A stretch of DNA of 64,000 nucleotides from Pseudobutyrivibrio xylanivorans DSM 14809. GTDB lineage: Bacteria; Bacillota; Clostridia; Lachnospirales; Lachnospiraceae. The stretch lies in NCBI RefSeq assembly GCF_900141825.1, contig NZ_FQYQ01000008.1, positions 1 through 64,000 of the forward strand, in the 5' to 3' direction. The notes below the pieces were generated by a model. The model was not told where the DNA came from, did not search any database, and saw only the letters and a program-made list of their open reading frames with translations. Numbering within the stretch: the stretch's first letter is position 1; each line of letters starts with the position of its first letter. A program made the translations under genes and the position numbers. Below are positions 1-64,000 of this stretch, in pieces.

Positions 1-66
1 AACTCCCTTATTTAATTGTTCTTCAATAACAATTCTTTCTTCAAAAGTAAGATGTTTATTTTTCAT
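1..66 (-). CDS. IS30-family transposase, N-terminal fragment (cut by window edge)
   Basis: The minus strand is open from an ATG at 66 to the window edge and gives 22 residues starting MKNKHLTFEERIVIEEQL. This matches the conserved start of IS30-family transposases: a short basic lead, then [LT]xxERxxIexxLnxG, the first helix of the HTH that binds the terminal repeat. A strong ribosome site (TGGAGG) lies 7-13 bases upstream of the ATG. The DDE catalytic domain would lie outside the window, so completeness cannot be judged. The end of the element should lie about 80-100 bp upstream of the ATG. A TTGCATTTAC motif (read on the minus strand) at about 144-153 could belong to its terminal repeat, but this is unproven. 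Confidence 0.7.
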   Translation of the reverse strand, partial: MKNKHLTFEERIVIEEQLNKGV

Positions 67-240
67 TTTGATTACCTCCAGAAATCGGTAATCGACTTGC
101 AGAACAGCTACATTATATTGTATTATGTGTATTATTTCCAAGAGTAAATGCAAGAAAATATATAAATTAACACTAGTTTGCGTTTATTATTAAAAATAAT
201 TAATAATTAATAGAAAATCGCAATTTGTGAAGGAAGACTG

Positions 241-759
241 ATGATTGAGACAGAAAGATTATTGTTAAGACGAATTGAAAAGAATGACTGGAAGGCTATT
301 CAGAAAATTTGGAAGGATGAGGCTAAATCTCCGTATGCTCAGTATGATAACATAAAGGAATTGGATGATATCTCTGTTTCTAAACGGATTGAAAGATGGG
401 GACAGGAAGCTAACAGGGATGAACATATATTTTTTGCGGTTTGTTTAAATAGAGATATTATCGGATACATATCTGCTAATAGGTGCGATAATGCATATGA
501 AATCGGATATTGTTTTCATTCGGATTATCATGGAAAGGGCTATGCAAAGGAGAGCATGCTATCTGTGATTTCGTATTTACAAAATATTGGAGTTAGTAGA
601 TTGATAGCAGGCACTGCGATAAAGAATATACCGTCAATTAAACTCTTAAACTCATTGGGTTTTGTACAAGTCGGATCAGAACAAGTGTCTTTTTACAAAG
701 ATGCGTACGGAAACGATATTTATTTTGATGGAGGAATATTTGAATTAGTGTTTAGATAA
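241..759 (+). CDS. GNAT-family N-acetyltransferase (RimJ/RimL type)
   Basis: The 172-residue protein is a full-length single-domain acetyltransferase of the RimJ/RimL-like GNAT branch. These enzymes transfer acetyl from acetyl-CoA to an amine, such as a protein N-terminus, a small molecule or a drug. Visible hallmarks are the opening IETERLLLRRIEKND, the strand-turn AYEIGYCFHSDYHGKGYAKES, whose HGKGYA is the acetyl-CoA pyrophosphate loop, and a C-terminal NIPSIKLLNSLGF, the motif-B asparagine and helix typical of the family. AAGGAAG precedes the ATG by about six bases. The gene stands alone, convergent with the que operon, and has its own terminator. The substrate cannot be predicted. Position next to an IS30 transposase suggests accessory cargo. 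Confidence 0.85.
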   Translation: MIETERLLLRRIEKNDWKAIQKIWKDEAKSPYAQYDNIKELDDISVSKRIERWGQEANRDEHIFFAVCLNRDIIGYISANRCDNAYEIGYCFHSDYHGKGYAKESMLSVISYLQNIGVSRLIAGTAIKNIPSIKLLNSLGFVQVGSEQVSFYKDAYGNDIYFDGGIFELVFR

Positions 760-793
760 ATTCTAGTTTACTGAAATCTATTTTTAAAATGAT

Positions 794-848
794 AATCCAG
801 AGGTAAGTGCAAAGCTCCTCAAAAGCTTGCATTAACTTCTGGATTTTT
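794..848 (+). terminator. Rho-independent terminator of the GNAT gene
   Basis: A long stem pairs AATCCAGAGGTAAGTGCAA with TTGCATTAACTTCTGGATT (a few mismatches) and is followed by TTTTT. The next 60 bases carry two further TTGCATT words, so the region may also hold decayed IS-end sequence. Confidence 0.7.
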
Positions 849-909
849 GCATTAAATATTAAAAGTTTGCATTTACATTAAAAATTTACATGCTATATCA
901 AGCAGTGTG

Positions 910-944
910 AAAAAAAAGAGAGGCTTAGCTAAAGACTAAACCTC
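910..944 (-). terminator. Terminator of the que operon
   Basis: On the minus strand GAGGTTTAG pairs with CTAAGCCTC (one mismatch), followed by a run of T. It lies 17 bases past the queF stop. Confidence 0.75.
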
Positions 945-960
945 TGCGATAAACTCATCT

Positions 961-1452
961 TTATCTATTATCTACTTTCTCAGGATACATATCGTGGTTT
1001 GCCATACGATTGAAAGCTACCTCTTCCCACTTTGTACCTGGCTTACCATAGTTGCAATATGGGTCAATGGATATGCCACCTCGTGGAGTGAACTTACCCC
1101 AAACTTCGATGTACTTTGGATCCATAAGCTTGATAAGATCCTTCATAATGATGTTTACACAATCTTCATGGAAATCGCCGTGATTTCTAAAGCTGAAAAG
1201 ATAAAGCTTTAATGACTTGCTCTCTACCATCTTTTCACCTGGAACATAGGAGATGATGATATTTGCGAAATCTGGCTGACCAGTAATTGGACAAAGTGAT
1301 GTAAACTCTGGGCAGTTAAACTTTACAAAGTAATCATTCTCAGGATGCTTATTTAGGAATGTCTGAAGCATCTCTGGTGCGTAGTTATCTGGATATGTAT
1401 TGTTCTTGTTTCCAAGAAGGGTAAGTGTACCCTCGGCTGCTCTATCTGCCAT
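961..1452 (-). CDS. queF: NADPH-dependent preQ0 reductase QueF
   Basis: QueF reduces the nitrile of 7-cyano-7-deazaguanine (preQ0) to the aminomethyl of preQ1, the base inserted into tRNA on the way to queuosine. The 163-residue protein is the short, unimodular form seen in Bacillus. The catalytic cysteine sits in [14 protein letters not shown], which also has the conserved aspartate. The QueF signature ESKSLKLY with the following [12 protein letters not shown] supplies the NADPH- and substrate-binding residues, and the C-terminal [12 protein letters not shown] is typical. It is the last gene of the operon, 41 bp after queC, and is followed directly by a terminator. Confidence 0.95.
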
Positions 1453-1493
1453 AATTATTTACCTCCGTATTTGCGATATCGTATATACGATAA

Positions 1494-2180
1494 TTAATTT
1501 TCATAAGGGATAGGGTCTGTTACCCCATTCAATTCAAATGCTGCCTTTCTGTCGATGCATGTACCGCATTTTCCACAAGCCTTTTCGTGGCCTTCATAGC
1601 AGCTCCATGTAAGCTCGTAAGGAACTCCAATTTCAAGCCCCTTCTTTACAACCTGTGACTTTGTAAGGCTGATAAATGGTGCCACGATTTCAAGCTGCTT
1701 TCCACTACCCTCGTAGATAGCTGTATTCATTGCCTTATGAAATGCTTCGGAGCAATCTGGATAAGCATTGCCTGCTGCATCATCGCTGTGAGCTCCGTAA
1801 TAAATCTTTGAACACCCCTTTGAAAGTGCTATTGCGCTGGCACTAGAAAGGAAGAGACCATTTCTAAATGGCACGTATGTGCTTACGGGCTTTCCGTCTG
1901 TCTTTGCAAGCTGCTCAGCATAAGACTCCTCTGGAATCTCTCCATCTGAATGCTGTAAAAGTGTACAGTCACTAAACTGGAACATTGTAGATAAATCGAG
2001 AGTGATATGCTCCACATTATAGTGATTACATACAGCATCTGCTGCTTTAATTTCTTTATCATGGCGCTGGCCGTAGAAAATCGAAAGAGCCACTACGTTC
2101 TCATTGCCATATTCCTTTACTGCCATTCCAAGGCAAGTGGTAGAATCTACACCACCACTGACTAAAACTAATGCTTTCAT
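1494..2180 (-). CDS. queC: 7-cyano-7-deazaguanine (preQ0) synthase QueC
   Basis: QueC converts 7-carboxy-7-deazaguanine to preQ0 using ATP and ammonia. The 228-residue protein starts with the PP-loop ATP pyrophosphatase motif LVLVSGGVDSTTCL. It contains the SALSKGCSKIYYGAHSDDAAG block and ends with the zinc site CYEGHEKACGKCGTC. Length and motifs are normal for the family. It lies between folE and queF; the 61-bp gap to folE is filled by a two-hairpin interspersed repeat, so expression of queC and queF depends on reading through it. Confidence 0.96.
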   Translation of the reverse strand: MKALVLVSGGVDSTTCLGMAVKEYGNENVVALSIFYGQRHDKEIKAADAVCNHYNVEHITLDLSTMFQFSDCTLLQHSDGEIPEESYAEQLAKTDGKPVSTYVPFRNGLFLSSASAIALSKGCSKIYYGAHSDDAAGNAYPDCSEAFHKAMNTAIYEGSGKQLEIVAPFISLTKSQVVKKGLEIGVPYELTWSCYEGHEKACGKCGTCIDRKAAFELNGVTDPIPYEN

Positions 2181-2192
2181 AAATGTCTCCTT

Positions 2193-2242
2193 AACACCTC
2201 ATCCACCACTAAAGTGGTCCCCCTTCCCCTCAAGGGGAAGGC
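2193..2242 (+). repeat. Two-hairpin interspersed repeat, copy 1
   Basis: The unit begins AACACCTCATCC, has a small variable hairpin (ACCACT-AA-AGTGGT), and ends with a conserved hairpin CCTTCCCCTCAAGGGGAAGG. Other copies lie at 7124-7172 (same strand) and 55878-55927 (opposite strand). Here it fills the folE-queC spacer, and its right end supplies the folE stop codon. Confidence 0.85.
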
Positions 2243-2814
2243 TATCTTAGTCTTGCAAGCAAGTCCTTATCATTCTTAAACTTTCCACGCAAAGTCTGAG
2301 TCTGAGTGCGGGCTCCTGCATTCTTGATGCCACGAGCTGTCATACAAGAGTGGCTTGCCTCAATAAATACTGCCACATCCTCTGAACCTGTAACTATCTG
2401 AAGAATCTCAGCAATATCATTTCCGATACGCTCCTGAAGCTGAAGACGCTTTGCAGCCATATCAGCGATACGTGCAATTTTGCTAAGACCGATAACCTTT
2501 CCATTTGGAATATATGCTACGCTGACCTTCATATCATACATAAGTGCAAGATGATGCTCGCAGTAGCTGAACACCTCGATATCCTTTACGAATACAAGGT
2601 CCTGGCTGTTCTCATCATAATAGTCCTCGTCAAAGGTCTTGTTAAACATATCAGCAATCTCCTGATTGCTGTAATTCATTCCCTCGAAAACCTCCTCGTA
2701 CATACGGGCAACTCTGTCTGGAGTCTCAATAAGACCTGCTCTGTCAGGATCATCCCCTAGGGCAATGATAATATTTCTAATGCTTTCTTTTATTAAATCC
2801 TTATTAATTGCCAT
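2242..2814 (-). CDS. folE: GTP cyclohydrolase I FolE
   Basis: FolE opens GTP to 7,8-dihydroneopterin triphosphate, the common precursor of folate and queuosine. Placement between queE and queC argues for service to queuosine synthesis. The 190-residue protein has the zinc-site and active-site motifs of type I enzymes: [24 protein letters not shown] (cysteine and histidine ligands), [24 protein letters not shown] and the second cysteine in [13 protein letters not shown]. The TAG stop lies at the edge of the repeat that follows. The gene is 13 bp after queE. Confidence 0.96.
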
Positions 2815-2827
2815 ACTATCCTCTTTC

Positions 2828-3496
2828 TTACACTCCGCGCTTTTCTGGGTCCCAGATAAATTTGTGAAGTTGGAGTTGTAAACGAATGTCGTTGCGCTTA
2901 TGCTTTATAAGATAATCAACCATGTCAGCTGGATCGATGCGTCCAAATACAGGGCTGATTAAAACTGTACACTTCATTGCCAAACCATAAGTATCAACAA
3001 GCTCGCATACCTTATCAAGCTCACTTACGTCTGAGCATACAAACTTAACTGTATCCTTTGGCTGAAGGAATGCAAAATTGGATAAATCCATCTTATCTTC
3101 CATGCCAGAGCCAGCAAGCTTGTAATCCAGTGTAAATGCTGGAGCATTTGGTATGGCCGCAAATGGAACGATGTTAACACTTCCATTTGTTTCAATCTCT
3201 ACCTTTATATCTGGTTCTGCTGCAAAAGCTCTCAAGAGGTCTTTGATATCCCTTGCCTTCAGTGGCTCACCACCAGTAAGTGTGACACGGTTAATACCTG
3301 TTGATTTTACATAATCTATAATTTCAGTTTCTGTCATCTGCTCAGCTGGAGCCTCATAGCTACATGCCCATCTTGTATCGCAATAGCTACAAGCAAGATT
3401 GCATCCTCGAAGTCTGATGAATACTGCTAATTCACCAGCATGCTGACCTTCACCATTTATACTTACAAACTTTTCTACTACAAAATATGTTGCCAT
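2828..3496 (-). CDS. queE: 7-carboxy-7-deazaguanine synthase QueE (radical SAM)
   Basis: QueE contracts 6-carboxytetrahydropterin to 7-carboxy-7-deazaguanine using S-adenosylmethionine and a 4Fe-4S cluster. The cluster cysteines are in [17 protein letters not shown], the CxxxCxxC pattern. The start [18 protein letters not shown] is the QueE substrate lead, and VTLTGGEPL is the SAM-binding GGEP motif. The 222-residue length is typical. It begins two bases after queD ends, so the two are probably translationally coupled. Confidence 0.95.
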
Positions 3497-3498
3497 TA

Positions 3499-3921
3499 TT
3501 AATCCTCCGAATAGCTTGCACAGTTATTTGGAGTCTCATACACTGTCACTTCTGCAACTGTAAAACCATAATCCTTAAACTTATCAAAAAAGTACCTTGC
3601 GAAATTCTCTGCTGTAGGTCTGAAAGGCACTACATGCATCTCGAAGTCCTCTGCCAAAAGGGCTGCAACTGTAGCCTCCTTAAGAGAACCTTCTTCATAT
3701 ATAAAGCTGTGATCAAAGAAATCTGTTTCCTTTTTAAGAGCGTTTTTTACATCGCCAAAATCAACTACCATTCCGCGCTGCTGCCCTTCGCTCTGCAGCT
3801 TATCTGTCTTAATTTTTAAAATTACTCTCCAGCGGTGACCATGTAAATTGGAACACTTTCCATCGTAGCCAGCTAGAAAATGAGCTCCATCAAATGAAGC
3901 CTCTGCAGTTAAATAATACAT
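3499..3921 (-). CDS. queD: 6-carboxy-5,6,7,8-tetrahydropterin synthase QueD
   Basis: QueD converts dihydroneopterin triphosphate to 6-carboxytetrahydropterin. The 140-residue protein carries the zinc histidines in FDGAHFL and NLHGHRW, the catalytic cysteine just before them (KCSNLHGH), and a late PTAENFARYFFDK block followed by the conserved glutamate in VYETPNNCASY. It is the first gene of the operon. Its leader of about 170 bases contains a preQ1-I riboswitch and a terminator. Confidence 0.95.
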   Translation of the reverse strand: MYYLTAEASFDGAHFLAGYDGKCSNLHGHRWRVILKIKTDKLQSEGQQRGMVVDFGDVKNALKKETDFFDHSFIYEEGSLKEATVAALLAEDFEMHVVPFRPTAENFARYFFDKFKDYGFTVAEVTVYETPNNCASYSED

Positions 3922-3963
3922 CGAAAATCTCCTATGAAACCGGACCTAGAGTATCTCAGAAAT

Positions 3964-3987
3964 AAAAAAGACTGCGCACCGGCAGCC
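3964..3987 (-). terminator. Leader terminator (attenuator) of the que operon
   Basis: On the minus strand GGCTGC-CGGTGC-GCAGTC folds into a six-pair hairpin directly followed by TTTTTT. It lies between the riboswitch and queD, so ligand control is probably by transcription termination. Confidence 0.7.
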
Positions 3988-4020
3988 TCGAAAATCACAT
4001 AGATAAATAACGCAAGTCCG

Positions 4021-4059
4021 AGTTTTGTTTATAGACAGGATGGTACAAACGAACTGTCT
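4021..4059 (-). promoter_or_regulatory. preQ1-I riboswitch
   Basis: Minus-strand RNA shows stem P1 AGACAG/CTGTCT enclosing the loop TTCGTTTGTACCATC, followed by the A-rich tail ATAAACAAAAC. The loop GTTTGT can pair with ACAAA(A)C in the tail to give the H-type pseudoknot of the class I preQ1 aptamer. It sits in the leader of queD-queE-folE-queC-queF, exactly the genes such riboswitches repress when preQ1 is plentiful. Confidence 0.85.
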
Positions 4060-4100
4060 CTCACTCAAAAGAGTGAATTTCATTTTTTAATTGCCTGACT

Positions 4101-4129
4101 ATAATACAACCTGAAATAAAAAATTGCAA
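4101..4129 (-). promoter_or_regulatory. Promoter of the que operon
   Basis: On the minus strand TTGCAA and TATTAT are separated by exactly 17 bases, about 40 bases before the riboswitch. The -35 box lies immediately after the T tract of the cellulase terminator. Confidence 0.7.
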
Positions 4130-4171
4130 GCAAAAAAGCGAAAGGTCGCAACAGCACTTGCCATTGCGACC
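4130..4171 (-). terminator. Terminator of the GH5 cellulase gene
   Basis: GGTCGCAA and TTGCGACC form an eight-pair stem with a 12-base loop. On the minus strand it is followed by TTTCGCTTTTTTGC. Confidence 0.7.
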
Positions 4172-4235
4172 ATCTATATATATTAGGGAGTATAAAAATA
4201 TGAAAAAGGTTGGGTTTTACAAAATAATATAAACA

Positions 4236-5765
4236 TTAACGTAATTTTACGTTTGTGAATGTAGCCTTAGAACCATCTTTCTTAGTTCCATTAAAGCCGA
4301 ATGAAACAGTCTGACCAGCCTCTACAGTACCGTTATAAGATTCGTTCGTAAGTACGTAGTGCTTACCCTTATGAGATGAAATCTTAGCATTCCAGATTGC
4401 TGTGATTTCAACATCACTATCGAATTCAACTATCCATCCATTAAGGGTTTTGTTCGTGTTGTTACTAACAGTGTTATTTGCTGAAAAGCCTGTGCCCCAA
4501 TCAGATGGAATGTCAAAAGTAACACTTCCACCTGTTGTTGTACCTGCCTCAGGAGTAGGAGTAGGGGTAGGTTTTGAGGTAGGTGCTGGGGTTGGGGTTG
4601 GCTTTGGTGTTGGCTTAACTGTAGGCTTAGGTGTTGGCTTTGGTGTTGGTGTAGGTGTTGGTGTAGGTGTTGGGTTTACGCTACCACTCTTTCCTGAAAG
4701 CTCCTTACATGTCTTAACGAGCCACTTACCCGCCTCTGTAAGATCTGATTCTGTCCAGTTGCTAGTCTTATTACAAGAAGAAGAAATAACTGAAGCAGAC
4801 TCATTCTTATTACATAAGCTCCATAATGCAAAACTGATGTTGTTCTCTTTGAAAAGCTTCATCCAATCATCAGCATTGCTGAAATCGTATCCGCCGTTAC
4901 CAGAAGCATCGCATACACCAAACTCTGTACAGATAACTGGTGTGCCTGCCTTAACGGCCTTTCTTACGTTGTCTTTAATATTGTCATAATGTGTTGCCGC
5001 GTAGAAATGGACTGTGTACATGATGTTTTCAAAACCATCATTCTTAAGTGGCTTATCAGCGACCTGATCTACTCTCTGTGACCAGTCGTTTGTACCACAG
5101 ATGATGATATTCTTAGCACCTGTACCTCTGATGATGCCAGCAATTGTCTTACTATATGTGTACAAATCTTTGCCGCTGCCATCGTACCAGTTAGTACCAG
5201 TAGGTTCGTTGGCAATTTCGAAGATTACATTATCAACATTCTTGTACTTTACCGCATATTTAGTAAAGAATGTCTTAGCTGCATCAATGTCCTCGTTTGG
5301 GTTATAGCTTAGAACATGCCAATCGATGATTACATACATTCCTAAATCCTTTGCTGCTGAAACAGCCTCATCGATTTTCTTGTCCATTAAATCCTTGTTT
5401 CCCTGAGTGTAGCCATTCTCTCTGGCATATACTGCAAGTCTTACTGTGTCGATTCCCCAATCATCCCTCAGACTCCTAAAGCTATCCTTGCTAATGTACT
5501 GTGGAAACCATTGTACACCGTGTGTACTAATTCCATGTAACTGTACCGGCTTACCATTCTTGTCTACGATAGTTGGTGCAGCGTACCCTGATGTCTTTTT
5601 TACTGATAAAGCGCCATGCTGTCCAACCGGAGTCTGAGATGCAGACACGTTGTTCGCCTGTACTGTAACGTTTGCTGCATTAACATTTGGAATGGATACC
5701 GGCCCGCTAACCGCCAACGCCATAGCTAATGCACATGAAGTAATAAGTCTTATTCTTCTTTTCAT
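4236..5765 (-). CDS. Secreted GH5 endoglucanase with CBM2
   Basis: This 509-residue secreted enzyme probably cuts beta-1,4-glucan (cellulose). Residues 1-30 are a signal peptide (KRR, hydrophobic core, NVNAAN). Residues about 60-355 are a glycoside hydrolase family 5 barrel, close to subfamily 2: [19 protein letters not shown], the acid/base glutamate in [10 protein letters not shown], the [10 protein letters not shown] histidine-tyrosine block and the nucleophile in VICTEFGV. Residues about 360-405 are a Pro-Thr-Lys linker. The last 100 residues are a CBM2 ([31 protein letters not shown]), which normally binds crystalline cellulose. It stands alone with its own promoter and terminator. The substrate assignment is by family. 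Confidence 0.92.
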
Positions 5766-5791
5766 TACATATTCTGCCCTTTCTGAAGATT

Positions 5792-5819
5792 AATAAACAA
5801 TTCAAAAGAACTGTTTATT
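5792..5819 (-). promoter_or_regulatory. Inverted repeat in the leader of the GH5 gene
   Basis: On the minus strand AATAAACAGTTC-TTTT-GAATTGTTTATT forms a 12-pair hairpin with one G-U pair, starting about 10-15 bases after the expected transcription start. It could be an operator or a stabilising 5' hairpin; the sequence does not decide. Confidence 0.5.
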
Positions 5820-5834
5820 TTCGTTTGCCTGTAC

Positions 5835-5863
5835 ACTATAACATAAGCTTTAATAAATGTAAA
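5835..5863 (-). promoter_or_regulatory. Promoter of the GH5 cellulase
   Basis: On the minus strand TTTACA and TATAGT are separated by 17 bases, about 70 bases before the start codon. Confidence 0.7.
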
Positions 5864-5943
5864 CATTTTTGTAATATTTTTGTTATATATTTGAATTTTT
5901 TCGTAATATATTTTTCTGAATATTCTAAATTTTCCTTTAAAAT

Positions 5944-5965
5944 AGGGACTTCCGAAGAAGTCCCT
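5944..5965 (-). terminator. Terminator of the permease gene
   Basis: AGGGACTTC-(4)-GAAGTCCCT is a nine-pair stem just past the stop of the minus-strand gene, followed on that strand by ATTTTAAA. Confidence 0.6.
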
Positions 5966-5986
5966 AATAATAATTTTTTTATTAAT

Positions 5987-7102
5987 TTACAATAAAATGT
6001 AGATTAAACTCATAACAATTAAGAAAATAATATTTGCTACTGTGAAAACCCCCATATATTTTTTCTTATCAGCCCCATCGATATACCCATACTGTTTGAA
6101 GGAAATCAGGCTAGCCATAGATGCAATCAGCGTACCAAGTCCACCAAGATTTGTTCCGATAATCAACTTATCAACATGATTTGTGAATCCTGAACAGAGA
6201 ATTGCTGCTGGAACATTACTGATGAACTGGCTTAGGAAGATTGATACACCCACCTCGTTAATCTGTAAAAAGCTTCCTATAGCATCGGAAAGCGCAGGGA
6301 TGCGTTTAATATTTCCTATAAAAATAAATAAGAAAATAAATGTAAACAAAAGTGAGTAATCCGGCTTTCTAAGTACACGTCTATCAAATATCAAAGTAAG
6401 CACCACCACTATCACTAATCCAATTTTATAATCTAAGGCTCTGGCTACTACAAGGATAGATACTAAAAACGTAAATACGTACATAGCTATCATATTCTTG
6501 TCTCGTTTTGAACGCTCGTATATATGCTTTTCTGCCAAGACAACTGGTGCCGCTTTTACAAAGACAAATCCACATAAAACTAAAAGGGCAAGTGCTACCA
6601 CACTATATGGAAGCATCAGCTTTATAAATGCTCCAAGACTCATGCCTGCCAGAGAATACAAATATAAATTTTGCGGATTTCCTAGAGGTGTAAGCATGCT
6701 GCCAAGATTAGCTGCTATTGTTTCAAGTACTATTACTATGATGAACAAATCCTTACGATTAGAAATAGACAAAGTGACTATAGAAAATGGCACAAAGGTA
6801 AGGAGCGCCACATCATTTGTAATAAACATGGCTGAAAAAAAACATAGGCCAATGAGTACCAGAACTACTCCTCTGATGGAGTTCATTTTTGAAACTAAAA
6901 GCTCACCTATCTGTCTGAACACCTGCAGTCGCTGAAGGCCTGCCATGGTGATCATCAAGGCAAGTAAAATGCTCAATGTTCTAAAATCAATGTAATCTAT
7001 GTACTTGTTATCTGGGTGTACAACAAAGCTGGACACCACTGCCAAAACAAAGGCTACCACTAATACTATTTCATTTTTTACAAAATTCCTTATTGTTTCC
7101 AT
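5987..7102 (-). CDS. ArsB/NhaD-like (SLC13-type) ion permease
   Basis: The 371-residue protein is almost wholly hydrophobic with about ten membrane spans and belongs to the ion-transporter superfamily of citrate, arsenite and Na+/H+ carriers. Visible family marks are ITNDVALLTFVPF in the first half, NLGSMLTPLGNPQNLYLYS (the TP-GNPQN re-entrant motif) and the matching SNVPAAILCSGF with GTNLGGLGTLIAS in the second half. The two halves suggest inverted repeats. The transported ion cannot be read from sequence; small anions or Na+/H+ exchange are both possible. It follows proC with a repeat between them. No ars genes are nearby, so arsenite export is unlikely. Confidence 0.8.
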   Translation of the reverse strand: METIRNFVKNEIVLVVAFVLAVVSSFVVHPDNKYIDYIDFRTLSILLALMITMAGLQRLQVFRQIGELLVSKMNSIRGVVLVLIGLCFFSAMFITNDVALLTFVPFSIVTLSISNRKDLFIIVIVLETIAANLGSMLTPLGNPQNLYLYSLAGMSLGAFIKLMLPYSVVALALLVLCGFVFVKAAPVVLAEKHIYERSKRDKNMIAMYVFTFLVSILVVARALDYKIGLVIVVVLTLIFDRRVLRKPDYSLLFTFIFLFIFIGNIKRIPALSDAIGSFLQINEVGVSIFLSQFISNVPAAILCSGFTNHVDKLIIGTNLGGLGTLIASMASLISFKQYGYIDGADKKKYMGVFTVANIIFLIVMSLIYILL

Positions 7103-7123
7103 TTATACTCCTAAACATAAAGA

Positions 7124-7172
7124 AACACCTCATCCGCCCTTGCGGGCACCTTCCCCTCAAGGGGAAGGCTAT
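7124..7172 (+). repeat. Two-hairpin interspersed repeat, copy 2
   Basis: AACACCTCATCC is followed by the variable hairpin CCGC-CCTT-GCGG and the constant hairpin CCTTCCCCTCAAGGGGAAGG. It fills the proC-permease spacer and ends ten bases before the proC stop. The variable stem differs from copies 1 and 3 but still pairs. Confidence 0.85.
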
Positions 7173-7181
7173 GAGATGCTT

Positions 7182-7976
7182 TTACAACTCTCTGGATTTT
7201 TCTATGCAGACACGCTCTGCTTCGATTACTGCATTTCTGAAACCAAGGGCCTCAAGAGCTGCAACAGCCTCTATAGTGGTGCCACCTGGTGAGCAAACAT
7301 TATCCTTTAGCACTCCTGGATGCTCTCCTGTTTCAAGAACCATCTTTGCAGAACCAAGAACTGCCTGAGCCGCAAACTTGTAAGCCTGTGCTCTTGGCAT
7401 GCCCTCTGCAACTGCACCATCTGCAAGTGCCTCAATAAACATATATACATAAGCTGGAGATGAGCCGCTGATACCAACAACTGCATCCTGCAATTTTTCA
7501 GGAACAATCTCAGCCTTTCCGAAGGACTCAAATAGCTCTACAACTATTTCAATATCCTCTTCAGTTACTAGCTCGTTTGGGCTTAAAGCACTCATTGCCT
7601 CTCCAACAAGAGCTGGTGTGTTAGGCATAACACGAATTAGCTTTAAATCCTTGCCAAATAATTCTTTCAAACGTGCAAGTGACTGTCCTGCAGCAATACT
7701 AACAACAACCTTGTCACTAAAATCCATATCCTTTATTCCACTAATTGCATCAGGAAGATACTGTGGTTTTACTGCAATAATAATGATGTCAGAAAAATCT
7801 ACAACGTCCCTATTACTGATACTTATATTTACACCAAGCTCACCACTAAGCTCATCTAATGTGGCCTGGAAAATATCACTTGCCATTATGTCCTGTGCCT
7901 CAACTGTACCTGATGAGATGATTCCTCCCATCATGGAACTACCCATGTTTCCAGCACCAATAAAACCTATCTTCAT
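7182..7976 (-). CDS. proC: Pyrroline-5-carboxylate reductase ProC
   Basis: ProC reduces 1-pyrroline-5-carboxylate to proline with NAD(P)H, the last step of proline synthesis. The 264-residue protein has the N-terminal Rossmann motif IGFIGAGNMGSSMM, the VKPQYLPD strand, LIRVMPNTPALVGEAM and the C-terminal signature VCSPGGTTIEAVAALE that lines the active site. Length and motifs are normal. It lies upstream of the permease gene on the same strand, with a two-hairpin repeat in the gap; no other proline genes are near. Confidence 0.95.
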   Translation of the reverse strand: MKIGFIGAGNMGSSMMGGIISSGTVEAQDIMASDIFQATLDELSGELGVNISISNRDVVDFSDIIIIAVKPQYLPDAISGIKDMDFSDKVVVSIAAGQSLARLKELFGKDLKLIRVMPNTPALVGEAMSALSPNELVTEEDIEIVVELFESFGKAEIVPEKLQDAVVGISGSSPAYVYMFIEALADGAVAEGMPRAQAYKFAAQAVLGSAKMVLETGEHPGVLKDNVCSPGGTTIEAVAALEALGFRNAVIEAERVCIEKSREL

Positions 7977-8358
7977 GTTTTCCTCCTTGCAATCAAAAAA
8001 GCCCTATAACAACACACTAAGTGTATCATTTTAGAATTATTCTGTACATTCATTTTTCCTTGTTTCATGGCTGCTAGTAGTATAATGGGACAATATTTAC
8101 TACCTAGAAAATCCCGCGGTTTTGTAGGTAGTAGAGCAAATCAAGTAGCAAAATATATAAAATTTCCCTCCAAAAATTGGAAACCTACTGTTCAGTCCCC
8201 ACCCTTACTGAGCTCACGCCTATCCAAAGCGTTATGCAAAATAATCTTTTCACCATCTATTCACAACTGTCCATCTGTTTTTTGCTATTATTGGAGTTGC
8301 TCGAGCACGAAAACGTTTAAGACTTTTAACCGACAGAACAGGAGGTAATAAAGGTACT
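7977..8358 (+). promoter_or_regulatory. Intergenic region with a probable long structured leader for the CBM protein
   Basis: This 382-bp divergent gap has no convincing gene. A TATAAT lies at 8081-8086, with a weak upstream partner TTGTTT at 8060-8065 (15-bp spacing). Just past the expected start, ACTACCTA (8099-8106) and TAGGTAGT (8125-8132) form a strong hairpin with an extra AAAA/TTTT extension. A start near 8093 would leave an untranslated leader of about 265 bases before the ATG at 8359, which has AGGAGG 12 bases upstream. An open frame at 8067-8348 has no ribosome site and no recognisable protein. Confidence 0.45.
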
Positions 8359-9450
8359 ATGAAGAAATTTATTGCAAGATTATTAAGTGCGTGTCTTATC
8401 GCAGGATTATTTTTTACATGCAGTACAAAATTATATGCTGCCGAGACACGAAATCCATATGAACACCTTGGATCTGCAAATGCAGATATGATAGGGGATC
8501 ATACTACTTTTTCTAATCGTGACCATGTATGGATGTATATATATGATGGTAGCTATCTAGGATATAAGAATGTAGATTTTGGAGATGGTGCAGTTTCAGT
8601 AACAATTTGTGCAAGTACTTATAAAACTTCACCTTCTGCTCTTGATATAAAACTTGATTCACGTGACAGCGAGCCTATAGGTCGCATAGATTTCGATACA
8701 AAAGGCTCTTCGAATTTTGTAGAAAACACTCTAGAACTTGATGAGCCAATTACTGGAATACATGATGTATATTTTACTTTCCCCGCTTCAGTTCCAAAAA
8801 AATATATACAAGTGGATTATTGGTATGCTACAAAAGCTCCTGAGCCAGAACCTACTGACGACTTAACACTTGAATACACAGTAAACAACTGGGGTTCAGG
8901 TTACAATGTAGATTTCAACGTAGTTAACAACACAGATGAAGATATCGTAGGCTGGGCTTTAAAGATTTTAAAGTCTGATTGTCCTATCAATTCTAGTTGG
9001 AGCGTAAATATAAAAGAAGACGGCGATTACTATGTAATTACTCCATTAGATTGGAATTCAATTGTTCCTGCATATGGAAGCATCGCGTTTGGAATCAATG
9101 GTTCTGGGGAGCTTGCTGAAACTATCGAATATGTTTTTGAAGAACCTGTAGCTGCTGAGGAAGAGGAACTAGGACTAGATTACAGCATTCAGAAATGGGA
9201 TTCTGGTTATAATGTAAACTTCACATTAACTAATAATTCAAATCAGCAATTGAACGGTTGGACACTTAAGCTTAAGAAGAGCGAGGTCACAATCGATTCT
9301 AGCTGGTGCGTAAAAGTTAACGAAGACGGTGATTACTATGTACTCACTCCTGAAAATTGGAATGCAATCATTGGTGCTAATGGTAACACCACATTTGGAT
9401 TCCAGGGATCAGGTGAAATTGGCGATGTTATTGAATATGTTTTCCAGTAA
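8359..9450 (+). CDS. Secreted carbohydrate-binding protein: CBM6/36-like module plus two CBM2 domains, no catalytic domain
   Basis: The 363-residue protein begins with a signal peptide (residues 1-27, lysine lead, hydrophobic core, cut near LYAAE). Residues about 40-155 resemble a CBM6/CBM36-type beta-sandwich: YLGYKNVDFGDGAVSVTICAS, then LDIKLDSRDSEPIGRIDF and TGIHDVYFTF, the usual order in these xylan-binding modules. Two CBM2 copies follow (about 170-260 and 275-363), each with an NxWGSGYNVxF-type start, GWxLKxxKS, SSWxVKxxEDGDYYVxTP and GFxGSGE. Acidic linkers replace the usual Pro/Thr linker. There is no catalytic domain, so it probably binds plant cell wall or helps attach other enzymes. 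It has its own terminator. Confidence 0.8.
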   Translation: MKKFIARLLSACLIAGLFFTCSTKLYAAETRNPYEHLGSANADMIGDHTTFSNRDHVWMYIYDGSYLGYKNVDFGDGAVSVTICASTYKTSPSALDIKLDSRDSEPIGRIDFDTKGSSNFVENTLELDEPITGIHDVYFTFPASVPKKYIQVDYWYATKAPEPEPTDDLTLEYTVNNWGSGYNVDFNVVNNTDEDIVGWALKILKSDCPINSSWSVNIKEDGDYYVITPLDWNSIVPAYGSIAFGINGSGELAETIEYVFEEPVAAEEEELGLDYSIQKWDSGYNVNFTLTNNSNQQLNGWTLKLKKSEVTIDSSWCVKVNEDGDYYVLTPENWNAIIGANGNTTFGFQGSGEIGDVIEYVFQ

Positions 9451-9465
9451 AATATAACAATACTA

Positions 9466-9514
9466 AAAAAGTATCTCCCAAGTTTTTTTGAACCTGGGAG
9501 ATACTTTTGTTTTT
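9466..9514 (+). terminator. Terminator of the CBM protein gene
   Basis: AAAAGTATCTCCCA pairs with TGGGAGATACTTTT around a 15-base T-rich loop; GTTTTT follows. Confidence 0.85.
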
Positions 9515-9625
9515 CAATAATATCTTTTATATTCTTGCTCCCCCACTGGCACTACTTGTAATCAAGCTTTTTATCAGATATAATCCAATAAATATCGTAA
9601 ATACGAAGCACAAATAGGAGACAAG

Positions 9626-10858
9626 ATGAAATTATTCAGCCAATATAAGGGTTTACGTAGAGCTAATTACATACTGTTTATAGGTCGAATCGTCACAAAT
9701 ATGGGTGCCATGATTTGGCCTATGCTAACACTTATTCTTAATAAGAAAATAGGGTTCAATGCCACTGAAACTGCGCTTTTTACTATTTGCTCTGGCATTT
9801 TATTTTTACCTGCAAATCTTTTGGGTGGACATGTGGCTGACAGATTCAATAAGAAGCGAGTCATTATTTACTGTGACATTGTGTCTATTGCTTTATTTGT
9901 CATCAGTGGTTTCCTGCCCCTTTCTATATTCTCTATCTGCGTACTGTTGGTAGGCGCTTTTTTCCAGACTTTGGAAGGCCCTGCATATCAGGCTCTGGTT
10001 GCTGATATTACACCTGCAGAAAAAAGAGAAAAAGCATTTTCTTTATTATATTTAGGAGCCAATATCGGACTTATCCTTTCGCCTACATTAGCTGGATTGC
10101 TTTTCAATAATTATCTCTGGCTGTGTTTTGTAATCAGTGGTCTGTCTATCAGTGTATCAACAGTATTAATTGGACTGTTCGTAAAAGATGAAAAGCTGGA
10201 TGAAGCTCCTACAGAGGATGTAGAAGAATCCGCCGACGATGGCCTAAACATCTGGAGTATTATCAGAAATAGCGGCGCATTGATTGCATTTATTATTTCG
10301 TTGGCATTCTATCAGGGTGCTTACTCCCAGTTTGGATACCTGATGCCTTTAGACATAGCAAAAGCCTTTCCGGAGAAAGGCTCTGTAATATATGGAACTA
10401 TCACTAGTGTAAACTGCTTCTTAGTAGTTTTGTTTACACCTATTATCACTATGGTATTTGAAAAAGTAGATTTGACCAAAAAGTTTGCCTTAGGTGTAAT
10501 CCTTCAGGCTATCAGCTTTGCAGCATTTTTAATGTCCTTCGGTATCATCGGAGGATACTATATTTCTATCGCCCTCTTCACCTTCGGTGAAATCCTTACC
10601 ACCATTATGATGGGCGCATTCCTAGCCGAACGTGTACCAGAGAGCCACCGCGGACGAATCTTTGGTGCGACAAACTTCGCCGGTGCTTTTATGCAGGGCA
10701 TCACACAGTTCGGCAGCGGAAGAATGTTTGACGCCTTCGGCCCTGCCTACGCCTGGGCATTCTCCATCGCCATGACTATGGTTGCTGTCATCGCAGCACT
10801 GATGCTTGTATACCTGGACAAAAAAGAGTTTAGCCAGCTGTATGTTCAGGCTGACTAA
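9626..10858 (+). CDS. Major facilitator superfamily transporter
   Basis: The 410-residue protein has 12 predicted membrane spans and the MFS loop 2-3 motif GGHVADRFNKKRVI. An acidic central loop (about residues 190-205, EDVEESADDG) separates the two halves. It resembles drug or multidrug exporters of the 12-span type, but the substrate is unknown. Start at the ATG is backed by AGGAGAC seven bases upstream. It converges on the aldo/keto reductase gene. Its last 12 codons also form the terminator stem for that opposing gene. Confidence 0.85.
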   Translation: MKLFSQYKGLRRANYILFIGRIVTNMGAMIWPMLTLILNKKIGFNATETALFTICSGILFLPANLLGGHVADRFNKKRVIIYCDIVSIALFVISGFLPLSIFSICVLLVGAFFQTLEGPAYQALVADITPAEKREKAFSLLYLGANIGLILSPTLAGLLFNNYLWLCFVISGLSISVSTVLIGLFVKDEKLDEAPTEDVEESADDGLNIWSIIRNSGALIAFIISLAFYQGAYSQFGYLMPLDIAKAFPEKGSVIYGTITSVNCFLVVLFTPIITMVFEKVDLTKKFALGVILQAISFAAFLMSFGIIGGYYISIALFTFGEILTTIMMGAFLAERVPESHRGRIFGATNFAGAFMQGITQFGSGRMFDAFGPAYAWAFSIAMTMVAVIAALMLVYLDKKEFSQLYVQAD

Positions 10859-10862
10859 ACTC
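10820..10862 (-). terminator. Terminator of the rarA-aminotransferase-reductase cluster, embedded in the MFS coding end
   Basis: GAGTTTAGCCAGC (10826-10838) pairs with GCTGACTAAACTC (10850-10862) with one wobble. On the minus strand it is followed by TTTTTT. The stem lies inside the last codons and stop of the opposing MFS gene. Confidence 0.75.
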
Positions 10863-10880
10863 ATCATCTTACGTATTTGA

Positions 10881-11918
10881 TTACTGCACTTTTCTATTTC
10901 CTGCAAGAACCTCTTTATAGTCCTCCAGGTTCTTTCTAAGAAGCACAGGAATATTCAGCTCATATGGGCAGTGTGTCATGCATTTTCCGCATTCAATACA
11001 GTCGTTGATTTTTTCCATTTCTGCCTGCCAGTGCTCGCTGAGCCATCCGGCACTAGTTGCTCTTCTAAGCATAAGAATCATTCTGTTACACTGATTAATC
11101 TGGATACCAACTGTGCAAGGCATGCAGTAGCCACATCCACGACAGAATTCTCCACTAAGCTCATTCTTCTCATCCGCAATAAACTTGGCTATTTCAGAAT
11201 CATATTCTGGTGTATTATCCATATATGATAGCCATTCATCCAGCTCAGATTCCTTTTGTATTCCCCAGATAGGAACTGCTCCATCAAACTGGCTGATGAA
11301 AGCCATAGCAGCCTTAGAATTTGTAATTAATCCTCCAGCCAAGCCCTTCATCCCAATGAAGCCCACATTGTTTTCATTGCAAAGCTTTAGAAGCTCTATC
11401 TCCTTATCTGATGCAAGATAGCTCATAGGGTATTGAACTGTTTCATATAAGCCAGACTCAATAAGCTCTTTAGCAACACCAAGCTTATGTGCGGTTCCAG
11501 CAATATGGCGTATCTTTCCCTGGCGCTTAGCCTCTTCCATACACTCATACATTCCAGTTCCATCTCCAGGCTTGTAGCACTGTCCCATCATATGAAACTG
11601 ATAAATATCAATGTAATCAGTTTTAAGATTTGTAAGGGATGTATCCAAATCCTTCCAAAAATCATCTGGAGTCTTTGCTGCTGTTTTTGTAGCAATTACG
11701 ATTTCTTCCCTTTTAACATAGCCTGTTCCAAAGGCCTCTCCCAGCTTTATCTCACTATCGCTATATGCTCTGGCTGTATCGAAAAATCGCATACCTCCAT
11801 CATAAGCTTTTCTGAGAATCCTTACTGCTTCTTCAACTGAAACTCTTTGGATTGGAAGAGCTCCAAAACCGTTCTGTGGAACCTTAATACCAGTGCGTCC
11901 TAATGTGACTTCTTTCAT
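10881..11918 (-). CDS. Aldo/keto reductase with C-terminal 4Fe-4S domain
   Basis: The 345-residue protein joins an NADPH-type aldo/keto reductase barrel (residues 1-265) to a ferredoxin-like tail. The catalytic tetrad is visible: aspartate and tyrosine in FFDTARAYSDSE, lysine in IVIATKTAAK, histidine in YIDIYQFHMM. The tail has a first cysteine group CRGCGYCMPC and then CIECGKCMTHCPY, which should hold one 4Fe-4S cluster. This fused architecture is common in anaerobic Firmicutes, where the physiological substrate is mostly unknown. It starts nine bases after the aminotransferase gene and is the last gene of that cluster. Confidence 0.9.
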   Translation of the reverse strand: MKEVTLGRTGIKVPQNGFGALPIQRVSVEEAVRILRKAYDGGMRFFDTARAYSDSEIKLGEAFGTGYVKREEIVIATKTAAKTPDDFWKDLDTSLTNLKTDYIDIYQFHMMGQCYKPGDGTGMYECMEEAKRQGKIRHIAGTAHKLGVAKELIESGLYETVQYPMSYLASDKEIELLKLCNENNVGFIGMKGLAGGLITNSKAAMAFISQFDGAVPIWGIQKESELDEWLSYMDNTPEYDSEIAKFIADEKNELSGEFCRGCGYCMPCTVGIQINQCNRMILMLRRATSAGWLSEHWQAEMEKINDCIECGKCMTHCPYELNIPVLLRKNLEDYKEVLAGNRKVQ

Positions 11919-11927
11919 AGCAACACC

Positions 11928-13217
11928 TTATACAGCCTTCATATTGATAAGCTTCTCTACATATGCGATTCTTGCACATACTGTAAATACATCTGCTGCC
12001 TGCTCAAGCTCTTCGATTGGTGGAAGAGATGGAGCAAAGCGGATGATTGAATCGTTAGGGTCCATGTGATATGGGAATGGAGCGCCTGCTGGTGTAAGAA
12101 CAACGCCTGCCTCCTTTGCCAAATCTACGATACGTGTAGCTGTTCCCTTTGGTGCCTCAAATGTGATGAAGTATCCACCCTTTGGTGAAATCCAGCTACC
12201 ACACTCTGGCTCAGCCAAATCTCTTTCCATTGTCTTGATTACAAGCTCAAACTTAGGACGAAGAATCTTAGCATGCTTCTCCATGTGCTTATCAACTGAT
12301 TCTACATCTGCAAAATATCTTGCGTGACGAATCATATTTACCTTATCGAATCCAATTGTCTGAACTGTAAGTGTCTTCTTAAGCTCCTCACGATTTCTAT
12401 GATTGCAAGCGATAGCAGCGATTCCAGCCCCTGCAAATGTAATCTTTGAAGTAGATGCAAACTCAAATACTAAGTCTGGATTGTCTGCTTCCTCACACTC
12501 GTGAAGAATATTTAAAATCTTCTTCTTTTCCTTATATAAGTGATGTACCGCATATGCGTTATCCCAGAATACTCTGAAGTCCTTAGCTGCAGGCTTAAGA
12601 TTAGCCATACGTCTAACAACCTCATCAGAATATACGATACCCTGTGGATTAGAATACTTAGGTACACACCAGATACCCTTGATGCTGTCATCTGCTGCAA
12701 CTAAGCCTTCTACAACATCCATATCTGGACCGTCCTCGTTCATTGGGACGTTAATCATATCAAAACCAAAATGCTGTGTAATAGCGAAATGTCTGTCATA
12801 ACCTGGTACTGGGCATAACCATCTTACTCTTTCAAGCTTGCACCATGGTGTACATCCACCGAAACCAAACATGTAACCGCGAGCCACTGCATCAAACATA
12901 AGATTAAGTGATGAGTTTCCTCCTACGATAACCTGCTCTGGCTGGCAATCCATAATCTCTGCCATAAGATGCTGTGCTTCAACGATGCCCTCAAGCTGTC
13001 CGTAATTTCTAGTCTCTACTCCGTTCATGCACTTCATAAGAGACTTGCCATCGAGAATATCTAAAAGAGGCATAGAAAGATTAAGCTGCTCTGTTGATGG
13101 CTTTCCTCTACTCATATCGAGCTTAAGGCCTTTGCGCTGCCAGTCTTTGTACTGACTAAAGAGCTGCTCCTTCTCTGCTTCTAATTCCTGTAATGACATT
13201 TCGCTGTACTTTTTCAT
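11928..13217 (-). CDS. Class I aminotransferase, AAT subgroup Ic (aspartate aminotransferase-like)
   Basis: The 429-residue protein belongs to the long aminotransferase family (Aminotran_MocR/AAT Ic), whose studied members are aspartate aminotransferases. It opens with LKLDMSRGKPSTEQLNLSMP, the substrate-entry segment of the subgroup, and has VIVGGNSSLNLMFD at the cofactor phosphate. The asparagine and tyrosine are in FWDNAYAVHHLY. The lysine that binds pyridoxal phosphate is in EFASTSKITFAGAGIAA. It lies 27 bp after rarA and 9 bp before the aldo/keto reductase gene. Aspartate/2-oxoglutarate is the best guess for its substrates. Confidence 0.85.
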   Translation of the reverse strand: MKKYSEMSLQELEAEKEQLFSQYKDWQRKGLKLDMSRGKPSTEQLNLSMPLLDILDGKSLMKCMNGVETRNYGQLEGIVEAQHLMAEIMDCQPEQVIVGGNSSLNLMFDAVARGYMFGFGGCTPWCKLERVRWLCPVPGYDRHFAITQHFGFDMINVPMNEDGPDMDVVEGLVAADDSIKGIWCVPKYSNPQGIVYSDEVVRRMANLKPAAKDFRVFWDNAYAVHHLYKEKKKILNILHECEEADNPDLVFEFASTSKITFAGAGIAAIACNHRNREELKKTLTVQTIGFDKVNMIRHARYFADVESVDKHMEKHAKILRPKFELVIKTMERDLAEPECGSWISPKGGYFITFEAPKGTATRIVDLAKEAGVVLTPAGAPFPYHMDPNDSIIRFAPSLPPIEELEQAADVFTVCARIAYVEKLINMKAV

Positions 13218-13244
13218 TGCATGGTCCTTCCTTTATTACCTAAT

Positions 13245-14567
13245 TTATTTATCATTACGTACTTTATCCAAGTACTCATTGATAACCTGTTCATATCCCA
13301 GATTTCCTGGGCGATAGAAATCACCGATTTCCAAACCGTCAGGCAAGTAGCGTTGATGTGAAAAGTGATTTGGAAAATCGTGTGCATATTCGTAGCCAAT
13401 GCCGTGCCCCAGCTTTCCAGCTGATTTGTAGTGGGCATCCTGAAGGTGAGTAGGTATTGGTCGCGTGGTATTATTCTTCACCTCTGCCATAGCCAAATCA
13501 ATAGCTCCGTAGGCTGAATTTGACTTTGGTGCGCAGGCTACATATGTGGCTGCGTGTGAAAGAATAATACGTGATTCTGGCATTCCGATTCTCTCAACTG
13601 CCAGAAACGCATTTGTAGCAACTACAAGCGCCATAGGATCTGCATTTCCTACATCCTCAGATGCGCAGATGCAAATACGTCTGGCAATAAACTTTGGATC
13701 CTCTCCTGCGTATAGCATTCTAGCTAGATAATAAACTGCTGCATCAGGATCCGAGCCTCTCATACTCTTTATAAAAGCAGAGATGGTGTCATAATGGTTA
13801 TCGCCATCTTTGTCGTATTTTATAACTCTTCGCTGAATACATTCGCTGGCCACATCTATTGTAATATGAATTTTTCCATCTTCGGCTCTGTCTGTAGTGA
13901 GCACACCAAGCTCGATTGCTGTAAGGGCACTTCTGGCATCGCCATTTGCGATGTCTGCAAGGAAATCAAGTGCGTCATCATCAATGACTGCATCATAGCT
14001 TCCCAGTCCCTTTTCGCTGTCGGTGATTGCTCGCATTATCAAAGTCTTAATGTCATCTGCCTCAAGTGGCTTCAGTTCGAAGATGATAGACCTTGATAGA
14101 AGAGCTCCGTTAACCTCGAAATAAGGGTTTTCTGTGGTGGCACCAATAAGGATGATAGTGCCATCTTCAACAAATGGAAGCAGGTAATCCTGCTGTCCCT
14201 TGTTGAATCTATGAATCTCATCTATAAACAAGATGGTCTTTTTGCCGTAAGCACCGAGCGTTTGCTTTGCGGCCTCCACCACGGCCTCCATGTCCTTCTT
14301 TCCCGATGTGGTGGCATTTATAGATGTAAATTCCGCTGCTGTGGTATGGGCAATAACCTGAGCAAGAGTAGTCTTGCCTGTGCCAGGAGGCCCATAAAAT
14401 ATGATAGAAGAAAGCTTGTCTGCCTTGATGGCACGATATAGGAGCTTATCCTTGCCAATGATGTGCTGCTGCCCTACTACCTCATCCAGGGTGGTAGGAC
14501 GAAGACGAGCTGCAAGTGGAGATTCCTTTTTCTTGGCTTCCTGCCTCATATAATCAAAAAGATCCAT
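13245..14567 (-). CDS. rarA: Replication-associated recombination protein RarA (MgsA)
   Basis: RarA is a clamp-loader-like AAA+ ATPase that acts at stalled replication forks. The 440-residue protein has MDLFDYMRQ at the start, RPTTLDEVVGQQHI, Walker A in FYGPPGTGKTTLAQ, Walker B in ILFIDEIHRFNKGQQD, sensor 1 IGATTENPYFEVN and the C-terminal tetramerisation block (DPDAAVYYLARMLYAGED, ASEDVGNADP, PKSNSAYGAI). It is complete and first in its cluster, with its own extended -10 promoter. Confidence 0.95.
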   Translation of the reverse strand: MDLFDYMRQEAKKKESPLAARLRPTTLDEVVGQQHIIGKDKLLYRAIKADKLSSIIFYGPPGTGKTTLAQVIAHTTAAEFTSINATTSGKKDMEAVVEAAKQTLGAYGKKTILFIDEIHRFNKGQQDYLLPFVEDGTIILIGATTENPYFEVNGALLSRSIIFELKPLEADDIKTLIMRAITDSEKGLGSYDAVIDDDALDFLADIANGDARSALTAIELGVLTTDRAEDGKIHITIDVASECIQRRVIKYDKDGDNHYDTISAFIKSMRGSDPDAAVYYLARMLYAGEDPKFIARRICICASEDVGNADPMALVVATNAFLAVERIGMPESRIILSHAATYVACAPKSNSAYGAIDLAMAEVKNNTTRPIPTHLQDAHYKSAGKLGHGIGYEYAHDFPNHFSHQRYLPDGLEIGDFYRPGNLGYEQVINEYLDKVRNDK

Positions 14568-14605
14568 GTGATACCTTCCTATTTTTTCGAATTATTAGCA
14601 CAAAC

Positions 14606-14614
14606 ATTATAGCA
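14606..14614 (-). promoter_or_regulatory. Extended -10 promoter of rarA
   Basis: On the minus strand TGCTATAAT is a perfect extended -10 element about 40 bases before the rarA ATG. The -35 position (TTTTAT) is weak, as is usual with an extended -10. Confidence 0.6.
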
Positions 14615-14631
14615 CAAACGTTCTATTCATA

Positions 14632-14692
14632 AAATAAAAATAGTATCAAAAGCTTTCACTTTAGCAAGCTAAAGTAATCACCTTTGATACTA
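14632..14692 (-). terminator. Terminator of the fructan-uptake operon
   Basis: Outer arms TAGTATCAAA/TTTGATACTA and inner arms ACTTTAGC/GCTAAAGT form a long stem. On the minus strand a TTTTTATTTT tract follows. Confidence 0.85.
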
Positions 14693-14778
14693 TACTATAA
14701 TTCAATCCATATTACAATAAAAAGTTTGTCTCCGGGAGACATTTGTCCGTAGTGCACAAATTTTCATCTCTAATAATT

Positions 14779-15738
14779 CTATTTTGCAGCTTTTATATAG
14801 TTATGTATTTCCTCAACTGAAGGCATAACCCTAAGAGCTCCACGTCGCGTAGTAATAAGAGAAGCTGCTGCATTTGCTGTTGTTAACATCTCTTTAAGAG
14901 AAGCCTCATCATAATTGTCTATTCCAACCTCAAGAACAGAATTGATAACTGACCCCATGAATGTATCTCCTGCACCTGTTGTTTCAATAGTATTAGGATT
15001 TAAAAATGGAGCACACTCTACAACAGTATCACCGTAAAGAGCATAGCTGCCATCTTTACCAAGTGTGGCACATACAAGCTTTATTCCATATTTTTCCTTA
15101 ATAATCTGAGCCCCTTTAAGGATATCTGTCTCTCCAGTAAAGAACTCTATTTCATTATCAGAGATTTTAAGAATATCGCATTTACGGAATCCAAAATCCA
15201 TTTTTTCTTTAGCGATTTCTAAATCTGACCAAAGTGGTGGTCTAAGATTAGGATCAAAGCTTACTAAGATACCGCTTTCTTTTGCAGTATCCAAAGCCTT
15301 AATAGTTGCTTCTTCCACAGTCTTGTGTGTCATAGAAAGGGTGCCGAAATGGAAAATCTTGGCACTCTTAATAAGGTCAGTATCTACCTCTTCAGCTGAG
15401 AGCATAACATCTGCTCCAGGATTTCTATAGAAAGAAAAATCTCTGTCACCATCCTCATAGGTATGAACAAATGCAAGAGTAGTATGAACATCCTTGTCAT
15501 ACTTTAATCCACTTACATTAATGCCAAGACCTGCTACAGTATTTGAAAGCATATGACCAAAATTATCATCTCCAACCTTACCTATAAAGGCTGTAGACTT
15601 GCCATAATTTTGGAGCATTGCAAGCACATTACAAGGAGCTCCACCTGGATTTGCCTCCAACAGTGGATTTCCATGCTCGCTTATGCCATTTTCAGTAAAG
15701 TCTATTAATAGCTCTCCTAATGCAACTACATCAACCAT
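14779..15738 (-). CDS. scrK: Fructokinase (PfkB/ribokinase family)
   Basis: The 319-residue PfkB-family kinase phosphorylates a sugar with ATP; fructose is the expected substrate from its neighbours. Markers are ALGELLIDFTE, the first signature GGAPCNVLAMLQNYG, SFYRNPGADVML, the ATP-side DNEIEFFTG, and the second signature with the catalytic aspartate, TTGAGDTFMGSVI. It lies 23 bp after the GH32 gene and is last in an ABC-GH32-kinase operon, so fructose freed inside the cell by the GH32 enzyme would be converted to fructose 6-phosphate. Confidence 0.9.
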   Translation of the reverse strand: MVDVVALGELLIDFTENGISEHGNPLLEANPGGAPCNVLAMLQNYGKSTAFIGKVGDDNFGHMLSNTVAGLGINVSGLKYDKDVHTTLAFVHTYEDGDRDFSFYRNPGADVMLSAEEVDTDLIKSAKIFHFGTLSMTHKTVEEATIKALDTAKESGILVSFDPNLRPPLWSDLEIAKEKMDFGFRKCDILKISDNEIEFFTGETDILKGAQIIKEKYGIKLVCATLGKDGSYALYGDTVVECAPFLNPNTIETTGAGDTFMGSVINSVLEVGIDNYDEASLKEMLTTANAAASLITTRRGALRVMPSVEEIHNYIKAAK

Positions 15739-15761
15739 TTAATAATCTCCCTAAGCGCTTT

Positions 15762-17285
15762 TTATAAATCGTATTTAACAATGTTAAGAATTGCATCTTC
15801 ATTTGTATTGAAGAAGATTCCATCGCATGATACATCTGTAGGAAGTGAAGCTGTCATTACATAAAGACCATCCTCAAAGAATACTTCCATACTGTATCTA
15901 TCCATAACAATTCTAAGCTTGATAGAATCCTTATTCCAAGGAATATGTGCTCTACGCTGGTGCACTATTGCTCGTCTGCTACCAGAGAACTTTCTATCGA
16001 TTTTTGCGATATTCTCCTTAGGTCTAAGAACAATATCTGTATGATATTTTTCATCTGCTGCAATAGAAATGACAAACTTGTCAAACATTGCATCAACATC
16101 TTTTGGTCTTACTTCAAGCTCAATATCTAAGCAACGACCATTGATTCCCTCGAGAGAAATTGCTCCATCAATTGACTCGCTATCTCTGTCCTTTAAATCG
16201 GTTGTTGCTGAAATTTCAAAGTCTTTGTACTCAACCTTGCCGCTTCTCATGTCCTCTAATTCTTTGATTGGCCACTGGCGTAATCTTCCGTCTTTGATAG
16301 AGATTTCTCTTGGAAGAGCCATCTGTCCAAACCAAGGCTCTCTGGCGTCGTGAGCACCTGCTGTATCCCAGTTCTGCATCCAACCAATCATTACACGTCT
16401 GCCATCTACCATTTCAACAGTCTGCATAGCGTAATAATCGATACCATAATCTACAGCCTGAACCTTTTCCTCTGTAAAGGAATCGGTAGCATCATCATAT
16501 CCACCAATAATGCAGATATTTCCATTACCATTATGGAATTCGAAGCCTTCTGGAAGCATATCCTGTGGGCTTGTAAGGAGTACTCCCTTGCCATCTAATT
16601 CAAAGAAATCAGGGCACTCCCACATAAGACCATATCTGCCTTTATTAGACGCGAAAACCTTTTCAAATTCCCATTTAAAGCAATCGTTACTCTTGAATAA
16701 TAAGAGCTGTCCGCTGCCATCTGCTGCACGGTTAGCAACTAATACTCTGTATGTGCCATCCTTTTTCTTCCAAATCTTTGGATCTCTGAAATCAGTTTTG
16801 CTAGATCCCTCTGGAATCAAATCAGCATTGATTACTGGGTTGTTTTCGTATTTTTCATAATCAATTCCATCACCAACAGCAACACACTGTGTCTGGAATT
16901 CTTTCATCTGTCCATTTTCTACTGTGCGCTTCATAACACCTGTGTACATAAGAAGATGTCTACCATCCTCAAGTGTAATAGCGCTTCCAGAAAATACTCC
17001 ATCCTTATCATAGAATTCGTCTGGAGCTAAAGCTGCAGGAAGGAACTCCCAATGAAGTAAATCAGTACTTACTGCATGACCCCAGTGCATTGGGCCCCAG
17101 TGGGCATCATATGGATGATACTGATAAAACATGTGATATTTGCCTTCATAATAGCAAAGACCATTTGGATCATTCATCCAACCAACACGTGGTGTTAAAT
17201 GAAACTTTGGTCGGGTTTCTTTTGCAATAAGTTTTTCCTGTGCTTCTTCGTATTTTCTTGCTTCGCGAAGAGTCTGACTGTTCAT
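15762..17285 (-). CDS. scrB: Intracellular GH32 beta-fructofuranosidase (sucrase)
   Basis: The 507-residue protein is a glycoside hydrolase family 32 enzyme that cleaves sucrose, its phosphate or short fructo-oligosaccharides. The three catalytic motifs are intact: nucleophile in VGWMNDPNGLCYY, transition-state aspartate in KTDFRDPKIWKK, acid/base glutamate in LMWECPDFFEL. A five-bladed propeller is followed by the beta-sandwich ending in DRYSMEVFFEDG. There is no signal peptide, so it acts in the cytoplasm. Because import is by an ABC system and not a PTS, unphosphorylated sugars are the likelier substrates. GGAAGG lies ahead of the ATG. Confidence 0.93.
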   Translation of the reverse strand: MNSQTLREARKYEEAQEKLIAKETRPKFHLTPRVGWMNDPNGLCYYEGKYHMFYQYHPYDAHWGPMHWGHAVSTDLLHWEFLPAALAPDEFYDKDGVFSGSAITLEDGRHLLMYTGVMKRTVENGQMKEFQTQCVAVGDGIDYEKYENNPVINADLIPEGSSKTDFRDPKIWKKKDGTYRVLVANRAADGSGQLLLFKSNDCFKWEFEKVFASNKGRYGLMWECPDFFELDGKGVLLTSPQDMLPEGFEFHNGNGNICIIGGYDDATDSFTEEKVQAVDYGIDYYAMQTVEMVDGRRVMIGWMQNWDTAGAHDAREPWFGQMALPREISIKDGRLRQWPIKELEDMRSGKVEYKDFEISATTDLKDRDSESIDGAISLEGINGRCLDIELEVRPKDVDAMFDKFVISIAADEKYHTDIVLRPKENIAKIDRKFSGSRRAIVHQRRAHIPWNKDSIKLRIVMDRYSMEVFFEDGLYVMTASLPTDVSCDGIFFNTNEDAILNIVKYDL

Positions 17286-17366
17286 AGTTAATTAAATTCC
17301 TTCCTAAGTTATAGCTTGTTTATAAAAACTTTGTGGGCAACTTATAAAAGCGCCCACAAAATACTT

Positions 17367-19028
17367 TTAGTTAGCGTAGAAATCATCAAAGTACTTCTGA
17401 TAAATATCAAGGTACTCTGCTACACCATAATCATCTACCTGCTTGAGGTAAGCATTCCAAGAATCATCTGTGATACCATCTCTGATGAACTCAGCCTTGC
17501 TTGAGTTAAGGTAGCTTACTAAGTCTGCCTGGATTGCTGAAAGCTTCTCTGTATCTTCAGAGTTCATAAATACACGTGGGTATACATACTTGCCGTGCAT
17601 ATCATCTGTATAGTAATCCTTGATCCAATCAAGACGATACTGAGCATCATCTGGGCAAGTTACATACTTTCCGTAGTACTCATCTAAGATTGCAAGAGGA
17701 CCACCAACACACTCAGCCTCACGTACTTCTACTGGAGAAGCATCGCCAAGTGGTGCATGCTTAAGCATCTTCTCGCCATCAGCGTTCTCGCCTAATTCAA
17801 AGATATCGAAATCATCGTCCTCACCATATGTTCCCCAGTTGTTCTGTGGAGACTGGAATGGATCGTACATCTTGTCAAGCCAAGCGCAAACGAATGCTGG
17901 ATTCTTACATACGCTAGTGATTACACAACGACCTCTGTCGAAACCTGATGTGAATGAACCGTTCTGTGGTGTAACGTTTACTGTATCAGCCTTTAAAGCC
18001 TTAAGTGGTACATAGTCTGTAATGTTATCGATGTTAGCAACATCCCAAGAGAAGCAAACACCATATCTGTGTGACTTACCCTTTGCTACGTATGTAGCCC
18101 AGTCCTGAGTAAAGCACTCTGGGTCGATAAGGCCTTCAGCGTAAAGCTTGTGGAGCCATTCTGTACCCTTTCTGAAACCATCTGTTGTTGCTGTACAAAT
18201 AACCTTCTTGTCATCTGTTACTGCAATATGCTGACCCATATCTACATCACCGATACCATCGCCAAAACCGTTTGTAAGAAGGTTTGGATCCTGATCGTTT
18301 ACGATGCAAGACATAGGAATGATGTCACCATCAATACCGAATTCCTTCTGAAGCTCTGAAGCGTGCTCCTGGAATGCTAAAAGTACCTGCTCGAACTCAT
18401 CAACTGTTGTAGGTGTCTCAAGTCCAAGGAAGTCAAGCCACTTCTGGTTGATGAATGTCATATTGTTACCAACTGTCTGGATAGCTGTCTTTTCGCTACC
18501 AAGCTGCTCGATCCAAGGAAGTGCCCAAATGTGTCCATCCTCGTCCTCGCACATTGTTCTGTACTCTGGGTACTTATCAAATACTGCCTTAAGATTTGGC
18601 ATGTTGTTATCAATGTATTCCTCAACTGGAACGATAACGCCCTGATCTGCATATCTGATTAAGTCGTTGTCGCCAAAACCAGCGTTAAATACCATATCTG
18701 TAAGTGTGTTTACATTTGACATATTGAGGGAAATCTTATCACCCCACTGATCAGATGAGATTGCTGTCCAATCAACGTGTACGTTTGTCTCTTCTTCAAG
18801 TCTCTTGAAGATTGTACGGTTGTTAGGATTCTCCTCTGTTCCTACAGGATAGCTAATTGTTCCTGTGATTGTTACCTGCTCTGCAAGTGGCCAAGTGATG
18901 TTGCTTGCATCCACCTTATCTGCATTGCTGGCACCGTTGCCACCCTTGCCACAGCCGACAAACATTGATGAAGCCATTGTCATTGCAAGAGCTGCAGCTA
19001 CAATACGTTTTGCATTTCTCTTCTTCAT
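17367..19028 (-). CDS. ABC sugar-binding lipoprotein
   Basis: This 553-residue protein is the extracellular binding component of the adjacent ABC importer. Residues 1-26 are a lipoprotein signal with lipobox SMFVGC, so the mature protein is anchored through its cysteine. The large size and the pairing with LplB/YtcP-type permeases mark the family 1 solute-binding group used by Firmicutes for oligosaccharides. Conserved-looking blocks are NNMTFINQKWLDFLGLETP and GFRKGTEWLHKLYAEGLIDPE. The GH32 and fructokinase genes next door imply a fructose-containing oligosaccharide. It lies 50 bp after the second permease gene. Confidence 0.9.
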   Translation of the reverse strand: MKKRNAKRIVAAALAMTMASSMFVGCGKGGNGASNADKVDASNITWPLAEQVTITGTISYPVGTEENPNNRTIFKRLEEETNVHVDWTAISSDQWGDKISLNMSNVNTLTDMVFNAGFGDNDLIRYADQGVIVPVEEYIDNNMPNLKAVFDKYPEYRTMCEDEDGHIWALPWIEQLGSEKTAIQTVGNNMTFINQKWLDFLGLETPTTVDEFEQVLLAFQEHASELQKEFGIDGDIIPMSCIVNDQDPNLLTNGFGDGIGDVDMGQHIAVTDDKKVICTATTDGFRKGTEWLHKLYAEGLIDPECFTQDWATYVAKGKSHRYGVCFSWDVANIDNITDYVPLKALKADTVNVTPQNGSFTSGFDRGRCVITSVCKNPAFVCAWLDKMYDPFQSPQNNWGTYGEDDDFDIFELGENADGEKMLKHAPLGDASPVEVREAECVGGPLAILDEYYGKYVTCPDDAQYRLDWIKDYYTDDMHGKYVYPRVFMNSEDTEKLSAIQADLVSYLNSSKAEFIRDGITDDSWNAYLKQVDDYGVAEYLDIYQKYFDDFYAN

Positions 19029-19078
19029 TTTCTTGTTCTCCTCCTATTTATATAACAGCTTTTGCTGCTATTTACTTA

Positions 19079-19999
19079 TTAACCCTTTACTGAACCAACC
19101 ATGATACCTGCATCGAAGTACTTCTGGAAGAATGGATACATTACTAAAAGTGGTAAACTTGAAATAATGATGGTTGCGTACTTAAGTAGTTCTGCCAATT
19201 GTGCTCTCTGAGCTGTCGACTGCATATCAGCAATCATTCCCGGATCTGGCTGATTTTGAATCAGTATAGATCTTAAAACCAACTGCAAAGGTTGTTTTGA
19301 AGCAGAATTAAGATATATCATAGCGTCGAAATAACTATTCCACATTCCAACGAACTGCCATAGACAGAGAACAGCAATTACAGGAGCACAAACTGGCAAA
19401 AGGATTTTGAAGAAAAAGGTTAGTTCATTAGCTCCGTCTACTTCTGCAGCTTCTCTTAACTCTGAAGGAATACCTCTATAATATGTTCTGGCAATAATCA
19501 TATTCCAAACTGAAAATGTTCCAGGAAGGATTACTGCCCACATGCTATCAAGCAAGCCCATTTTGCTTATCAACAAATATGTAGGAATCAATCCACCACC
19601 AAAGAACATAGTAATCATAAAAATGGTATTAAAGAATTTTCTTCCCTTGAACTCTTCCAATGACATTGGATAAGCACAAAGCATTGTGATAAACACTGAT
19701 AAAAATGTAAATAAAACTGAATATAAAATTGAGTTTTTAAAGCCAACCCAAATCTGTGCATTTGAAATTACTCTTTCATAAGCGGTAAGTGTCCATTTTT
19801 CTAAATCAAATGTAAGACCCTTGTTCTGAAGAGTGATTGGATCCATAAATGATGCGATAACGATGTAAATCATAGGTACAATAATCGCAAGAACGAATAG
19901 ACCCAAAAGTATATATCCAATAAGTAAGAATGTCTTATCGCCTAGTGAATACTTGGCGAATTTACTTTTTTTCTTCTTTGTTTCCATCATAACCTCCAA
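19079..19999 (-). CDS. ABC sugar transporter permease (YtcP/LplC type)
   Basis: The 306-residue protein has six membrane spans and the binding-protein-dependent permease signature EAAEVDGANELTFFFKILLPV, the EAA loop that contacts the ATPase. It ends in FDAGIMVGSVKG, the usual end of the YtcP/LplC group. It abuts the LplB-type permease gene directly. No ATPase gene is present in the operon; members of this group normally share an MsmX-like ATPase coded elsewhere. Confidence 0.92.
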   Translation of the reverse strand: MEVMMETKKKKSKFAKYSLGDKTFLLIGYILLGLFVLAIIVPMIYIVIASFMDPITLQNKGLTFDLEKWTLTAYERVISNAQIWVGFKNSILYSVLFTFLSVFITMLCAYPMSLEEFKGRKFFNTIFMITMFFGGGLIPTYLLISKMGLLDSMWAVILPGTFSVWNMIIARTYYRGIPSELREAAEVDGANELTFFFKILLPVCAPVIAVLCLWQFVGMWNSYFDAMIYLNSASKQPLQLVLRSILIQNQPDPGMIADMQSTAQRAQLAELLKYATIIISSLPLLVMYPFFQKYFDAGIMVGSVKG

Positions 20000-20911
20000 T
20001 TAAAGTCCCTGTCCGTCATTCATCTTTTCAACCACCTTATTAACAACTATTAATAAGATAAGGTTGATAACAGTGTTGAACAAACCAACGGCTGTTGAAT
20101 AACTATAGTTTCCATCCAGAAGACCTTTCTTATATACATAGGTAGCAATGATTTCTGATGCACCTAAGTTCAAATCTGTCTGTAATGCGTATGCCTTTTC
20201 AAAGCCAAGGCTCATGATGTTTCCGGCCTGAAGAATAAACTGGATAACTACCATATCTTTAATTGCTGGCCACTCAACTGCTTTGATCTGCTGGAAGATG
20301 TTTGCTCCATCAATCTGAGCAGCTTCTTTAAGTTCCTGGCTTGCATTTGCAAGTGCTGCAGTGTACATAATTGATGCCCAACCTGCACCCTGCCAGATAC
20401 CAGATATAATGTAAATTGGTCTGAACGCTTCTGGTAATGTTAGGAAATTGATTGTAGTTCCAAGTAACATATTAAGTGGTCCTGTTACTGAAAGGAAAAT
20501 TCTAACCATACCGCAAAGTACGATAACTGAGATAAAGTTTGGCATATAGAGTACCAACTGAATCTTCTGTTTGATTCGTGCGCTCTCTATTCTATTAAGT
20601 AGCAGTGCTAAGATAATTGGTACTGGGAATCCCCACAATAATCCGAACACACTAAGCTTCAAAGTGTTTACCAGATATGTCATAAAATCTGGTGATGTAA
20701 GAAATTGCTTGAAATATTCAAAACCAACCCACTCACTATTTAAGAATCCTTTGAATGGACTATACTTTTCAAAAGCAATTAGAATACCACCCATTGGTAA
20801 GTATCTGAAAATTATAGTCAGTAATAATGCTGGTCCTAAAAAGAACACATATAATCTCCAATGATGCATCACATACAACCAAGTGTTATGCATTTTCGCC
20901 TTCGTCTTCAT
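20000..20911 (-). CDS. ABC sugar transporter permease (LplB type)
   Basis: The 303-residue protein is the first gene of the fructan-uptake operon. It has six spans and the EAA loop ELKEAAQIDGANIFQQIKAVEWP, with the family-typical opening FFLGPALLLTIIFRYLPMGG and ending YSTAVGLFNTVINLILL. It pairs with the following permease gene with no gap. Its promoter and LacI operator lie 30-95 bases upstream. GGAGGAG precedes the ATG. Confidence 0.92.
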   Translation of the reverse strand: MKTKAKMHNTWLYVMHHWRLYVFFLGPALLLTIIFRYLPMGGILIAFEKYSPFKGFLNSEWVGFEYFKQFLTSPDFMTYLVNTLKLSVFGLLWGFPVPIILALLLNRIESARIKQKIQLVLYMPNFISVIVLCGMVRIFLSVTGPLNMLLGTTINFLTLPEAFRPIYIISGIWQGAGWASIMYTAALANASQELKEAAQIDGANIFQQIKAVEWPAIKDMVVIQFILQAGNIMSLGFEKAYALQTDLNLGASEIIATYVYKKGLLDGNYSYSTAVGLFNTVINLILLIVVNKVVEKMNDGQGL

Positions 20912-20943
20912 TTCTCCTCCTTATGTTGCACTTGTTTGTGCAT

Positions 20944-20959
20944 TTGTGCATTTGCACAA
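20944..20959 (-). promoter_or_regulatory. LacI-type operator of the fructan-uptake operon
   Basis: TTGTGCA-TT-TGCACAA is a perfect seven-base inverted repeat about 10-25 bases downstream of the expected start site, a position that would block transcription. An extra TTGTGCA half-site lies at 20936-20942. The motif recurs at the second LacI locus. Confidence 0.75.
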
Positions 20960-20975
20960 GTTTTTCGATGTGTTA

Positions 20976-21004
20976 AATATAGCACATTTTTACATATGTC
21001 GCAA
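20976..21004 (-). promoter_or_regulatory. Promoter of the fructan-uptake operon
   Basis: On the minus strand TTGCGA and TATATT are 17 bases apart; TGC in front of the -10 makes it extended. Confidence 0.7.
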
Positions 21005-21051
21005 TTGTTATTTCAGGTTTGTGTAAAGTATACAGAATGGGCTGTTTACTT

Positions 21052-21067
21052 TTGTTCAAATGTATCA
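21052..21067. promoter_or_regulatory. Second LacI-type operator in the divergent region
   Basis: TTGTTCA-AA-TGTATCA matches the operators near the second LacI gene (TTGTGCA-AA-TGTATCA at 41808) in 15 of 16 positions. It lies 22 bases upstream of the -35 box of this regulator. Confidence 0.6.
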
Positions 21068-21089
21068 TAATTTTTTCACATTTTTACAT

Positions 21090-21118
21090 TTGACAAAATG
21101 ATTTTTACATTTTATGAT
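21090..21118 (+). promoter_or_regulatory. Promoter of the first LacI regulator
   Basis: TTGACA and TATGAT are 17 bases apart. The ATG that would extend the gene upstream (21114) lies inside the -10 box and therefore cannot be the start codon. Confidence 0.75.
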
Positions 21119-21158
21119 AGTTAGGACAATAAAAATCAACTACGTTTGGGGGATTATT

Positions 21159-22214
21159 ATGGCGAATAAAGTCACCATTCAAGATATTGCAGATGCCCTC
21201 GGGGTATCTAGAAATACAGTTTCAAAGGCTATCAATAATACAGGTATCTTAGCAGATACCACCAGAGAAAAGGTTTTAGCAAAAGCTGTTGAGATGGGAT
21301 ATAAGCAATTCTCATATGCTAATTCTATGGAAGATTTCCTAGATAAGGCCTCAGCAAAAAAACCTTTAGCAACTGGAGATATTGCTTTTTTCAGTGGCTC
21401 ATTTCTAGACAATTCACATTTTGCATCTACTATGCTTGATAAATTTCAATATGAAATAACACAGCTTGGCTATGGACTTACAATGCAGAGAATCACACCT
21501 GAGAATGTAGAAAACCTTAGTCTTCCAGCCAGCTTTAATAAGGAAAGAACTCAAGGCATCATCTGTGTCGAAATGTTTAATCAAAAGTACTGTGAAATGC
21601 TTTGCGATTTAAACATTCCTATATTATTTGTAGATGCTCCCGTAGGAAGCTACAGCCATCAGCTTGCTGGTGATGTTCTTCTTATGGACAACACCACTGG
21701 CATCTTCACTTTAATTGCTGAAATGAAAAAGCGTGGAATTAAGGAGATTGGCTTTATAGGAGAGTCAAACCACTGCCGTTCTTTCTTTGAAAGATATGTA
21801 GCCTTTAGAAACGCCATGTTTTTAAATGGTCTTGAGATTGACGAGAAATACTGTCTCACAGATATCCATAAGCATGGACCAGAATATTTTGCTTGCCTTT
21901 TCGAAGAGCTATCAAAGCTCGAGAAATTGCCTGAGCTTTTCATCTGTGCAAATGATTTCGTTGCTATTGATCTTGTAAACTGTCTCAAAATTCAAAAGCA
22001 TTCATACCCAGAGGATGTTATGATTTGTGGCTTCGATGATTCTGCTGAATCAAAGGTAATGACTCCTGCTCTTACCACCTGCCACATTCATTCCCAGATT
22101 ATGGGATTTACTGCTGCAAATCTTTTAGTATCAAGAATTGAGCAGCCAGATTTGAACTATCGTACCGTATATACGGAGGCAAATCTTATCTTAAGAGGTT
22201 CCACCAAAGATTAA
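21159..22214 (+). CDS. LacI-family transcriptional regulator of the sucrose/fructan operon
   Basis: The 351-residue protein has an N-terminal LacI DNA-binding domain (VTIQDIADALGVSRNTVSKAIN, hinge near residue 55) and a periplasmic-binding-protein-like sensor (about 70-350) with FICANDFVAIDLVN and MICGFDDSAESKVMTP. The ATG at 21159 is chosen because GGGGGA precedes it, the paralogue at 41962 starts at the same point, and the upstream ATG is in the promoter. It is transcribed away from the ABC-GH32-kinase operon and very probably represses it, released by a sugar ligand. It is clearly paralogous to the regulator at 41962 and shares its operator motif. Confidence 0.92.
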   Translation: MANKVTIQDIADALGVSRNTVSKAINNTGILADTTREKVLAKAVEMGYKQFSYANSMEDFLDKASAKKPLATGDIAFFSGSFLDNSHFASTMLDKFQYEITQLGYGLTMQRITPENVENLSLPASFNKERTQGIICVEMFNQKYCEMLCDLNIPILFVDAPVGSYSHQLAGDVLLMDNTTGIFTLIAEMKKRGIKEIGFIGESNHCRSFFERYVAFRNAMFLNGLEIDEKYCLTDIHKHGPEYFACLFEELSKLEKLPELFICANDFVAIDLVNCLKIQKHSYPEDVMICGFDDSAESKVMTPALTTCHIHSQIMGFTAANLLVSRIEQPDLNYRTVYTEANLILRGSTKD

Positions 22215-22224
22215 TATTCACATA

Positions 22225-22268
22225 ACAAAAAAGGTTGTCCACTTTGATAGTGAGCAACCTTTTTTTGT
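22225..22268 (+). terminator. Terminator of the LacI gene
   Basis: AAAAAAGGTTG and CAACCTTTTTTT pair around a 16-base loop. Confidence 0.85.
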
Positions 22269-22421
22269 TACTTTAGGCGGTAGTGGCGGTGCTGCACTTC
22301 ATTATTTTGAAGGTGGCAACCAAGTAGAATTTAAGGAATTTTCACTTTAAAATATCCCATCAAATCCTACTTCCCAAAAAGCCTTATTTTATAGGCTCTG
22401 TGAGACTTAGTAATTTATCTT

Positions 22422-23522
22422 TTATTTAAAGTAATCTAGCATCTTACTAATTGATTCTTTTTCCGATTTATCAAAATCCATATTATCGCTTTGTACATAG
22501 CTCATAATTATTGTTTGAAGTCCATTCAAGATGCTAACACCACCTATGTCATCATATGCAACAGGCTTATCACTCATCGGACCATATACAAACTTTGTGC
22601 CTGTATATATTTCAAAAACAGGATTTGAGTCAAATAGCTTAGCGTATTGTTTTGCCTGTTCCAAAGAAGAAATCATGTTTTCTCTATCTTTTAGCAAACA
22701 ATAGTCGAGAGCTGTTTGCAAATGCATCATTGCCAGTGTGCGATGAAAATAACACACACTATTACCTTTTATCATCCCCTTGATTATTGAAACCAGCCAT
22801 GATAGTAATTCTATTGAATCGCCATATTTTTTCATTTTTATCAAATGCGCATTTAATTGGGCTACTGCACTATAAATATCAAACACGCCCAAATTGATTG
22901 CCTTATCATAATAGTCCAGTGCTTCATCTTTTCTCCCCAGACTATAAAGTCTATCACCCACCAAATCATTAAATACACCTTTTACATTTATTGATTGTAG
23001 TAGCCAAAGGGCCTTCTCGTCATCCTTCTGAAGGTTTGCCATTTCCAGGATAATTTCACTTTCCTCTCTTCTGTTATCTGGCGAATTCTTTACGACCTCC
23101 AGGGCCTTCTCTAAATATTCAATCGCATTCAGTCTATATAAATCATCCTTGTCATCCATGTACATTATTTTGTATATCAATGCGCACTTCTGCATAAGCT
23201 TCACATTTAAGGGATATCTTCTTGCCGCCTTCTCCGCCATATCCAAGGCTACCTCATTATTATGGTTGCTTAGCTCTTCCTGAATGCTTGTCAAAATATC
23301 ATCTACTTTTTTAGAGGACAAGTCATACCCTACCAAAGTATCCATAGAAAGATTAAAAAAATCAGCTAAATCCATAATCATATTTATATCTGGAATACAG
23401 TTTCCATTTTCCCATTTTGAAACTGTGCCAACTGTAACTCCCATTGTCTCAGCCAACTGCTCCTGAGTTAACCCCATTTTCTTTCTGCATGATTTGATAT
23501 TCTCTGGTAATCGATGTTGCAT
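22422..23522 (-). CDS. XRE-family regulator with helical-repeat C-terminal domain
   Basis: The 366-residue protein has an N-terminal HTH of the XRE type (residues about 5-60: CRKKMGLTQEQLAETMGVTVGTVSKWENG). It is followed by about 300 residues of helical, TPR-like sequence with patterns such as GRKDEALDYYDKAINLG. Such proteins often sense a peptide or small molecule. It begins inside the 3' end of the MFS gene (74-bp overlap in another frame), so the two are cotranscribed and probably translationally coupled. Control of its partner transporter is inferred from this arrangement. Confidence 0.82.
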   Translation of the reverse strand: MQHRLPENIKSCRKKMGLTQEQLAETMGVTVGTVSKWENGNCIPDINMIMDLADFFNLSMDTLVGYDLSSKKVDDILTSIQEELSNHNNEVALDMAEKAARRYPLNVKLMQKCALIYKIMYMDDKDDLYRLNAIEYLEKALEVVKNSPDNRREESEIILEMANLQKDDEKALWLLQSINVKGVFNDLVGDRLYSLGRKDEALDYYDKAINLGVFDIYSAVAQLNAHLIKMKKYGDSIELLSWLVSIIKGMIKGNSVCYFHRTLAMMHLQTALDYCLLKDRENMISSLEQAKQYAKLFDSNPVFEIYTGTKFVYGPMSDKPVAYDDIGGVSILNGLQTIIMSYVQSDNMDFDKSEKESISKMLDYFK

Positions 23523-24783
23523 AATTCTTCTCCTTATTTTTCTCTATGTACGCCAAAACCAACAAGCCTCCAAAAAACATTCCACAAGCAATTCCTGAAA
23601 ACTCTATAATTTGTAAGGAATTGAATTTTAATGTAAAAAGGCTGACTATCCCTGAACCTATTGGCATTGATGCGCATGCAAATGCATTAAATACTGATGA
23701 GACCCTGGCCACATAATCCTGCTCAACATTAGTCGCAAATTCTATATTAAGCACTCCTGATGTAATTGAACCAAAGGTTCCAATCAAAACCATGGATGTC
23801 AATGCAAAAACAAATGGTGATAATCTTCCTACCCCTACACTTCCTCCAATGGCAAATAAAACTAGCGCAACTCCAATAAACACCCCGCTTATGGCATTCA
23901 CTATTTTAAAACGATATTTCTTTGCTACCTTTGCAACAATTAACGAACCAACTATCGCCGCAGTCCAATTCCAACTCAAACAAAAGCTTTGAAAATCCGC
24001 ATCTCTTCTATAGAAATCAATTATGTGTGGTGTAAGCAAACAATTATATGGCGACAAGAAAAAATTATATGCCACTGCAACAACACACAAATAGATAACC
24101 ATCTTTTTTCTCTTAATGTACTTAAGCCCTTCCGCCAGCTTAGTCATATAGCTTTGCTCATTGATACTTTCATCATCAAATTCTCTCTGCTGATATTTGA
24201 TGAAAAGGATGATAAATCCACAGATGTAAAATGTGGCAACATCTATTAGCATTGCAACATTTACGCCAAGCTTCGCAATTATAACGCCTGCACTCGCTGT
24301 TGACATGATTGTAGCCATTTGGCCCGCCACCATTCTTAAACTCTGCACAGTAGGATAGTATTCTGGACATACAAGCTCTCGTACGAAGGCTGATTCTGCT
24401 GGTTGATTTATAGACTCAACTGTGGTAATTAGCACAGTAAATAAAATCATCAAATACGGATTAGCTTTGCCAAGAAAAAACAAACAGACAAATCCTGCTA
24501 TTATAAGGCCCCTAATAAAATCCGTATATACGATAATCTTTTTCTTGTTTCTACTTTCTACCCACGCTCCAGCAAAGGGCAAAAGCACCACTCCAGGCAA
24601 TTGATTCATTGCAAATATTACGGCAGTCCAAGTAGCGCTTCCCGTAATCTGATACACTAGCCATGTAAAAGCAATAGCATCTACACAATCACCAAATCGA
24701 TTGATTACAGATGAAATTAGCAATCGTCTTATATTTGTTTGCTTTAAAACTGTTAAGTAACTTATTTTTCCCTGTGTTTCCAT
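23449..24783 (-). CDS. MFS efflux transporter (macrolide-efflux/MefA-like group)
   Basis: The 444-residue protein has 12 membrane spans and the layout of the MefA/enterobactin-exporter-like MFS group: NIRRLLISSVINRFGD, FAGAWVESRNKKKIIVYTDF (loop 2-3) and a long second half. The ATG at 24783 is used because GGAGG lies eight bases upstream; the longer frame would start at a TTG that is itself part of that ribosome site. The 3' end overlaps the XRE gene. Export of a drug or natural compound is likely, but the substrate is unknown. Confidence 0.82.
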   Translation of the reverse strand: METQGKISYLTVLKQTNIRRLLISSVINRFGDCVDAIAFTWLVYQITGSATWTAVIFAMNQLPGVVLLPFAGAWVESRNKKKIIVYTDFIRGLIIAGFVCLFFLGKANPYLMILFTVLITTVESINQPAESAFVRELVCPEYYPTVQSLRMVAGQMATIMSTASAGVIIAKLGVNVAMLIDVATFYICGFIILFIKYQQREFDDESINEQSYMTKLAEGLKYIKRKKMVIYLCVVAVAYNFFLSPYNCLLTPHIIDFYRRDADFQSFCLSWNWTAAIVGSLIVAKVAKKYRFKIVNAISGVFIGVALVLFAIGGSVGVGRLSPFVFALTSMVLIGTFGSITSGVLNIEFATNVEQDYVARVSSVFNAFACASMPIGSGIVSLFTLKFNSLQIIEFSGIACGMFFGGLLVLAYIEKNKEKNYATSITREYQIMQKENGVNSGAVG

Positions 24784-24909
24784 AATGCATTCCTCCAATT
24801 ACTTTCTCCTGATAATAGCATTATAGAAACCTCTCTACTATTATATAATATACTATTTTTCTAGTTTCGAATAAATATATTTTCTTATTTGGAAACATTA
24901 GTCAATTGC

Positions 24910-24977
24910 TTGAGTACATAGTTAATCCATGCTAAAATGTACTTAACAAATTATATGAGATAAATTATTTTGTTAAG
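24910..24977 (+). promoter_or_regulatory. Promoter and two inverted repeats ahead of the AbiEi gene
   Basis: TTGAGT (24910-24915) and TAAAAT (24933-24938) are 17 bases apart, with TGC before the -10. Two inverted repeats overlap: AGTACAT/ATGTACT (24913-24943) flanks the -10, and CTTAACAAA/TTTGTTAAG (24942-24977) covers the start region. AbiEi antitoxins are known to repress their own promoter by binding two inverted repeats, and this layout fits that. Confidence 0.6.
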
Positions 24978-24988
24978 GCGGTGATTAT

Positions 24989-25612
24989 ATGATATACACA
25001 TACTTAACTGAACATTATAAAGAAGGGGAACCAATCTTCTTCTCAGACATTTACGATGGAACTATTTCAAAGCCTGCTTTGACTCAACAGCTAGCCACTC
25101 TTTGTAAGAAAGGAATGTTGGCTAAGTATGACAATGGCATTTATTATATTCCTAAAAAGACAAGACTGAAATCAGCTGTAGGTCCTACTGCTGATACTGT
25201 TGCTAAATACAGGTTCATTATGAAGAATGGAAAGATTGATGGCTTTTATGCAGGGAATACCTTTGCAAATCAGATAGGTATTTCGACACAGGTTCCATAC
25301 GTGGTCGAAATTGTTAGTAACAATACCAATTCTGCCCCTAGGACAGTCACCATTGGCAGCAGAAAATTTAGCGTAAAAAAGCCTATAGTTTCAATAGATG
25401 AAAGCAATGTTTATGTTCTTCAAATGCTTGATCTTCTTTCAGAATTAGATTCTTACTTAGATTACGATTACGAAGAAGCTAGGAAGTGTTTCATAAAGTT
25501 TATAGAAGCTCATAATATCAAGCGGAGCGATATTGATAAATATATTAGAAACTATCCACTTACAGCATTTAAATACTATTATGAATTGAGGTTAGACAAT
25601 GTACTTGCATGA
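24989..25612 (+). CDS. AbiEi-like type IV antitoxin / winged-helix regulator (DUF6088 type)
   Basis: The 207-residue protein starts with a winged-helix-like domain (IFFSDIYDGTISKPALTQQLATLCKKGMLAKYDNGIYYIP). A sensor-like middle follows, with AVGPTADTVAKYRFI and GFYAGNTFANQIGISTQVPY, the layout of AbiEi antitoxins of the AbiE abortive-infection systems. The normal partner, the nucleotidyltransferase toxin AbiEii, should start in the overlap with its last codons. A start of that kind is present but stops after nine codons (25599-25628), so this antitoxin appears orphaned. The ribosome site is AAGGCGG. Confidence 0.75.
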   Translation: MIYTYLTEHYKEGEPIFFSDIYDGTISKPALTQQLATLCKKGMLAKYDNGIYYIPKKTRLKSAVGPTADTVAKYRFIMKNGKIDGFYAGNTFANQIGISTQVPYVVEIVSNNTNSAPRTVTIGSRKFSVKKPIVSIDESNVYVLQMLDLLSELDSYLDYDYEEARKCFIKFIEAHNIKRSDIDKYIRNYPLTAFKYYYELRLDNVLA

Positions 25613-25628
25613 AGATAAAGATTTTTAA
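25599..25628 (+). pseudogene. Vestigial start of an AbiEii-type toxin gene
   Basis: An ATG overlapping the end of the AbiEi gene reads MYLHEDKDF and then TAA. AbiEii nucleotidyltransferases commonly start with a very similar M-Y-L-H-x-D-K segment in the same overlapping position. No continuation can be found in any frame of the next 60 bases, so the toxin has been deleted or replaced, not just frameshifted. Confidence 0.5.
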
Positions 25629-25673
25629 ATAATATAGATTAGAATTGTAAATTCTAAATATGAATACAAATTT

Positions 25674-25698
25674 GAAGCACTAGGAATCCTAGTGCTTC
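25674..25698 (-). terminator. Palindrome at the end of the recombinase fragment
   Basis: GAAGCACTAGGA and TCCTAGTGCTTC form a 12-base perfect inverted repeat with a one-base centre, overlapping the stop codon of the minus-strand frame. The tail after it is AT-rich but not a clean T run. A second small palindrome TTAGAATT-GTA-AATTCTAA lies at 25639-25657. Confidence 0.45.
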
Positions 25699-26027
25699 TG
25701 TTCACTCTCAATATATTTCTTCAGCGTATTCCTAGAAATTCCATATTTTTTCATCATATCAACCTGCTTAATTGAACGGTCATGCAGGTATGCTTGAATA
25801 TCTGCTTTTAGCTCAGGTGTGAGCTTATCAAACTGCCCAAGCTTTCTTCCACTACGTTTATTACTTGCAGCAATACCATCCTTGATTGCTTTGGAAATAT
25901 ATAAGCGCTGCTGCTCTGCTCTATCCAGCTTCTGGAACTGAGGTCTCTCAGTAAAATTCTTTGCAGACTTCTCTTCTGTAAACTCAACCAGATATTCTAT
26001 GTCCTGCTCTTTTGCATAGCGACTCAA
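25689..26027 (-). pseudogene. C-terminal part of a serine-recombinase/resolvase-like protein
   Basis: The frame gives about 112 residues from a TTG: a basic linker (AIKDGIAASNKRSGRKLGQFDKL), then a terminal HTH (LTPELKADIQAYLHDRSIKQVDMMKKYGISRNTLKKYI). That is the layout of the DNA-binding tail of small serine recombinases, with no N-terminal catalytic domain. Upstream the frame is closed by TGA inside the perfect inverted repeat at 26044-26103, and no good ribosome site exists. It is probably a truncated remnant; a small stand-alone HTH protein is the alternative. Confidence 0.5.
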
Positions 26028-26043
26028 ACATAGGTCGTTTTGT

Positions 26044-26103
26044 ATTGTTGATTTTCAGCCTATAATAGCATTAGCTCTATCTTACAGGCTGAAAATCAAC
26101 AAT
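26044..26103. repeat. Perfect 18-bp inverted repeat with 24-base loop
   Basis: ATTGTTGATTTTCAGCCT (26044-26061) is exactly complementary to AGGCTGAAAATCAACAAT (26086-26103). There is no T run, so it is not an obvious terminator. It lies at the break point of the recombinase fragment and may be a recombination site, the end of a small element or an operator. Confidence 0.8.
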
Positions 26104-26206
26104 CAAATAGCGCTTCCATAGTTATCACATTATCAGCTCTCTCAACCTTATTACTAAGATTAGGTGTTATCACACATCTATTATTCTTTTATATGACTTA
26201 CCATTT

Positions 26207-28939
26207 CTAAGACATTCCCGCTTCTATAGCCGCTATAATCTTTTCACGTTCCCCACTTCCATTTGTAGGTAATCTAAGTAATGGCAAATCGCATTTCTCA
26301 AGAATAGAATTCTTCTTGAGATTTCTCTCATGCTGAGCTGTACCTACTTTATGATAATTAAAACCATCAACTTCAATCGCAAGGAACGGATCTTTGCCTA
26401 GCTTTTTATATAGTAAAAAATCAAGATGAGTTCCTGGATTAAAAGCATATCTAGCTTCCTCATCCGTAAGTTTTGAAATATCCTTAATGACCGTATAAAG
26501 ATGAGTAAAGCAGCTAACATCTAAGAAGGTATAGTCTTTTAGAATATCCTGAAGCAAAGCATACATAAGATTTTCAGAATCATACTGCGATATTCTTTTT
26601 CGATTCTTTAAGTACTGCCAACGTTTCTCTGCATATTGCTTATATAAATAATCAAAAACCGAATAGACCTTGCTCTCTACTACTTCCATGTTGTTGTACT
26701 GAATATACGAAACCAAGTCAGGTATATTTCCCGTCTTTGGCATTGTGTTTCCAGAAATAACAATCGCAAGATTATCTTTTGCTCTAGAAATGGCAACATT
26801 CAGAAGATCTGAATCTTCCATAAATCCCTGATTATAATCATCAACTACACAAATAATAATGGCATCTTTTTCTCTACCTTGATATTTATGCACTGTTGCC
26901 GCATCAATACCAGGTATAGCTGCCTTCAAAGCATCTACCTGTTTATTATAAGGAGCCACTACACCAATATCTTTTAAATCCATGTTCAGTTCAGGAAGAA
27001 CCTCTTCTTTGATTACATCTATTTGACGTTCATTGAGCAATCCACCTTCTCTTGTATGATTACCAGGAGTAGTTTTATAAACTTTTAAAGGCTTTCCAGC
27101 TCCATCATCTTCAGTCATGATTACCAGCTCATTATCATAGAATTTACGATTACAAAATTCTATGATTAATGGATTACACCTATAGTGTTCTCTTAGAAGC
27201 GTCGAAGGTACATTTTTCAACAATCTTGTAACGGACTTCAGAAAACTGTTCTTTCCAAAGTCATATGCTTCATTGATAGAATAACCTTCGAAAATTACAT
27301 CTGATTGTTTGCTAACCTCTGGAGTTATGACATTGGATAATTGCTTAAGATCTCCAACAATTACCGCATTTTTTGCGCACGATAACGCTAAGGCACCTGT
27401 CGCAACATCTACCTGCGATGCCTCATCCATTATCACATAATCATACTCAGTGGTTCTAGAATTCAAGCTATTCCTAGCCGAAAATGTCGTGCTAAGCACA
27501 ATTGGGTACTCTCTCAGTACACTCTCCGAGTTCTTATACAAATCATCGGAATCAAACTGAACACGCGCTTTCTTCCAGTCGTACTTCTTTTCAATAAATG
27601 ATTTTAGATATTCTAATGACTGTTTCTCTAAAATATTTTCATCAGCAGCATTTGAGTTTTCTAGTTCATGTTCTTTATTGCTCAATTCGTTTTCTAGCTC
27701 TATTAGTTTGTTTTTGTAATATAGCCTCTGAAGAACAGAAATGATTTTAGATAAATCCTGCTTGTAAAAATCCCAATTAGCAATTCCATAAACAAAAACA
27801 CTTCTTAACTTCTGGAATAATGACAGATTCTTTCCTCTATCTGCTCTGTCTTGAATCTCAAGCCACAGCATCATAACCTTTTCAGAAGGAATATTCCCGC
27901 GTATTTTTATAGCATTGAAATCATCTACATTCTCATCGTAGAATTCTTCAAAATGCTTTGCCTCTAACTCAACATCGTGCTTTTCTAACTTGAGATTAGC
28001 TATATCCTCTTTTAACTGATAGACTTTCTGAAGCTGCGTAGCAATAAAATCTATCTCGCGCAACAAATTTCTATCTGATACATCTTTTCTCCATGAAGAC
28101 AAATCAGGATACTTACCAGTCTGGCTCTCTATAAAAGCAGTCTTATTCTCTACACTTCCAAGAGAAGCAACTAAAAAATCCATACCGTACTTTTCTTTAG
28201 CAAGCTTCTCTAAAACATTGGCAGTTGCAGAATTATTATTTGAAACGACAATTATTGATTTATTTGCCAACAACAAATTGGCAATGATATTTAGAATTGT
28301 TTGAGTCTTTCCTGTGCCTGGAGGGCCTTGAATAACACTAATCTGATTCTCAAGAGCATTTCTAACTGCCTTGTATTGACTCTTATTACAGCCAAACGGA
28401 AATATGATATGCTCCACGTTATATTTATGAAGATTATTATCTCCATTCAGATAATAGTAAAGCGCAGATGAATCACTTACGAAATTAATATTCTCGTAGT
28501 ACTTTTTAAGTATTTTCCCCTCGCCCTCACTGCCTGGAAGCTTACTGAGGCCGGACACATCTTTTAAATAATCAAATACTCTTGCAGTTTTTGGAGTTGC
28601 TAAACAGTTTTCCCTAACAATTAAATCTGATTTTTTATAACTATATTCATAGGTCTTAAATTCTATATGCCAGTACTTATCGTTGCCATCAGAAAATTCG
28701 TAAATCCAATCAATATCAAAGAGTTCCTGACCATCAGTTGTCCATATGATAAAGTTTTCCGGCTTTAAAACTTTAGGTTCGCGCATAACAACAACATTAC
28801 CCGGCAAATATGAAAAAGTCTTTCCATTTGAAAAGGTAATGTCATGTTTATTCGTTGCTTTATTCCAATTGTAATTCGCGATTTGATTGGTTTTGATTTC
28901 ATCTTTGATGACAATCATCCATCTTTTTGCATCTAGCAT
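26207..28939 (-). CDS. Superfamily 1 helicase with C-terminal DUF2726 (Vsr-like nuclease) domain
   Basis: The 910-residue protein is a large DNA/RNA helicase-nuclease of the kind found in defence islands. Residues about 1-175 are an unassigned N-terminal domain. Walker A is VIQGPPGTGKTQTILNII (about 205), a coiled segment lies at about 290-440, motif II is YVIMDEASQVD, and late SF1 motifs are LREHYRCNPLIIEFCN, GVVAPYNKQVDALK and LLNVAISRAKDNL. The last 130 residues match DUF2726: HLDFLLYKK and FLAIEVDGFNYH, the D-ExV pattern of restriction-endonuclease-like folds, with a final LPLLRLPTNGSGEREKI. AGAGGA precedes the ATG. A phage-defence role is inferred from type and context. Confidence 0.82.
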   Translation of the reverse strand: MLDAKRWMIVIKDEIKTNQIANYNWNKATNKHDITFSNGKTFSYLPGNVVVMREPKVLKPENFIIWTTDGQELFDIDWIYEFSDGNDKYWHIEFKTYEYSYKKSDLIVRENCLATPKTARVFDYLKDVSGLSKLPGSEGEGKILKKYYENINFVSDSSALYYYLNGDNNLHKYNVEHIIFPFGCNKSQYKAVRNALENQISVIQGPPGTGKTQTILNIIANLLLANKSIIVVSNNNSATANVLEKLAKEKYGMDFLVASLGSVENKTAFIESQTGKYPDLSSWRKDVSDRNLLREIDFIATQLQKVYQLKEDIANLKLEKHDVELEAKHFEEFYDENVDDFNAIKIRGNIPSEKVMMLWLEIQDRADRGKNLSLFQKLRSVFVYGIANWDFYKQDLSKIISVLQRLYYKNKLIELENELSNKEHELENSNAADENILEKQSLEYLKSFIEKKYDWKKARVQFDSDDLYKNSESVLREYPIVLSTTFSARNSLNSRTTEYDYVIMDEASQVDVATGALALSCAKNAVIVGDLKQLSNVITPEVSKQSDVIFEGYSINEAYDFGKNSFLKSVTRLLKNVPSTLLREHYRCNPLIIEFCNRKFYDNELVIMTEDDGAGKPLKVYKTTPGNHTREGGLLNERQIDVIKEEVLPELNMDLKDIGVVAPYNKQVDALKAAIPGIDAATVHKYQGREKDAIIICVVDDYNQGFMEDSDLLNVAISRAKDNLAIVISGNTMPKTGNIPDLVSYIQYNNMEVVESKVYSVFDYLYKQYAEKRWQYLKNRKRISQYDSENLMYALLQDILKDYTFLDVSCFTHLYTVIKDISKLTDEEARYAFNPGTHLDFLLYKKLGKDPFLAIEVDGFNYHKVGTAQHERNLKKNSILEKCDLPLLRLPTNGSGEREKIIAAIEAGMS

Positions 28940-29284
28940 GTGAATTCCTCTAAAACCCAGCTATTTTTTGTAGCTGAATTATAGCATCACATTGTGACTA
29001 ATCTGTTCACTCCACAATCTTTTCACAGCATTGCAACTCCAAACAATCCTCAAATCCTAGGTATAACTCCACGAACATAACCGTAAACGCATAAAATAAC
29101 CTCTAATGCAAGAGGTTGTTTTCAAATCTCGATTCTTATGCTAAAAATGCTTCCACATCAACCTTTTAAAATCCGAGTTTTTGTTGACTTCATATACATA
29201 ATATCAATATAGATTTGGATGGTTTGCTCAATTGTAGTATCATCACAGATAGACGTTTAATCATACAGAAAGCCGGTTGCAGCA
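28940..29284. other. Divergent intergenic region with an orphan hairpin and a likely promoter
   Basis: This 345-bp stretch has no credible gene. AACCTC-TAATGCAA-GAGGTT with GTTTTC after it (29099-29124) looks like a terminator but has no gene reading into it from the left. TTGACT (29184-29189) and TATAGA (29208-29213), 18 bases apart, are a possible promoter for the lipoprotein gene. Confidence 0.4.
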
Positions 29285-30181
29285 ATGAAAAAAACAAAAT
29301 TATTTATCCCCATTATAATCATATCCGTGTTGATAGCCGGATGTTCATCCCAAAAAGAAACATATAATATCGAGGACACTACGGCATCAATCGAACAAGA
29401 ATCTGGGGTTGATTCAACAGTTGAACAAAATATCGATGAACGACAAAGCTCTTCTGATTTAAAAGAACTATCTATAAAAACTGAACTTATCGATAATAAC
29501 TATAATAAAACAGGCCCTGCACCTAGAGATAGTTATGCTGATTTGTTATTGGAATACTATAAGCTATCAGGGGACGTATCTAGCGACTTTTTAAAAGAGC
29601 GAGATGAATTTTTTGAAGAGATTTCTATGTTTCAGCTAGAGAAAAAACAATCATTTGAAGACTTTTTGCAATCCGATTATTATGATGATTTAGATTCTGC
29701 AATTGGATGGAATAATGAAATGCATCATACCAAAGAGTATATAGAAAGAAATGATATGATTATTTTCAGCTCTTTGGTTGTTAGTAATGGGTCATATGGT
29801 GGTTCTGGATATTGTGATTTCTATGCTTTTAACTATGATATTCAAAATAAAATCGAACTCACTCTAAATGATGTCGTAGATGATTATGACTCATTAAGAA
29901 GTATAGTTATTGAAAAAGTAATAACAGATCCACCAAGTATATTTTATAGTGATAATCCAGATTACATCGGTTCTTTTATTGATAATGCTTTTTATAGTAA
30001 AGATGTACCTATATCAGATAAGGTGGCATGGACAATGGATGAGAACGGATTGACTATTTATTATAGTAAATCACAAATTGGCGATGTATATAGGTGTACC
30101 ATTCCCTATTCAGATAATTGTATAACCCCCTCTTTTAGACTTGTTAAGGGTGTGGATTATAATTCTGAATACTTGAAATAG
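29285..30181 (+). CDS. Lipoprotein with RsiV/DUF3298-like domain
   Basis: The 298-residue protein has a lipoprotein signal (KKTKLFIPIIIISVLIAGC) and a low-complexity acidic stretch (residues 25-65). The remainder has the order of the DUF4163-DUF3298 domain of RsiV and PdaC-like proteins: LSIKTELIDNNY, a central ISMFQLEKKQSF helix, DMIIFSSLVVSNGSYGGSG, CDFYAFNYDIQNKIELTLNDV and a late WTMDENGLTIYYSKSQIG. RsiV binds lysozyme, but this protein has no transmembrane anti-sigma part, so that role is not implied. It is a single gene in the island. Confidence 0.65.
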   Translation: MKKTKLFIPIIIISVLIAGCSSQKETYNIEDTTASIEQESGVDSTVEQNIDERQSSSDLKELSIKTELIDNNYNKTGPAPRDSYADLLLEYYKLSGDVSSDFLKERDEFFEEISMFQLEKKQSFEDFLQSDYYDDLDSAIGWNNEMHHTKEYIERNDMIIFSSLVVSNGSYGGSGYCDFYAFNYDIQNKIELTLNDVVDDYDSLRSIVIEKVITDPPSIFYSDNPDYIGSFIDNAFYSKDVPISDKVAWTMDENGLTIYYSKSQIGDVYRCTIPYSDNCITPSFRLVKGVDYNSEYLK

Positions 30182-30262
30182 AACTCACCCTCATCTCAAA
30201 AGTGCTTGAGATTGAGGTGAATTCTTAATCTTCCATTTCTGAAACCTCGGTATAACCGTAAG

Positions 30263-30305
30263 AAAAAACAACCTCCATCCATTCATCATGGAATATAGGT
30301 TGTTT
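30263..30305 (-). terminator. Terminator of the methyltransferase gene
   Basis: AAACAACCT and AGGTTGTTT pair around a 22-base loop; on the minus strand TTTTTTCTT follows. A second inverted repeat at about 30184-30222 (CACC..CTCAA / TTGAG..GGTG) may end the lipoprotein gene from the other side. Confidence 0.75.
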
Positions 30306-30326
30306 GTATGATATCAAGTTATCTGC

Positions 30327-30947
30327 CTAGGGCTTCTGGATGGAAATAATTCCTGAGCAATAAGACTTTTGCTCAAAAGAAAGAGTTGGAAATGTTTTTC
30401 TTAATTCATCAACTACGAAATATATTTCATCATCATCCCAATCGCCACCTGCTTCTAATTTACATTTTTCAAGTTCATCTCTAGTATTAAAAGCTACATC
30501 ACCAATGATTAGCTTGCCGCCTTCACTTAGTTGATTTAATAAATTTGAAAAAAAGACCTTCTTTTGTTCATCTGATAAATGATGTAAGGAATAAGTACCA
30601 ATTACATAGTCAAACTTGCAGGTGCTCAATTCAGGTACCAATCCCTTGATAAAGTCACCTTGATATAAGTTTGCATTTGGCATTTTTGCTTTTGCAAGTT
30701 CTATCATTCTATTAGAGAAATCCTGACCATATATTTCACAACCGTTCTCATAAAGCTTTGTGGTAAGAGTTCCTGTACCAAAGCCAATATCTAAAACCTT
30801 TGCTTTTTCAATAGACAATATCTCTTGAAAAATCCCACCAAGAACGTCCTTGTATCCAGCAAATGGATATGCATTTGCCTCCTCTGAGATGCCTACTGCT
30901 TTATCATAACCATCCGCCCATAAATCAAATCCTTTATTATCTAACAT
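30327..30947 (-). CDS. Class I SAM-dependent methyltransferase
   Basis: The 206-residue protein has the class I methyltransferase core: motif I AKVLDIGFGTGTLTTKLYENG, motif II region IYGQDFSNRMIELAKAKMP, DYVIGTYSLHHLSDEQK (motif IV), and GGKLIIGDVAF. It resembles UbiE/Methyltransf_11/25-type enzymes acting on small molecules; the substrate is unknown. It starts 21 bases after the GNAT gene upstream on the same strand and probably shares its transcript. Confidence 0.88.
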   Translation of the reverse strand: MLDNKGFDLWADGYDKAVGISEEANAYPFAGYKDVLGGIFQEILSIEKAKVLDIGFGTGTLTTKLYENGCEIYGQDFSNRMIELAKAKMPNANLYQGDFIKGLVPELSTCKFDYVIGTYSLHHLSDEQKKVFFSNLLNQLSEGGKLIIGDVAFNTRDELEKCKLEAGGDWDDDEIYFVVDELRKTFPTLSFEQKSYCSGIISIQKP

Positions 30948-30968
30948 TAGGTCTACTCCTTCTTAAGC

Positions 30969-31481
30969 TTATAAAGCCAATTTATAAAACTGTGAATCAA
31001 ATACTACTTCACTGTTCCATTTTTTGTAACTTGCAACCTTGTACGATTCAAAATCAAACTTCTTAAGTAACTTAACTGAAGCTATATTTTCATCTGCCAC
31101 CTCAGCAGTCAAAGTTCGTCCCCCTAACTCCCTGGCAAACTCTATAATAGCTTGAATTAACTCACTACCAAGACCTTTCTTCCAAAGGTGCTTGCTTATA
31201 CAATACCCAATATCATAATTATCTTCTTCTGGAAACAGACAACAAGTTCCTATCGCCGCTCCTGTTTCTTTATCAGTTGCGATTAAATAATAAGCATCGT
31301 CTTCATCTTCCATACCCTCAAAACATTTAATATATTTTTCATTCAAACAATCTACAGACGGGTCACTCATATATTTCCCATTTACTGGGTCACACCATAG
31401 AGAAATACAAAACGCTCTATCATCGTCCTGATACGATCTAATAATCATTCTTGGCGTTTCAATGTTGTGTTCAACCTTCAT
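30969..31481 (-). CDS. GNAT-family N-acetyltransferase
   Basis: The 170-residue single-domain protein has the RimJ/RimL-like start NIETPRMIIRSYQDDD, the acetyl-CoA loop WKKGLGSELIQAIIEFA and the late block VADENIASVKLLKKFDF. The central sequence DAYYLIATDKETGAAIGTCCLFPEEDNYDIGYCIS is the usual central sheet. The gene is complete. It lies between another GNAT gene and a methyltransferase gene, all on one strand; substrates are unknown. Confidence 0.85.
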   Translation of the reverse strand: MKVEHNIETPRMIIRSYQDDDRAFCISLWCDPVNGKYMSDPSVDCLNEKYIKCFEGMEDEDDAYYLIATDKETGAAIGTCCLFPEEDNYDIGYCISKHLWKKGLGSELIQAIIEFARELGGRTLTAEVADENIASVKLLKKFDFESYKVASYKKWNSEVVFDSQFYKLAL

Positions 31482-31535
31482 GTCACTTCTTTCCTCCTAA
31501 AAAACATATTATCTACTATATCTTTTTTCTGCGTA

Positions 31536-31581
31536 TTTAAAAAGCCTTGTGGAAAAATTTTTTCTAATACCTCCACAAGGC
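31536..31581 (-). terminator. Terminator of the second island GNAT gene
   Basis: GCCTTGTGG (31544-31552) pairs with CCACAAGGC (31573-31581); TTTTTAAA follows on the minus strand and GATTTTTT on the plus strand. Confidence 0.7.
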
Positions 31582-31605
31582 CGATTTTTTGGTTATTCTT
31601 GTTAC

Positions 31606-32043
31606 CTACAATGACATTTCCATCGATACAACGCCATTGTCATTTCCTGTTTCTTCAAAATCCATGCGCTTATATAGTTCATATGCCGTCTTCATTACAT
31701 CTGGCCTAGTAGTAAATGTCAACAACTCATAACCTAATATACGCGCTTGTTCTATCATAGAATTAAGGAAGATTCTTGCATAACCTTTACCGCGGTATTC
31801 TGGTCTAATAAACAATCGTTTACCTTCACATGTCTTTGCATCTATTTTCTTAATAGCAACACATCCTACTGCTTCACCACCTTCGTATCCAACAAGGATT
31901 GCACCATCTTTATAAAATCCTGCTAAATCTGCCAATTCCTTATCAAAGGAAACAAAACATCCCTCTGCTCCTTTTATTTGGGAATACTCAGTAAACAGAT
32001 TTTTAATAACTGAATAATCATCTGAACATTTTACTTCTAACAT
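31606..32043 (-). CDS. GNAT-family N-acetyltransferase
   Basis: The 145-residue protein is a minimal GNAT: GAILVGYEGGEAVGCVAIKKID (central strands), CEGKRLFIRPEYRGKGYARIFLNSMI with the R-G-K-G-Y-A cofactor loop, and the closing KTAYELYKRMDFEETG. It lies 27 bp downstream of the Fic gene on the same strand and may share its transcript. The substrate is unknown. Confidence 0.87.
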   Translation of the reverse strand: MLEVKCSDDYSVIKNLFTEYSQIKGAEGCFVSFDKELADLAGFYKDGAILVGYEGGEAVGCVAIKKIDAKTCEGKRLFIRPEYRGKGYARIFLNSMIEQARILGYELLTFTTRPDVMKTAYELYKRMDFEETGNDNGVVSMEMSL

Positions 32044-32070
32044 TATCTTCCCCCTACAACTACGATTTAC

Positions 32071-33012
32071 TTATTTCATCTTTTTCCAACAGTATTTTTT
32101 TAGGAAATCACTAATTTCAGTAATGTCTGCACTTTCATAGAAAGCAACAAGTTTCTTTTTAAACTCTGGAACGTAATTTTCCGGAATGACAATTAAGCCC
32201 AAGCCATGACTTATCATATAGTGATTAGCAAATATTACTGAAGCTCGCTTGTTTCCATCCACAAATATCTGAGTTCTCATGCAATACATGCACAATTCAA
32301 TAGCAATATCTAACGGATTCATACCACTTTTAAGAATATCATTTATTCTTTCAATTACCTGCGATTCTATTGGTAATGGCGGTACATATTTAGTTCCACC
32401 AATAGAAACTGGTACTCCCCTTATTCTTCCACCATCATGGAAAAATCCTCCATTTACAAGCTTTGCTATATGACACAATAAATAATAATTACTATCAGCC
32501 TGAATCACGTCATTATCAAGAATAAATTCCCACGCATGCTTTAAATTAAGAATTTTTTGTACATCGTCAGCTGTCATACCATTAACTGTACCATTCTCAA
32601 TAATCTCTTCCGTCTGCTGAAATGTTGTGGCAACACCTTCCAATACAGCCTGATCATATATATTGGACTTCATATTCGCTCGTGCAAAATCAAGATTTGA
32701 AATCACTTCAGGCGAAAGTTCATTCTGAGTATACCCATTTGCAGCTAGCTCTTTATCAACTCTTCGAATCTGCTTCTTGAGTTCTCTAGCTTCTTTTGTA
32801 TTACGAAGCAATAACTGATACAAATCATCAGAATAAACATCCACATACGTAGAGGTTAATCTGCCATTTACTCTTTTACGAATATATAAGTATTTGCCAC
32901 TACTATTTTCTTTTACTTCAGGCGAGCCATCGTATGGAATCAAATTCAATCGTGCCTGATAATCAGCTCTTTCCTGTAACAACTTTTGGATTACATTAAA
33001 ATTACTATCCAT
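32071..33012 (-). CDS. Fic/DOC-family protein with altered Fic motif
   Basis: The 313-residue protein has an N-terminal helical region (1-110, KYLYIRKRVNGRLTSTYV) and a Fic core (about 125-300). Fic proteins usually attach AMP or another phosphate-containing group to a target through the motif HxFxD/EGN[GK]R. Here the motif reads QIFVDGNKRAS, so the first, catalytic histidine is glutamine while the anion-binding DGNKR is intact. The flap region RIRGVPVSIGGTKYVPP is normal. No inhibitory (S/T)xxxE(G/N) helix is clear. It could be inactive, a different transferase or a binding protein. The gene lies in a defence-like island. Confidence 0.8.
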   Translation of the reverse strand: MDSNFNVIQKLLQERADYQARLNLIPYDGSPEVKENSSGKYLYIRKRVNGRLTSTYVDVYSDDLYQLLLRNTKEARELKKQIRRVDKELAANGYTQNELSPEVISNLDFARANMKSNIYDQAVLEGVATTFQQTEEIIENGTVNGMTADDVQKILNLKHAWEFILDNDVIQADSNYYLLCHIAKLVNGGFFHDGGRIRGVPVSIGGTKYVPPLPIESQVIERINDILKSGMNPLDIAIELCMYCMRTQIFVDGNKRASVIFANHYMISHGLGLIVIPENYVPEFKKKLVAFYESADITEISDFLKKYCWKKMK

Positions 33013-33076
33013 CTAAAATCTCCTTTAGGGAACTTTTTTGTTCTTATACGGTTATAAAGTTCCCTATTATAAAAAG

Positions 33077-34405
33077 TTACTCTATTGAATTTATCCATTC
33101 GGCAGCTAAATAAAGTGGCACATTTACCATCCATTCTTGGTCTTTGTATCCAGACATAGAAAATCTAACTGGTTTTAATTCATTATTGTCATCATAAATA
33201 GTTTTTAAACTTTTTGATCTTAGGTTTTCTTTGGCCTTCACTTCTATAGGATATACTGCATCTTTTTGAACTAAGAAATCTAATTCCAACGTAGAATTTT
33301 CCTTAGAATAATAATACAATTTTTCTCCAAGAGATATTAGTTCCTGCGCAATGAATTGCTCTGTAAATGCCCCCTTATATTCTTCAAAATAGTTTTCTCC
33401 AGTTAAAACCTCTTTTGCTGTGACATCAGCCATTGCTCCCAATAAGCCTAAGTCCGAGAGAAAAAGTTTAAAAGCGCTCATGTCTTCATAGAATTTTAAC
33501 GGTCTCTGTACTTTGTTAACTCTTACAACTTTATGAATCAATCCTGCGTTAACAAGCCATTGGATTGCATCTTCAAAATCTTTGGCACGAGCACCTTTTT
33601 TTACTACACCATAAACAAATTTCTTATTTTCTTTTGCTAGCTGTGAGGTTATACTATTCCAAACCATTATAACTTTAGGTAATAGCTCATCTGGCACATG
33701 TGTCGAAAAATCCTTCTCATAATCGCTTAATATTCGTTGCTGGATTTTTCTGACCTGTTTTAGATTCTCTTCTTCCAAATATTTTTTAACAACTTCAGGC
33801 ATACCTCCAACATAATAATATTGACGAAGTAAATCTGTTAACCTTGATGAAAATGTTGCGAGTTCTTCCCAACGGTGTTCTCTAATCTGATCCACTAAAA
33901 TACTATTACCGGTTGCCTCAACGAATTCTAGAAAGTTCATAGGATACATATTTATTTCATCAACTTTACCTACTGGAAATCCTGTCCCTGTATTTTCATC
34001 GTTGTTATTTTGACTTTTCTTTGTACGAAGTCTTACCCCCAACAAACTACCTGCGACAACAATATGGTATTCATTAGCATTTTCACAAAAATATTTAAGG
34101 CTAGTTATTCCACGTGGTACTGACTGTATTTCGTCCAAAATTATTAGTGTCTCTCCGGGTTGAATTTCTTCATCTGAAATTGAAGAGAATCCACGTAATA
34201 AACGTTTTGTATCATAATCTGAAAATAGCAATAGCATCTCTGGAGAATCATCGCAATTTATATATGCAACATTTTTATATTCATTACGCCCAAATTCTTT
34301 TAAAATCCAGGTCTTTCCAACCTGTCTAGCACCATCTAGTATTAATGGCTTTCTGTCTTTATCATTTTTCCATGCTAAAAGCTGTGAATATACTTGTCTT
34401 TTCAT
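33077..34405 (-). CDS. AAA_14/DUF4143 ATPase (copy A)
   Basis: The 442-residue protein is an ATPase of the AAA_14 plus DUF4143 type, very common in gut anaerobes and of unknown role. It has Walker A in LILDGARQVGKTWILKEF, Walker B in TLIILDEIQSVPRGI, sensor region HIVVAGSLLGVRLR, and a C-terminal nuclease-like DUF4143 fold with LELDFLVQKDAVYPIEVKAKENL, the D-ExK pattern of restriction-endonuclease-like domains. The ATG at 34405 is chosen because GGAGG lies five bases ahead; the longer frame (to 34546) runs through a repeat array. It is paralogous to the gene at 34539-35846. Confidence 0.87.
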   Translation of the reverse strand: MKRQVYSQLLAWKNDKDRKPLILDGARQVGKTWILKEFGRNEYKNVAYINCDDSPEMLLLFSDYDTKRLLRGFSSISDEEIQPGETLIILDEIQSVPRGITSLKYFCENANEYHIVVAGSLLGVRLRTKKSQNNNDENTGTGFPVGKVDEINMYPMNFLEFVEATGNSILVDQIREHRWEELATFSSRLTDLLRQYYYVGGMPEVVKKYLEEENLKQVRKIQQRILSDYEKDFSTHVPDELLPKVIMVWNSITSQLAKENKKFVYGVVKKGARAKDFEDAIQWLVNAGLIHKVVRVNKVQRPLKFYEDMSAFKLFLSDLGLLGAMADVTAKEVLTGENYFEEYKGAFTEQFIAQELISLGEKLYYYSKENSTLELDFLVQKDAVYPIEVKAKENLRSKSLKTIYDDNNELKPVRFSMSGYKDQEWMVNVPLYLAAEWINSIE

Positions 34406-34414
34406 ATGACCCTC

Positions 34415-34546
34415 CATTTTTATGAGCGAATATCTATAGATAGAATACAATTTTATGAGCGAATTATCAAGGCTATAGAACAAAAAAACGAGGGAAATAT
34501 CTAGGCAATTTAACAATTTTATGAGTGAATCTATCAATTTATACAA
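34415..34546 (-). repeat. Array of four 33-bp direct repeats ahead of ATPase copy A
   Basis: Copies start at 34415, 34448, 34481 and 34514, exactly 33 bp apart. Each begins CAWTTTTATGAGYGAAT on the plus strand (copy 3 is degenerate but still matches copy 2 in 20 of its first 28 bases). The array spans the gap between the two ATPase genes, starts 10 bp from the start codon and runs into the stop of copy B. Confidence 0.85.
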
Positions 34547-35846
34547 ATGCCGCCATATATAATGGTAGAGTCACTAGTCCGTTGTCACTCACCCCTACGT
34601 TACCATCAATAAATTTATAGGCACACGTAATATCATCATATTTTTTTAATACTGATTTAATTGAATTTGCGTTTGCTTTTCCGCCCTTAACTTCTATAGG
34701 AATAACCTGTCCATCTTTTTGGATAATCACATCCAGTTCCTTTTTCGTAGTTTCATTTTTGTAGAAGTACAATGTATATCCTTTTTTATGCAATGCATCT
34801 GCTACAGCACATTCATATATTCCACCTTTGGTATTACCTTCAAGTGTATTTTCTACTATGTGTTGCTTAAGAGAAAAATCCTTCATTGCAACTAATAACG
34901 ATAAATCAGTTGTGTAAGCTCTAAAGAAATCATTTCTAGCATAATCATCCAGATCATATCTTATATCTGTTACAATCCTGCTTAAATGTACCATATCAGC
35001 TCTAAGCAACCAATCGATACTATTATAATATTTCTGCGCCCTAGCGCCCTTTTCAATCTCTTTATATTGAAACTTATGATTTTCTTTATCAAGCAGCTGC
35101 TTACCTAACGTGAGATAACACTTTTCTGCTTTTACTTTTTCTTCAGCATTTGCGTAATGAGCAATATCATATAAATAGCCTTGAAGAAGACTTCTTTGGA
35201 TAGTGTCAACTTCTCTATAATCCTTTGTATCCAAATACTTTTGAACTACTTCAGGCATTCCTCCAGTGGCAATATATTGCCTATAATAGCTAAACATCTG
35301 ATCATTAATTGCTGTAGGAACAGGCTGCTTCTTATCAAAACATGCCTTTAGAGAATCAATCATCTCCTCAGTAATCCCTATTCCCCAGAGGAATTCTTCG
35401 AAATCCAAACCATACATTCTCTGATAATCAACATAGCCTACTGGATATGATGATGCACGTTTATAATCAATTCCGAGAAGCGAACCTGATACTATAACAT
35501 CGTATCTATTATCAACTGCCCAAAACTTTAATGCAGTAATGGCTTCTTCGCATTCCTGAATCTCATCAAGAAATATTAGTGTTTTACCAGGAATAATCTT
35601 TATTTCTGGGAAACGAAAGCGAAGTGCCATAACCATATTATCAACGGTTAAATCTCCCTCAAATATTGTCTTTGCGGAAGGCATTTCCTTAAAATTTATT
35701 TCAACTACTTCCTCATAATTATCTTCTGCAAATCTTTCAATAATATATGTTTTTCCAGTCTGACGGGCACCTTGAACAACCAGACATTTTTTATCCTTGT
35801 GTTCCACCCAGTATTTTAGTTGGTCTGTTGCTTTTCTTCTTAGCAT
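34539..35846 (-). CDS. AAA_14/DUF4143 ATPase (copy B)
   Basis: The 435-residue protein has the same layout as its neighbour: Walker A in LVVQGARQTGKTYIIERF, Walker B in TLIFLDEIQECEEAI, VIVSGSLLGIDY, and the DUF4143 tail with KELDVIIQKDGQVIPIEVKGGKAN (D-ExK). The two copies clearly differ at most positions, so the duplication is old. A separate three-copy 33-bp repeat array precedes its start. Members of this family have been discussed as regulators or defence factors, without firm evidence. Confidence 0.87.
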   Translation of the reverse strand: MLRRKATDQLKYWVEHKDKKCLVVQGARQTGKTYIIERFAEDNYEEVVEINFKEMPSAKTIFEGDLTVDNMVMALRFRFPEIKIIPGKTLIFLDEIQECEEAITALKFWAVDNRYDVIVSGSLLGIDYKRASSYPVGYVDYQRMYGLDFEEFLWGIGITEEMIDSLKACFDKKQPVPTAINDQMFSYYRQYIATGGMPEVVQKYLDTKDYREVDTIQRSLLQGYLYDIAHYANAEEKVKAEKCYLTLGKQLLDKENHKFQYKEIEKGARAQKYYNSIDWLLRADMVHLSRIVTDIRYDLDDYARNDFFRAYTTDLSLLVAMKDFSLKQHIVENTLEGNTKGGIYECAVADALHKKGYTLYFYKNETTKKELDVIIQKDGQVIPIEVKGGKANANSIKSVLKKYDDITCAYKFIDGNVGVSDNGLVTLPLYMAAFV

Positions 35847-35860
35847 AAAATATACCCCTT

Positions 35861-35959
35861 ATCAACATTTTAGAACAATATAATTGTGCTTATATCAACA
35901 TTTTAGAAAGTTAAAATGTATATTTCATCAACATTTTGGTATATTATATCATTTGTTAC
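35861..35959 (-). repeat. Array of three 33-bp direct repeats ahead of ATPase copy B
   Basis: ATCAACATTTT starts at 35861, 35894 and 35927, exactly 33 bp apart; the first two copies extend to ATCAACATTTTAGAA. It starts 15 bp from the ATG of copy B. The sequence differs from the array before copy A, but the period is identical. Confidence 0.85.
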
Positions 35960-36023
35960 GCTAAAAATCCACCAGCCTCACATAAAATGGAATTCGCTAA
36001 TTCATTGTAACAGGTTCCCATAC

Positions 36024-36062
36024 AAAAAAATACAATGCTTTAAGGCAGCCCTCAAAGCATTG
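36024..36062 (-). terminator. Terminator of the surface-protein gene
   Basis: CAATGCTTT pairs with AAAGCATTG around a 12-base loop; on the minus strand the sequence continues TATTTTTTTG. Confidence 0.85.
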
Positions 36063-36081
36063 CATTTTCTTTTACTATAAA

Positions 36082-39000
36082 TTATAATTCTTCCTCTGGC
36101 TTATCCTCGGAATTCTCATTAATACTATCATCGGTTTTTTCACCAGATTCTTCCTCAGACTCACTTTCTGACTCACCCTCAGATTCTTCCTCCGACTCAT
36201 CCTCAGATTTCTTATCAGAATCATCTGAATCAGGAGTGCCTGGTTCATTTTCCTCAGAAGTATTTTCTTCTGATTCCTCAGGTATGTCTGCATCGTAAAT
36301 CTTTACTTCCAGACGACCACCATCATAGCTGTCATTGCCATCAGGGTCGATTGCAAACATTACAGAGTCACCCTTATGAACAGTATAAATTTCCTTGAAA
36401 GAAACTGTACGTTCCTCGCCAAAGTTACCCTGGATATCGCCACCAATCCATTTCTTTTCCTCTCCATTAATGAAGATTCTCATGCAAACACCATTTGCAT
36501 TTGGATCTGCGCTGTTTGCAAATTTAGTGTAGCTTCCATCCACAACAATTCTTCCATTTTTGGCAGCCATCCACATGTAGGCTGCATTTCTACCATTACC
36601 TGGCTCTACAAAATCAGGCTTAAGTTCTGGCTTTCCGTTATTGTAGTAACGATTGTTTTCCTCATCAAATGGAAGTCTTTCAAAATTCTTTCCATCCCAA
36701 TCGCACATACCGTAGTACCAGCCATTTTCTCCCTGAATACCAGTAAAGTCATCTGCAAGAGTTGTATTGTTTTCTCTAGCTTCCTCTTCTGGAATGTCAC
36801 TTGCATCGTAGATGTTTACAGATAATCTACCGGCATCCCAGGCATTATTATCCTTAGCATCAATTACAAAGGAAATCTTGTCTCCTCTAGATACATTAAG
36901 CCCCTCTAACATAAAGTTTACAGAGTTGTCATTTCCATCTCCCTGGAACACCTCTACATCCTCTGTTACAAGAACAGTATCATTTACATAAACAAGTACC
37001 TTTACGCCATCTGGCCAGCTTGGATTTCCATCATTTTGTCCATACTTTACATAGTTTCCAAGAACGTCTATTTTGCCATCCTCATAGACAACCCACTGAT
37101 AAATAGCTGCTGCATCCTTTGCTGGATGTACATAATCCTTCTTCATTTCAAGACCTTCATTTTTTGAAGAAAGGAATGCTGAGCTGTCATCATTTGTCTT
37201 CATCAAGCATCTGGCTGAATCAATGCTCTTTCCTTCAAGGAACCACCAGCCGTCTTGGCCCTGTGCAAGTGGAGTTGTAAGCGCACCAAGTGAAGTATTG
37301 TTTGAACGCTCCTCATCTCCAACTGTCACTCTAAGCATCTCAGAATCTGCTATATCAATATCAAGACAACCGCCGTCCCATGCACTGTTTTTATTGCAGC
37401 CAATATCAAAGGTAAGGATATCGCCAGCCTTTACAGCAAGCTTGTTGAACTGAATATTTTTAACAGTTCTATTATTCTCACCTCTTGGACAAGTCACAAC
37501 CTCTTTGAGAAGCTCGCTGTCATTTTTGTAAACCGAAACAACAACACCATCTGGCCAGTCCATGTTTGGATCTTCGTTACCATGTTTTGCATAGCTTCCG
37601 TTGATATCGATATTTCCATCAACAGCTACTACCCACTTATACATTGCATGAGCGTTTAATCTAGGCTGTACATAATCTCTCTTTACTTCGAGCCATTTTG
37701 CCTTTCGTGAAACATAACCGCTTCCATCGTCAGTTTTCTTTGTAAGTATTTCTGCCTTTTTAATTGAACGTCCTTCTAAGTAATACCAGCCATTGTTGCC
37801 CTGCTCACCAAAATCAACCTTGAGGTTTGCATAGTTGCTACCGCTATTATTCACCATTTTTGTGGTCTTGTAATCAGCATCCTCAACAACGAATGTGTAA
37901 TTTCCACCATCGTACGCAGTGTTTTCCTTGCCATCTACCATAAGTGAAATGCAATCTCCAGCCTTAACCCAAAGACCTTCATAGCTCAAATCTTTTGTAA
38001 CTTCCTTTGATACTTCAGGAGCAAACTCTTCCTTTTTGAGAACCTGTCCGTTCTTCATCAGAAAAACATTTACACCATCAGGCCACTCAGGATTTTTATC
38101 AAGATTCTTGTGCTTTGTATATGTAGTTAATACATCGACACTGCCCTCTTCTTTTGCAACCCATTTTACGATGGCTGAGCGTCCCTTATTGCCAGGCATG
38201 ATGTAGTCACGCTTAATTTCTACGCCATCTTTTGTTGTGTACTTTTCATTCTTGGCATAGGTTTCAAGATTTACTGCATAGCCAGGATCAAGATAATATC
38301 CCGACTGATAGCACAATCCGTTTGCTCCCTGTGAGCCAAAATCTTCAACTGTTGAGCAGTTGTTGCTTCTGCTATCTGAATAAGAAACAACATCCTTTTC
38401 TGTTTTACCGGTAAGTGGAGTGATTCCCTTAATTGAAAATTCAAACTTACCAGCATCATACGCATTGTTTTCCTTTGGATTTACAACCATTGTGATGAAA
38501 TCATCTTTTGCAACATCCACCTCTGCAACATCAAGGCGCTTTGTCACTTCGTTTATACGGTCTGGTGCAAATTCCTCTGAAACAAGAGGTGTATCATTAT
38601 GGAAAATAGTTACCTTTGTTCCATCAGGCCAGCTAGGATTCTTATCCTCGTTCTTAAACTTTGTGTAAGAAGCATCGATTTTAACCTTTCCTGTTTGAGC
38701 CACCTTCCACTTGATTACAGCAGAACGTCCCTTGCCTGTGTTTACGAAATCACGCTTTATTTCAAGATAGCTTTCATCAAAATATCTTTCTTCGTCTTTT
38801 TCGAAGTTTGTCATATTCAGGGTATCTGTTGGGTCGTCCTCATAACCCTCCTGGAAGAACCAACCATTATTACCCTGCTCACCGAAATCGTATTTTACAT
38901 CGGCAAAATTCTGCCTTGTTTCGGTTTCATCAATTGCCACATCCTTCTCGGTGGAGATGCCTTTTCTATCTAAAATATTAATATCAAAGGCACCACCATC

Positions 39001-40212
39001 ATAGGATGCATTACCGTCAGCTGACACCATAAAATATAACTTATCCGCAGTCGTTACTTTTATGTCCTTATCACGGAACTTGATTTCATTAGTTCCTGAT
39101 GAAGGAGCAGCTACTTTCTTTGTATATAAATTCTCCCCATTCTTATAAACAGAGACGGTAACACCATCTGGATACTTAGGATTTCCATCGTTCTGCTCGA
39201 ACTTTGAATATTTCATCCTAAGCTCTATATCTCCATCCACAGCTGGCTGCCAGCAAAGAATCGCATTGTCATTTATAGATGGATGAATAAAGCCTTCACT
39301 CATTGTGAGATTTGGTGATGTGGCATTTAAATATTCTTTACCATTAAATGTAGAAACAAGGCTTGCATCTTTAACGCTCTTACCGTGAAGATATGTCCAG
39401 CCTCTATGGCCCTCAGCACCAAAGTCCTCAAAGTTATTAGCATTATTATTTTTTCTTTCATGGTCAACAGTTGCCTGTAATCCCTTATTATCAACATCAT
39501 TTATTGATACATAAAGTGAGCCACCATCATAAGCATTATTTGCCTTTGCATCTACTACAAAATAAAGGCTTTCAAGCTCTTTTACATCCAGTTCCTTTAG
39601 CTCCTGCTCCAGAACCTTTTCTGTTTCTGTGCTGACATCCACATCATATCTTCCCAGCATCTCGTCACCTTTATACGCATATACGGTAACGCCGTCAGGA
39701 TATGATGGATTCTTATCACCATTTACAGATTTTACATATGTAAGACTAACATTTACTTTTCCATCCTTTGCAGCACGCCACTCTAAAATAGGAGCAGCAG
39801 CTTCAGAAGTATGGATGAAATTATTTTTAACCTCAAGACCGCTTACACCGCGCTGTGAATATTTCTCTCCATCAAAATTTTCCAGGCGCTGTGAGCGACT
39901 AGGATTTTGTGCAGAACCATATCGATAAAACCAGCCATTCTTTCCCTGCTCGCCAAAATCACTTACGTTGAATGCGTTATTTGTACGATTTGGAACATCC
40001 ACAAATTCTGGCTCAACATATCCTTCTACATCAAAAACCTCTGGCCATTTTGCAGATAAAAATGTAAGTCCTGTTTCCTCTAGCATTCCATCTTCGCTAA
40101 GATTCCCTGCCAAATGTATTCCCGCTGCTGCGCCGCCTCCTACAACAGCGACACCAGCCAAAGCTATAAGCGCCTTTTTTGTGATTAGCTTTTTAACCAC
40201 ATTATTAACCAT
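36082..40212 (-). CDS. Large cell-surface protein with seven repeated beta-sandwich-like domains
   Basis: The 1,376-residue protein has a basic start and a hydrophobic segment (about 13-35, ALIALAGVAVVGGGAAAG) that could be a signal peptide or membrane anchor. Seven repeats of about 170-185 residues follow, starting near 76, 255, 440, 610, 785, 955 and 1130. Each opens with D-F-G-x-Q-G-x-x-G-W-x-Y-x-x-G, has NPxWPDGVxVxVYKN in the middle and ends GDxIxFxVDxKxNNAYDGGxLxVxI. The tail (about 1305-1376) is almost all Glu, Ser and Asp. No LPXTG is present. It lies 12 bp after the GH32 lipoprotein gene, so binding of fructan or display of enzymes is a reasonable guess. The repeat family was not recognised. 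Confidence 0.75.
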   Translation of the reverse strand: MVNNVVKKLITKKALIALAGVAVVGGGAAAGIHLAGNLSEDGMLEETGLTFLSAKWPEVFDVEGYVEPEFVDVPNRTNNAFNVSDFGEQGKNGWFYRYGSAQNPSRSQRLENFDGEKYSQRGVSGLEVKNNFIHTSEAAAPILEWRAAKDGKVNVSLTYVKSVNGDKNPSYPDGVTVYAYKGDEMLGRYDVDVSTETEKVLEQELKELDVKELESLYFVVDAKANNAYDGGSLYVSINDVDNKGLQATVDHERKNNNANNFEDFGAEGHRGWTYLHGKSVKDASLVSTFNGKEYLNATSPNLTMSEGFIHPSINDNAILCWQPAVDGDIELRMKYSKFEQNDGNPKYPDGVTVSVYKNGENLYTKKVAAPSSGTNEIKFRDKDIKVTTADKLYFMVSADGNASYDGGAFDINILDRKGISTEKDVAIDETETRQNFADVKYDFGEQGNNGWFFQEGYEDDPTDTLNMTNFEKDEERYFDESYLEIKRDFVNTGKGRSAVIKWKVAQTGKVKIDASYTKFKNEDKNPSWPDGTKVTIFHNDTPLVSEEFAPDRINEVTKRLDVAEVDVAKDDFITMVVNPKENNAYDAGKFEFSIKGITPLTGKTEKDVVSYSDSRSNNCSTVEDFGSQGANGLCYQSGYYLDPGYAVNLETYAKNEKYTTKDGVEIKRDYIMPGNKGRSAIVKWVAKEEGSVDVLTTYTKHKNLDKNPEWPDGVNVFLMKNGQVLKKEEFAPEVSKEVTKDLSYEGLWVKAGDCISLMVDGKENTAYDGGNYTFVVEDADYKTTKMVNNSGSNYANLKVDFGEQGNNGWYYLEGRSIKKAEILTKKTDDGSGYVSRKAKWLEVKRDYVQPRLNAHAMYKWVVAVDGNIDINGSYAKHGNEDPNMDWPDGVVVSVYKNDSELLKEVVTCPRGENNRTVKNIQFNKLAVKAGDILTFDIGCNKNSAWDGGCLDIDIADSEMLRVTVGDEERSNNTSLGALTTPLAQGQDGWWFLEGKSIDSARCLMKTNDDSSAFLSSKNEGLEMKKDYVHPAKDAAAIYQWVVYEDGKIDVLGNYVKYGQNDGNPSWPDGVKVLVYVNDTVLVTEDVEVFQGDGNDNSVNFMLEGLNVSRGDKISFVIDAKDNNAWDAGRLSVNIYDASDIPEEEARENNTTLADDFTGIQGENGWYYGMCDWDGKNFERLPFDEENNRYYNNGKPELKPDFVEPGNGRNAAYMWMAAKNGRIVVDGSYTKFANSADPNANGVCMRIFINGEEKKWIGGDIQGNFGEERTVSFKEIYTVHKGDSVMFAIDPDGNDSYDGGRLEVKIYDADIPEESEENTSEENEPGTPDSDDSDKKSEDESEEESEGESESESEEESGEKTDDSINENSEDKPEEEL

Positions 40213-40224
40213 TTCAATCCCCCC

Positions 40225-41730
40225 TTACTTATATACCTTCAAATCCTCCACAGAAACCTTTGATTTTACACTAAAGATGCCCCATTCCATTCCCTGTGAA
40301 AGATACATTCTCTCCGTAAATACGATATCGTTATTTACATACATTGAAACAACACCATCGGCGATAACCATTTTTACATCAAGCTCATCCATTTTTCCAA
40401 AATCATAATCAACATATGATTGTGGAACCTCGGCCATGATATTGTCTGTGTTGTAAAATTCGATACGCTTGTTTGCAGCATTGAAAACGATATTAAGCTT
40501 GCCTACATTTTCGCTATCTAAATTAAAGGCAAATCCAAACATTCCATTTTCATCAAAGTTCTTAAATTTGCCACTAACGATGTAGCTTCCAAGAAGTTTC
40601 TTGAAGCCTGCCACCTCGTATTCTTCTCCGGCAAAATTTAAAGTATTATCATCAGACTTTATTGACTCAGTCATCTTTTCAGGAGCTACTGCAAGACTAT
40701 TTGTCATGCTGGCTTCCACTTCATTTACCATCACAGGGCTAAGGCTTCCGTCCTTTGCCTGGATTAATTCGTGAGTAACCATGTTGCCGCCCCAGTCGTA
40801 TTCAGCATCATCAGCATGTCCTACCTTTGTGCCGTTCCAACCTACTATAAAAAGTCTCTCTCCGTCTGTTTCCATTCTTCCGGCATAGAAACCATTTCCA
40901 TCAAAGAAATCCCTTTGTGGCTTCTTAAAGCCTGCCTTTAAATCATCTGTAAATCTATAGTGAACAATTCTGTTTGGCCACTGATCAGAAAATGAAAGAT
41001 ACCATTTATTCTTATACTTAAGAAGTGTTGGGCACTCCATGTTTGAATCTGTATCCATATCATTTTCAAAGAAAACGCCATCATCATTCCAGGTCTTTAA
41101 ATCCTTAGATGTGTATTTTGCAATTACACCAGTATTGTTGCTTCTGGTAGTAACAAGCATCCAGTAACAATCCTCATCCTCCATATATAAAACGTATGGA
41201 TCTCTGAAATCATTTTTTGCATAATTCTCGTTTGCGTAGAAAGTATCCTCAGGTACCTTCTCCCAATTTTCAAGGTCATCGCTAATGGCATGCATCACAG
41301 CTTCCTTTGGTTCATATGCATCATTGTGACCTGTATAGAAAGCGTGATACTTTCCATTTTTATCTTTGATTACACTACCTGTACCAAGTGCAATATCCTG
41401 GTCCTTAATAGTCTCTCCGTAATTAATTACAACTCCCTTGTCATCATAATTAACAAAATCCTTTGTCTGCATCATTGCCCAAGGATGATATCCCTGCTTA
41501 CCATTTCTTTGATCTGCCAGGTAAAAAATATTGTAGGTACCATCATCATAAAATGGCATTGTATCACCTACGAATCCCTCGACTGACGCAGGAAAAACTA
41601 CATGGTTATCTATGCTCTCTCCCAAATACTGTTCCTCCGATTCCTGTTTTGCTTCTGATGTCCCAGCAGAACAGCCAATACAGCTTAGGCTAAGGGTGCC
41701 AAGCAAAAGCATAACGATTATTCTCCTCAT
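40225..41730 (-). CDS. Extracellular GH32 fructanase lipoprotein
   Basis: The 501-residue protein is a surface-anchored family 32 enzyme, probably a levanase or inulinase. The ATG at 41730 follows AAAGGAGGG and starts a lipoprotein signal (RRIIVMLLLGTLSLSCIGC). The GH32 catalytic motifs are present in a divergent form: nucleophile aspartate in FVGDTMPFYDDGTYNIFYL instead of WMNDPNG, the RDP motif in KNDFRDPYVLYM, and the acid/base glutamate in NMECPTLLKY. A C-terminal beta-sandwich follows, with ADGVVSMYVNNDIVFTERM. It heads an operon with the seven-repeat surface protein and is divergent from a LacI regulator. Products could feed the ABC importer at 17-21 kb. Confidence 0.87.
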   Translation of the reverse strand: MRRIIVMLLLGTLSLSCIGCSAGTSEAKQESEEQYLGESIDNHVVFPASVEGFVGDTMPFYDDGTYNIFYLADQRNGKQGYHPWAMMQTKDFVNYDDKGVVINYGETIKDQDIALGTGSVIKDKNGKYHAFYTGHNDAYEPKEAVMHAISDDLENWEKVPEDTFYANENYAKNDFRDPYVLYMEDEDCYWMLVTTRSNNTGVIAKYTSKDLKTWNDDGVFFENDMDTDSNMECPTLLKYKNKWYLSFSDQWPNRIVHYRFTDDLKAGFKKPQRDFFDGNGFYAGRMETDGERLFIVGWNGTKVGHADDAEYDWGGNMVTHELIQAKDGSLSPVMVNEVEASMTNSLAVAPEKMTESIKSDDNTLNFAGEEYEVAGFKKLLGSYIVSGKFKNFDENGMFGFAFNLDSENVGKLNIVFNAANKRIEFYNTDNIMAEVPQSYVDYDFGKMDELDVKMVIADGVVSMYVNNDIVFTERMYLSQGMEWGIFSVKSKVSVEDLKVYK

Positions 41731-41773
41731 ATACCCTCCTTTTGGTGCTACTGCACCTTCGAATGTTACATTT

Positions 41774-41823
41774 ATACTATCATTATGGTGCATATGTATC
41801 AATTAGTTTGTGCAAATGTATCA
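41774..41823 (-). promoter_or_regulatory. Promoter and two LacI operators of the fructanase operon
   Basis: On the minus strand TTGATA (41797-41802) and TAGTAT (41774-41779) are 17 bases apart. Two operator-like sites lie on it: TGGTGCA-TA-TGTATCA (41786-41801, over the -35) and TTGTGCA-AA-TGTATCA (41808-41823), 22 bp apart and so on the same face of the helix. They match the motif at the first LacI locus. Confidence 0.6.
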
Positions 41824-41893
41824 CATTTTTGTAGAAACCATTGATTTTTCAAGGTTTGATTTTGTATAAAATGCACACTAGTATTTTTCAGAA

Positions 41894-41930
41894 TGGTGCA
41901 TTTGACACATTTTTGATATTCCTGTACTAT
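41894..41930 (+). promoter_or_regulatory. Promoter and operator of the second LacI regulator
   Basis: TTGACA (41902-41907) and TACTAT (41925-41930) are 17 bases apart. The operator-like TGGTGCA-TT-TGACACA (41894-41909) covers the -35, which suggests autorepression. Confidence 0.6.
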
Positions 41931-41961
41931 AAATGTAACTAAAAATACTTAGGAGAATATA

Positions 41962-43008
41962 ATGAGTAACCGTGTTACCCTTCAGGAAATTGCAGATTCA
42001 CTTGGACTATCAAGAAATACTGTTTCAAGAGCTTTAAATAACACAGGCAATGTATCTGCCAACACCAGAAATAAAATCTGCCAGGCCGCACTTGCTATGG
42101 GCTACAAGCAGTTTGTATCAGCCGATTCAATTGCACCACTTTCAGAATCACCAAGCCTTACACCTGGTGCCAAATCTGAAATTGCTTTATTCACACAGGC
42201 ATTTCCAGGTAATTCCCATTCTGGAACAAAAATGCTAGAAGCCTTCCATCACAAAATTGATGCATTAGGCTACAAGCTTTCTATAAACATAATTCGTGAT
42301 TACGAAATAAGTAATCTATGCTTCCCAGCAAATATAAATTTAGAAAACATCGCAGGCATAATCTGTATGGAATTATTTTCTATCCCATATTGCGAATTTC
42401 TGTGCAAGCAGGGTATTCCGCTTCTCTTCGTGGATACACCTATCACACAAAAGAGCACTATAAATGCGGATGTTTTACTCATGGAAAATCTTTCAAGTGT
42501 ATACCATATGTTGGATTCCTTGGTGGAAGCAGGCAACAAAAAAATATCCTTTGTAGGTGATCGTTTCCACTGCCAGTCCTTCTACGAAAGATGGCAGGCC
42601 TATGTTTCTGTCCTTGCAGACAGAGGACTTACATTAGATACTGATTGTTGCATTCTTGCCGAAGACAGCGCACCATATTCTGATGCCAACTGGCTAAGCG
42701 AACAGATTGCAGCCCTGCCTTCTATGCCAGATTTATTTTTCTGTGCCAACGATTTCCTTGCTATGTCAGTGCTTAAGGCGCTACGATTACTTGGTAAAAA
42801 TGTTCCTGAAGAAATTCGTATATGCGGATTTGATGATGCACCAGAATCTACTCTCACAGAGCCTAGTCTTACCACTGTAAAAATCCACAGCAGCTCTATG
42901 GGATACACTGCTGCAGAGCTACTACTTTCACGTATTGCTAATCCACATATTCCTTTTAAGAAAACTTATATTGAAACAGATATTATTTACAGGGATTCAT
43001 CTAGATAA
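41962..43008 (+). CDS. LacI-family regulator of the fructanase operon
   Basis: The 348-residue protein has the LacI HTH (VTLQEIADSLGLSRNTVSRALN) and a sugar-binding-protein-like sensor with LFFCANDFLAMSVLKALR and RICGFDDAPESTLTEPSLT. It is a paralogue of the regulator at 21159, with the same start region and the same sensor layout. AGGAG precedes the ATG. It is divergent from the GH32-surface protein operon and presumably represses it in the absence of a fructose-type ligand. Confidence 0.92.
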   Translation: MSNRVTLQEIADSLGLSRNTVSRALNNTGNVSANTRNKICQAALAMGYKQFVSADSIAPLSESPSLTPGAKSEIALFTQAFPGNSHSGTKMLEAFHHKIDALGYKLSINIIRDYEISNLCFPANINLENIAGIICMELFSIPYCEFLCKQGIPLLFVDTPITQKSTINADVLLMENLSSVYHMLDSLVEAGNKKISFVGDRFHCQSFYERWQAYVSVLADRGLTLDTDCCILAEDSAPYSDANWLSEQIAALPSMPDLFFCANDFLAMSVLKALRLLGKNVPEEIRICGFDDAPESTLTEPSLTTVKIHSSSMGYTAAELLLSRIANPHIPFKKTYIETDIIYRDSSR

Positions 43009-43093
43009 TTATGTGATACAATGGAAGAACTGTTTTTTGTAGTCTGGTTTTCTACCGACTCACAAAAACTTAATGATAATAGGAGCTTTACTT

Positions 43094-43954
43094 ATGTTTG
43101 ATTCAATAGAAGATATTTGCAAAATTGAAGAGGAATCTCATATTCCTTTTTGGAAAATAGTTCAGGAGGATGATTGCAAGGAGCGTGCTGTTTCCTTGGA
43201 GGAATCTTTTCAGGCTATGAAGGCTATGTACACAGCCATGAAGGAATCTGCCTTAAACTATGATTCGCATATACGAAGTAACAGTGGACTCGTTGGCGGG
43301 GAAGCTGGACTTCTTAGAAAATATTTAGATGAAGGTCAGCCTTTAGTTGGAGAATTCACAGGGCGTGTTATGGAGCTTGCACTTCGTGTAGCCGAGGGCA
43401 ATGCCTGTATGAAGCGTATCGTTGCTGCACCAACAGCAGGTTCTTGTGGTGTTGTACCTGCAGTATTCATCGCCGCACAGGAAAAGCTTGGCCTATCAGA
43501 TGAAAAAATGACCGAAGCACTTTTTGTTACAGCCGGTGTAGGTGCAGTCATTGCAAAGCGTGCATCCCTTGCAGGTGCAGAAAGTGGATGTCAGGCCGAA
43601 ATTGGCTCAGCTTCCGCTATGGCAGCAGCCGGCCTTGTTTATCTAAAAGGCGGCACAGGACGACAAAGTGCCAATGCAGCCTCACTTGCCCTTAAGAATC
43701 TTTTGGGACTTGCCTGCGATCCGGTTGCTGGCCTTGTGGAGGTTCCATGCGTAAAAAGAAATGTATGTGGCGCCATGAATGCAGTGACATCTGCAGAGCT
43801 TACTATGGCTGGAATCGAAAGCCGCATTCCTGCCGACGAAGTCTTTGACGCAATGAGTGCCATCGGAAAAAGCATGAATCCCGACATAAAAGAAACCGGC
43901 ACAGGTGGCGTAGCCGCCACACCTACCGGAATCAAAATCGCCAACTCAATCTAA
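43094..43954 (+). CDS. sdaAA: L-serine dehydratase, iron-sulfur type, alpha subunit
   Basis: This subunit carries the 4Fe-4S cluster of the oxygen-sensitive enzyme that turns L-serine into pyruvate and ammonia. The ATG at 43094 has AGGAG upstream and starts MFDSIEDICK; an upstream in-frame start (43073) would put the ribosome site inside the gene. The 286-residue protein has RSNSGLVGGEAG, AAPTAGSCGVVPAV, ESGCQAEIGSASAMAAAG and LLGLACDPVAGLVEVPC; the cysteines in these blocks hold the cluster. The matching beta subunit is 3.8 kb away on the other strand. Just past the stop begins a large foldback. Confidence 0.94.
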   Translation: MFDSIEDICKIEEESHIPFWKIVQEDDCKERAVSLEESFQAMKAMYTAMKESALNYDSHIRSNSGLVGGEAGLLRKYLDEGQPLVGEFTGRVMELALRVAEGNACMKRIVAAPTAGSCGVVPAVFIAAQEKLGLSDEKMTEALFVTAGVGAVIAKRASLAGAESGCQAEIGSASAMAAAGLVYLKGGTGRQSANAASLALKNLLGLACDPVAGLVEVPCVKRNVCGAMNAVTSAELTMAGIESRIPADEVFDAMSAIGKSMNPDIKETGTGGVAATPTGIKIANSI

Positions 43955-43964
43955 TAAGCTGTAG

Positions 43965-44591
43965 TTACCATTCACAGCCTATTGATAACTCTCTCTTGCA
44001 TGCCCTGCAGGCCCCGCCGCCCACCATGGGCTAGGAAAAACATCGCAAGAATATTATGTTTTCCATATATGCAAAGACTCGCATTCTTATTTGCAAGTGT
44101 CTTTTGTAAGTCTTTACAATTTTGAGAAATGTAGCCACTGGGCGGACAATAAATTAACTGAGTTGGATTTTCTAGTTTAATGAGCAACTTGTGTGAGTTT
44201 GGAATGAGCTTAGAAAAATAAAGAGCAGGTTTTGTAATGTATAGGCAGCAGCCGCTAGGACGGCGGCTGCAGTGGTCACTTGAAACACGATGTTGAATGT
44301 GCCACGGTGACTATACATACAAAACCTGCTCTTTTAATTTTTCTTAGTGAATGGAGCAGGAACACAAGTGCTCATTGAACTGGAAAATCCAAATATAATT
44401 AAACTAGGATTGTCCGCCCCTTGTTCTACATTTCTCAAAATAGTTCATACTTCAAAAGACACTTGCGAATGCTCCCTGTTTGCATATTGGAAAACTATAA
44501 TATTCGCGAAATCGTTTTCCTAGCCCATGGTGGGCGGCGGGGCCTGTAGGGCATGCAAGAAAATGCACACTATAGGCTGTGAATGGTAATG
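43965..44591. repeat. Giant imperfect inverted repeat (~625 bp foldback), candidate structured RNA or foldback element
   Basis: The left arm (43965 to about 44244) and the right arm (about 44311 to 44591) are reverse complements over long blocks: TTACCATTCACAGCCTAT, TTGCATGCCCT(G/A)CAGG with the CCCCGCCGCCCACC block, CAAGTGTCTTTTG, TTTTGAGAAATGTAG, GGGCGGACAAT, TTGGATTTTC, AATGAGCA and AGAGCAGGTTTTGTA, separated by diverged stretches of similar length. The tip has two smaller hairpins: GCAGCCGC/GCGGCTGC (44248-44270) and one between GTGG and CCAC (about 44272-44304). No protein is evident in it. It fills the whole gap between the convergent sdaAA and panD genes. Confidence 0.9.
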
Positions 44592-44594
44592 GGG

Positions 44595-44984
44595 CTACTG
44601 CTCGCCGAGTTTTCCGTGCTTCTCGTAGTTTGTGATGCGAGCAGCTTTGTTGTTGTCGTCTACGAAAACGACCTTAGGTTTGTGGCCTTTTGCTTCTTCG
44701 GCTGGGATGCTGCAATAGCACATGATGATTACATGGTCGTTTACTGATACGCAACGAGCTGCTGCACCATTAAGGCAAATAACACCGCTTCCACGCTCGC
44801 CTGCTATTGTGTATGTTTCAAAACGGTTTCCATTCTCCACATCAACAATCTGCACCATCTCGTATTCAAGGATACCTGCCGCATCAAGCAAATCCTCGTC
44901 GATTGTGATGCTTCCCACGTAGTCAAGCTCTGCCTGTGTTACTGTTGCTCTGTGTATTTTGCCTTTAAGCATTGTTAAATTCAT
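44595..44984 (-). CDS. panD: Aspartate 1-decarboxylase PanD
   Basis: PanD makes beta-alanine from aspartate for pantothenate. It is made as a proenzyme and cuts itself between glycine and serine to form a pyruvoyl group; the site is visible in [18 protein letters not shown]. Further family marks are [48 protein letters not shown] and [11 protein letters not shown]. The 129-residue length is normal. It is last in the pan operon, 16 bp after panC, and its stop lies three bases from the foldback. Confidence 0.96.
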
Positions 44985-45000
44985 ATTCTTAATACCTTTC

Positions 45001-45858
45001 TTACTTTACTGCTTCTTCCACGATGAAGTTATCAATCAAACGTACCTTATCTCCAAAATAAACAGCCACTGCTGTAAGGATAGGACCATCAATCTTATCC
45101 ACCTTTTGAAGCTCGTTCCAGTCTACGATTTCCACATAATCAACTCTGGCAAGTGGCTCAGACTCGATGATATCTGTAACAGCCTTCTTTACCACGTTTG
45201 CATCCTTCTCACCTGAGCGAACCATCTCTTCACCTACTGTAAGAGCCTTGTGAAGAACAAGTGCCTTCTCTCTTTCTTCCTCAGAAAGATATGTATTACG
45301 TGAGCTCTTTGCAAGACCGCTTTCCTCACGGATGATTGGACATCCAACGATTTCGATGTTGAAATTTAAGTCGCGAACCATACGCTTTACGATTGCAAGC
45401 TGCTGAGCATCCTTCTGTCCGAAGTATGCCTTATCAGCTTCTGTGATGTTAAAAAGCTTACTAACAACAGTGCATACGCCATTAAAGTGGATAGGACGGC
45501 TCTTTCCGCAAAGCTCTGTTGATAATGTATCCACACCAACATAAGAATGGAAGCCCTCAAGATACATCTCAGATGGTTCTGGATGGAAAATTAAATCAGT
45601 ACCAAGACCTTCGCATAATTCACAATCAGCGTCGAAATCCCTAGGATATGTAGCTAAATCTTCCTTTGGTCCAAACTGTATCGGATTTACGAAGTCAGAA
45701 ACGATTACCTTGTCACACTCCCCACGTGCGCGTTTAATAAGGCTTGCGTGCCCCTCATGTAAATACCCCATTGTAGGAACAAGACCAATTGTTAAGCCCT
45801 GCTTTTTCCACTCTCTAACATTGTCCTTAACTTCCTTTATTGTTGCTGCCTTAATCAT
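45001..45858 (-). CDS. panC: Pantothenate synthetase PanC
   Basis: PanC joins pantoate and beta-alanine with ATP to give pantothenate. The 285-residue protein has the ATP-site motif [18 protein letters not shown], the pantoate site [36 protein letters not shown] and the KMSKS-like loop [13 protein letters not shown]. It is complete, starts two bases after panB and is followed by panD. Confidence 0.96.
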
Positions 45859-45860
45859 AA

Positions 45861-46745
45861 TTATGCCTTTACCCTTTCATCCTCAAGTGTTACTGTAAAT
45901 TCCTTTGTGGCTGCAGCCTTGCGAACCTCTTCCATAACCTCTGAATCAATCTTGAAATTGTGCTCAGCTGATGGGAACGCCTTAGACTTAACCTCTGAAT
46001 CATACTCCTTGAAAGCACGCTTCATTTCCTCACCGATATTAGCAAAATGCTTTACAAACTTTGGCTTGAAGCCTGTGAACATTCCAAGCATATCCTGATA
46101 TACAAGAACCTGACCATCACAGCCATTGCCTGCGCCGATTCCGATTGTAGGAATTGTAAGCTCCTGAGAAATAAGAGTAGCAAGCTCCTCTGGAACGCAC
46201 TCAAGAGTAACCATGAATGCACCAGCCTCCTCTACTGCCTTTGCATCCTTAAGAATCTGGATTGCACGCTCTACATTCTTTCCCTGTACCTTGAAGCCAC
46301 CAAAGGCATTGATTGACTGTGGTGTAAGACCGATGTGTGCTACAACAGGAATATCCGCATTTACGATAGCACGAATCTGCTCACAAACTGATGCACCGCC
46401 CTCAAGCTTTACAGCCTGTGCATGGCCTTCCTTGATAAGACGTCCTGCATTTTTTACTGCATCATAAACTGATGTCTGATAAGACATGAATGGCATATCT
46501 GCCACAAGAAATGTATCCTTAAGACCTCTTGAAACCGAAGCGCAGTGATGAATAATATCATCAACTGTAACTGGAAGAGTGTCACTATATCCCATCATTG
46601 TCATTCCAAGGGAATCGCCGATAAGAATGGCATTAATACCTGATTCCTCCATAAGACATGCTGTTGAGTAATCATAGCAGGTAAGCATGCTTATTTTTTC
46701 TCCGTCTTTCTTCATCTGCTGAAGAGTTGTTACTGTGTTTTTCAT
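45861..46745 (-). CDS. panB: Ketopantoate hydroxymethyltransferase PanB
   Basis: PanB adds a hydroxymethyl group from methylene-tetrahydrofolate to ketoisovalerate, giving ketopantoate. The 294-residue protein shows [34 protein letters not shown] (metal site), [38 protein letters not shown] and [21 protein letters not shown]. All are standard. It follows the PanG-like gene by seven bases. Confidence 0.97.
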
Positions 46746-46752
46746 TATTCTC

Positions 46753-47604
46753 CTAATCCTCCTGGGTTGTTAATAGAAGCTCCAAATCACTATAATCACT
46801 TTCGGGATGCTTATGCTTTGCCACCTCTAGGGTCTTAAGTGACAGGGTTTTATACACCTGCCTATCTATTCCCTCAAAGGTATCAAGATGCTTTTCCACT
46901 GTCCTCATATCATTTCGCTCGATAGGACCGGTTAATGCATCCTTGGTTCCCACCTTTAGAACCTTGTTTACGTTACCTGTCAAAAGTGGCGCAATAGCAT
47001 CACTTAATAGTTCTTCTGAAAATCCGCATATACGAAGTTCATCTTCTGCAGCCTGAATCAGTGCAACCACAAGGTTTGAGCACATAACAGCTGCCCCATG
47101 GTAACGTGTTTTCACATCTGCATTTATAACTGAATATTTAAGACCACTTTTCTCTAATAGGGCCTTAATATCAGCGATGTGGGTTGCATCTCCTTCAATT
47201 GTAAATAATGCTTTTGGAAGCTCCTGGTATGATCTGTATCTATCTGATACAGCCAGTAGTGGATGGACCGAGAAACCGTATGCGCCAGTCTCTTCAATAT
47301 CCTTAAAGATGTTCGAAGATAAAGAACCGCTGCAATGACATATCATTTTTCCAGCAATAGACATGTGTTTTATGCTATCCCAAACTGTTGAAATAGAATC
47401 GTCTGGAACAGTGATAAACACCGTATCACATTCTTCAATTAATGTCTCTAAATTCTGAAAATGTTTTGATTTGGTAAAATCCGCTGCACTTTCCGCGGAT
47501 GAAGACGTGCGGCTGTAATAGCCTGCAAGATTGTGCTGTGTTGTTTCAAAAAGCATGCCAAGAGAACAGCCTACTTTTCCAGCACCTACAAATCCAACCT
47601 TCAT
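46753..47604 (-). CDS. Rossmann/DUF2520 oxidoreductase, probable ketopantoate reductase (PanG-like)
   Basis: The 283-residue protein starts [18 protein letters not shown] (nucleotide-binding Rossmann) and has a C-terminal DUF2520 helical domain (about 150-275: [47 protein letters not shown]). It is the first gene of the pan operon, directly before panB, panC and panD, where a ketopantoate reductase is required but no PanE gene is present. PanG, an alternative ketopantoate reductase first described in Francisella, is of this general type. The role is therefore inferred from context and family. The ATG at 47604 has GGAGG eight bases ahead; an upstream GTG would overlap that site. Confidence 0.75.
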
Positions 47605-47764
47605 GGGCAACACCTCCTTATTTATCCGGGGGTGATACAGTCTCGTTCAAAATGATACGAGCATGCCATCGGGCGCACCTTTTTAAAATTTAGAAGCTAA
47701 AAGGTATAGTTTCTTTCGAATACCATCCGAAGGACACTATAGCATTTGTGTGGTACAAAGTAAA
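47605..47764 (-). promoter_or_regulatory. Promoter and leader of the pan operon
   Basis: On the minus strand TTTACT (47759-47764) and TATAGT (47736-47741) are 17 bases apart, with TGC before the -10. The leader of about 125 bases can form hairpins, among them GGTAT/ATACC and CTCGT/ACGAG. A conserved pan RNA motif is known in leaders of panB/panC genes in Firmicutes; whether this leader belongs to it could not be verified. Confidence 0.5.
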
Positions 47765-47765
47765 T

Positions 47766-47795
47766 AGTCCCAGCCACAAAAATGTAGCTGGGACT
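47766..47795 (-). terminator. Hairpin after sdaAB
   Basis: AGTCCCAGC and GCTGGGACT form a nine-pair stem with a 12-base loop right after the sdaAB stop. The tail ATTTACTTTG is only moderately T-rich, so termination may be partial, and it runs straight into the pan promoter. Confidence 0.6.
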
Positions 47796-47799
47796 GTAA

Positions 47800-48459
47800 T
47801 TACTTTGGTGAATAATACGAGACTTTCATTATACCTTCCTGGGCCTCAAGCTCCTGTCTTGTTTCCACTGGGACCTCATCATCGCATTCGATTACCATGA
47901 CAGCCTCGCCTCCACGATTTTTTCTGTGAAGCTGCATTGTAGCGATATTGATTCCCTGTTTTCCAAGAAGGCTTGTAACCTCAGTAATGTAGCCTGGTTG
48001 ATCAATATTATGGACGATTAGAGTAGGGCTTTCACCTGAGAAGTTCACCTCCACACCATCAAGGTTGCACACCTCTATTCTGCCTCCGCCAAGTGAAGCA
48101 GCGATTACTTCTACCTTTGCTCCGCTGACTCCATACATAATAATCTTCGCTGAGTTTGGATGTGCATCTCCAAGGTCGATAGTATCGATTGAATAATCCA
48201 GACCATATTCCTTTGCCAGCTCGAAGCTTTCAGGAATGCGAATATCATCCACATCAAGTCCTATCAATCCTGCCACAAGAGCCTTATCTGTACCATGTCC
48301 TTTGCCTGTTTTTGCAAATGAACCATGTAAATATATCTGAGCCTTTTCTATCTTTTCTCCCATCAGCTTGTGGCACACGTTACCGATTTTGGCTGCGCCT
48401 GCTGTGTGAGAGCTGGATGGCCCTACCATTACTGGACCTATAATATCAAATAGATTCAT
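47800..48459 (-). CDS. sdaAB: L-serine dehydratase, iron-sulfur type, beta subunit
   Basis: The beta subunit completes the split serine dehydratase whose alpha subunit is at 43094. The 219-residue protein begins with the family block NLFDIIGPVMVGPSSSHTAGA and has HGSFAKTGKGHGTDKALVAG. It ends with an ACT regulatory domain (about 148-219, TLIVHNIDQPGYITEVTSLLGKQGINIATMQLHRK). In most clostridia the two subunit genes are adjacent; here the pan operon and the foldback lie between them and the orientation is opposite. Confidence 0.94.
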   Translation of the reverse strand: MNLFDIIGPVMVGPSSSHTAGAAKIGNVCHKLMGEKIEKAQIYLHGSFAKTGKGHGTDKALVAGLIGLDVDDIRIPESFELAKEYGLDYSIDTIDLGDAHPNSAKIIMYGVSGAKVEVIAASLGGGRIEVCNLDGVEVNFSGESPTLIVHNIDQPGYITEVTSLLGKQGINIATMQLHRKNRGGEAVMVIECDDEVPVETRQELEAQEGIMKVSYYSPK

Positions 48460-48482
48460 ATATTTAACACCTCATCAGTTAC

Positions 48483-48512
48483 AAAAAAATGGAGGAGCAC
48501 TACGCTCCTCCA
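48483..48512 (-). terminator. Terminator of the GH43 gene
   Basis: TGGAGGAGC and GCTCCTCCA pair around ACTAC; on the minus strand TTTTTTTG follows. A truncated match to the two-hairpin repeat (TTAACACCTCATC) lies just beside it at about 48466-48478. Confidence 0.9.
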
Positions 48513-48556
48513 CTTATTATACAATACAAATTACAATAAGTAACTATCCCTTATTT

Positions 48557-49398
48557 TTACTGAACATCAATGCTGATGCTTCCAACATTGCCTGAGCCGT
48601 TAAATCCAAATTCTACGCTTCCGCCATTTGGAATAGATGAGTTCCAATCTACTGGTGTAAGTACATATGAATCACCTGATTCCTTTACGTTAACGTTCCA
48701 GCTAGAATCCATCTTTACTTCGCTCTTCTTAATCTTAAGTGTCCAACCATTTACAGTTTTACCTGTATTGTTAGATACCTTAATGTTTGCGGTGTATCCG
48801 CTTCCCCAGCTGTTAACAGTAGCCTTAGCTGTAAGACCACTTTCTGTAGATGGCTGTGGAGCTGGTGTAGGTGTTGTAGTTGGCTGTGCTGTAGGAGCTG
48901 GAGTTGGTGTAGGTGTTGGCTGAGCCTGTGAACCACCATTTACCTTCTCAAACTGCCACTGCTGATTTGGATTTCCATAATATGTCCACTGACATACGTT
49001 TGTGCCATCAGCTGTCTTGTGCTCGTAAACATCTACATACTTTGTACCAGCTGATGTCTTTGTAGCGATTGTGTATACACCACTCTTGTTTGTATTCTTT
49101 ACTACAAACTGCTGTGGGTCATGTGCATACGCATTGTAAATCTGAAGATTTGCGCCATCCTCATCCTTACCATTTGCAACGTCAAGCATGAAATCTCCAA
49201 GTCCTGACTTAAGTGAAATGTAACCATTTCCTAAGTTCTGAACATACCACTTCTGTCCATCAACGCCTGTACCCTTTGAAATACATACATTTGTAGCTGC
49301 CTTAGCTGAGTTGCCCTCAACTGTAAGGTACTTCTGTGAAAGTGTATTCTTGAGATAGTACCAACCATCTGCAATGTTTGCTGTAGTATTTGCATCTA
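48557..49398 (-). repeat. Duplicated lectin-linker-CBM2 coding block, copy in the GH43 gene
   Basis: The last ~280 codons are almost identical at the protein level to the end of the GH10 gene (51011-51853), including the ricin-type domain and CBM2; only a few residues and the linker differ. This points to recent duplication or gene conversion. Confidence 0.8.
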
Positions 49399-50923
49399 CA
49401 TTCTGTGATGGTGTTTGTGTTGGTGTTGGTGTAGGTGTTGGTGTAGGCTGAGCTTCGCTTCCGCCGTTATCTGTGTTTGCCTTCCATCTATCAAATGCAA
49501 ATGAGCCACGGAATACAAAAACGATATCCTTTGCTCCGTTTACATTTCTTACGTTAGCTGTGAAATCCTTGAAGGAACCACTTGTATTTGAAACATTGAT
49601 TGTTCCAAGTAATGTACCAGACTGTGAGCCCTCTCTTACCTCGATGCTTCCATTTCCGCCACTCTGAACTGTAGCTGTGATAGACTTAACACCCTTAGAG
49701 AACTGTACCCCCTTAACCTTTGTGAAATCACCATTGTTAATATCTGTTACCCATGCAGAACCATCGCCATTACCGCGAACCTTGATTCCAGCCTGTGTAA
49801 ACATTGTCTCAGCCTGTACCCACTCGTATGGGTTTACTGAAGGATTCATAGGAACACCAGACATTGTCTGCTTGATTGTCTGGATTCTTCCACCAGAAAC
49901 GTTAACTCTGTCAATCTGAGTTGTTCTGTAGCCAAGATTGCTCATTACGGCATTCTGTACTGTCATTGTATGATAAGCAATGTAGTAATTACCCTTGAAC
50001 TCAAAAATCTGATGGTGGTTGTTACCAGCCGAACCATTGAAGAATGAGCCTGGGTTTGCCATAATTTCACCCTGATATGTGAATGGTCCCATTGGGTTAG
50101 AGCTTGTCATAACGTGGATTGTAGCATTGCGATATCCGTTGCTGCAATTCCAGTTTGTACAATATGAATAATAATATGTGTTACCAATCTTGTTAATTCC
50201 AGAATCCTCGAAGAGATATGGAGCATCAATCATAGCAGCTGTGCCTGATGTGCTAATCATATCGCCTCCAAGCTTGATAACTCTTGCTGTTCTTGGGTGA
50301 GCAGCCTGTCCTGCTGGAACGCCACCACCAAAGTAAAGATATCCTGTTCCATTGCTATCTACTAAAACAGCTGGATCAAAAAGCCATTCTACATTACAGT
50401 TTGGAGTTGCTTTTGTTATGAAAGCATGTCCAAGTGGATCACGCCATGGACCTGTTGGGCTGTCTGCTGTAAGAACGCCAATAGAGCTTGCATTGTTTGC
50501 AAAATAAAGGAAAAACTTATCTCTTCCATTAATTTTCTTGCAGCAAATTGTAGGAGCCCAAGAATTGCTTGCCCATTTTGCTGCGCCGTCGCGTCCTGCA
50601 ACGTTAATCTGACCATGGTCAGTCCAGTTAACCATATCTGATGAAGAATAGCAGTTTAACTGGTTAATTTTTCCATATGTATTTTTGCCATGAGTAGCAT
50701 CATACTCCTGGCTATCGTTTGTTGTATAAACGTAAATCCTATTGTTGTATACCAAAACTGCTGGATCTGCTCCATAGTTCTGAGTTACAAGAGGATTATT
50801 CTCATTATCTCCTTTAACGTAGCTGCCGTTAACTACTGTTGCAGCTTCTGCACTTACCGCTGTGCTAAAAAGCATTGCGCCAGTAACAGCTACACAAAAG
50901 AACTTCTTGATATACTTATTCAT
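48557..50923 (-). CDS. Secreted GH43 enzyme (arabinofuranosidase/xylosidase type) with CBM6, ricin-type lectin and CBM2 modules
   Basis: The 788-residue protein has a signal peptide (1-27, ending SAEA-A). A GH43 five-bladed propeller follows (about 40-350): catalytic base in YGADPAVLVYNNRIYVY, pKa-modulating aspartate in VEWLFDPAVLVDSNG, acid glutamate in PYLFEDSGINKIGNTYYYSY. Residues about 365-490 are a CBM6 (QAETMFTQAGIKV, FDRWKANTD). After a Pro-Thr linker comes a ricin-B/CBM13-like domain (about 515-655, LSQKYLTVEGNSAKAATNV), then another linker and a CBM2 (about 695-788). It should remove arabinose or xylose from arabinoxylan. It is next to the GH10 gene on the same strand, 87 bp downstream. 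Confidence 0.92.
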   Translation of the reverse strand: MNKYIKKFFCVAVTGAMLFSTAVSAEAATVVNGSYVKGDNENNPLVTQNYGADPAVLVYNNRIYVYTTNDSQEYDATHGKNTYGKINQLNCYSSSDMVNWTDHGQINVAGRDGAAKWASNSWAPTICCKKINGRDKFFLYFANNASSIGVLTADSPTGPWRDPLGHAFITKATPNCNVEWLFDPAVLVDSNGTGYLYFGGGVPAGQAAHPRTARVIKLGGDMISTSGTAAMIDAPYLFEDSGINKIGNTYYYSYCTNWNCSNGYRNATIHVMTSSNPMGPFTYQGEIMANPGSFFNGSAGNNHHQIFEFKGNYYIAYHTMTVQNAVMSNLGYRTTQIDRVNVSGGRIQTIKQTMSGVPMNPSVNPYEWVQAETMFTQAGIKVRGNGDGSAWVTDINNGDFTKVKGVQFSKGVKSITATVQSGGNGSIEVREGSQSGTLLGTINVSNTSGSFKDFTANVRNVNGAKDIVFVFRGSFAFDRWKANTDNGGSEAQPTPTPTPTPTQTPSQNVDANTTANIADGWYYLKNTLSQKYLTVEGNSAKAATNVCISKGTGVDGQKWYVQNLGNGYISLKSGLGDFMLDVANGKDEDGANLQIYNAYAHDPQQFVVKNTNKSGVYTIATKTSAGTKYVDVYEHKTADGTNVCQWTYYGNPNQQWQFEKVNGGSQAQPTPTPTPAPTAQPTTTPTPAPQPSTESGLTAKATVNSWGSGYTANIKVSNNTGKTVNGWTLKIKKSEVKMDSSWNVNVKESGDSYVLTPVDWNSSIPNGGSVEFGFNGSGNVGSISIDVQ

Positions 50924-51010
50924 ACATTATCCCTCGATGAAATTTTTAATTTGAGTTATAAGTACAAGCAGGGGGAGAATCTGTATTTTTAATTACTAAG
51001 TATAATCTTC

Positions 51011-51853
51011 TTACTGAACATCAATGCTAATGCTTCCAACATTTCCTGAGCCGTTGAAGCCAAATTCTACGCTTCCACCGTTAGGAATAGATGAGTTCCA
51101 ATCAACTGGTGTAAGTACATAAGAATCACCTGATTCCTTTACATTTACATTCCAGCTAGAATCCATCTTTACTTCGCTCTTCTTAAGCTTAAGTGTCCAA
51201 CCATTTACAGTCTTTCCTGTGTTGTTAGAAACCTTGATGTTTGCTGTGTAACCGCTGCCCCAGCTGTTGATTGTAGCCTTTGCTGTAAGGCCTGCTCCTG
51301 TTGAAGGCTGTGGTGCTGGAGTTGGTGTTGGCTGTGGTTTTGGAGTTGGTGTTGGTGTTGGCTGAGCCTGTGATCCACCATTTACCTTCTCAAACTGCCA
51401 CTGCTGATTTGGATTTCCGTAATATGTCCACTGGCATACGTTTGTGCCATCAGCTGTCTTGTGCTCGTAAACATCAACATACTTAGAACCATTAGATGTC
51501 TTTGTAGCGATTGTGTATACGCCGCTCTTGTTTGTATTCTTTACGATAAACTGCTGTGGATCATGAGCGTAAGCATTGTAAATCTGAAGGTTTGCACCAT
51601 CCTCATCCTTGCCATTAGCTACATCAAGCATGAAATCGCCAAGACCAGACTTAAGTGAGATGTATCCATTTCCAAGATTCTGAACATACCACTTCTGGCC
51701 ATCAACACCTGTACCCTTGCTGATGCATACATTTGTAGCAGCCTTAGCTGAGTTGCCTTCAACTGTAAGGTACTTCTGTGAAAGTGTATTCTTGAGGTAG
51801 TACCATCCATCTGCAATATTTGCTGTAGAGTTCTTATCTACATTCTGTGATGG
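51011..51853 (-). repeat. Duplicated lectin-linker-CBM2 coding block, copy in the GH10 gene
   Basis: Matches the block at 48557-49398 almost throughout at the protein level. Confidence 0.8.
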
Positions 51854-53083
51854 AGTTGGTGTTGGCTGTGGATTTGGAGTTGGTGTTGGTGTTGGTCTAG
51901 TACCTGGGTTTGAACCTGGCTGACCAATTACATCTGTGTAAGCCTTGATAACTGCATTGTAAGACTGTTTTGCCTGGCCTGGTCTAGAGAACAATAATGG
52001 AGCAGAATTGCTAATCCATGTTGTCTGATCAGAAAGTCCCCACCAAGTAATACTTGTAATCTTGCCACCGTTCTTCTTAGCTGTGTTGATATTTTTGAAG
52101 AGCTGATAAGCATAATTTGCCATATCATTATCGCCCTTGTTAGTAATATCCATCTCAGTAATCTGAACTTCAAAACCTGCTCTTAAGAATGAGTTAAGTG
52201 CTGTTGTATAGTAATCAACTGAAGGGAAGCCTGTTCCAAGGTGAGACTGCATACCTACACCTGCACAAACCTTTCTGCCCTGGTTGATATAGTTCACAAG
52301 TGTGATTACATCATTAACTTCCATATATGTGTTGTAATCGTTGTAGAAAAGCTTTACAGAATCTGTAAGCTTGAAATACTCAAGTGTGTCGTAAGCATAG
52401 TTGAAAGCCTTCTTTACATAAGAAGCATTCTTTCTGTTATTTCCATAAACTGCTTCCCAACCTGAGTTATTTGCATGTAAAATCTCATTTGCTACGTCCC
52501 ATGCATAAACAACACTACCATACTGGTTTGTGTATACATGGTTCATAACTGTCTTTACATACATTTCAAGACGTGCATCCATAACAGATGAATTAACAAA
52601 ACCTGCTCCACCGCTATAGTTGCTACGGAAGAACCAAGAAGGTGTCTGTGAATGCCATACTAATGTATGAGCTCTCATCTTGAGACCATTCTGGTAACAG
52701 ATTTTCATAACCTCATCAACTGTGCTGAAGTTAATCTGTGGTACGTACTGCTCTCTGTAATTATCTGGGATATAGTAGCCCTGATTCTTAGCCTGTGAAA
52801 CTGAGATAAGTCTTGCAGAACCGCCAAGTAATGCGTCTGGCTTCATCTCGTTTTCAAGAGTAATACTGTTGTAATGCTGCTTTAAGAAATTAAGCTGACC
52901 TGCATCTCTAAGCTGATACAGGTTAATACATGTTCCTGAATAACCATATGTGCTTCCATAGGTATTAAGGAGTGTTGCCTGTGCTGCGTTTGCAGTAAGG
53001 CTTGGTGCTGATGCAAGCATTGTAAATGCGCAAGCAACAGCAAGGAGTTTCGATGCGAAACTCTTTAACAATTTTTTCTTCAT
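51011..53083 (-). CDS. Secreted GH10 endo-xylanase with ricin-type lectin and CBM2 modules
   Basis: The 690-residue enzyme cuts xylan chains. The ATG at 53083 is preceded by GGGGGA, and the same leader pattern precedes the GH43 gene. Residues 1-34 are a signal peptide. A GH10 barrel (about 40-390) has SITLENEMKPDAL, RAHTLVWHSQTPSWFF, the acid/base glutamate in VVYAWDVANEILH and the nucleophile in EVQITEMDIT, with ITWWGLSDQTTWI closing the site. A Pro-Thr linker leads to a ricin-B/CBM13-like domain, then CBM2 (last 95 residues). GH10 with CBM2 is a main xylan-attack enzyme; the GH43 gene downstream would remove side chains. Confidence 0.94.
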   Translation of the reverse strand: MKKKLLKSFASKLLAVACAFTMLASAPSLTANAAQATLLNTYGSTYGYSGTCINLYQLRDAGQLNFLKQHYNSITLENEMKPDALLGGSARLISVSQAKNQGYYIPDNYREQYVPQINFSTVDEVMKICYQNGLKMRAHTLVWHSQTPSWFFRSNYSGGAGFVNSSVMDARLEMYVKTVMNHVYTNQYGSVVYAWDVANEILHANNSGWEAVYGNNRKNASYVKKAFNYAYDTLEYFKLTDSVKLFYNDYNTYMEVNDVITLVNYINQGRKVCAGVGMQSHLGTGFPSVDYYTTALNSFLRAGFEVQITEMDITNKGDNDMANYAYQLFKNINTAKKNGGKITSITWWGLSDQTTWISNSAPLLFSRPGQAKQSYNAVIKAYTDVIGQPGSNPGTRPTPTPTPNPQPTPTPSQNVDKNSTANIADGWYYLKNTLSQKYLTVEGNSAKAATNVCISKGTGVDGQKWYVQNLGNGYISLKSGLGDFMLDVANGKDEDGANLQIYNAYAHDPQQFIVKNTNKSGVYTIATKTSNGSKYVDVYEHKTADGTNVCQWTYYGNPNQQWQFEKVNGGSQAQPTPTPTPKPQPTPTPAPQPSTGAGLTAKATINSWGSGYTANIKVSNNTGKTVNGWTLKLKKSEVKMDSSWNVNVKESGDSYVLTPVDWNSSIPNGGSVEFGFNGSGNVGSISIDVQ

Positions 53084-53209
53084 TTCATTATCCCCCATGA
53101 AATATTATTTAACTCGTCTCCCCTGCTTGTAATAATATCGTAACATAATTAACAATTTCACACATTATCAATTCTTGCGGCGTATTTATCAATTATTGCC
53201 TTATCTACA

Positions 53210-53245
53210 TAAAAATAGACTCTGTGGTAAAATATCCACAGAGTC
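53210..53245 (-). terminator. Terminator of clpB
   Basis: GACTCTGTGG and CCACAGAGTC pair around TAAAATAT; on the minus strand TATTTTTATG follows. Confidence 0.85.
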
Positions 53246-53271
53246 CATTGATTATATTTGTCAAATTGTCA

Positions 53272-55854
53272 CTATTTCGCTGTTAGCTGAGTTCCATCGC
53301 TATCAATTGTAATGGTACTTCCCTCATGAATATCTCCACCAAGGATGATTTTTGCAGCCATAGTTTCCACATTTTTTTGAATAAATCTACGAAGTGGACG
53401 GGCACCATATACTGGATCATAGCCCTGGTCTATTACAAATTGTTTAGCTGCTGAGGTAAGCTCAATTTTAAGCTGTCTGTCCTCGAGTCTTTGGTTAAGT
53501 TCTTCAAGAATAAGATCTACGATACCTCCGATGTTATCCTTTGTAAGAGGCTTGAACATAATAATTTCATCAAGTCTGTTAAGAAACTCTGGTCGGAATG
53601 AATTTCTAAGCTCACTCATTACCATCTCATTTGTCGCGTCGGTGATCTCGCCAGTTGCTTCATCAATACCCTCAAGCAGATATTGTGAACCAAGGTTAGA
53701 GGTCATGATAATGATTGTGTTTTTGAAATCCACTGTACGTCCCTGAGAATCTGTGATACGGCCATCGTCAAGCACCTGTAAAAGTACGTTGAATACATCT
53801 GGATGAGCCTTTTCAACCTCATCGAAAAGTACTACAGAATATGGCTTGCGTCTCACCGCTTCTGTCAATTGGCCACCCTCATCGTAGCCTACATATCCTG
53901 GAGGCGCTCCGATAAGTCTAGATACGCTAAACTTCTCCATGTACTCGGACATATCAAGACGAACCATTGCGTTCTCATCATCAAAAAGTGCCTGTGCAAG
54001 TGTCTTTGCAAGCTCTGTCTTACCTACACCAGTAGGTCCTAAGAATAGGAATGAACCGATTGGTTTTGTAGGGTCCTTGATACCAGCCTTTGAACGAATG
54101 ATGGCTTCTGATACAAGCTTTACAGCATCATCCTGCCCCATGACTCTCTTGTGCAATTCCTCATCAAGATGAAGTGTCTTGCTTCGCTCACTCTCGTTAA
54201 GCTTTGCCACAGGAATGCCTGTCCATCTTGAAATGATTCTTGCGATTTCATCCTCTGAAACATTTTCGTGAACAAGATTTGCATCTCTGCTCTTAAGTCT
54301 TTCTTCGGCGTCAGCAAGCTGAGCTTCCAATTCAGGAAGTCTGCCATACTGTAGCTTTGCCGCCTCTTCAAGGTCATATTTTTGCTGAGCAATTTTGATT
54401 TGGCCTTGAACGTCATCTAATTCCTCGCGGATTTTTGTAACATCCTCAACAAGCTTTTTCTCGTTATCCCATGCAGCTTTCTTTGTGTTGTACTCGTCTC
54501 GAAGTTCTGAGAGTTCTTTCTGAAGGTCTGCAAGTCTATCCTGAGAAAGCTTGTCTGTTTCCTTTTTAAGAGCGGCCTCTTCAATCTCCAGCTGCATTAC
54601 ACGTCTGTTCATTTCATCCAGCTCTGCTGGCATTGAATCAAGCTCTGTCTTAATAAGTGCACAGGCCTCATCCACAAGGTCGATTGCCTTATCTGGAAGG
54701 AATCTGTCTGAGATGTATCTGTTTGAAAGCGTAGCTGCTGAGACCAACGCGCCATCTGTAATCTTAACTCCATGGAATACTTCGTAACGTTCCTTAAGAC
54801 CACGAAGGATAGAGATGGTATCTTCAACTGTTGGCTCGTCAACCATAACTGGCTGGAAACGACGCTCTAATGCAGCATCCTTTTCAATGTATTCTCTGTA
54901 TTCATCAAGTGTTGTGGCACCGATACAGTGAAGCTCGCCACGGGCAAGCATAGGCTTTAACATGTTGCCTGCATCAAGTCCGCCGCTGCCATTTTTGCCT
55001 GCGCCGATAATAGTATGAAGCTCGTCAATAAACAGGATGATTTCACCATCTGAGTTTTTAATCTCATCAAGAACAGCCTTTAATCTTTCCTCGAATTCAC
55101 CCTGATATTTTGCACCGGCAATCATTGAACCAATTTCAAGTGAGAATACCTTTTTATTCTTAAGTGCATCTGGCACATCACCACGGACAATACGCTGTGC
55201 CAAGCCTTCTACAACTGCTGTTTTACCAACACCTGGTTCACCGATAAGCACTGGATTATTCTTGGTCTTTCGGCTAAGGATTCGGATGACATTTCTGATT
55301 TCCTCATCTCGACCAATTACAGGATCAAGCTTGTTATCGCGTGCTCTTTCTACCAGGTCGTAGCCATACTTCTCAAGTGTATCGTAGGTAGCCTCAGGAT
55401 TATCCGTATTTACGGTTTGGTTTCCTCTAACTGTAGCAAGGACTGCAAGGAAGCTGTCTCTTGTAATGCCAAACTGCTTGAATATGTTCTTTATTGGAGT
55501 GCTTGGCTTCTTAATCATGGCAAGCATAAGGTGCTCTACCGAAACATAGCTATCTCGCATAGCCTTTGCTTCATCCTCGGCATAGGTAAGCACATAATTA
55601 AGCTGCTGACCAACTCTTAGCTGACCTCCCTGCACCTTCACTCTGGCACTGAGAGCTGCATCTATCGCATTTACGAATTGAGTAGTGTCGATATTCATCT
55701 TGCTAATCAGCGAAGGAATCAAACCATTCTCCTGACGCATCAACGCCATCAAAAGATGCTCCTGCTCCAGCTCCTGATTACCATACTCCATTGCTATCTT
55801 TTCACAGCCATTTATGGCTTCTATTGATTTCTGTGTAAATTTCTGGATATTCAT
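53272..55854 (-). CDS. clpB: ATP-dependent disaggregase chaperone ClpB
   Basis: ClpB pulls proteins out of aggregates together with DnaK. The 860-residue protein is full length: N domain (1-145), first AAA+ ring with Walker [18 protein letters not shown] and [13 protein letters not shown], a long middle-domain coiled coil (about 395-530) that distinguishes ClpB from ClpC/ClpA, and second ring with [34 protein letters not shown] and the pore loop [14 protein letters not shown] perfect CIRCE operator lies about 105 bases upstream, so HrcA should control it; a two-hairpin repeat lies in the leader between the two. Confidence 0.97.
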
Positions 55855-55877
55855 AAATCTTCTCCTTTCTCCCCTTT

Positions 55878-55927
55878 GCCTTCCCCTTGAGGGGAAGGGG
55901 GACCGCTTTAGCGGTGGATGAGGTGTT
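55878..55927 (-). repeat. Two-hairpin interspersed repeat, copy 3, in the clpB leader
   Basis: Read on the minus strand it is AACACCTCATCC, variable hairpin ACCGCT-AA-AGCGGT, constant hairpin CCTTCCCCTCAAGGGGAAGG. The variable stem differs from copy 1 by an A-T to G-C pair change that keeps pairing. It lies 24-73 bases before the clpB start, between CIRCE and the ribosome site. Confidence 0.85.
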
Positions 55928-55958
55928 CTTTTTATCTAATTATGTTCTAACACAAAAA

Positions 55959-55985
55959 TTAGCACTCTACAAGAGAGAGTGCTAA
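55959..55985 (-). promoter_or_regulatory. CIRCE operator (HrcA site)
   Basis: TTAGCACTC-N9-GAGTGCTAA is a perfect match to the CIRCE consensus, upstream of clpB. HrcA binds it and represses heat-shock genes. Confidence 0.97.
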
Positions 55986-55989
55986 TAAT

Positions 55990-56133
55990 TTATAAATATT
56001 TAAGAATTACATTATCCTTGACACAATACATTCCGTTATTATTTACAACAGTTCTTACATCTTCAAGAGAATTGGGATCAACTATTACAACTATATTTCC
56101 ATTTTTATTCTTCTTCCGTGGATCCTTTTCCAC
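55990..56133 (-). other. Small open frame ending next to CIRCE (possible gene remnant)
   Basis: From a GTG at 56133 the minus strand gives 47 residues with a protein-like middle (NGNIVVIVDPNSLEDVRTVV) and ends in a TAA five bases from CIRCE. The frame is open about 40 bases further upstream without a good start or ribosome site. It may be the 3' remnant of a gene or a small protein. No family was recognised. Confidence 0.25.
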
Positions 56134-56149
56134 GGAGTTTTTTCTTTTT
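56115..56149 (+). terminator. Terminator-like hairpin ahead of the carbamoyltransferase gene
   Basis: TCCGTGG and CCACGGA pair around ATCCTTTT and are followed by GTTTTTTCTTTTT. It lies 66-100 bases before the start at 56215. A TTGACA at 56016-56021 could start a short transcript ending here, so this may be an attenuated leader or a small RNA. Confidence 0.5.
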
Positions 56150-56214
56150 ATATGGCTATTTATCCTTCAATGAAGTACAATTATTACCAAAATATCAAAT
56201 GTGTAGAGGTTAAA

Positions 56215-57039
56215 ATGCGTTCATTCATTAGATTAACGGATTTCAATATTTCAGATTTACTAGAGATATTCGAGATTGCAGAGAATATTGATAAGTATCC
56301 GAACTTTCTCAAGGATAAAACCGTTGTAATGTTCTTTCCTTCAAATAGTATAAGAACTCGCGTTTCTTTCGAAAAAGGAATATATCTCCTGGGAGGTCAA
56401 TCAATCTTATTTGATCCTGCCACATTAGATAAAAAAGAGGATATCAAAGATGTTTTTGGTTACCTCCAGAATTGGGCTGATGCTGTTGTCATCAGACATA
56501 AAGATATCAACCTTCTTGATAAAATATCAACTGTCACTGATATTCCTGTTATAAATGCATTAACCGATGAAAATCATCCCTGCGAAATGATGTCAGATTT
56601 ATATTCAATTTCTAAGCTTCGATCTTCATATCTGGAAGATGAATATTTATTTGTTGGAGCTGCAGGAAATATAGGCAAAGCTTGGAAAGAAGCTTCCGAA
56701 GCTTTTGGTTTTTCTTTATCTCAATGCAGCCCATCTGAATATGCAATTCCAGATGTTAAGCATGGTACTAATTTATCAAAGCTCATTAGTGGGAAAGATA
56801 TAATATGCACAGATTCTATTCCACAAGAAATACTTAATGACTTTAAATCATATCAAATTACAAAGGATATAATGACGCAGGCAAATGATGGTGCCATCCT
56901 AAATCCTTGCCCACCATTCTATCGCGGTGAAGAAGTCTCTGAAAATGTAATTGATTCAGATTTCTTCGTTGGGTATGCATTTAAAAATAATCTTTTAAGA
57001 ATACAGCAAGCGATATTGATTTATTGTTTGTCACACTAA
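56215..57039 (+). CDS. Short divergent aspartate/ornithine carbamoyltransferase-family protein
   Basis: The 274-residue protein is shorter than normal transcarbamylases (about 300-335). The ATG at 56215 has AGAGG ahead and starts MRSFIRLTDFNISDLLEI, as in ornithine carbamoyltransferases. The carbamoyl-phosphate site is SNSIRTRVSFEKG (usually S-T-R-T-R), followed by HPCEMMSDLYSI (usually HPxQ). The late motif is NPCPPFYRGEEVSENVI, which aligns with the HCLPxxRGEEV motif, with proline next to the cysteine. No arginine or pyrimidine genes are near. It may act on an unusual amine or belong to a secondary pathway. The DJ-1 gene follows by 33 bp. Confidence 0.75.
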   Translation: MRSFIRLTDFNISDLLEIFEIAENIDKYPNFLKDKTVVMFFPSNSIRTRVSFEKGIYLLGGQSILFDPATLDKKEDIKDVFGYLQNWADAVVIRHKDINLLDKISTVTDIPVINALTDENHPCEMMSDLYSISKLRSSYLEDEYLFVGAAGNIGKAWKEASEAFGFSLSQCSPSEYAIPDVKHGTNLSKLISGKDIICTDSIPQEILNDFKSYQITKDIMTQANDGAILNPCPPFYRGEEVSENVIDSDFFVGYAFKNNLLRIQQAILIYCLSH

Positions 57040-57072
57040 TTTTTTTTCTTAGATTATGTTGGAGATATTATT

Positions 57073-57657
57073 ATGAAAGTACTTCTATTTTGTTGTAAAG
57101 GCTTTGAAATGATGGAGTTTGCGCCATTCTATGATGTAATAGGCTGGGCCAAAAGTGAATATGGCTTCGATATAGAATTAGAAACCTGCGGATTTAGTCA
57201 TACAGTTCCAAGCGCATTTTGGAATACCGAAATAAAGGTTGGTAAAATTATTAACAAGGTATGTGTTGATGACTATGATGCTCTTGCTATTCCTGGAGGC
57301 GACCACATATACGGATATTTTGAAGAGGCTTATGATGAGAATTTCCTTCAGCTGATAAGAGCTTTTGATACCGCTAACAAAACTATTGCCAGTATCTGTG
57401 TTGGTGCTCTTCCTATAGGAAAAAGCGGTGTTCTGAAAGGAAGAAAAGCTACTACTTATCATTTGATGGATGGATATAGACAAAAACAGCTAGCTGAATT
57501 TGGGGTAAACGTAATAGATAAACCGGTTGTCATTGATAGTAATGTCATTTCATCTTATTGCCCTCAGACGGCTGCCGAAGTAGCTTTCAAATTATTAGAG
57601 GTGTTACTTGGTAAAGAAAAAACAAACACTGTGAAACAAGGTATGGGCTTTCTATAA
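57073..57657 (+). CDS. DJ-1/PfpI-family protein
   Basis: The 194-residue protein has the DJ-1/PfpI fold marks: KVLLFCCKGFEMMEFAPF at the start, DDYDALAIPGGDHIYGYF, and the nucleophile elbow IASICVGALPIGKSG with its cysteine, then KATTYHLMDGYR. DJ-1 relatives include glyoxalases, amidases and chaperones; the exact role is open. A carbamoyltransferase-family gene precedes it and a broken GNAT frame follows without a gap. Confidence 0.85.
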   Translation: MKVLLFCCKGFEMMEFAPFYDVIGWAKSEYGFDIELETCGFSHTVPSAFWNTEIKVGKIINKVCVDDYDALAIPGGDHIYGYFEEAYDENFLQLIRAFDTANKTIASICVGALPIGKSGVLKGRKATTYHLMDGYRQKQLAEFGVNVIDKPVVIDSNVISSYCPQTAAEVAFKLLEVLLGKEKTNTVKQGMGFL

Positions 57658-57856
57658 AAGAGGAAAGTACCTTCTTGATTTTGCAGAGGAGAAAATTGCG
57701 AAGAAGTATGATTCAGTTATTATCGATGCATCATTTCCTGCAAAGAAAATATACAAGAGGCGTGGTTATATTGAGATGGACTACAATATTATTGAGACTT
57801 GTGATGGTGATTATCTTTGTTATGATGTAATGACAAAGAATTTTAAAGATTATTGA
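57658..57856 (+). pseudogene. C-terminal remnant of a GNAT acetyltransferase
   Basis: An open frame with no start reads RGKYLLDFAEEKIAKKYDS, then IIDASFPAKKIYKRRGYIEMD and ends in TGA at 57854-57856. This is the C-terminal third of a GNAT: end of the cofactor loop, helix, then the Y-K-R-R-G-Y-x-E motif. The N-terminal half is missing and the fragment starts right after the DJ-1 stop, so a deletion has joined them. Confidence 0.65.
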
Positions 57857-57880
57857 ATAGTTAATATATTCACATATTGT

Positions 57881-57915
57881 AAAAAAAACGTCTACTGCCT
57901 TCGTGCAGTAGACGT
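57881..57915 (-). terminator. Terminator of the higBA pair
   Basis: ACGTCTACTGC and GCAGTAGACGT form an 11-pair stem. On the minus strand TTTTTTTTA follows. Confidence 0.85.
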
Positions 57916-57944
57916 TAAAATACTCTTTATGAAAATATCAGATA

Positions 57945-58241
57945 CTACCCTTCCATAACAGCTGGCAATGGAAACGGAATAACATTTGTTGGAGCATGCT
58001 GCTCAGCCTTCCAAAGTGTTAACTTCTGTTGCATATTAAGCCAACTTTCAGCTGAAGTGTTTGTTGCTTTACTGATACGTAGAGCCATCTCAGGGCTTAA
58101 TGCTGCCTTCTCATTTACAAACTCAGATAAAGCTTTGCGACTAACGCCAAGCATTTTTGCAGCATCAGTAATAGTTAAATCAAGTGGTTTCATTACATCT
58201 TCTAAAAATACATTTCCTGGATGTGTTGGTTTTCTTGTCAT
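57945..58241 (-). CDS. higA: HigA-type antitoxin (XRE HTH)
   Basis: The 98-residue protein is an HTH antitoxin of the HigA/VapI group: RKPTHPGNVFLEDVMKPLDLT at the start, HTH DAAKMLGVSRKALSEFVNEKA and ALSPEMALRISKATNTSAESWLNMQ, a HigA hallmark. The ATG at 58241 follows AAAGGAGG. It lies 16 bp after higB; the toxin-first order is normal for hig systems. Confidence 0.92.
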   Translation of the reverse strand: MTRKPTHPGNVFLEDVMKPLDLTITDAAKMLGVSRKALSEFVNEKAALSPEMALRISKATNTSAESWLNMQQKLTLWKAEQHAPTNVIPFPLPAVMEG

Positions 58242-58257
58242 ATAGCAGCCTCCTTTC

Positions 58258-58536
58258 TTAATGGTAATCCATATAGTCAACTAGATGAGCATCGTGACCT
58301 TCAAAATAAAATGTCATACGCCAATTACCGTTTACTGTAACTGACCACATATCTTGTTTATCGCCTTTAAGCGGATGTAACCTGTATCCAGGCAAATTCA
58401 TATCTTGTGGTGTCACGCTTGCGTCTAATCTGTCTAACATTCTAGCCAATTTAGGTGCATGATCTGGCTGTATTCCCTTTTTAGATCCTGTTTCAAAGAA
58501 CTCTTTAAGTCCTTTATGTGCAAATGATTTAATCAT
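58258..58536 (-). CDS. higB: HigB-type toxin (RelE/ParE superfamily)
   Basis: The 92-residue protein is a RelE-superfamily mRNA-cleaving toxin of the HigB type: IKSFAHKGLKEFFETGSKKGI, PGYRLHPLKGD, MWSVTVNGNWRMTFYFEG and the final VDYMDYH. The ATG at 58536 gives the normal HigB length; the longer frame runs through the promoter. The -10 box ends six bases before this ATG, so the mRNA may have almost no leader. Confidence 0.92.
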   Translation of the reverse strand: MIKSFAHKGLKEFFETGSKKGIQPDHAPKLARMLDRLDASVTPQDMNLPGYRLHPLKGDKQDMWSVTVNGNWRMTFYFEGHDAHLVDYMDYH

Positions 58537-58542
58537 ATATAA

Positions 58543-58571
58543 ATTGTAACTTGTAACGTGTCGCGTGTCAA
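58543..58571 (-). promoter_or_regulatory. Promoter of higBA
   Basis: On the minus strand TTGACA (58566-58571) and TACAAT (58543-58548) are 17 bases apart. The spacer has tandem words (GACACG twice, GTTACAA/GTTACAA) that are likely sites for autorepression by HigA. Confidence 0.75.
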
Positions 58572-58692
58572 TATTTCTCTTGTTTTTTCTTTCATAATCT
58601 CGCTTTTCTGCCCCCACATAATAGATATTTATCTCACAATAAAGTACAATTGTTTTCAACAATATACTATTTTTGAGGACTATTGATTCTAT

Positions 58693-59883
58693 ATGAAAAA
58701 CATCGCAAAAAAGACCTACTGTTTACTTCTGATGCTTGCATTTAGCACCGTTTTGCTAATAACAGGCTGCTCTTCTCACAATAATAACCAATATAAGAAT
58801 GATTTTGATTTACTTTGGGATGAACTAGAAAACAGCTACCCATATCTCACATATATTGATGAAAATATAATAGATGTAGATGAATTACGCACCAGATATA
58901 CGCTGGAATTGGATTCTGTTCAGGATGTAAATGATTTTGCAAATCTCCTCCAGCGTATGTTCAGCGAAATGAATAACCTGGCTCACTTAGACGTCTTGTC
59001 TCAGGATATGTACCAGGAATATTATTATCTTTATGTTCTAAATAAGATTTCATCAAACGACTATACAACACCTTATTCCGAAGTCTTGCAAGACGATAGG
59101 ATTGCAGAAATTTATACAAAGCCGACAAGTATAGAGGCATTCGAAGGAGAAGAAATCTCTAATCAAGAGGTTTTCATACAATATTACTTTGATCTGAAAG
59201 CTATATACTTTAAAATTCCCTCTTTCTCCCACGAATTGAAAGAGCATGATGAAAAAGTGATTAGCGATGCAATAGAAAAATATCCAGAAGTTGAGAATGT
59301 CATTTTTGATATCACTGGAAATAGTGGCGGAAGCGACTATTATTGGATGGATAACATTGTTGCTCCATTTGGAGGAAGCTACGAACTAAATATAAGGAAC
59401 TTTTTCAAGACATCTTCTACAACTGATAAGTATATAAACATTGTAGAATCATGTCCTACCAATAGGTTAAAAAATGCTCCTGAATGGGCCAATTCATTAG
59501 GATTAGATAAATCTTTTGTTTCGAAATTTAATGTACCTAATGAACCAACTGATAATATGATAATACCAGCTACCATTAAAAGATGGGTGTTAACCGGCCC
59601 AAAAGTCTATTCTGCATCAGATAAATTTGCATATTTCTGTAAATCAACTGGATGGGCTACTCTTGTTGGTGCTCAAACAGGTGGTGATGGTCTAGGTTCC
59701 ACTCCAATTTTAATAATCTTACCTGATTCTGGATTACTTATTCGTTTTTCCTGCACTGCTGGAGAAAACACCGATGGTAGTATGAATGCCATTTTGGGAA
59801 CCACTCCTGATGTTGTAACAATTAAAAATGAGACAGCATTGGAACGCTGCCTTAAATTAATAACAGATGATTCTAGCAAATAA
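58693..59883 (+). CDS. S41-family peptidase lipoprotein
   Basis: The 396-residue protein has a lipoprotein signal (residues 1-26, lipobox LITGC). Residues 35-115 are a helical N-terminal domain. A C-terminal S41 (tail-specific protease) core has VENVIFDITGNSGGSDYYW, the nucleophile-serine region GPKVYSASDKFAYF and GAQTGGDGLGSTPI. No PDZ domain is clear. S41 peptidases cut unfolded or C-terminal protein segments outside the cell; the target is unknown. It stands alone and points away from higBA. Confidence 0.8.
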   Translation: MKNIAKKTYCLLLMLAFSTVLLITGCSSHNNNQYKNDFDLLWDELENSYPYLTYIDENIIDVDELRTRYTLELDSVQDVNDFANLLQRMFSEMNNLAHLDVLSQDMYQEYYYLYVLNKISSNDYTTPYSEVLQDDRIAEIYTKPTSIEAFEGEEISNQEVFIQYYFDLKAIYFKIPSFSHELKEHDEKVISDAIEKYPEVENVIFDITGNSGGSDYYWMDNIVAPFGGSYELNIRNFFKTSSTTDKYINIVESCPTNRLKNAPEWANSLGLDKSFVSKFNVPNEPTDNMIIPATIKRWVLTGPKVYSASDKFAYFCKSTGWATLVGAQTGGDGLGSTPILIILPDSGLLIRFSCTAGENTDGSMNAILGTTPDVVTIKNETALERCLKLITDDSSK

Positions 59884-59919
59884 AAATCAGCAAATCGAGG
59901 ATTGGAGGAAAGAAAACAA

Positions 59920-60342
59920 GTGATTAGATACGAGGAAAATATTTCACCTGAAGAATATTTAGAATTACGTAGATTAGTCGGATGGAGGCTTTTCCCACTC
60001 GAGGAAGCAAAGAATTGTGTTGAAAGAGCTTATATGGTTCTTTGTGTCAGGGATGATGAAAGAGCCATAGGTGTAGTACGATTGTCTTGGGACGGCGGAT
60101 ATGTAGCTTTTATATCAGATGTTATCGTTATCCCTGAATATCAAGGACAGGGAATAGGAAAAAAGCTAGTTGAAGCTGTGATTAACAGAATTAAGAGCGA
60201 AATGAAGCCTGGATATATGGTTAATCTTAATCTTAATTCTGCCAAAGGAAAAGAACCATTCTATGCAAAACTCGGATTCATAGAACGGCCGAATGAAGAA
60301 GTTGGTGCAGGAATGAATCAGTGGCTGATATTGGAAGAATAA
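59920..60342 (+). CDS. GNAT-family N-acetyltransferase
   Basis: The protein of about 140 residues has the YISPEEYLELRRLVGWR-like GNAT opening (here NISPEEYLELRRLVGWR), then ERAIGVVRLSWDGGYVAFISDVIVIPEYQGQGIGKKLVEAVI with the Q-G-Q-G-I-G cofactor loop, and KGKEPFYAKLGF. The start is uncertain: the GTG at 59920 with GGAGG 11 bases ahead is preferred; a TTG at 59902 would overlap that site. It is complete, and the substrate is unknown. Confidence 0.82.
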   Translation: MIRYEENISPEEYLELRRLVGWRLFPLEEAKNCVERAYMVLCVRDDERAIGVVRLSWDGGYVAFISDVIVIPEYQGQGIGKKLVEAVINRIKSEMKPGYMVNLNLNSAKGKEPFYAKLGFIERPNEEVGAGMNQWLILEE

Positions 60343-60346
60343 TTAT

Positions 60347-60601
60347 TTAAATTCCCCCCAATATATCCATTGGATTAGTAGCCTGATTGAACTGTTCCAT
60401 CTTACCACAAGGTTGATCCACACCATCTTTTAGATACCATGTCGCTTGTAAGGGAATCATCCCACAGTCTTGTGCTGCTTCAAGCTCATGACTTCCGCCA
60501 TCACCTACATAAAGGCATTCCCCTGGCTGAACTCCTAGTTTTTCAACACATATCTCATATATCTTTCGATCTGGTTTCTTTACGCCTATGTCACAAGACA
60601 T
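60347..60601 (-). pseudogene. HAD-family hydrolase, C-terminal remnant
   Basis: The 84-codon frame reads GVKKPDRKIYEICVEKLGVQPGECLYVGDGGSHELEAAQDCGMIP, which is HAD motifs III and IV (conserved lysine and the GDGGSHEL acidic site). The N-terminal DxD nucleophile and cap domain are absent. The frame starts at an ATG with no ribosome site beside the hairpin AGAGAGC/GCTCTCT. It is a truncated gene and should be inactive. Confidence 0.75.
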
Positions 60602-60731
60602 TTATCAAGAGAGCGCATATGCTCTCTTATTTCTTTGCCAAAATCAAACTATACCTGCCCTTGAGCTTGCAAAAACCTAGAATCAATGTATAATGGAGCG
60701 AGTTTTTATTTAGAATTTAAAGGTGTGAAAT

Positions 60732-61547
60732 ATGCTCTATTATTTAAAATTAGATGCTTTCTTTAGAAATTTATATGTATTTGATTACATCACTATTGAT
60801 GACTTCAAAAAATATTTAAAAAATAAAAGGATTATGCTATTTATCCAGCTATTACCATTTTTTATGCCATTACTAGCATGTATTATTGGCGGAGCGGCAT
60901 ATCTACTAAACTTTTGTGATGCAGATTCTTCTCTATTTATTATTTTGATGTCAACAGGGCTTATGATAATTTGTTTGCCCGCAGCTCTAACTTTAGGCTT
61001 TATATGTAAGTCAGGAAGACGTATGGCTGAAATAAGACAAGTTGTTCTATCCCCCAATTATATCCAGCCAGAAAAAGCCCAGTTAATCATGAATATCTTA
61101 AACTCCTCTAATCTTGACTTGAATCTAAAATCATTGATAACGACCATAGTATGTGTAGGTTTTACTGTAATAGCACTCGTCAGTCCTTTTGCTATCAACT
61201 TGGCGGATAATATTTCGGCTTCCAGAAATAAGTCACTCCAAAAGCATCTTGCACAGGCAGAGCTTCTCAAAGAAGCTAATAAGGAATCTGGAAATTTCGA
61301 TGCTGCATTAGATAAACTTCGTGAAGACTTTGATGATGAGAAAACCTATTACTACGTGTTCGGTGAAAAAGATTACTTAGGTGAGTCCACTCTTATCATA
61401 GTCCTTGCCAGAGAATCTGAAGAATCAGTATATATGACACACTTTAAAGTTAGGGATACAGGTCTTTACAATCTTGATTGCTGGGTATCTTCCCCAGACA
61501 ATCTTACCAATGAGAATATTATTGAGAAAGCTGATGGTATTTTATAA
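60732..61547 (+). CDS. Unknown membrane protein with three predicted spans
   Basis: The 271-residue protein has two hydrophobic spans near 36-60 (IQLLPFFMPLLACIIGGAAYL) and 68-92, and one near 137-158. A polar C-terminal domain follows (160-271) with acidic helices and strands (TYYYVFGEKDYLGESTLIIVLA). No family was recognised. It is followed after two bases by another membrane-protein gene, so the two probably form an operon and act together. Confidence 0.7.
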   Translation: MLYYLKLDAFFRNLYVFDYITIDDFKKYLKNKRIMLFIQLLPFFMPLLACIIGGAAYLLNFCDADSSLFIILMSTGLMIICLPAALTLGFICKSGRRMAEIRQVVLSPNYIQPEKAQLIMNILNSSNLDLNLKSLITTIVCVGFTVIALVSPFAINLADNISASRNKSLQKHLAQAELLKEANKESGNFDAALDKLREDFDDEKTYYYVFGEKDYLGESTLIIVLARESEESVYMTHFKVRDTGLYNLDCWVSSPDNLTNENIIEKADGIL

Positions 61548-61549
61548 AC

Positions 61550-62167
61550 ATGAATGAATTAACAAACAGTGAAATCAGATTAATAAAAAGACTATTATCA
61601 TATCCAACAATATACATTACACTGATTGTCGTACCTTTAATTAATTTTTTATTCGTAACCTTTTTGGATATGTTTGGCTATGTTCTTTATGAATATAAAG
61701 GACCAAACTATGCTACAGATTTTTCTATATATGTTCTGGCTTTTATTGTTATTGGCATCCTGATGATATTTATTCCTGGCATATTAATGAATACTCATAA
61801 GTGGCTTATAATCAGAAAAAAGCTTGGTGGAGGTCCACGAATCACTCTTGGAGACTTTGAAAATAGCGAAGCAATTTCGCGTACTGCTGGAAATCTAGCT
61901 ACCAGTTACAGCATTGGAGAAGCCCTCTCACGCTCCAATAATGAGTATGTTTCTTCTTATGGAGATGTAGTAAAGGTTGCCTCTGGCCTTTTTTTGCCTA
62001 GATTTATTAAAGCTTTTTTTATCAGTCTAGCAAGTGATGAAGTCTTATATGTAGCCAAAAGAACTGGTGTAAAACCAATTAATCCTGGAATCATTTTTTG
62101 GTTTCCTATGATACTCCTCTTTGCATTCAATCTTGGTTTAAGCATATATTGTTGGAATTATTTTTAA
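61550..62167 (+). CDS. Unknown membrane protein with three predicted spans
   Basis: The 205-residue protein has hydrophobic spans near 18-45 (TIYITLIVVPLINFLFVTFL), 60-82 and 180-202, with a glycine-rich cytoplasmic middle (KKLGGGPRITLGDFENSEAI, NLATSYSIGEALSRSN). No family was recognised. Its gene starts two bases after the previous one, which indicates translational coupling. Confidence 0.7.
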   Translation: MNELTNSEIRLIKRLLSYPTIYITLIVVPLINFLFVTFLDMFGYVLYEYKGPNYATDFSIYVLAFIVIGILMIFIPGILMNTHKWLIIRKKLGGGPRITLGDFENSEAISRTAGNLATSYSIGEALSRSNNEYVSSYGDVVKVASGLFLPRFIKAFFISLASDEVLYVAKRTGVKPINPGIIFWFPMILLFAFNLGLSIYCWNYF

Positions 62168-62525
62168 GTATTTTTACTAGTACATTTTTCAAGCTTTTTC
62201 AGGCATTTTCCTGTTTATCACAAACAAACGAAGATATACCTATTCCTATGGTTCTTGCGATAAATAATACTAGAATTTTACACTATTACAATCTTCTGTT
62301 GAATATCTTTATCGCGGCAAAACGAAAACCTAAGCTTTGTGTGGATTCCATTGATAAAATGCTCAAAAAACAACTGAATTTTTATCACAAGGCCTGCTGC
62401 GAGCCTGCATATCTTCGTATTCCCGCGATAAAAGCAGCGCCAAGCTATGCCCAATAGCATTTTCACGCGATAAAAAGGCCTAAGCCGAAAGCTTAGACCT
62501 TAGCAAACACCATATTTTATAAAAA
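62168..62525. other. Intergenic region with repeated GCGATAAA words
   Basis: No credible gene is seen in this 358-bp gap (an open frame at 62098-62457 lacks a ribosome site and a recognisable protein). TTATCGCGG (about 62310) and CCGCGATAA (about 62424) form an inverted pair about 115 bp apart, and GCGATAAA recurs at about 62256 and 62466. The right end is the terminator of the next gene. Confidence 0.4.
62472..62501 (-). terminator. Terminator of the dehydratase-like gene
   Basis: On the minus strand AAGGTCTAAGC and GCTTAGGCCTT pair (one mismatch) around TTTCG, followed by TTTATCG. Confidence 0.75.
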
Positions 62526-64000
62526 CTACCAACAGAGTGAATCATCAAAGTCCTCTAGGCTTGGGTCCACAGGCTCTTCCTTGAGGATGGTGCGCATGTA
62601 GCGATTTACCTCGGTGCGCATGTCACGTCGGGTGCCGTCATAAGGTACCATCAGATTGTGATTTACCCAAATCCAGTGAATACCGCGCTTTCTGGCCTCT
62701 TCTTCAAAAAGGCCATGGTAGCCTGCCATGGACTTGCAACCAATGTGCACATACATAATGACCATATCTGCGTTCATTTGCTCACAGATTCTGAAAAGGT
62801 CCTCCACACCAGTTTCGTAGCCACCATTAGAGCGGCTTCTCATAATCATGTTTTCATAGAGATAGCCCAAATCTAAAAGTGCCTGATGTTTGTCTGTGGT
62901 GCTGACCATCTCTGTAGAAACACAGCAAAGCATGTCATTGATTGGCACGATTCCCCAGCAGTTCATAAGCCAATTCGGAAATGCGGTATAGTACGCAGCC
63001 TGCACACCCCAAAGGATTGCACGATGTCGATACTCTTTGCAAGCCATCTCCTTATTCCTATAAGCCTCAGTTGCAAGTTTTGTAATCTTCTTACTTGTCT
63101 CTAAAAAGAGCGGACTACGTCCACCGGCTGCCATATATTCACCATATCTATAGAAACCAAGTGTAGCTCCCAGCAGCTGTGGATAAGGAGTCTTGTTGAT
63201 TTCCAGCCACTCTAAAAATTCCTTTGTTTCATCATTGAAGCGAGCCATATTTTCAAAAAGATAATCCCAGTCGAATTTCTCCCCTGTCTGCTCCTCGATA
63301 AAGTGAATGGCATTTAAAATTTCCTCACCTGCATATTCCTGCACACTCTCCTGGCGATGACGGATTGGTGAAGCCAATTGGAATGTAGGTATACCCATAC
63401 TTCTGGCCATAAGGCCACCGCCCATAAGACTGCCGTCACAGGTAGTGTTACACTGAACTGCACATGCACCTATCTTTGGTAAATCATCATCAATGGCGGC
63501 TCCAAGCTCCGCAGCAGGCATTGGGCAAACATCTGTAGGAACTCCATATTCGTGAGTCTTGTCCACATAATGCATTACGCCTTCCTGACACATAAAGGAG
63601 CTGGCGTAGATGGCAGGAACCTCGTAGCTGACCCACTTGAGATTACGGAAGCCACCCATAATAGTGCTCATCATATTTTCATCGAAGATAACCATCTTCT
63701 TTGAAAGCTCTGTATCATTTCCAATTTCAGGGTCAGCCTTAAACATATCTGTAAGAGATAATGTCATATCGATAACAATCAGACCGATTCCTTCGTGTGC
63801 AAGACGAAGTGCTGTTCCACGAAGTCCTTCTGTGTGGCGGTCCATAAAATCTGGAACCGCAAGATAATTGCTCATCCAACGATATCTAAAGAAGCCCTTG
63901 AAATTGTTTGGCTTCATCATAAATCTGGCTAGTACAGATAAGTAGTAAAGCCAGCGAGTGTAATCGTACCAGGTATCTCTAAAACCACGCCATTCTCTGC
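62526..64000 (-). CDS. 2-hydroxyacyl-CoA dehydratase/benzoyl-CoA reductase-like subunit (HgdB family), 5' end outside the window
   Basis: The minus strand is open from the window edge to 62526; the internal ATG at 63920 is not the start, since in-frame sequence continues upstream (RDTWYDYTRWLYYLSVLARF). About 490 residues are visible. Conserved features of the HgdB/BcrC-type fold are DVCPMPAAELGAAID, CAVQCNTTCDGSLMGGG with cluster-type cysteines, MNCWGIVPINDMLCCVSTEMV, MIMRSRSNGGYETGVEDLFRIC and MYVHIGCKSMAGYHGLFEEEARKRGI. These proteins use a 4Fe-4S cluster for difficult dehydrations or reductions in amino-acid fermentation and need an ATP-driven activator. Substrate and partner subunit are not visible. 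Confidence 0.82.
   Translation of the reverse strand, partial: REWRGFRDTWYDYTRWLYYLSVLARFMMKPNNFKGFFRYRWMSNYLAVPDFMDRHTEGLRGTALRLAHEGIGLIVIDMTLSLTDMFKADPEIGNDTELSKKMVIFDENMMSTIMGGFRNLKWVSYEVPAIYASSFMCQEGVMHYVDKTHEYGVPTDVCPMPAAELGAAIDDDLPKIGACAVQCNTTCDGSLMGGGLMARSMGIPTFQLASPIRHRQESVQEYAGEEILNAIHFIEEQTGEKFDWDYLFENMARFNDETKEFLEWLEINKTPYPQLLGATLGFYRYGEYMAAGGRSPLFLETSKKITKLATEAYRNKEMACKEYRHRAILWGVQAAYYTAFPNWLMNCWGIVPINDMLCCVSTEMVSTTDKHQALLDLGYLYENMIMRSRSNGGYETGVEDLFRICEQMNADMVIMYVHIGCKSMAGYHGLFEEEARKRGIHWIWVNHNLMVPYDGTRRDMRTEVNRYMRTILKEEPVDPSLEDFDDSLCW

Follow-up and report, generated by a model that had tools for sequence, protein, structure and literature searches.

A palindromic, probably MITE-like foldback element with a TwoAYGGAY-type tip between sdaAA and panD of Pseudobutyrivibrio xylanivorans

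Introduction

What occupies the gap between the convergent genes sdaAA and panD in Pseudobutyrivibrio xylanivorans DSM 14809, a structured RNA or a piece of mobile DNA? The question arises from a window of 64,000 nucleotides (the whole stretch of DNA that was analysed, positions 1 to 64,000 of contig NZ_FQYQ01000008.1), in which sdaAA, for the serine dehydratase alpha chain, ends at 43954 and the stop of panD, for aspartate decarboxylase, ends at 44595 (+ strand). An earlier note on this DNA described the gap as one imperfect inverted repeat with a branched tip, and preferred a conserved RNA rod or large ornate RNA over a mobile foldback or two inverted copies of a ~280-bp element. Here we argue that the hairpin is probably a non-autonomous, giant palindromic MITE-like foldback DNA element inserted between the two genes. 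Genomes and loci carry our own G and L numbers, G000 being the genome of the window.

Structure of the foldback

The gap is occupied by a foldback of 627 bases, placed at 43964-44590 on the + strand, with its orientation taken from the Rfam tip described below; the repeats, the fold, the ends and the empty site in two relatives (G001 and G005) support it as a unit. These borders improve on the 43965-44591 first given, being set by 14-bp terminal inverted repeats, GTTACCATTCACAG on the left (43964-43977, + strand) and ATTACCATTCACAG on the right (44577-44590, - strand), which match at 13 of 14 positions, a feature of MITEs. The arms are 77% complementary over 305 aligned columns, with inverted blocks of 111 nt (at 82%) and then of 32, 24, 18 and 17 nt, and the predicted minimum free energy of 43940-44610 as RNA is -368.8 kcal/mol, compared with -176.9 for 20 shuffled sequences, none of which equalled it (z = -27), so that the description of the gap as a single imperfect inverted repeat stands. 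The left outer arm (43965-44038, + strand) is locus-specific and C-rich in its inner part (69% GC at 43997-44038), and the right outer arm (44517-44589, + strand), its near-complement, is G-rich (67% GC at 44517-44558). These values of 67-69% compare with 37.4% for the core and 38.6% for the window overall; the paired blocks and the GC-rich stretch that had been quoted before were both found. The core itself, of about 478 bp (44039-44516, + strand), is common to many copies in the genus and was delimited by match limits that cluster near query positions 80-557. Because the arms form one palindrome around a conserved asymmetric core, the alternative of a ~280-bp element present twice in inverted orientation finds no support. 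The only open reading frame inside the element, from the list of such frames, has 71 aa (43972-44187, - strand) and looks chance-like; on that list no transposase gene is apparent in the element. Elsewhere in the window, 36082-40212 encodes a 1376-aa protein with repeated units and an acidic Ser/Glu-rich tail, for which no convincing Pfam family was found.

The TwoAYGGAY tip

The apex of the foldback (44198-44359, + strand) matches the Rfam family RF01731, TwoAYGGAY, with a covariance-model score of 52.9 bits, above the curated cut-off of 43, and the branched tip noticed earlier corresponds to the layout of this family, two hairpins and an outer stem. Hairpin 1 (44248-44270, + strand), recognised from the sequence and from covariation in 72 sequences, carries GGA in its loop (UAGGAC); hairpin 2 (44272-44305, + strand), recognised from the sequence, has the loop CGAU and lacks the second GGA. 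Since the window copy does not have the two AYGGAY loops that give the family its name, it is called a relative of RF01731, not a strict member. In the Rfam scan of the window only RF01731 and, elsewhere, RF01749 reached the cut-off, the latter being a pan motif upstream of pantothenate genes (47635-47729, - strand; 36.4 bits, cut-off 36.2). The large RNAs suggested in the earlier note, ROOL, GOLLD, OLE and HEARO, gave no match in the window and were not among the three families returned by a permissive search of 43900-44650.

TwoAYGGAY is catalogued as an RNA in a table row of PMC2864571, and a CsrA-binding role has been proposed for it in a passage of PMC4333381. What we describe is that the motif crowns a mobile palindrome hundreds of bases long, whose arms are specific to each locus; on this that row and that passage are silent. 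A functional non-coding RNA gene, in the form of a rod of ~600 nt with a protein-binding tip (for CsrA, a GGA-binding regulator, for example) that transposition spread incidentally, would agree with the cataloguing and the published proposal, with internal loops conserved in several genera, and with hairpin 1, whose pairing is maintained through many pair types in 72 sequences; this covariation is also compatible with a folded DNA strand. We regard such a gene as unlikely. GGA is present in loop 1 of 69 of 72 tips, but it is missing from loop 2 of the window copy, of every one of the 26 tips counted in G010 and G021, and of 8 of 16 tips in G008; of the tip mismatches, 30 G-U against 2 A-C in the 72 sequences, 25 of the G-U pairs that give the tip its RNA-like look come from one column; there is no overall strand preference relative to the flanking genes; and the arms have no excess of G-U, as set out below.

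Copies in the genus and beyond

By DNA comparison the element lies in five places of the window genome, with a possible sixth, on contig C40, from the RF01731 matches. A DNA comparison with relatives, of the kind suggested before, gave matches in 25 of 29 Pseudobutyrivibrio genomes, and RF01731 was found in 27 of the 29, with 0 to 49 matches per genome. In a sample of the order it occurred in 15 of 196 genomes (11 above the cut-off), and in a sample of the phylum in 51 of 398 genomes (34 above the cut-off) and 41 of 267 genera; all these genome-scan counts are lower bounds, as the genus scan picked up other copies in G000 and missed the window copy itself, which reaches its 52.9 bits when scored alone. 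The copies in Pseudobutyrivibrio are foldbacks of ~280-870 bp, and elements in five other genera of the family measure 218-484 bp. Self-complementarity scans recovered 30 of 33 loci and 28 of 33 Pseudobutyrivibrio loci (the lists overlap), the remainder being cut by contig ends, so that the scan was centred wrongly. Another 17, more distant loci are mostly ~206-301 bp long, among which L376 is too short, L386 has no arms, and L373, L384 and L385 are near background. The copies of the five genera and the more distant ones have a plan in common with those of Pseudobutyrivibrio, an apex, an inner stem with internal loops and a paired outer stem, in which copies by eye have little sequence in common. 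Two other families of the order gave ten hits, mostly below the cut-off, which are either unclear or small hairpins (108-253 bp). In plasmid and phage collections the element was not matched, and a 17-base tip pattern searched in viral contigs gave 8 stretches, about what chance would give by a rough estimate. Close clustering also occurs: L097 (G101:C2:28299-31462), in another genus, holds three TwoAYGGAY elements in ~3.2 kb, and close pairs are present in G169 and G069.

That the palindromes are an assembly or amplification artefact, producing inverted duplicates, has a negligible probability. Assembly does suffer from hairpins, as L267 has Ns at its tip and several copies lie at contig ends, but the same structure is found in the single-contig genome G001 (L013, L037) and in G028 (L014), and the asymmetries of the core are conserved in many species.

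Presence, absence and target duplications

At the sdaAA-panD junction of both scorable relatives, G001 and G005, the stops lie ~10 bp apart with the hairpin absent; at 22 panD places in other genomes the junction with sdaAA is not conserved and so could not be scored. Eight loci were scored for presence and absence by self-complementarity, namely the window locus, four others of G000 (eight relatives searched, those with both flanks placed being used, L353 included) and three of G010 (of six queried). Out of 30 relatives, 8 were filled (scores 60-148) and 22 empty (scores 9-15). Two of those counted as empty, G001 at L002, where remnants of both arms form a deletion scar, and G005 at L003, which holds an extra gene, indicate that loss or rearrangement accounts for part of the pattern.

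Among the fetched Pseudobutyrivibrio loci, ends of the GTTAYYATTCACAG type gave 33 end-pairings from 30 elements. Exact direct repeats of 8 bp flank 5 of the 30 elements (L015, L155, L268, L271 and L272) and two more match at 7 of 8 positions, compared with 0.36% reaching 7 or more matching positions in a control with flanks mixed across rows; exact repeats of exactly 5-7 or 9-12 bp were absent from the 33 end-pairings. Most of the 30 elements have no target duplication, nor has the window copy (1 of 8 positions match), for which reason we use the label MITE-like. The ends of an element in G206, from another genus, are different, and a 9-bp repeat is apparent there by eye. As to setting, convergent genes flank 22 of the 51 copies scored in three Pseudobutyrivibrio genomes and divergent genes flank 3; outside the genus convergent settings do not prevail, and 13 of 28 copies have divergent neighbours. 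The element family thus looks mobile, and the window copy presumably arrived by transposition as well. The earlier note had tied a mobile foldback to many near-identical copies with target-site duplications: the many copies, the empty sites and the 8-bp duplications of 5 of 30 elements agree with this, but only the cores are alike and the window copy has no duplication.

Arms that differ between copies and mirror each other within a copy

In G010, the cores of 17 copies are 0.78-0.98 identical (median 0.91). From copy to copy the 130 nt beyond the core show no relationship (median score 11, against 9 for shuffled sequence), but within a copy the flanking stretches mirror each other with scores of 42-68, matched in all 17 copies. 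The same holds for 18 of 20 copies in G008 (L141 and L143 being unmatched) and 13 of 15 in G021 (L102 and L106 unmatched), and a few pairs of copies do share arms. Left arms in Pseudobutyrivibrio are C-rich and right arms G-rich. For the window element, a search of 29 genus genomes found outer-arm-like sequence elsewhere only in G001 and G026, as a recognisable relative in one G026 element and as fragments in both genomes, so that arms are not unique in every case. Two orthologous pairs were compared: L002 and L014 are 97.5% identical throughout, and L060 and L053 have retained flanks and outer arms around an inner 400 bp that differs, a locus with a replaced core. The latter pattern suggests that the core is exchangeable and that the arms are a property of the locus. 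Within these orthologues some of the differences in the arms are, by eye, paired.

Where the flanking genes converge, the mirrored stretch often begins at both stop codons. In the 22 of 52 copies usable for a test of mirrored 3' ends, the first 45 nt past the stops matched each other better than in any cross-copy comparison in 7 of 8 (G010), 6 of 9 (G021) and 2 of 5 cases (G008), and the last 42 coding nt, measured against their own cross-copy scores, did so clearly in L118 alone and by a small margin in five more. Mirrored terminators were seen by eye at L105, L112, L113 and L115; outward copying would explain them, and simple insertion does not. The mirrored 3' ends and terminators of convergent genes are the basis of a tentative reading, to which we give rather less than even chances, that the core is a seed making its surroundings palindromic: template switching round the stable apex would copy one flank across, progressively outwards, until coding sequence protected by selection is reached. 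That the outer arms arose by inverted copying of the DNA first targeted was considered and is unsupported at the window locus, where the empty relatives have only ~10 bp between the genes; the mirrored gene ends at other loci could still stem from a later copying process.

DNA-level or RNA-level pairing

Arms selected as RNA are expected to show more G-U than A-C mismatches on the RNA strand. In 72 copies the outer arms have 209 G-U and 276 A-C, a lean towards A-C (p = 0.003), and the core arms 227 and 237, in a comparison whose copies are related, whose alignments include some flank and which has no positive control. With no excess of G-U over A-C, the complementarity of the arms appears to be kept at the DNA level. 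The G-U pairs pointed out in the earlier note are real and carry little weight, A-C being as common in the family. Its lead towards an RNA was reasonable in view of the RF01731 tip; the arms without G-U excess, the signs of mobility and the failure of ROOL, GOLLD, OLE and HEARO to match speak against a large RNA rod.

Template switching between arms has been described for imperfect palindromes in passages of PMC7202029 and PMC8604942, and would keep arms alike without selection on an RNA. It does not predict the lean of the outer arms towards A-C. The quasipalindromes of those passages are likewise imperfect inverted repeats made more alike by inter-arm copying; they are treated there as mutation hotspots, whereas in the present elements the match between arms extends over hundreds of bases and persists as sister copies diverge.

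The search for a mover and related palindromes

An autonomous parent with the same ends was found neither in G000 (search by end pattern, up to 2 mismatches allowed, sites paired by eye) nor in G001, G008, G010 and G028 (up to 1 mismatch). The only candidate from the pattern searches, in G028, is an IS4-family element (Pfam DDE_Tnp_1, NCBIfam IS4) with its own different ends, nested in a palindrome. The IS4-family element in L265, flanked by GTTACTATTCACAG, was rejected as a parent, as its own ends are CAATGTCATT... and lie inside that palindrome. IS4-family elements of the genus lie inside hairpins at 5 of the 13 loci listed (L285, L287, L288, L289 and L296, in G028, G024, G013 and G010), with ends CAATGTCATTWAGTTAAG; the hairpin is a terminator in three cases and the GTTACTATTCACAG palindrome in the other two, and four show, by eye, loop-spanning repeats of ~9-11 bp. 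Other small palindromes were also noticed. L183 (G000:C19:121469-121660), L266, L278 and L279 are palindromic elements of 95-250 bp with GTTACTATTCACAG-type ends and other tips, such as TCAAGCTTGCTTGT in L183 and L266; L186, L187, L188 and L194 (G000) are single intergenic imperfect palindromes of 17-18 bp that resemble GTTACTATTCACAGTAAC, which may be relics, minimal elements or operators.

The IS4-family elements inside hairpins lend some plausibility to the idea that the core is a separate element inserting into the loops of existing hairpins, such as terminators or other palindromes, the outer arms then being the old target. At L003, moreover, the outermost bases AAGCCTTCC/GGAAGGCTT equal, by eye, the stem of the terminator at the G005 orthologue. 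Such an origin seems quite improbable to us, given that the arms pair up to the core with no offset like that of a target duplication (by eye), that the empty relatives at the window locus have ~10 bp and no hairpin, and that the target duplications lie outside the outer ends.

Relation to known systems

Prokaryotic MITEs, as described in passages of PMC10969869, likewise have terminal inverted repeats, intergenic sites and no transposase found inside, with stable stem-loop transcripts predicted and 7-9 bp direct repeats for QMITE2. The elements described here differ from that description in being palindromic almost throughout, with outer arms that are GC-rich, not AT-rich, and show no relationship from copy to copy, and in their apex, which is conserved across genera whose ends differ (G206). 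REP elements and the insertion sequences that target them (PMC1525189) resemble them as dispersed intergenic palindromes and in having hairpins as insertion targets; REPs are 20-40 bp long according to a passage of PMC3733652, against 280-870 bp for the elements in Pseudobutyrivibrio. Among the matches listed in searches of the open-licence literature for repeats of Butyrivibrio or Pseudobutyrivibrio, bacterial foldback MITEs and long inverted repeats, the element was not found.

A model for the element and its implications

We propose that a unit with GTTAYYATTCACAG-type ends would be mobilised in trans by a transposase, with duplication of 8 bp of target; in Pseudobutyrivibrio it lies mostly downstream of genes. 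Its apex would be a TwoAYGGAY module retained in many genera, presumably for its branched hairpin, which a protein or the transposition process may recognise in the form of RNA or of single-stranded DNA. The long arms would stay complementary mainly at the DNA level, replication template switching transferring changes from arm to arm, so that each locus may drift to its own sequence while remaining a palindrome, with a core that could be exchanged between copies. Several observations go against the mobile-element reading: the window copy has no target duplication, no transposase with the same ends was found in G000, G001, G008, G010 and G028, the covariation of hairpin 1 is of the kind that a functional RNA would show, and the C-rich/G-rich skew of the arms is left over. 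The MITE-like foldback nevertheless remains our probable reading.

For the family RF01731, hitherto an orphan, the finding provides a new setting, the apex of mobile palindromes in Pseudobutyrivibrio. It also carries a warning, since the covariation of a DNA palindrome can mimic conserved RNA structure, and weighing G-U against A-C may help to separate the two. If the seed reading were true, convergent genes would gain mirror-image 3' ends, terminators included, that are unique to their locus, and the element would rewrite its own flanks; such outward copying would connect template switching during replication with the way in which gene ends and terminators take shape throughout the genus.
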